Below, piece by piece: positions 1 through 13,522 of a stretch of 13,522 nt of DNA (position 1 is the stretch's first letter; each line of letters starts with the position of its first letter). The translations under genes were made by a program, and so were the position numbers. This stretch comes from Candidatus Atribacteria bacterium 1244-E10-H5-B2. Lineage in GTDB: Bacteria > Atribacterota > JS1 > SB-45 > 34-128. The notes under the pieces were generated by a model, which worked only from the letters and a program-made list of their open reading frames with translations, searched no databases and was not told where the DNA came from. The stretch is from positions 1 through 13,522 of the forward strand of contig NMQN01000432.1 in NCBI GenBank assembly GCA_003575245.1. The letters run 5' to 3'.

Positions 1-177
1 ACAAGATTAATCCAGTATATAGGAAGAGTGCAGAGGAAAAATAAAGGTAAATCAATATCAAAAGTTTATGATTATTATGATCAGTATGTTTCTGTTTTAA
101 ATATAATGTTTCAGAAGAGAAAAAAGATTTATGAGAAATTGGGAATAAAACAAATAAAACCAGATAATAAGGTATAG
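1..177 (+). CDS. C-terminal end of a superfamily 2 (DEAD/DEAH, COG1061-like) helicase, partial
   Basis: Frame 1 is open from the left edge to a TAG at 175-177 and gives 58 residues; the start lies outside the window. Near its beginning it reads QYIGRVQR, which fits helicase motif VI (QxxGRxxR), the arginine-finger motif of superfamily 2 ATPases. The downstream pattern is KVYDYYDQYVSVLNIMFQKR followed by KKIYEKLG. It matches the usual tail of restriction-type ResIII/COG1061 helicases, where motif VI is followed by a YDYxD strand and a basic helix (MFxKRxxxYxxLG). The enzyme would be a DNA-dependent ATPase translocating on nucleic acid. Whether it is a stand-alone repair helicase or part of a defence system cannot be told from the tail. 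The toxin-antitoxin pair that follows has its own promoter. Family assignment is fairly secure; the role is unknown. Confidence 0.75.
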   Translation, partial: TRLIQYIGRVQRKNKGKSISKVYDYYDQYVSVLNIMFQKRKKIYEKLGIKQIKPDNKV

Positions 178-211
178 AAAGTGACAAGAAAAGTAACTGG
201 TACACAATTAT

Positions 212-223
212 ACACAATTGTGT
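212..223. promoter_or_regulatory. Candidate operator palindrome of the toxin-antitoxin operon
   Basis: ACACAATTGTGT is a perfect 12-nt palindrome ending one base before the -35 hexamer of the promoter at 225-253. The half TACACAATT also occurs as a direct repeat at 201-209 and 211-219. Ribbon-helix-helix antitoxins bind short palindromes or tandem boxes as dimers and repress their own operon, so this is a likely autoregulatory site. Binding itself is inference. Confidence 0.55.
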
Positions 224-224
224 C

Positions 225-253
225 TTGACACAAATGTTAAAAACCTGTATATT
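225..253 (+). promoter_or_regulatory. Sigma70-type promoter of the toxin-antitoxin operon
   Basis: A perfect -35 hexamer TTGACA (225-230) is followed by a 17-nt spacer and the -10 hexamer TATATT (248-253), with TG directly before it. Transcription would start near 260, giving a leader of about 14 nt before the antitoxin ATG at 274. This is the best-formed promoter in the window. Confidence 0.8.
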
Positions 254-260
254 TATAGTT

Positions 261-268
261 AGGGGTGA
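261..268 (+). promoter_or_regulatory. Ribosome binding site that sets the antitoxin start
   Basis: AGGGGTGA at 261-268 lies 5 nt before the ATG at 274. The alternative GTG start at 265 lies inside this Shine-Dalgarno sequence and is therefore rejected. Confidence 0.7.
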
Positions 269-273
269 TAAAG

Positions 274-522
274 ATGAACGGCAAAAAAAGCTACACACGA
301 AATAGACTTAGTATCGATATAGATCCTGAAGAGCACCAAAGAATAAAAGTGTTTGCTGTTTTACAGGGGAAGACTATTAGAGAATATGTTTTGGAAAGTA
401 TCCGGGAACGTTTAGATCGGGAATCTGAAGAAAAGCAATTACTGGCAATGACCACTCAAATTAATCCTGTTTTAAAAGAAGTTTGGGATAATAAAAAGGA
501 TGATATTTACAATGAAATATAA
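274..522 (+). CDS. Ribbon-helix-helix antitoxin partnered with a MazF-type toxin
   Basis: This is an 82-residue protein. Residues about 11-47 (strand RLSIDID, then two helices DPEEHQRIKVFAVLQGK and TIREYVLESIRERL) have the shape of a CopG/RHH DNA-binding dimer domain. The C-terminal tail with VWDNKKDDIYNEI resembles the acidic, aromatic toxin-wrapping tails of MazF antitoxins. It would neutralise the toxin encoded next and repress the operon through the palindrome before the promoter. The ATG at 274 is preferred over the GTG at 265 because of the Shine-Dalgarno position. The end overlaps the toxin start by 11 nt if the toxin begins at 512, which implies translational coupling. The RHH fold and TA role are inferred from sequence pattern and context; the exact antitoxin family is not assigned. 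Confidence 0.8.
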   Translation: MNGKKSYTRNRLSIDIDPEEHQRIKVFAVLQGKTIREYVLESIRERLDRESEEKQLLAMTTQINPVLKEVWDNKKDDIYNEI

Positions 523-853
523 ACAAGGGGAGGTAGTCTTGGTAAAAGTTATTTTCTCTGAAAGTTCAGGAGTCAAAAAGCGACCAGCCTTGATTATTAG
601 TGATAAATATTATCATAATCACCGGCAAGAAGTAGTTGTTTCTGCAATTACTAGCAATGTTGATCGACTATTATCTGGGGATACAAAAATACAGGATTGG
701 CAAAAGGGAGGATTGAAATATCCTTCTTTGGTAACCGGGATTATCCAGACAATAAAAACAAATATGATCGAACGAAAATTAGGAAAGCTTTCGGAGAGAG
801 ATTTCTTAGAGACACAAATAAATCTTAAAAAATCATTAGGTTTTTTGGAATGA
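512..853 (+). CDS. mazF: MazF/PemK-family mRNA endoribonuclease toxin
   Basis: This 113-residue protein matches the MazF/PemK fold in length and motifs. It opens with the typical YKQGEVVLV strand. KKRPALIIS contains Arg24, and AITSN contains Thr47; these correspond to the catalytic Arg and Thr/Ser pair of MazF ribonucleases. MazF toxins cleave single-stranded mRNA at short sequence motifs in the cytoplasm when freed from the antitoxin. The ATG at 512 is preferred, with AAGGA at 496-500 upstream and the family's usual N-terminus; the ATG at 500 would add four residues and is possible. The gene overlaps the antitoxin end. Its TGA stop (851-853) lies inside the first REP-like repeat, so the repeat provides the stop codon. 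Both active-site residues are intact, so the toxin is probably functional. Confidence 0.88.
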   Translation: MKYKQGEVVLVKVIFSESSGVKKRPALIISDKYYHNHRQEVVVSAITSNVDRLLSGDTKIQDWQKGGLKYPSLVTGIIQTIKTNMIERKLGKLSERDFLETQINLKKSLGFLE

Positions 854-884
854 CAAGTTTTGTGCCAGGCACCAGACTTGTCAT
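850..884 (-). repeat. REP-like repeat copy 1 (single 35-nt monomer), also a terminator candidate
   Basis: The outer arms ATGACAAGT and ACTTGTCAT are perfectly complementary (9 bp) and enclose the core palindrome GTGCCAGGCAC. Read on the - strand it matches the monomer found in the other five copies, with one change that perfects the stem. TTTTT follows directly (884-888), so on the + strand it could act as a Rho-independent terminator for the toxin-antitoxin operon. Its second to fourth bases are the toxin's TGA stop. Confidence 0.85.
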
Positions 885-910
885 TTTTAATGAAAGGGTG
901 AAAAGTAAAG

Positions 911-2086
911 ATGGAAATAGTTATTGTTGGGGCTGGCCCGATAGGGTGTTATACAGCACAGTTGTTAAAGAAATGCGGGATTAATAGCTTTAGGATAATT
1001 GAAGAACACGATGAGGTAGGCAAGCCAGTAAGATGTGCCGGGATTGTGGGCAAGCCGGTCTTCGAAGATAGTTTAATACCTTTATCGAGAAGTTCTATAT
1101 TAAATCAGATTAATGGGACCTCATTTTTTTACCGGGGAGATAGTTTTAAGATAGAGAGGTCCGGAGTGGCTCTTGTAATTGACCGGGAGAAGTTTGATAA
1201 GGAGCTGAGCCAGGGATTAGAAGTGGAATGTGGGATAAGATTGCTGGAGGTAGAGGAAGAGCAGGATAAGGGGAGCAGGTATAGGCTAAAGACTAATCAG
1301 GGTGATATTTGGGCTGATATAGTTATGGGAGCTGACGGACCGCGGTCCAGGGTGAAAAAGTTTATAGATTCGAAGGGAAATAATAGTAATGGCTATGATG
1401 GTAGTGACAGCCCCGGCCCCGGGGAAACCAATTTTTATAAAGGGGTCCAGTATAGAATAAAATTAGAAGATTTAGAAGGTGAAGTTTTTTCCAGAGAGAT
1501 GACCCGGGTATATATGCGGGAAGGAATCCCTTTTTTTGTGTGGATTATTCCTGAAGGAAATGGAATTATACGATTAGGGGTAATTGCAGAAAATGGACGC
1601 AGAGAGTTAGAGCGAGTGATAGAAGAAGAAGGTATAAAAGGTGAAATTATCGATAGATTAGCCGGGATTATTCCGTTGGGGTTATGCCAGAGTGTTTATA
1701 AAAAGGTAATGGTAGTGGGGGATGCAGCACGGCAGGTAAAACCTTTGACCGGGGGAGGAATTTATTACGGGATGAAGGCGGCCGAGATTCTGGTGGAGTG
1801 TATTCAGGAAGGCATGCTGGCTGAATATGACAAGAGATGGAAGAGTAAATTTGGAAGAGAAATTAAATTTGGACTGTGGGCCAGGAAAGTTTACGAGAGA
1901 TTAAATAAAGGTGAGTACGAATTAAAGAATATTTTCTCGTTGTTTAAAGAGAATGCGGAATTTATCGAGCGGGCGGCAAATTTTGAAAACCATTCTTTAG
2001 TATTTAGGGAGGCATTTAAAAATCCGAAGATATTTATAGGAGCAGGTAAGATTCTTGGCCGAAATATCGGGAAGATATTATTTTAA
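911..2086 (+). CDS. Geranylgeranyl-reductase-family FAD-dependent oxidoreductase
   Basis: This 391-residue flavoprotein has GAGPIG at residues 7-12 (Rossmann loop for the FAD ADP moiety), PVRCAG at 39-44, GADGPRSR at 140-147 and VVGDAARQVKPLTGGG at 268-283 (second FAD contact). FFVWIIP near 208-214 corresponds to the YxWxFP substrate-cavity motif. The order and length match the geranylgeranyl-reductase family (TIGR02032-like). These enzymes hydrogenate isoprenoid chains of archaeal lipids, chlorophyll or menaquinone. The bacterial substrate here is unknown; a polyprenol or quinone chain is possible. AAAGGGTGA (893-901) lies 9 nt before the ATG. The stop is followed by a 41-nt purine-rich gap to rmlA, so the two genes are probably co-transcribed. 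A low-complexity loop near residues 157-171 (many G, S, D, P) is unusual. The family is confident, the function not. Confidence 0.82.
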   Translation: MEIVIVGAGPIGCYTAQLLKKCGINSFRIIEEHDEVGKPVRCAGIVGKPVFEDSLIPLSRSSILNQINGTSFFYRGDSFKIERSGVALVIDREKFDKELSQGLEVECGIRLLEVEEEQDKGSRYRLKTNQGDIWADIVMGADGPRSRVKKFIDSKGNNSNGYDGSDSPGPGETNFYKGVQYRIKLEDLEGEVFSREMTRVYMREGIPFFVWIIPEGNGIIRLGVIAENGRRELERVIEEEGIKGEIIDRLAGIIPLGLCQSVYKKVMVVGDAARQVKPLTGGGIYYGMKAAEILVECIQEGMLAEYDKRWKSKFGREIKFGLWARKVYERLNKGEYELKNIFSLFKENAEFIERAANFENHSLVFREAFKNPKIFIGAGKILGRNIGKILF

Positions 2087-2115
2087 GAGGAATGAGAGGA
2101 AGAGGAATAAGAGGA

Positions 2116-2120
2116 GGAGG
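2116..2120 (+). promoter_or_regulatory. Shine-Dalgarno that sets the TTG start of rmlA
   Basis: GGAGG at 2116-2120 lies 7 nt before TTG at 2128. It falls in a purine-only tract of about 38 nt with several partial AGGA repeats. An ATG at 2092 further upstream would only translate this tract (Arg/Gly-rich), so it is not the true start. Confidence 0.75.
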
Positions 2121-2127
2121 AAGTAAA

Positions 2128-3198
2128 TTGAAATCAATTATTCTTTGTGCCGGAAAAGGCACTCGCCTTAGACCACTAACTCATACGAGTGCTAAACATT
2201 TAATTCCCATTGCTAATAAACCGGTATTATTTTACGCGATAGAGGCAATTAGGGATTGTGAAATAAAAGACATTGGGATAATTGTTGGGGAGACAGGGGA
2301 GGATATAAGGAGTGAACTCAAAGAGGGTAGTAAATGGGGAGTGAATATTTCTTATATCGAACAGAAAGAAGCCCTGGGGTTGGCTCATGCGGTATCAGTG
2401 GCGCGTGATTTTTTGGGAGAAGATAAATTTTTAATGTATTTAGGGGATAACCTTCTGAAAAATGGAATAGAAAACTATGCCAATAAATTTATTCAAGGAA
2501 ATTATAATACCTTTGTGTTATTGACTGAAGTGGATAATCCGAAGCAATTCGGCGTGGCTGAGGTGGAAGGGGGAAGAGTAGTACGGGTAGTGGAAAAACC
2601 TAAAGAACCAGTAAGCGATTTGGCTTTAATAGGAGTCTATTTTTTTGATAAAAATGTTCATCAGGCTATTGAAAGTATAAAACCTTCTGCCCGGGGGGAA
2701 TTAGAGATTACCGATGCCATTCAGTGGATGATCGATAAGGGCTATAAAGTTGGAGCTGAAGTTATTGAGGGTTGGTGGAAAGATACAGGCAAGCCAGATG
2801 ATATTTTAGAAGCCAATCGTTTAATTTTAGAAGATATTGAGAGAGATGTTGGTGGGGCGAAAGTGGTGGACGAGGTCTCCCAGATTTCAGGAAGAGTAAA
2901 AATCGGAAAAGGGTCAGAGATTATAAATTCTAAGATATTAGGGCCAGTGATAATTGGGAATAAGGTGAAGGTGGTTGATTCCTATATAGGTCCTTTTACT
3001 AGCCTTTCTGATGGAGTAGAAATAAAAAAGGCTGAAATTGAGTATAGTGTGGTATTAGAGAATACTAAGATTGAGAACATAAAAAGGCGAATGCAAAAAT
3101 GTCTAATTGGGAAAGGCGTGAAAATTTACCATTCTAAAGACCTCCCCCGAATATACGAATTCATCTTAGGCGATCACAGCAAAGTTGGATTAATTTAA
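2128..3198 (+). CDS. rmlA: Glucose-1-phosphate thymidylyltransferase, long form
   Basis: RmlA joins dTTP and glucose-1-phosphate to give dTDP-glucose and pyrophosphate, the entry step to dTDP-rhamnose and other deoxysugars. From the TTG start the protein has 356 residues, the usual size of the long RmlA family. The nucleotide-binding signature GKGTRLRPLT is at residues 9-18, with SAKHLIPIANKP at 21-32, GLAHAV at 84-89 and the Mg-binding Asp of YLGDN at 104-108. GWWKDTGKPDD follows in the second half. Residues from about 255 on (VKIGKG, ILGPVIIG, SYIGPF) carry hexapeptide-like repeats of a left-handed beta-helix, which the short RmlA form lacks. The gene follows the GG-reductase-like gene on the same strand and ends just before REP copy 2, opposite a convergent gene. 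No rmlB, rmlC or rmlD is present here, so the final sugar is unknown. Confidence 0.88.
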   Translation: MKSIILCAGKGTRLRPLTHTSAKHLIPIANKPVLFYAIEAIRDCEIKDIGIIVGETGEDIRSELKEGSKWGVNISYIEQKEALGLAHAVSVARDFLGEDKFLMYLGDNLLKNGIENYANKFIQGNYNTFVLLTEVDNPKQFGVAEVEGGRVVRVVEKPKEPVSDLALIGVYFFDKNVHQAIESIKPSARGELEITDAIQWMIDKGYKVGAEVIEGWWKDTGKPDDILEANRLILEDIERDVGGAKVVDEVSQISGRVKIGKGSEIINSKILGPVIIGNKVKVVDSYIGPFTSLSDGVEIKKAEIEYSVVLENTKIENIKRRMQKCLIGKGVKIYHSKDLPRIYEFILGDHSKVGLI

Positions 3199-3201
3199 TG
3201 A

Positions 3202-3273
3202 ATGACAAGTTTTGTGCCAGGCACAAAACTTTACACTTATGACAAATCTGGTGCCTGGCACAAAACTTGTCAT
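3202..3273. repeat. REP-like repeat copy 2 (72-nt doublet) between convergent genes
   Basis: Two monomers lie back to back. The outer 23-nt arms 3202-3224 and 3251-3273 are exact inverted copies, separated by 26 nt. Each arm holds the core palindrome GTGCC(A/T)GGCAC. The second half, 3239-3273, is a canonical 35-nt monomer. The element starts 4 nt after the rmlA stop and ends 1 nt before the stop codon of the opposite gene, so it may form a strong RNA hairpin ending both transcripts. Confidence 0.88.
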
Positions 3274-3274
3274 C

Positions 3275-6200
3275 TTAGAAAGAAGTGCCTAAGGTGATGT
3301 AGATATCATATCCTTTGGGGTCGGTCAGGGCTTTGGCTACCCCTAATCTTAAGGTAAAAGGAGAGTCGTATTTGTAATTAAAGTCTGCTTTTAGTTCTGC
3401 TCCGATACTGGATTTAAAATCCTGCCAGATGGAATTAATTTCATTATTTTCATTGGTTGTATTTGTATTTATACTGGCGCTTTCCCAGGCATTTCCAATA
3501 TCGATAAAGAAGACACCAGAAAGTCTTTCTAAGAAGATGGAGAGGGAGCCAAGTTTAAGACTGTGCTCGATGTTGGCCAGAGGAAAGCGATATTCTAAGC
3601 TGGTTAATATAAGATTGTTTCCTTCGAGGGTGCCAGGTTTATATCCCCGCAAAGAGAAGGTGTTCACATCAGTATTACTTAGATTATCCGCTGAATAATT
3701 ACCTCCCAATTTAAACTTTTCCATTTCTAAACCGAGGTCCATTATGTTAGGGCTGCTAAAGCCAGCTACCAGGCGAAGGGCCAGGACCTGATAGAGGGAT
3801 GGAAGAGGAATAAACTTCCTGCCATCAAATATTAATTTATCAAAAGTATAATCACTACCTAAGGCTTTATCGGCGTGTTCATAGGTCAAAGAGAAGGAGT
3901 TGCCTAGTTCGGGGCTGATAGAGAATCCATATTTTTCTGCATCAGAGTAGGAGTAGCCTAATATCAGGCTACTGATTTTCTCCTGGTTAGTATTTAAAGG
4001 AGATGGTGTGTTAGTAGTTGATGATTTTTCATATTGATAACCGAGAGAAAAGATTTGTCTGTAAGAGCGCGAATTTGTAGCGGAGGCAGTATGTCCTTCA
4101 AGTGGGAAATAAATATTTATACCGGTCTTTCCTTCTTCCCACCAGGAGGTCGGGGAGTTTAAAATAGCATTTCCAGATAGATGAAGATTGATAATAGGTA
4201 CGTGGCTATAATTATAATAATTGAAGTTGTAATTTAGGTTATTATTAAGCAGTCCATAAGTAATAGTTAAAGGAAAGGAAGAGAATCCCAGTACATCTTC
4301 TAATTTAGTAGAAAAGCCAATTCCCAAGTCGTTTTCGGTAAGCTGGGCAGCGGGAATCCAATAGGTAGGTGGCCAGAAAGAAGTAAAGGGATAATAGGGA
4401 TGGACAGGATAATTACTTTTTAAAGAATTGGTTAGATTTTTTAATTGCTCTGTCTGTTGATGAGGGGTTTGCTGTTCTATGTCTACGTTAATTGAGGGTT
4501 CAACATATTCTGTTTCTGTCCATTTATCGGAGTCTACTTCCATAAGATGTAGTTCATATCCGGTGGCGTGATATTCAATGTAAGCCAATTTTTTACCATC
4601 AGGAGAGAGGGCAGGCTGGAAAGCCCCGCTTAATACATTAGTTACTTGATATAATTTTTTATCGGGTAAGGAAAAGGCAAAGATATTGTAGATGCCAGTG
4701 CGGTCAGAGGAGAAGAAGAGATACTGGCCATCGGGAGACCAGCAAGGGCTAAGGTCAATTGATTTATCTTGATAGATAGGCTGGAGAGTAGGAGTGCCGA
4801 TATTGCTAGAATCAAGATTTAAGATATATATATCCTGATAACCCTGGCGCCAGGCGGAAAAGGCTATCATGTTTCCATTAGGAGACCAGGAGGGTTGATA
4901 TAATTGGGTGCCATCTCGAAAGTCTGTTAAATAAGTAATACTCTTTTTTGTAACTGGTGGAACAGCAAAGGAAGAGGAAGTTTGATCAGGGATTGAATTT
5001 AAATTAATTAGGGCTAAATTATTTGTTCCTGATTGATTAATTACTGCAACGATTTGAGGATTATCTAGGTCAGGTGACCAGCTGGGATCGCGAGCCCGCA
5101 GCCCTTCGGAAAGGCGGGTCTCTTTTTCTGTTTTCAAATTAAATAAATAAAGGTCATAAAATTTATAAAATCGCTCATAATCGCCTAATTTAGCATAGAT
5201 TATTTTAGAACTATCAGGAGATATGCTAAAAAAAGAATCCCGCCCATAGGTCCTTTTAATCAGGGGTTGGGTCTGGTTTTTAGTAGAACGGGGAGTAAAA
5301 GGAAGGGAAGGACTTAAGGGGTCGATAGTTTGAATAGATGGATAGGAATGGGGTGTAGAAACTCTGGCTACTATCTTATCTCCATCGGAGGTAGAAATCC
5401 AGCGTGGGTAATCGACCCAATAATTGTATTTAGTTAATTGCTGAGAAGGTGTGAGTTTTTTTTGAGAGAGAATTTTTTGAGCTTGGGATTGATATTTTTC
5501 TTTTAAGTAATCTTTCCAGTTTTGATATAATTCATCCAGGTCCAGGCCTATCGCCCTTTTTATGGCATAGTTAAACCCTAAATAGGGATATTCACAGAAT
5601 ATTTCACTCAAGGTAATTACTTTATCTTCCCCGTATTTTTGAGTCATAAAATGGATAAGGGATTGGCCATATATATAAGGTGCGGTACCGTTAGGCCAGG
5701 AAGTAAGATAATAACCATTTATCTGGTCCAGGGTATTAAACCGGTCTTCTAGGGCGGCCATGCGAAGATACATATCGTAGCGAGAATCTATCCCCCTGCC
5801 TCCGGCGGTAAATTTAGTTTCATTGTAAACAGCTAATCCTTCAGTCGACCAGATGGGCTGGAGGGCATTGGGAGCGAGTATCTGACCGAATAGAGCGCGC
5901 AGGGCAGTAGTGGGGCCGGCGGTCATCTCAAAATGGGCCAGATGGGTGTATTCGTGAGTGATTACCATTTTGAGCCAGCTTTTAAATTTCATATCAAAGG
6001 ATTTGGCAGTGGGGGCGGTGAGTGAAAGGCGAATCACTCTATGAGGGAAATAAGAGGCAAAACCCAGTTTATGATCAGAAAAATCTTCCATAATTATGGC
6101 TATCTTTTGCAGGTGATGATGCTTGGATGGGCCAAGCTGATCATTAACCTGTTGGTAGGTTTCTTCGGCAATATCAGCCACCTCTTGAGCTAATTGCTCA

Positions 6201-6388
6201 TTATTGTAACTGAAATCTTCATTATTTTGTTCATTGTTTTGCAGTTTAGAAAAATAGACTGAAAAATGAGGGCTTTCCAAGACCTGCCAATTTAAGCCGG
6301 GGTCATAGCGAACAGCCACCACACTAGCTGCAGCATGAAGAATAATTAGTGAGATTATTATAATAAAAAAAATTACATTTTTTCTCAT
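3275..6388 (-). CDS. Exported fusion of zinc-peptidase domain, TolB-like propeller and Omp85-type outer-membrane barrel
   Basis: The protein has 1037 residues. Residues 1 to about 25 form a signal peptide (MRKN, a run of Ile/Phe/Leu, then HAAASVVA). HEYTH at 145-149 and WSTEGLAVY around Glu183 give a gluzincin-type HExxH...E zinc site. Residues about 330-625 carry PD40/TolB-like propeller blades (ISPDSSKIIY, PSWSPNGNMIAFS, PCWSPDGQYLFFSSD, PALSPDGKKLAY). From about 685 to the end the sequence is barrel-like, with SLRGYKPG near 911-918 matching the Omp85 VRGF/Y motif, EYRFPL after it, and a terminal Phe, the usual barrel-assembly signal. The peptidase and propeller would lie in the periplasm, the barrel in the outer membrane. 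The ATG at 6388 is chosen: the upstream ATG at 6481 lies in a REP repeat and would bury the signal peptide. AGGT sits 9 nt before 6388. Substrate is unknown. Confidence 0.82.
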   Translation of the reverse strand: MRKNVIFFIIIISLIILHAAASVVAVRYDPGLNWQVLESPHFSVYFSKLQNNEQNNEDFSYNNEQLAQEVADIAEETYQQVNDQLGPSKHHHLQKIAIIMEDFSDHKLGFASYFPHRVIRLSLTAPTAKSFDMKFKSWLKMVITHEYTHLAHFEMTAGPTTALRALFGQILAPNALQPIWSTEGLAVYNETKFTAGGRGIDSRYDMYLRMAALEDRFNTLDQINGYYLTSWPNGTAPYIYGQSLIHFMTQKYGEDKVITLSEIFCEYPYLGFNYAIKRAIGLDLDELYQNWKDYLKEKYQSQAQKILSQKKLTPSQQLTKYNYWVDYPRWISTSDGDKIVARVSTPHSYPSIQTIDPLSPSLPFTPRSTKNQTQPLIKRTYGRDSFFSISPDSSKIIYAKLGDYERFYKFYDLYLFNLKTEKETRLSEGLRARDPSWSPDLDNPQIVAVINQSGTNNLALINLNSIPDQTSSSFAVPPVTKKSITYLTDFRDGTQLYQPSWSPNGNMIAFSAWRQGYQDIYILNLDSSNIGTPTLQPIYQDKSIDLSPCWSPDGQYLFFSSDRTGIYNIFAFSLPDKKLYQVTNVLSGAFQPALSPDGKKLAYIEYHATGYELHLMEVDSDKWTETEYVEPSINVDIEQQTPHQQTEQLKNLTNSLKSNYPVHPYYPFTSFWPPTYWIPAAQLTENDLGIGFSTKLEDVLGFSSFPLTITYGLLNNNLNYNFNYYNYSHVPIINLHLSGNAILNSPTSWWEEGKTGINIYFPLEGHTASATNSRSYRQIFSLGYQYEKSSTTNTPSPLNTNQEKISSLILGYSYSDAEKYGFSISPELGNSFSLTYEHADKALGSDYTFDKLIFDGRKFIPLPSLYQVLALRLVAGFSSPNIMDLGLEMEKFKLGGNYSADNLSNTDVNTFSLRGYKPGTLEGNNLILTSLEYRFPLANIEHSLKLGSLSIFLERLSGVFFIDIGNAWESASINTNTTNENNEINSIWQDFKSSIGAELKADFNYKYDSPFTLRLGVAKALTDPKGYDIYITLGTSF

Positions 6389-6409
6389 ATTTATTATACC
6401 TATATATTT

Positions 6410-6481
6410 ATGACAAGTTTTGTGCCAGGCACCAGATTTGTCATAAATGTAAAATCTGGTGCCTGGCACAAAACTTGTCAT
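6410..6481. repeat. REP-like repeat copy 3 (72-nt doublet), abutting the RAYT stop codon
   Basis: Same 23-nt outer arms as copy 2 (6410-6432 and 6459-6481, exact inverted copies) around a 26-nt middle. That middle is inverted relative to copy 2. The canonical 35-nt monomer is 6410-6444 on the - strand. CAGATTT and AAATCTG inside the middle extend the pairing potential. The element touches the transposase stop codon (TTA at 6482-6484 on +) and ends 21 nt before the start of the next gene on the - strand. Confidence 0.88.
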
Positions 6482-7345
6482 TTATGATAACAAAGAAATT
6501 TTAATGTTACTTAACCATAGACTGAAAAGGGAATCAGATTCTATATTCTTTTGCATTTTATTATTTATATTTAGAACAGACTGTCTGGTGATATGAAAAA
6601 GACGAGCTATTTCGGTTATTTTATATCCTTCTTTTACCAGGACGAAAATCAATAAATTTCTCAAATTTTTATTGGCATTGATATCGCCAAAATATTTATT
6701 AGCTTTTGTTAATATATAATCTATGTTTTTAGGTAAAGTACTTTGGTTAAAATTTGTTATTTCATTCAAAAGTATATCGATTTTTTTGTTCTTTTCAAAA
6801 GAATTTTTTTTGATGAAATTAATAAATTCGTTGGTGCTTATTTCACAAAGCTGGAGAAATTCAGTTATTTTTAGCCAGGGAGGTGCATCTTTTTGCGAGA
6901 TGAAATAGCGAAAGCTCCCCCATTTATATTTTTCAGGCTCAGAAGCATCTACCATTCCTGCTTCAACTGGATTTAGATTAATGTAAGAGGAAATATTAAG
7001 TAAATACTGAAAATTTAAAATAAGGTAACTTTTATATCTATCTTGGAAGAGATGTCCTTTACGCATATGTTTATAATTAAACCAGTGGGCATAAGAGGAA
7101 TTTAAAAACTGCATGGCCTGGGAGAGATTTGCTTCTTCTGTCTTTAAAAGAAGGTGAAAGTGAGTATCCATTAGTACATAGGAAAATAGGTGAGCTTTGT
7201 GAAAGTTAACCATTTTTTGTAGAAGCTGTAGAAATTTATTTTTATCTACATCATCAGTAAAGATATCTATTCCGTCAATCCCCTTAATAATGATATGATA
7301 AATAGCTCCTTCGTGTTCTATTTCTGTTCTATTTCTTCTTCCCAT
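6482..7345 (-). CDS. REP-associated tyrosine transposase (RAYT), Y1/HUH family
   Basis: This 287-residue protein belongs to the Y1 transposase family, single-strand DNA nucleases that join covalently to DNA through one tyrosine. The HUH pair is His62 and His64 in DTHFHLLL. GHLFQDRYKSYL at 97-108 and SYINLNPVEAG at 120-130 are typical of RAYTs. Aligned by the NPV motif to E. coli TnpA-REP (catalytic Tyr115 in DYIYINPV), the nucleophile is Tyr121. Residues about 140-287 form a C-terminal extension with a helix-turn-helix (ITEIARLFHITRQSVLNI), as in RAYT groups with a DnaA-C-like domain. Active-site residues are intact and the frame is unbroken. REP-like copies lie directly after its stop and 48 nt before its start, in opposite orientation, so these repeats are its probable substrates. 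No clear Shine-Dalgarno is present; see the promoter at 7355-7383. Confidence 0.88.
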   Translation of the reverse strand: MGRRNRTEIEHEGAIYHIIIKGIDGIDIFTDDVDKNKFLQLLQKMVNFHKAHLFSYVLMDTHFHLLLKTEEANLSQAMQFLNSSYAHWFNYKHMRKGHLFQDRYKSYLILNFQYLLNISSYINLNPVEAGMVDASEPEKYKWGSFRYFISQKDAPPWLKITEFLQLCEISTNEFINFIKKNSFEKNKKIDILLNEITNFNQSTLPKNIDYILTKANKYFGDINANKNLRNLLIFVLVKEGYKITEIARLFHITRQSVLNINNKMQKNIESDSLFSLWLSNIKISLLS

Positions 7346-7354
7346 AATGGTTAA

Positions 7355-7383
7355 AGTATACTATTTTGTTTAGAATAATTCAA
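7355..7383 (-). promoter_or_regulatory. Promoter of the RAYT gene, possibly giving a leaderless mRNA
   Basis: On the - strand, TTGAAT (7383-7378) and TATACT (7360-7355) are separated by 17 nt. Only 9 nt separate the -10 box from the ATG at 7345, so transcription would begin about 2-4 nt before the start codon. No Shine-Dalgarno is visible, which fits leaderless, low-level translation of the transposase. Confidence 0.55.
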
Positions 7384-7392
7384 GGTATTTTA

Positions 7393-7455
7393 GAGGATCC
7401 CGGCACAAAACTTTACATTTATGACAAATCTGGTGCCTGGCACAAAACTTGTCAT
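7393..7455 (+). repeat. REP-like repeat copy 4 (63-nt doublet, alternate left end), upstream of RAYT
   Basis: The left end is GAGGATCCCGGCAC instead of the full inverted arm; the rest follows the doublet middle and the monomer (7421-7455). Copies 5 and 6 share this left end exactly and differ from copy 4 at two positions each. TTTTT runs from the last base of the repeat, so a transcript read to the right could terminate here. Together with copy 3 it frames the RAYT gene in inverted orientation. Confidence 0.86.
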
Positions 7456-7473
7456 TTTTATTTATAAATTTTG

Positions 7474-7503
7474 TTGGAGTTTTAAAAGGAAGTAAGGTAT
7501 AAT
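7474..7503 (+). promoter_or_regulatory. Possible promoter for the lipoprotein gene
   Basis: TTGGAG (7474-7479), an 18-nt spacer and a perfect TATAAT (7498-7503) point toward the lipoprotein gene and would give a leader of about 150 nt. A second candidate nearer the gene is TTGACT (7609-7614) with a poor -10 (CAATAT, 7632-7637). The whole 7346-7661 gap otherwise holds only the RAYT promoter, REP copy 4 and A/T-rich sequence without supported genes. Confidence 0.35.
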
Positions 7504-7661
7504 TAATTTTAGTTGTTTATCCTAAAGGAAAGTTGGAGAGAATAGTCTAAAAAATAATACATCGGAAATGGTAAAAAACAAAGATAATTTGAAGTAGTAG
7601 TCATAAAGTTGACTTCCTCGTAAGAATAAAACAATATTTGAAGAAAGATATATACTATAAA

Positions 7662-9743
7662 ATGAAGAAATTTTTTATAATATTATCTATATTAATTGTG
7701 GTAACAGTAATGGGAGGTTGCCTAAATTTAGCAAGTGTTTTCCCTATTTTAAATATTGCGCCAGTTATAATTTCTGAACCTATTATTACTGCTACAGAAA
7801 ATCAGCTATATTTATATCAGGTAGAGGCCAGTGATCCCAATGGAGATACTCTGACTCATTCTTCTATTATTAAACCAGAGGGGATGAACATTAATAGCGA
7901 AAATGGTTTAATAATTTGGACACCAACCAATAATCAGGTAGGAATTAACCAGGTAATGGTTGAAATTTCTGATGGTAAACTCAGCACAACTCAGAGTTTT
8001 GAAATTGAAGTTTCCAATGTGAATAATCACCCGCAAATACTTTCTTATTTCCCTGGAAGTTTAAATGTTGTAGTAAATGAAGGGGAATCAATAAAATTTG
8101 AAGTTCAAGCCCATGATATTGATTTAAACACAACATTAAGTTATCAATGGTTTTTAAATGGGAAATTAGTATTAGATTCTACCGTTTCAGGAGATGGTTC
8201 AAAAAGCAGTTGGATTTATTCAGCTAGTTATGGAGATTACAGTCAGAAAATAGTAAAAATTTTAGTAAGTGATGGAGAATTGGAAGATTATATACAATGG
8301 AACATAACAATAAATGACAGTACCCCTCCTGCCCAACCAACTTTAGATACCGTGCTTTCTCCAACAAATGTTTCACCCCAAACTCTTTCTGGAACTAAAG
8401 AATCTAATACTTCAATTTGGATTAATGGAGCAGAGGTAATATCTGTAAATTCCAATACCACCTGGTCATATTCTTATAATCTTTCTGAAGGCGAAAATAA
8501 CATATCAATTATTTCAAAAGATACCGTGGGAAACGAGAGTAACGAAATATATGCTACTATTATTTTAGATATTTCTGTACCAACAATTCCCGGTTTGGAC
8601 ACTATAACTTCTCCGACCAACATCTCGCCACAGATTTTATCCGGTACTAAGGAAACTAATACTTCTATATGGATTAATGGGGTAGAAGTTGTACCTCTTA
8701 ATTCATCTACAAATTGGTCATATTCTTATAATCTCTCTGAAGGAGCCAACAATATCTCAATTACTTCCTGCGATGCCGCCGGAAATGAAAGCTCCGCAGT
8801 ACTCACAACAATAGAATATGACCCCAATATTTACGTAAATATAGGGACCAGCGGAATAGAAGATGGAACCCAAACTCATCCATTTAATTCTATAACCGAA
8901 GGAATAGAGGCAGTTACCTCTGGAAAATCGGTTGTGGTGGCCGCAGGGACTTATAATGAACAGCTGATAATAAATAAAAAAATTGATCTCCTGGGGGCTG
9001 GAAAGGAATCTACTTTTATAATCGGACTCGGATATACGGGGAATTTAATTACCGTTACAGCTGACGATGTCACCATATCTGGATTTACTATTGATGGCAT
9101 ATCAGATACAGATGTAGGAATCTGTAGCGACTCATCCTCTTCAATTGAAATATCAGAAAATTTAATTCAAAATCATCAGGATAGTGGAATTTTCTATCAT
9201 AGGACAAGCGATGATTATCCCTCAGGAATATATGTTTATAATAATGAGATATGTCAAAATTCTATTAATGGAATAAAAGTTACAGGAGCAGGTTCGGGTA
9301 TTATTGAGAGTAATATCATTAGAAATAGCGATTGTGGAATCAAGGCTTCTAACGATGCATCTCTTGAGGTAAAAAAGAATAATATATACAATAATTATGA
9401 TTCTGGCATTTTTTGTCGGAACAACTCTTCATTATTAATTTGGGGTAATGAAATTACTTCTAATGGGTATGGTATAAGGGTGGGCGAACAATATAGCGAT
9501 ACTACTAATCCGGATATAGGAGGAGGAGCTAGGGGAGGAATCGGGAGGAATAATATCACAGGTAATATTATCCATGGTGTTAGCAATATGACCGATCACA
9601 ATATTTACGCTAAATATAACTGGTGGGGAGATGACGAAGGACCTAAATATCCATATCACACTTCAAGTAGTGGTGATTGGGCTTATTGGAGCGAAGCAGG
9701 CGGCGACATTATCTTCAATCCTCATTTAACTGCCGAGCCCTAA
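7662..9743 (+). CDS. Surface lipoprotein with Ig-like domains and a right-handed beta-helix
   Basis: The 693-residue protein starts with a lipoprotein signal: MKK, a hydrophobic stretch and lipobox VMGGC with Cys20 as the lipidated residue. Residues about 34-120 resemble a cadherin/He_PIG-type Ig domain (VEASDPNGD, IIWTPTNNQVG, VEISDGKLS). About 125-220 form another Ig/PKD-like module. Two near-identical 84-residue modules follow (about 224-307 and 308-391; LSGTKE, NTSIWING, WSYSYNLSEG, NNISI). From about 395 to the end lies a parallel beta-helix with many N, G, I and S turns (GIEISEN-like rungs) and the motif NWWGDDEGP at 653-661, common at the end of such helices. Beta-helices often bind or cleave polysaccharides, but no catalytic residues are recognised. 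The ATG at 7662 is preferred over the TTG at 7638 because it places the signal peptide correctly. The gene is visibly A/T-rich. Confidence 0.8.
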   Translation: MKKFFIILSILIVVTVMGGCLNLASVFPILNIAPVIISEPIITATENQLYLYQVEASDPNGDTLTHSSIIKPEGMNINSENGLIIWTPTNNQVGINQVMVEISDGKLSTTQSFEIEVSNVNNHPQILSYFPGSLNVVVNEGESIKFEVQAHDIDLNTTLSYQWFLNGKLVLDSTVSGDGSKSSWIYSASYGDYSQKIVKILVSDGELEDYIQWNITINDSTPPAQPTLDTVLSPTNVSPQTLSGTKESNTSIWINGAEVISVNSNTTWSYSYNLSEGENNISIISKDTVGNESNEIYATIILDISVPTIPGLDTITSPTNISPQILSGTKETNTSIWINGVEVVPLNSSTNWSYSYNLSEGANNISITSCDAAGNESSAVLTTIEYDPNIYVNIGTSGIEDGTQTHPFNSITEGIEAVTSGKSVVVAAGTYNEQLIINKKIDLLGAGKESTFIIGLGYTGNLITVTADDVTISGFTIDGISDTDVGICSDSSSSIEISENLIQNHQDSGIFYHRTSDDYPSGIYVYNNEICQNSINGIKVTGAGSGIIESNIIRNSDCGIKASNDASLEVKKNNIYNNYDSGIFCRNNSSLLIWGNEITSNGYGIRVGEQYSDTTNPDIGGGARGGIGRNNITGNIIHGVSNMTDHNIYAKYNWWGDDEGPKYPYHTSSSGDWAYWSEAGGDIIFNPHLTAEP
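8331..8826 (+). repeat. Tandem duplication encoding two 84-residue Ig-like modules
   Basis: The DNA encoding LDTVLSPTN (from 8343) and LDTITSPTN (from 8595) is offset by exactly 252 nt, in frame. Protein identity between the units is high (SPTN, LSGTKE, NTSIWING, WSYSYNLSEG), while many codon third positions differ, so the duplication is old and under selection at the protein level. Confidence 0.8.
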
Positions 9744-9764
9744 CCTTATAATTAAAGATTTCCA

Positions 9765-9827
9765 GAGGATCCCGGCACAAAACTTTACGTTTATGACAAA
9801 CCTGGTGCCTGGCACAAAACTTGTCAT
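9765..9827 (+). repeat. REP-like repeat copy 5 (63-nt doublet, alternate left end)
   Basis: It starts with GAGGATCCCGGCAC as in copies 4 and 6 and ends with the conserved GGCACAAAACTTGTCAT. It differs from copy 4 at two positions (an A to G and a T to C). It lies 21 nt after the lipoprotein stop. TTTTT begins at its last base, so it could end the lipoprotein transcript. Confidence 0.86.
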
Positions 9828-9839
9828 TTTTGTGCTTGC

Positions 9840-9869
9840 TTGAATAAAGGTTGTGTGGTATGTTATAAA
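9840..9869 (+). promoter_or_regulatory. Promoter of the isomerase/wecA/epimerase unit
   Basis: TTGAAT (9840-9845), an 18-nt spacer and TATAAA (9864-9869) lie just after REP copy 5. A start near 9876 would leave a leader of about 33 nt including the Shine-Dalgarno GGGGAGGA (9894-9901). Confidence 0.55.
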
Positions 9870-9908
9870 ATATAGAAAGATAGGTTAAAATATGGGGAGG
9901 AATGAGCC

Positions 9909-11039
9909 ATGGGAGAGACAGGAAAAAAAATAAACGGTATAGATATATTAGATGGAGATTTTTCTGTGCTGGATCAAGCTAACATGATAAAGCTGTTAGA
10001 GGAATTTCCGCTGAAAATGAGAGATGCTTTGCGTTTAGGTAAGGAATTTTATATTCCTACCGACTTTTCACCTGCTTCAGTCTCTAATTCTGTTCCTGCC
10101 CCTGGCTCTACCCGGAGTTTTAAAAATATCGTGGTATTGGGAATGGGTGGCTCAGCCATCGGCGGGGATCTACTATCTGATTATCTGGCTGATGAATTAT
10201 TAATTCCCATTGTGGTTATTCGCGGTTATGATATACCCAAATTCGTAGATGAAAATTCTTTGGTTTTCGCAGTCAGTTATTCGGGGAATACTGAAGAGAC
10301 TCTCTCTACCTTAAAGAGATGCCTGGAAGCCAAAGCCAGAATTATCGCCCTAACTTCCGGGGGCAAGTTAGCAATTCTTGCCCAAGAGAATAACTTCCCG
10401 GTGATTAAAGTCCCGGTAGGGATTCAACCTCGAGCCGCTATTTCTTATCTATTTTTTCCAATATTGAAAGCATTAGAGAGGCTGGGTTTAATAAAGGAAA
10501 GAAGCGGTGAGACAGAAGAAACACTAAATATTTTACAGGAACTTTCTAAAAAATATTGCGCTAGATCTCCCATTAAAAACAATTTAGCTAAGGAAGTAGC
10601 CTTGAGCCTGTATCAGCATTTGCCCTTGGTTTACGGTTCTGAAGGATTATTAGGGGTAGTGGCTATGCGCTGGAAGACTCAGATAAACGAGAATAGCAAA
10701 TGGCCTTGTTTCTGGAATGTGTTTCCAGAACTTGACCATAACGAAATAGTAGGCTATGAAATAGAAAATAGTATAAACCTACAGGTTAAAATTGTTTATC
10801 TGCAAGACAAAGAGGGGATTTTGAGGGTTGAGCAGAGACGGGAAATTACCCGCAAGATTATCGAAGACAAAGTAGTCGAATTTATAGTTTGTCCTACCAG
10901 AGGCAAAGGAAAAATGGCCCGCATGTTTTCATTAATTTTTTTAGGTGATCTGGCGAGTTATTATTTAGCGATATTAAATCAGGTTGACCCTTCTCCGGTA
11001 GCCTGTATAGAGGATTTAAAAAAAGAATTAGCCAAATAA
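9909..11039 (+). CDS. Bifunctional phosphoglucose/phosphomannose isomerase (SIS-domain, archaeal type)
   Basis: This 376-residue protein has two SIS domains and resembles the archaeal-type PGI/PMI family (TIGR02128-like), not classical PGI of about 550 residues. GMGGSAIGGD is at 78-87 and the sugar-phosphate loop SYSGNTEET at 123-131; QPRAAISY lies at 173-180. In the second half, QINENSKWPCFWN is followed by PELDHNEIVG (273-282), carrying the conserved Glu and His thought to catalyse ring opening and isomerisation. It would interconvert Glc-6-P, Fru-6-P and Man-6-P in the cytosol, feeding glycolysis or sugar-nucleotide synthesis. GGGGAGGA (9894-9901) is 7 nt before the ATG. An insert of about 15 residues rich in Ser/Pro near 52-68 looks like a flexible loop. 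The genes downstream make surface glycans, so a supply role is likely. Confidence 0.88.
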   Translation: MGETGKKINGIDILDGDFSVLDQANMIKLLEEFPLKMRDALRLGKEFYIPTDFSPASVSNSVPAPGSTRSFKNIVVLGMGGSAIGGDLLSDYLADELLIPIVVIRGYDIPKFVDENSLVFAVSYSGNTEETLSTLKRCLEAKARIIALTSGGKLAILAQENNFPVIKVPVGIQPRAAISYLFFPILKALERLGLIKERSGETEETLNILQELSKKYCARSPIKNNLAKEVALSLYQHLPLVYGSEGLLGVVAMRWKTQINENSKWPCFWNVFPELDHNEIVGYEIENSINLQVKIVYLQDKEGILRVEQRREITRKIIEDKVVEFIVCPTRGKGKMARMFSLIFLGDLASYYLAILNQVDPSPVACIEDLKKELAK

Positions 11040-11050
11040 ATTAATAATTT

Positions 11051-11123
11051 GCGAATCAGTGAATTGATTAAATTGATTAGTTGGCCAATTGGAGAATAGG
11101 TCAATTGACAAATTGGTGAATTA
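11051..11123. repeat. Degenerate 8-nt tandem repeat in the isomerase-wecA gap
   Basis: The 73 nt divide into nine consecutive units close to GTGAATTG: GCGAATCA, GTGAATTG, ATTAAATTG, ATTAGTTG, GCCAATTG, GAGAATAG, GTCAATTG, ACAAATTG, GTGAATTA. One unit has an extra base. CAATTG palindromes recur at the unit borders. The stretch fills most of the 104-nt gap and ends shortly before the wecA Shine-Dalgarno. Confidence 0.65.
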
Positions 11124-11143
11124 ATAAACAGGAGAATATATAT

Positions 11144-12067
11144 TTGAAATATCTAGAAGTTGGTGTTATTGCCTTTATAGTTTCTTACATTTTAACTCCC
11201 TACATGGCTCGTATAGGAAAAAAACAGAATATGGTGGATACGCCCGGTCACCGTAAGATACACGAGGAAGCTATCCCTAATTTGGGAGGGATAGTTATTT
11301 TTTTCGGATTTTTGCTGAGCCTGCTCTTTGTAATACAGATAGAGGGACAGTTTAGAGCCCTGTTGATAGGCGCAGTAATTATTCTGTTATTAGGTGTGGT
11401 AGATGATATTGCCAACCTTTCTCCCAAACATAAATTTGTAATTCAGATGGCTCCTGCCTTAATAGTGATTATATACAACAGTGATTTAATAAATAGTTTT
11501 ATAGTTAATCAATTGAAAAGCTTTGATTTATTAGGTTATCTTCTTTATCCTATTTTAATTTTCTGGATAGTCGGAGTGACCAATTCCATCAACATAATAG
11601 ATGGATTAGATGGACTAGCCTGCGGAGTTTCGATAATTAGCTTAATAACTTTTTTTATTTTAGGATTAAGACAGAATTTTGAAATTCTTAATCTTACATC
11701 AATTGCCCTGGCGGGGAGTATGTTGGCTTTTTTAAGATTTAATTTTTACCAGGCAAAAATCTTTTTGGGGGATTCCGGCAGTACTTTTACCGGTTTTGTA
11801 TTGGCCTCCACAGGGGCTTTGTGGGTATTAAATAGCGGAAATGCCTTTTTTATTTTTATCCCCATTATTATTCTGGCTCTCCCTATTTTTGATACCCTGT
11901 TTGCTATCTGGAGGAGATACAGAGGTCATCATCCCATATTTCAGGCTGACAAAGGGCATCTCCACCATCGGCTTTTAGCCCAGGGGATAGCACATAAAAA
12001 TGTCGTGTTTATCTTATGGGGGATAAGCGCTATCTGTAGCCTAATCGCTTTAATTATAGTATTATAA
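11144..12067 (+). CDS. wecA: WecA/TagO-type undecaprenyl-phosphate sugar-1-phosphate transferase
   Basis: This 307-residue multi-pass membrane protein transfers a sugar-1-phosphate (usually GlcNAc-1-P) from a UDP-sugar to undecaprenyl phosphate at the inner face of the cytoplasmic membrane, the first step of many surface glycans. DTPGHRKIH (32-40) and PNLGGI (45-50) open the first loop; GVVDD with Asp87-Asp88 is the Mg-binding site. NSINIIDGLDGL at 147-158 and FLGDSGS at 207-213 follow, and GHLHHRLL (271-278) is the HIHH-type motif that separates WecA/TagO from MraY. About nine or ten hydrophobic segments are visible. It starts at TTG, with AGGAG 9 nt upstream. At 307 residues it is slightly short but complete in motifs. 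Substrate sugar cannot be read from sequence, so wecA is used in the family sense (tagO is equally possible). Confidence 0.88.
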   Translation: MKYLEVGVIAFIVSYILTPYMARIGKKQNMVDTPGHRKIHEEAIPNLGGIVIFFGFLLSLLFVIQIEGQFRALLIGAVIILLLGVVDDIANLSPKHKFVIQMAPALIVIIYNSDLINSFIVNQLKSFDLLGYLLYPILIFWIVGVTNSINIIDGLDGLACGVSIISLITFFILGLRQNFEILNLTSIALAGSMLAFLRFNFYQAKIFLGDSGSTFTGFVLASTGALWVLNSGNAFFIFIPIIILALPIFDTLFAIWRRYRGHHPIFQADKGHLHHRLLAQGIAHKNVVFILWGISAICSLIALIIVL

Positions 12068-12080
12068 TTATAGAGAAAAG

Positions 12081-12143
12081 GAGGATCCCGGCACCAAACT
12101 TTACATTTATGACAAATTTGGTGCCTGGCACAAAACTTGTCAT
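12081..12143 (+). repeat. REP-like repeat copy 6 (63-nt doublet) placed just before the epimerase start
   Basis: It has the GAGGATCCCGGCAC left end and differs from copy 4 at two positions, which here make GGCACCAAA (12090-12098) and TTTGGTGCC (12117-12125) perfectly complementary. It ends one base before the epimerase ATG at 12145. With one preceding G its left end forms GGAGG (12080-12084), a Shine-Dalgarno-like string now more than 60 nt from the start codon. Confidence 0.86.
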
Positions 12144-12144
12144 T

Positions 12145-13173
12145 ATGGGAAAAAAGGTTTTAGTTACTGGTGGGGCGGGCTTTATCGGTTCACATATTGT
12201 GGATTTACTCATTGATAATAATTATAAAGTTGTAATAGTTGACGATTTATCTTCCGGCAGAGAGGAGAATGTCAACAAAAAAGCCCGGTTTTATAAATTA
12301 GATATTACCGACCAAAATGGGTTGGCTGAGGTGTTCAAACAGGAAAAACCTGATTATGTCTGCCATGAAGCCGCCCAGATTAGCGTATCTTTTTCTGTGA
12401 GACACCCTTTATTTGATGTGCAGACAAATATTCTGGGTTCCTTGAATTTAGTGCAATGCTGCTTGATGAATCACCAGGTCAAGGGAATAGTTTTTGCCTC
12501 CAGCGGAGGGACTATTTATGGAGAACCAGAGCATTTTCCCATTACCGAAGATTATCCTTTCAGGCCCCAATCACCTTATGGAATCAGTAAGGTTGCAGTT
12601 GAGCATTATCTTGATTTCTATCAGAAATATTACCATCTCCCATATGTAGCACTAAGATATGGAAATGTCTATGGACCCCGTCAGGACCCTTATGGTGAGG
12701 CCGGGGTTATCGCTATATTTATAGAAAAGATGTTAAAAGGAGAGATTCCTACTATAAATGGTGATGGAGAATATATCAGAGATTATATTTATGTAGAAGA
12801 TGTAGCCCAAGCCAATTTACTCGCTCTTAAAAATATGGTAAAATTATCTAAAGTTGTTTGGGAAATAGAAAAAACTAAAGAAAAAGAAGACAAAGCTGAA
12901 ACCGAAACTAGAACCAAAACAGAACCTGAAATTAAATTTAACGGCTTAAATCTGGGGACCGGAAGAGGGGTTTCGGTTAATGAAATCTTCTCCCTTTTAA
13001 GGAAGATTACAAAATTCCCTCATCCGGCGCATTATGGGCCTCCCAGGGCAGGGGATTTAAGGAAGAATATTCTGGATTGCCATTTAATTAAAGAGGTTTT
13101 AGTGTGGCAACCAAAGTTTGACTTTTCAGCAGGTTTAGAAAAGACAGTTCGCTGGTTTAAAGAGAATATTTAA
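12145..13173 (+). CDS. NAD-dependent nucleotide-sugar epimerase (GalE-like, extended SDR)
   Basis: This 342-residue protein has the NAD loop TGGAGFIGSH (8-17), VDDLSSGR (32-39), HEAAQISV (74-81), SSGGTIYG (119-126) and the catalytic PYGISK (Tyr145, Lys149). ALRYGNVYGPRQ (169-180) and DYIYVEDVA (213-221) are typical of UDP-sugar 4-epimerases. The TDE signature of RmlB is absent, so a dTDP-glucose dehydratase is unlikely. It would interconvert UDP-Glc/UDP-Gal or their N-acetyl or uronate forms. Residues about 230-264 form a charged Lys/Glu/Thr insert between the ANLLAL helix and NLGTG, longer than usual for the family. The ATG at 12145 is chosen because the in-frame ATG at 12109 lies in the REP repeat and would add a repeat-encoded tail. 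No Shine-Dalgarno lies close to 12145. Probably co-transcribed with wecA. Confidence 0.85.
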   Translation: MGKKVLVTGGAGFIGSHIVDLLIDNNYKVVIVDDLSSGREENVNKKARFYKLDITDQNGLAEVFKQEKPDYVCHEAAQISVSFSVRHPLFDVQTNILGSLNLVQCCLMNHQVKGIVFASSGGTIYGEPEHFPITEDYPFRPQSPYGISKVAVEHYLDFYQKYYHLPYVALRYGNVYGPRQDPYGEAGVIAIFIEKMLKGEIPTINGDGEYIRDYIYVEDVAQANLLALKNMVKLSKVVWEIEKTKEKEDKAETETRTKTEPEIKFNGLNLGTGRGVSVNEIFSLLRKITKFPHPAHYGPPRAGDLRKNILDCHLIKEVLVWQPKFDFSAGLEKTVRWFKENI

Positions 13174-13197
13174 TAATTAGTTTTAATTTTAAAAATT

Positions 13198-13224
13198 TAT
13201 CTTAAAAAGAAGGAATTTAAGATA
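13198..13224. other. A/T-rich inverted repeat after the epimerase gene
   Basis: TATCTTAAA (13198-13206) and TTTAAGATA (13216-13224) are perfect inverted copies with a 9-nt loop. The following sequence (CTTTTGTC) is only weakly T-rich, so this may be a weak terminator or a protein-binding site. The rest of the 174-nt gap to the next gene is A/T-rich without supported genes. Confidence 0.35.
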
Positions 13225-13245
13225 CTTTTGTCGTATTAATATAAT
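13217..13245 (+). promoter_or_regulatory. Possible promoter for the gene at the right edge
   Basis: TTAAGA (13217-13222), a 17-nt spacer and a perfect TATAAT (13240-13245) point toward the gene at 13348. The -35 overlaps the inverted repeat at 13198-13224. Given the A/T-rich background this could be chance. Confidence 0.3.
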
Positions 13246-13347
13246 TGGATTAAGCAGAAAAAAGGTTAAAAACAGAAAGAACAGAAAAATAAGACAAAAA
13301 TATAAATAAAGAAGAAATAAAACGAAATAATAAAGGAAAATATATAT

Positions 13348-13522
13348 ATGTTAGAAACCGGAATGGTGTTTAAAATTGCAGGTATCATTATATGTAGTGT
13401 GCTGATGGTCATCCTGGGGAGAGCAGATAGAAAGAAAAAGCTTCCCACAGGAATTAAATTGATATTCCAAGTTTTAATTTCTTTAATTATAATTTATTTT
13501 GGAATTAAAATAGAATTTTTAC
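13348..13522 (+). CDS. N-terminal part of a small membrane protein resembling a WecA/MraY segment, partial
   Basis: ATG at 13348, with AAGGA-like AGGA (13334-13337) 10 nt upstream, opens a frame that runs off the window after 58 codons. The visible part has two hydrophobic stretches (IAGIIICSVLMVIL and LIFQVLISLIIIYF) separated by GRADRKKKLPTG. The pattern ILG-xx-D then a short basic loop, LP, KLIFQ, a hydrophobic run and FGIKIEFL resembles the region of WecA/MraY proteins around the Asp-Asp motif (compare GVVDDIANLSPKHKFVIQ in the wecA gene upstream). If so, the N-terminal part is missing and the second Asp is replaced by Arg. The resemblance is by eye only, and the function is unknown. Confidence 0.55.
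   Translation, partial: MLETGMVFKIAGIIICSVLMVILGRADRKKKLPTGIKLIFQVLISLIIIYFGIKIEFL

Follow-up and report, generated by a model that had tools for sequence, protein, structure and literature searches.

Concerted in-place turnover of REP-like palindromes associated with a RAYT gene in a family of Atribacterota

In a 14-genome family of Atribacterota, REP-like palindromes undergo concerted in-place turnover, which is incomplete in some genomes. The arms of the palindromes follow the genome, not the slot. Calculations on these genomes and on the window, i.e., the whole stretch of 13,522 nt analyzed here, show that slots are shared, that arms are symmetric and alike within a genome, that the units are bounded and that the palindromes are associated with a RAYT-type transposase gene. 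The best explanation is that the RAYT drives the overwriting of the palindromes, a reading to which we give about an even chance. The open question addressed is how REP palindromes spread and how RAYTs are retained in genomes over long times. A 2021 article on TnpA-REP describes the mechanisms of REP dissemination as poorly understood (PMC8266576).

The window contains six intergenic places with eight palindromic monomers: one is a singlet, four form two inverted doublets, and each of the remaining three is the intact part of a half-degenerate doublet. The initial annotation had reported REP-like repeats at these six places, all between genes, and this was confirmed. The core GTGCCTGGCAC occurs, on either strand, at positions 862, 3214, 3251, 6422, 6459, 7433, 9805 and 12121. 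With up to two mismatches allowed, 16 strand matches were found in the window, compared with a mean of 0.84 after shuffling (0 of 200 shuffles reached 16). One outer arm, TGACAAGTTTT / AAAACTTGTCA, is common to all eight monomers. Rfam gave no match for the window at gathering scores, and the pattern GTGCCTGGCACNNNACTTGTCA was not found in viral contigs.

The palindromes, to which no strand is assigned, lie in and around a conserved gene cluster. The singlet (TGACAAGTTTT-core-CAGACTTGTCA, 850–884; slot 27) provides the TGA stop codon of a PemK-like gene ending at 853 and is followed by a FAD-dependent reductase-like gene of the cluster (fam6, 911–2086, + strand). The first inverted doublet (3202–3273; slot 2), with monomers at 3202–3236 and 3239–3273 and a core-to-core distance of 37 nt, fills the gap between a glucose-1-phosphate thymidylyltransferase-like (RmlA-like) gene (fam4, 2092–3198, + strand) and a peptidase MA / propeller / Omp85-like gene (fam0, 3275–6388, − strand). 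The second (6410–6481; slot 0), with monomers at 6410–6444 and 6447–6481, lies on the 3' side of the RAYT gene, the latter monomer immediately past its stop codon. The half-degenerate doublets share the left unit AGGATCCCGGCAC at 7393, 9765 and 12081, each with an intact monomer beside it. One lies on the 5' side of the RAYT gene (7393–7455, intact monomer 7421–7455; slot 1). The others lie at 9765–9827 (intact monomer 9793–9827; slot 3) and 12081–12143 (intact monomer 12109–12143; slot 4). The genes in this part encode an Ig/beta-helix surface protein (fam2, 7638–9743), a phosphoglucose/phosphomannose isomerase (fam7, 9909–11039), a WecA/MraY-like protein (fam8, 11144–12067) and a NAD-dependent epimerase (fam5, 12145–13173), all on the + strand. 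The mechanically called open reading frames of fam0 and fam5 start within palindromes, at 6481 and 12109; starts further inside, at 6388 and 12145, are more probable and were used instead.

The RAYT gene (6482–7345, − strand) encodes a Y1/HUH transposase of 287 amino acids, and its reading frame is open across all 287 codons. The protein matched PF01797 (E 5e-11), as did all 23 aligned proteins, and the residues H62-x-H64 and Y121---N125 P126 were invariant in the 23 aligned relatives. It carries both the HUH motif and the catalytic tyrosine in the arrangement Y---NP, which PMC6006769 gives as the signature of class 2 Y1 transposases. In the structure model, the top Foldseek match was 4er8, TnpA-REP bound to a REP hairpin, and a TnpA-REP-like fold is thus predicted. 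A profile search of the PDB reached 4er8 only at E 0.089, and a single-sequence phmmer search of the PDB returned nothing relevant. The model also predicts a DnaA domain IV-like fold for about residues 204–287, a C-terminal HTH of the kind found in subclass 2.1 TnpA-REP, or TIRYTs (Bac_DnaA_C, HTH_23 or HTH_28 type). The term subclass 2.1-type is used here for the resemblance of a DnaA-tailed protein and not for a placement in the published subclass tree. Since the score against NCBIfam NF047646 (REP_Tyr_transpos) was 57.5 bits, below the cut-off of 80, membership of this equivalog is not claimed and the protein is regarded as a relative outside that curated group. In most contigs the gene keeps its position, with fam0 on one side and fam3/fam2 on the other; G002:C6 deviates on one side. 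No movement of it as a transposon was seen in the contigs compared.

The comparison set consisted of incomplete MAGs, namely the 14 genomes of the family and 36 other genomes of the phylum, with the genome of the window lying outside it. The core GTGCCWGGCAC occurred 230 times in the family, and the reversed-pattern control 0 times. All 11 family genomes having a close RAYT contained 10–30 cores each, while 35 of the 36 genomes outside the family contained 0–2 and none of the 36 had a close RAYT; there the reversed control gave one hit each in G022, G027 and G032. Of the 200 compiled sites, 199 were extragenic, and the arms paired on average at 10.25 of 11 positions (134 sites). In 13 of 13 RAYT-bearing contigs, the window among them, each side of the RAYT gene had a core no more than 300 nt away. 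Thus, the palindromes are short, repeated, extragenic and palindromic, and they flank and co-occur with a RAYT, as REPs do, with the exceptions of G009, G010 and G022. In the family genomes G009 (9 cores) and G010 (19 cores) no close RAYT was detected in the assembly. G022, a genome outside the family, has 48 cores with the same centre and ATAACTT-type arms; its RAYTs are distant (37% and 40% identity over half the protein). The surroundings of one of these RAYTs, about 10 kb, contain 11 cores, and G022 was treated as a separate system. The possibilities raised with the initial annotation, that the repeats would be equally common without such a RAYT or would show no intergenic enrichment, were not borne out by these counts, with G009 and G010 as counterexamples to the tie with the RAYT.

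The surroundings of the RAYT genes (183 kb of 18.8 Mb) hold 64 of 202 sites, an about 47-fold higher density, and 40 of the 64 lie more than 300 nt from the gene. In G001, G006 and G008 the clustering rests on the flanks, since the two flanking cores are the only ones on their short RAYT contigs. The density of six places in about 11 kb, which had been taken as a sign of spread, is a property of the RAYT neighbourhood. Inverted doublets with core spacings of 36, 37 or 45 numbered 15 among the 200 sites and were found in five of 14 site sets (G004, 8; G005, 3; the window, 2; G006, 1; G013, 1). In 400 halves, scanned over 10 nt outside and 6 nt of the arm, GTAG, GTGG and CGTC occurred 3, 0 and 1 times, compared with 11.1, 2.0 and 4.3 in shuffles. 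Because the palindromes do not carry GTAG or CGTC as a tag at the hairpin foot, they are termed REP-like and are not filed in the corresponding superfamilies. No candidate for a cleavage motif could be named.

Short extragenic palindromes that flank and are associated with a Y1 HUH transposase gene, as singlets and inverted doublets, also occur in Pseudomonas, Stenotrophomonas and E. coli, where they make up the REP/REPIN-RAYT systems (REPtrons). Unlike these, the present system has tens of copies instead of often hundreds, near-absence of the GTAG tag, a constant 11-nt centre with variable arms, and strong clustering around the RAYT. The Y1 HUH fold is shared with IS200/IS605 transposons (IS608, ISDra2), which have terminal hairpins; these carry the signature Y---Q in place of Y---NP, and the RAYT gene, unlike a transposon, is fixed at one place in most contigs. 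Dispersal as such is not new, since Di Nocera reportedly described in 2013 repeated TIR families in some genomes. For subclass 2.1 TnpA-REP, or TIRYTs (group 1 RAYTs; Bertels 2017, as given in PMC6006769), PMC6006769 reports no REP-like sequences near the genes and GGGGWSAS in most flanking repeats, whereas the palindromes flanking the present RAYT belong to a dispersed family whose centre is GTGCCWGGCAC. By their titles, open-licence articles neither tied this core sequence to the repeats nor dealt with Atribacter palindromic repeats.

All six places of the window are orthologous slots that are also occupied in other genomes or species, slot 27 for instance at G007:C34:8247. Recent insertion at new places was therefore rejected: of the recent spread proposed in the initial annotation, the near identity of copies is real and fits homogenization of old sites, while spread to new sites found no support. 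A slot that recurs in several species allows replacement, decay and new insertion to be distinguished. Across 30 orthologous slots, arm identity was 0.810 within a genome (759 pairs), 0.545 for the same slot in different genomes (327 pairs) and 0.515 where neither was common (7804 pairs). Permutation of genome labels within slots gave 0.552 ± 0.011, and none of 1000 permutations was as high as the observed 0.810. When both members of an orthologous pair were perfect palindromes, their arms differed in 115 of 127 cases. In one pair (G007:C39:6305 and G008:C143:1669), 40 of 40 flanking bases were alike and each arm carried three symmetric differences.

The shared unit is bounded. Next to halves selected as the main arm type, the four bases outward were A in 24 of 24 halves in G007 and 17 of 17 in G008, and the fifth was A in only 54% and 64%, respectively. 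In G014 the edge consisted of one A (97%), followed by a drop to 39%. At G012:C197:7188, two complete arm types of G012 are joined at the core, and in G002, G007 and G012 remnants resembling the slot 3 copy of the window (9765–9827) lie on both sides of a different, newer palindrome. Exceptions to turnover were slot 9, with arms unchanged in three of five genomes, and slots 24 and 28, unchanged in both genomes of each except for one base. Arm identity within genomes ranged from 0.97 (G014) to 0.55–0.68 (G001, G004, G009, G011, G013). The palindromes thus keep their places over long evolutionary times, while their sequence changes largely in step throughout each species' genome. These data favour replacement over decay or new insertion and suggest that old copies were overwritten in place, not only added to. 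Orthologous RAYTs with different arms resemble the orthogroups of Nunvar 2013 (PMC3686654). In the orthoswitch model of that article, old copies remain and decay, unlike the overwriting at conserved slots suggested here, and the switch mechanism is left to speculation only. The accessible portions of PMC3116915 and PMC8049555 do not describe overwriting of old copies, and no report on concerted evolution of REP sequences with the transposase was found in the open-licence literature.

We infer the RAYT as the agent, a single-stranded route and a role of the core. The adjacent subclass 2.1-type RAYT would have as its substrate the palindrome, which consists of an 11-nt variable arm, GTGCC-W-GGCAC and the inverted arm and in some genomes is framed by A/T runs. 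Old, conserved intergenic slots hold these palindromes, at highest density near the RAYT gene. New arm types would emerge lineage by lineage, each probably starting from a copy close to that gene, and would then overwrite the palindromes in the remaining slots. The HUH nuclease may recognize the hairpin chiefly through the constant core and cut it while the DNA is single-stranded at the replication fork. The cut hairpin, or a half broken at the core, might then be exchanged for a diffusible copy that carries the current arms. The prediction that old arms are frozen once a core is broken could be applied to three sites and was not significant (P = 0.21).

Much the same pattern would result from ordinary gene conversion, in which host recombination or single-strand annealing homogenizes the copies of 33–41 nt and the RAYT is merely their source. 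Gene conversion would account for the likeness of copies in one genome as well as for half-hybrids joined at the common core, and it requires no new enzyme activity. We nevertheless regard it as unlikely: the unit is short, the flanks are unrelated, and the copies lie kilobases apart or on different contigs. Alone it would also leave unexplained the clustering around the RAYT and the near-absence of the core in 35 of 36 relatives without a close RAYT.

On a selective reading, the palindromes have a function as operators or 3' mRNA hairpins, and each site mutates independently to keep pace with a changing protein that binds DNA or RNA and might be the RAYT itself. The slots are conserved across species, the palindrome edge lies at a median of 4 nt past the upstream stop codon (166 distances), and in one scan only 3 degenerate cores stood against 152 intact ones. 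This constancy of the core is partly ascertainment, however, since an exact core was the criterion for choosing most loci. This reading is distinctly unlikely, as it requires symmetric double changes at about 10–30 sites per lineage. Moreover, binding sites usually vary, whereas the arms are often letter-perfect (36 of 44 identical in G014) inside a bounded unit.

Loss followed by independent re-insertion, with the intergenic gaps as hot spots refilled in each species by the current element, is very unlikely. Transposons of this class are able to leave and reuse a target, and in G002C6 the fam7/fam8 gap is additionally occupied, with no core there in five other aligned contigs; this gap is too diverged for the insertion point to be fixed. 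Against re-insertion, the palindrome sat in the same register in 23 pairs with 80–100% identical, ungapped flanks, and no clean empty site was recognized among the joined-flank matches listed. Bidirectional terminators that resemble one another by chance are highly improbable and were rejected as a general account: GT-arm types do form a stem bordered by A and T runs, usually right behind stop codons, but the window type has these runs reversed next to the core (TTTT-core-AAAA), some copies (slots 8 and 14), judged by eye, directly precede an apparent ribosome-binding site and leave little room for a promoter, and the concert between sites would stay unexplained.

RAYT-driven overwriting, taken a step further, would make the RAYT a hairpin-exchange enzyme that keeps intergenic hairpins alike across the genome, rewriting each of them where it stands in its fixed slot, a proposal we make tentatively and hold to be possible, not probable. 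In this system a DnaA-tailed RAYT, of the type for which no REP-like neighbours had been reported, is linked to a dispersed family of palindromes whose centre is constant and which could readily serve as substrates when cleavage and strand transfer are assayed. If the proposal is true, arm sequences would sweep through a genome as alleles under drive do, and slot positions and core would stay fixed. The transposase would then have been domesticated for rewriting in place and not for spreading, and the slots, not insertion, would set the limit on REP copy number.

The GTGCCTGGCAC core occurred eight times at six places in the window, with less than one match in shuffled sequence. Inverted doublets occupy two of these places and a singlet occupies one; the other three have in common a half-degenerate left unit containing AGGATCCCGGCAC. 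The monomer is an imperfect 35-nt palindrome, and one outer arm TGACAAGTTTT is present in each. The Y1 transposase gene of the RAYT type (6482-7345, minus strand) is flanked by the doublet at 6410-6481 and the element at 7393-7455. Several other genes of the window (RmlA-like, PGI/PMI, WecA-like, epimerase and Omp85-like) resemble a cell-surface polysaccharide locus. A gene pair for a ParD-like antitoxin and a PemK/MazF-like toxin lies at 265-853, and the TGA stop codon of the toxin gene is inside the first palindrome.

An exact scan for GTGCCTGGCACNNNACTTGTCA in one genome per species yielded two loci, both in Atribacterota MAGs. L002, the first of these, shows synteny with window 6433-12627 and encodes a RAYT with 93% protein identity; the family and phylum of the MAG holding L002 were used for comparison. 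RAYT-like matches were present in 13 of the 14 family genomes, and close ones in 11 (E 7e-53 or better). The core GTGCCWGGCAC occurred 230 times across 13 of the 14 genomes (reversed control: 0), with 10-30 cores in all 11 genomes with a close RAYT. The three family genomes in which no close RAYT was detected had 9, 19 and no cores; for the two that have cores, assembly gaps or RAYT loss may be the reason. Among the 36 phylum genomes outside the family, no close RAYT was found (best match E 1.7e-32), and 35 had 0-2 cores, while G022 had 48. These 48 copies constitute a palindrome family of their own, which shares the GTGCCTGGCAC centre but has ATAACTT-type arms; on one G022 contig (C55, L184), a distant RAYT is surrounded by 11 of them within about 10 kb.

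The compiled set of 200 sites drew 8 from the window and 192 from the 230 cores of the family (13 MAGs; complete for 6 of 13). A core counted as genic if it lay in an ORF of at least 80 aa with over 60 nt to each ORF end. By this rule 199 of the 200 sites were extragenic, in a sequence set (543 kb) that is 87% coding. They lay between tandem (132), divergent (30) or convergent genes (17) or at locus edges (20), and one was within a 93-aa ORF. The unit edge followed the upstream stop codon at a median of 4 nt (30 nt or less in 79% of 166 distances). In slots 8 and 14 (a slot being an orthologous intergenic place holding palindromes), palindromes immediately precede an apparent ribosome-binding site and could influence translation of the next gene. 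N runs right at palindromes (L078 at 6867; L135 near 1520) suggest assembly difficulty at hairpins.

RAYT neighborhoods (183 kb of 18.8 Mb, G002:C9 being left out as a centre) held 64 of 202 sites, i.e., 0.350 vs. 0.0074 per kb. Forty of these 64, contributed by 8 of the 11 genomes, were more than 300 nt from the RAYT gene; in the other three, RAYT contigs are just 4-5 kb long and hold only the two flanking cores. Since gene order around RAYT is mostly kept among contigs, inheritance, instead of local movement, may account for this clustering.

With palindromes masked and each of the two flanks (1 kb at most) having to show blastn similarity, 30 orthologous slots with 166 sites were found, each in 2 to 12 genomes. 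The window places 850, 3202, 6410, 7393, 9765 and 12081 all fall in slots (27, 2, 0, 1, 3 and 4, respectively). Within a slot the centre was constant, and in most slots the arms varied by species, both changing together. The commonest arms were TGTAAAAAAAA in G014 (36 of 44), TGTAAACAAAG in G005 (27 of 60, and a further 18 with last A), GTGTCCTAAAG in G007 (21 of 38), GTTAACCAAAG in G008 (17 of 28) and GGTAAACTTT, last base any, in G006 (32 of 38). The G004 sites (L075, L123-L134) are doublet-rich, many combining inner arm TGACAAATTTA with outer arm GGTAAAAAAAG; TGACAA-type inner arms were seen again in G005, G006 and G013.

The palindromes undergo in-place turnover in concert. For the 134 sites with no second core in the same slot and genome, arm identity was 0.810 for the same genome and different slots, 0.545 for the same slot and different genomes, and 0.515 when both differed. 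Permuting genome labels within slots gave 0.552 (sd 0.011), and 0.810 was reached in none of 1000 trials. Within-genome identity was 0.97 in G014, 0.93 in the window and 0.91 in G005, and ranged down to 0.63 in G001 and 0.55 in G009 and G011. Arms paired at 10.25 of 11 positions within a site, compared to 8.74 ± 0.13 with right arms shuffled within genomes and 7.09 ± 0.23 within slots. Of the orthologous pairs in which both palindromes were perfect, 115 of 127 differed. In 23 pairs with flanks at least 80% identical, mean identity was 0.893 for flanks and 0.808 for arms, the arms being less identical in 17. Slot 15 was clearest: between G007 and G008, 40 of 40 flanking bases were equal, with GTGTCCC vs. 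GTTAACC on both sides. As a counter-case, slot 9 had identical arms GTTGCCAAAAG in G006:C92, G007:C102 and G008:C35, and either escaped turnover or lies in a region transferred among these genomes. Its flanks are 95-97% identical among the three, whose main arm types differ.

Unit borders were analyzed in halves selected as the main arm type of a genome. Outside the arm, four A (G007, G008) or one A (G014) were constant before background was reached; G005 faded gradually (98, 83, 72, 51%). At least two arm-to-arm differences were found in 44 of 200 sites. For 23 of these, exact copies of both halves exist at other places in that genome; doublet-rich G004 accounts for 15 of the 23. At G012:C197:7188, two G012 arm types are joined at the core. 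By eye, slot 3 in G002, G007 and G012 holds a newer palindrome between remnants of an older element resembling the window 9765 copy; the junctions are apparently equal, but the G007 arms differ. In an isolated case, a damaged-core copy (slot 2, G007) retains an arm that is not of the main type. Half-element motifs near slots numbered 49, second halves of intact doublets included, vs. 0.85 in shuffled flanks.

The HUH and Y---NP residues of the 287-aa RAYT are present in 23 of 23 aligned proteins. In its predicted structure (pLDDT 64.5, moderate confidence), the N-terminal part matched TnpA-REP and IS608-type transposases, and the C-terminal part matched DnaA domain IV. Model and residues are consistent with subclass 2.1 of PMC6006769; that survey reports no REP-like sequences near subclass 2.1 genes. 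Since RAYT DNA of the window and G002:C6 is 92-100% identical per 60-nt step over 6460-7239, as against 78% for the long flank (8603-12627), the block at 6433-7265 shared with L002 was likely exchanged recently. Its left synteny break is inside a palindrome. The TGACAAG arm occurs at 1 of 17 G002 sites, adjoining the window-like RAYT on C6, and slots 1, 3 and 4 carry GTTAACC on G002:C6 vs. TGACAAG in the window. A second G002 RAYT, on C9, is 61% identical to that of the window. Our reading of this contrast between the window and G002, a MAG that could mix strains, is that arms follow the dominant RAYT.

The concerted arms could stem from gene conversion by the host, or from functional sites being under selection. 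Based on its position, its co-occurrence with the palindromes, the chemistry of its class and the bounded nature of the unit, we infer that RAYT is the agent of turnover. In the orthoswitch model (Nunvar 2013, PMC3686654), original palindrome copies remain and decay, whereas in the present Atribacterota system the originals are rewritten, and this contrast is the main novelty of the finding.
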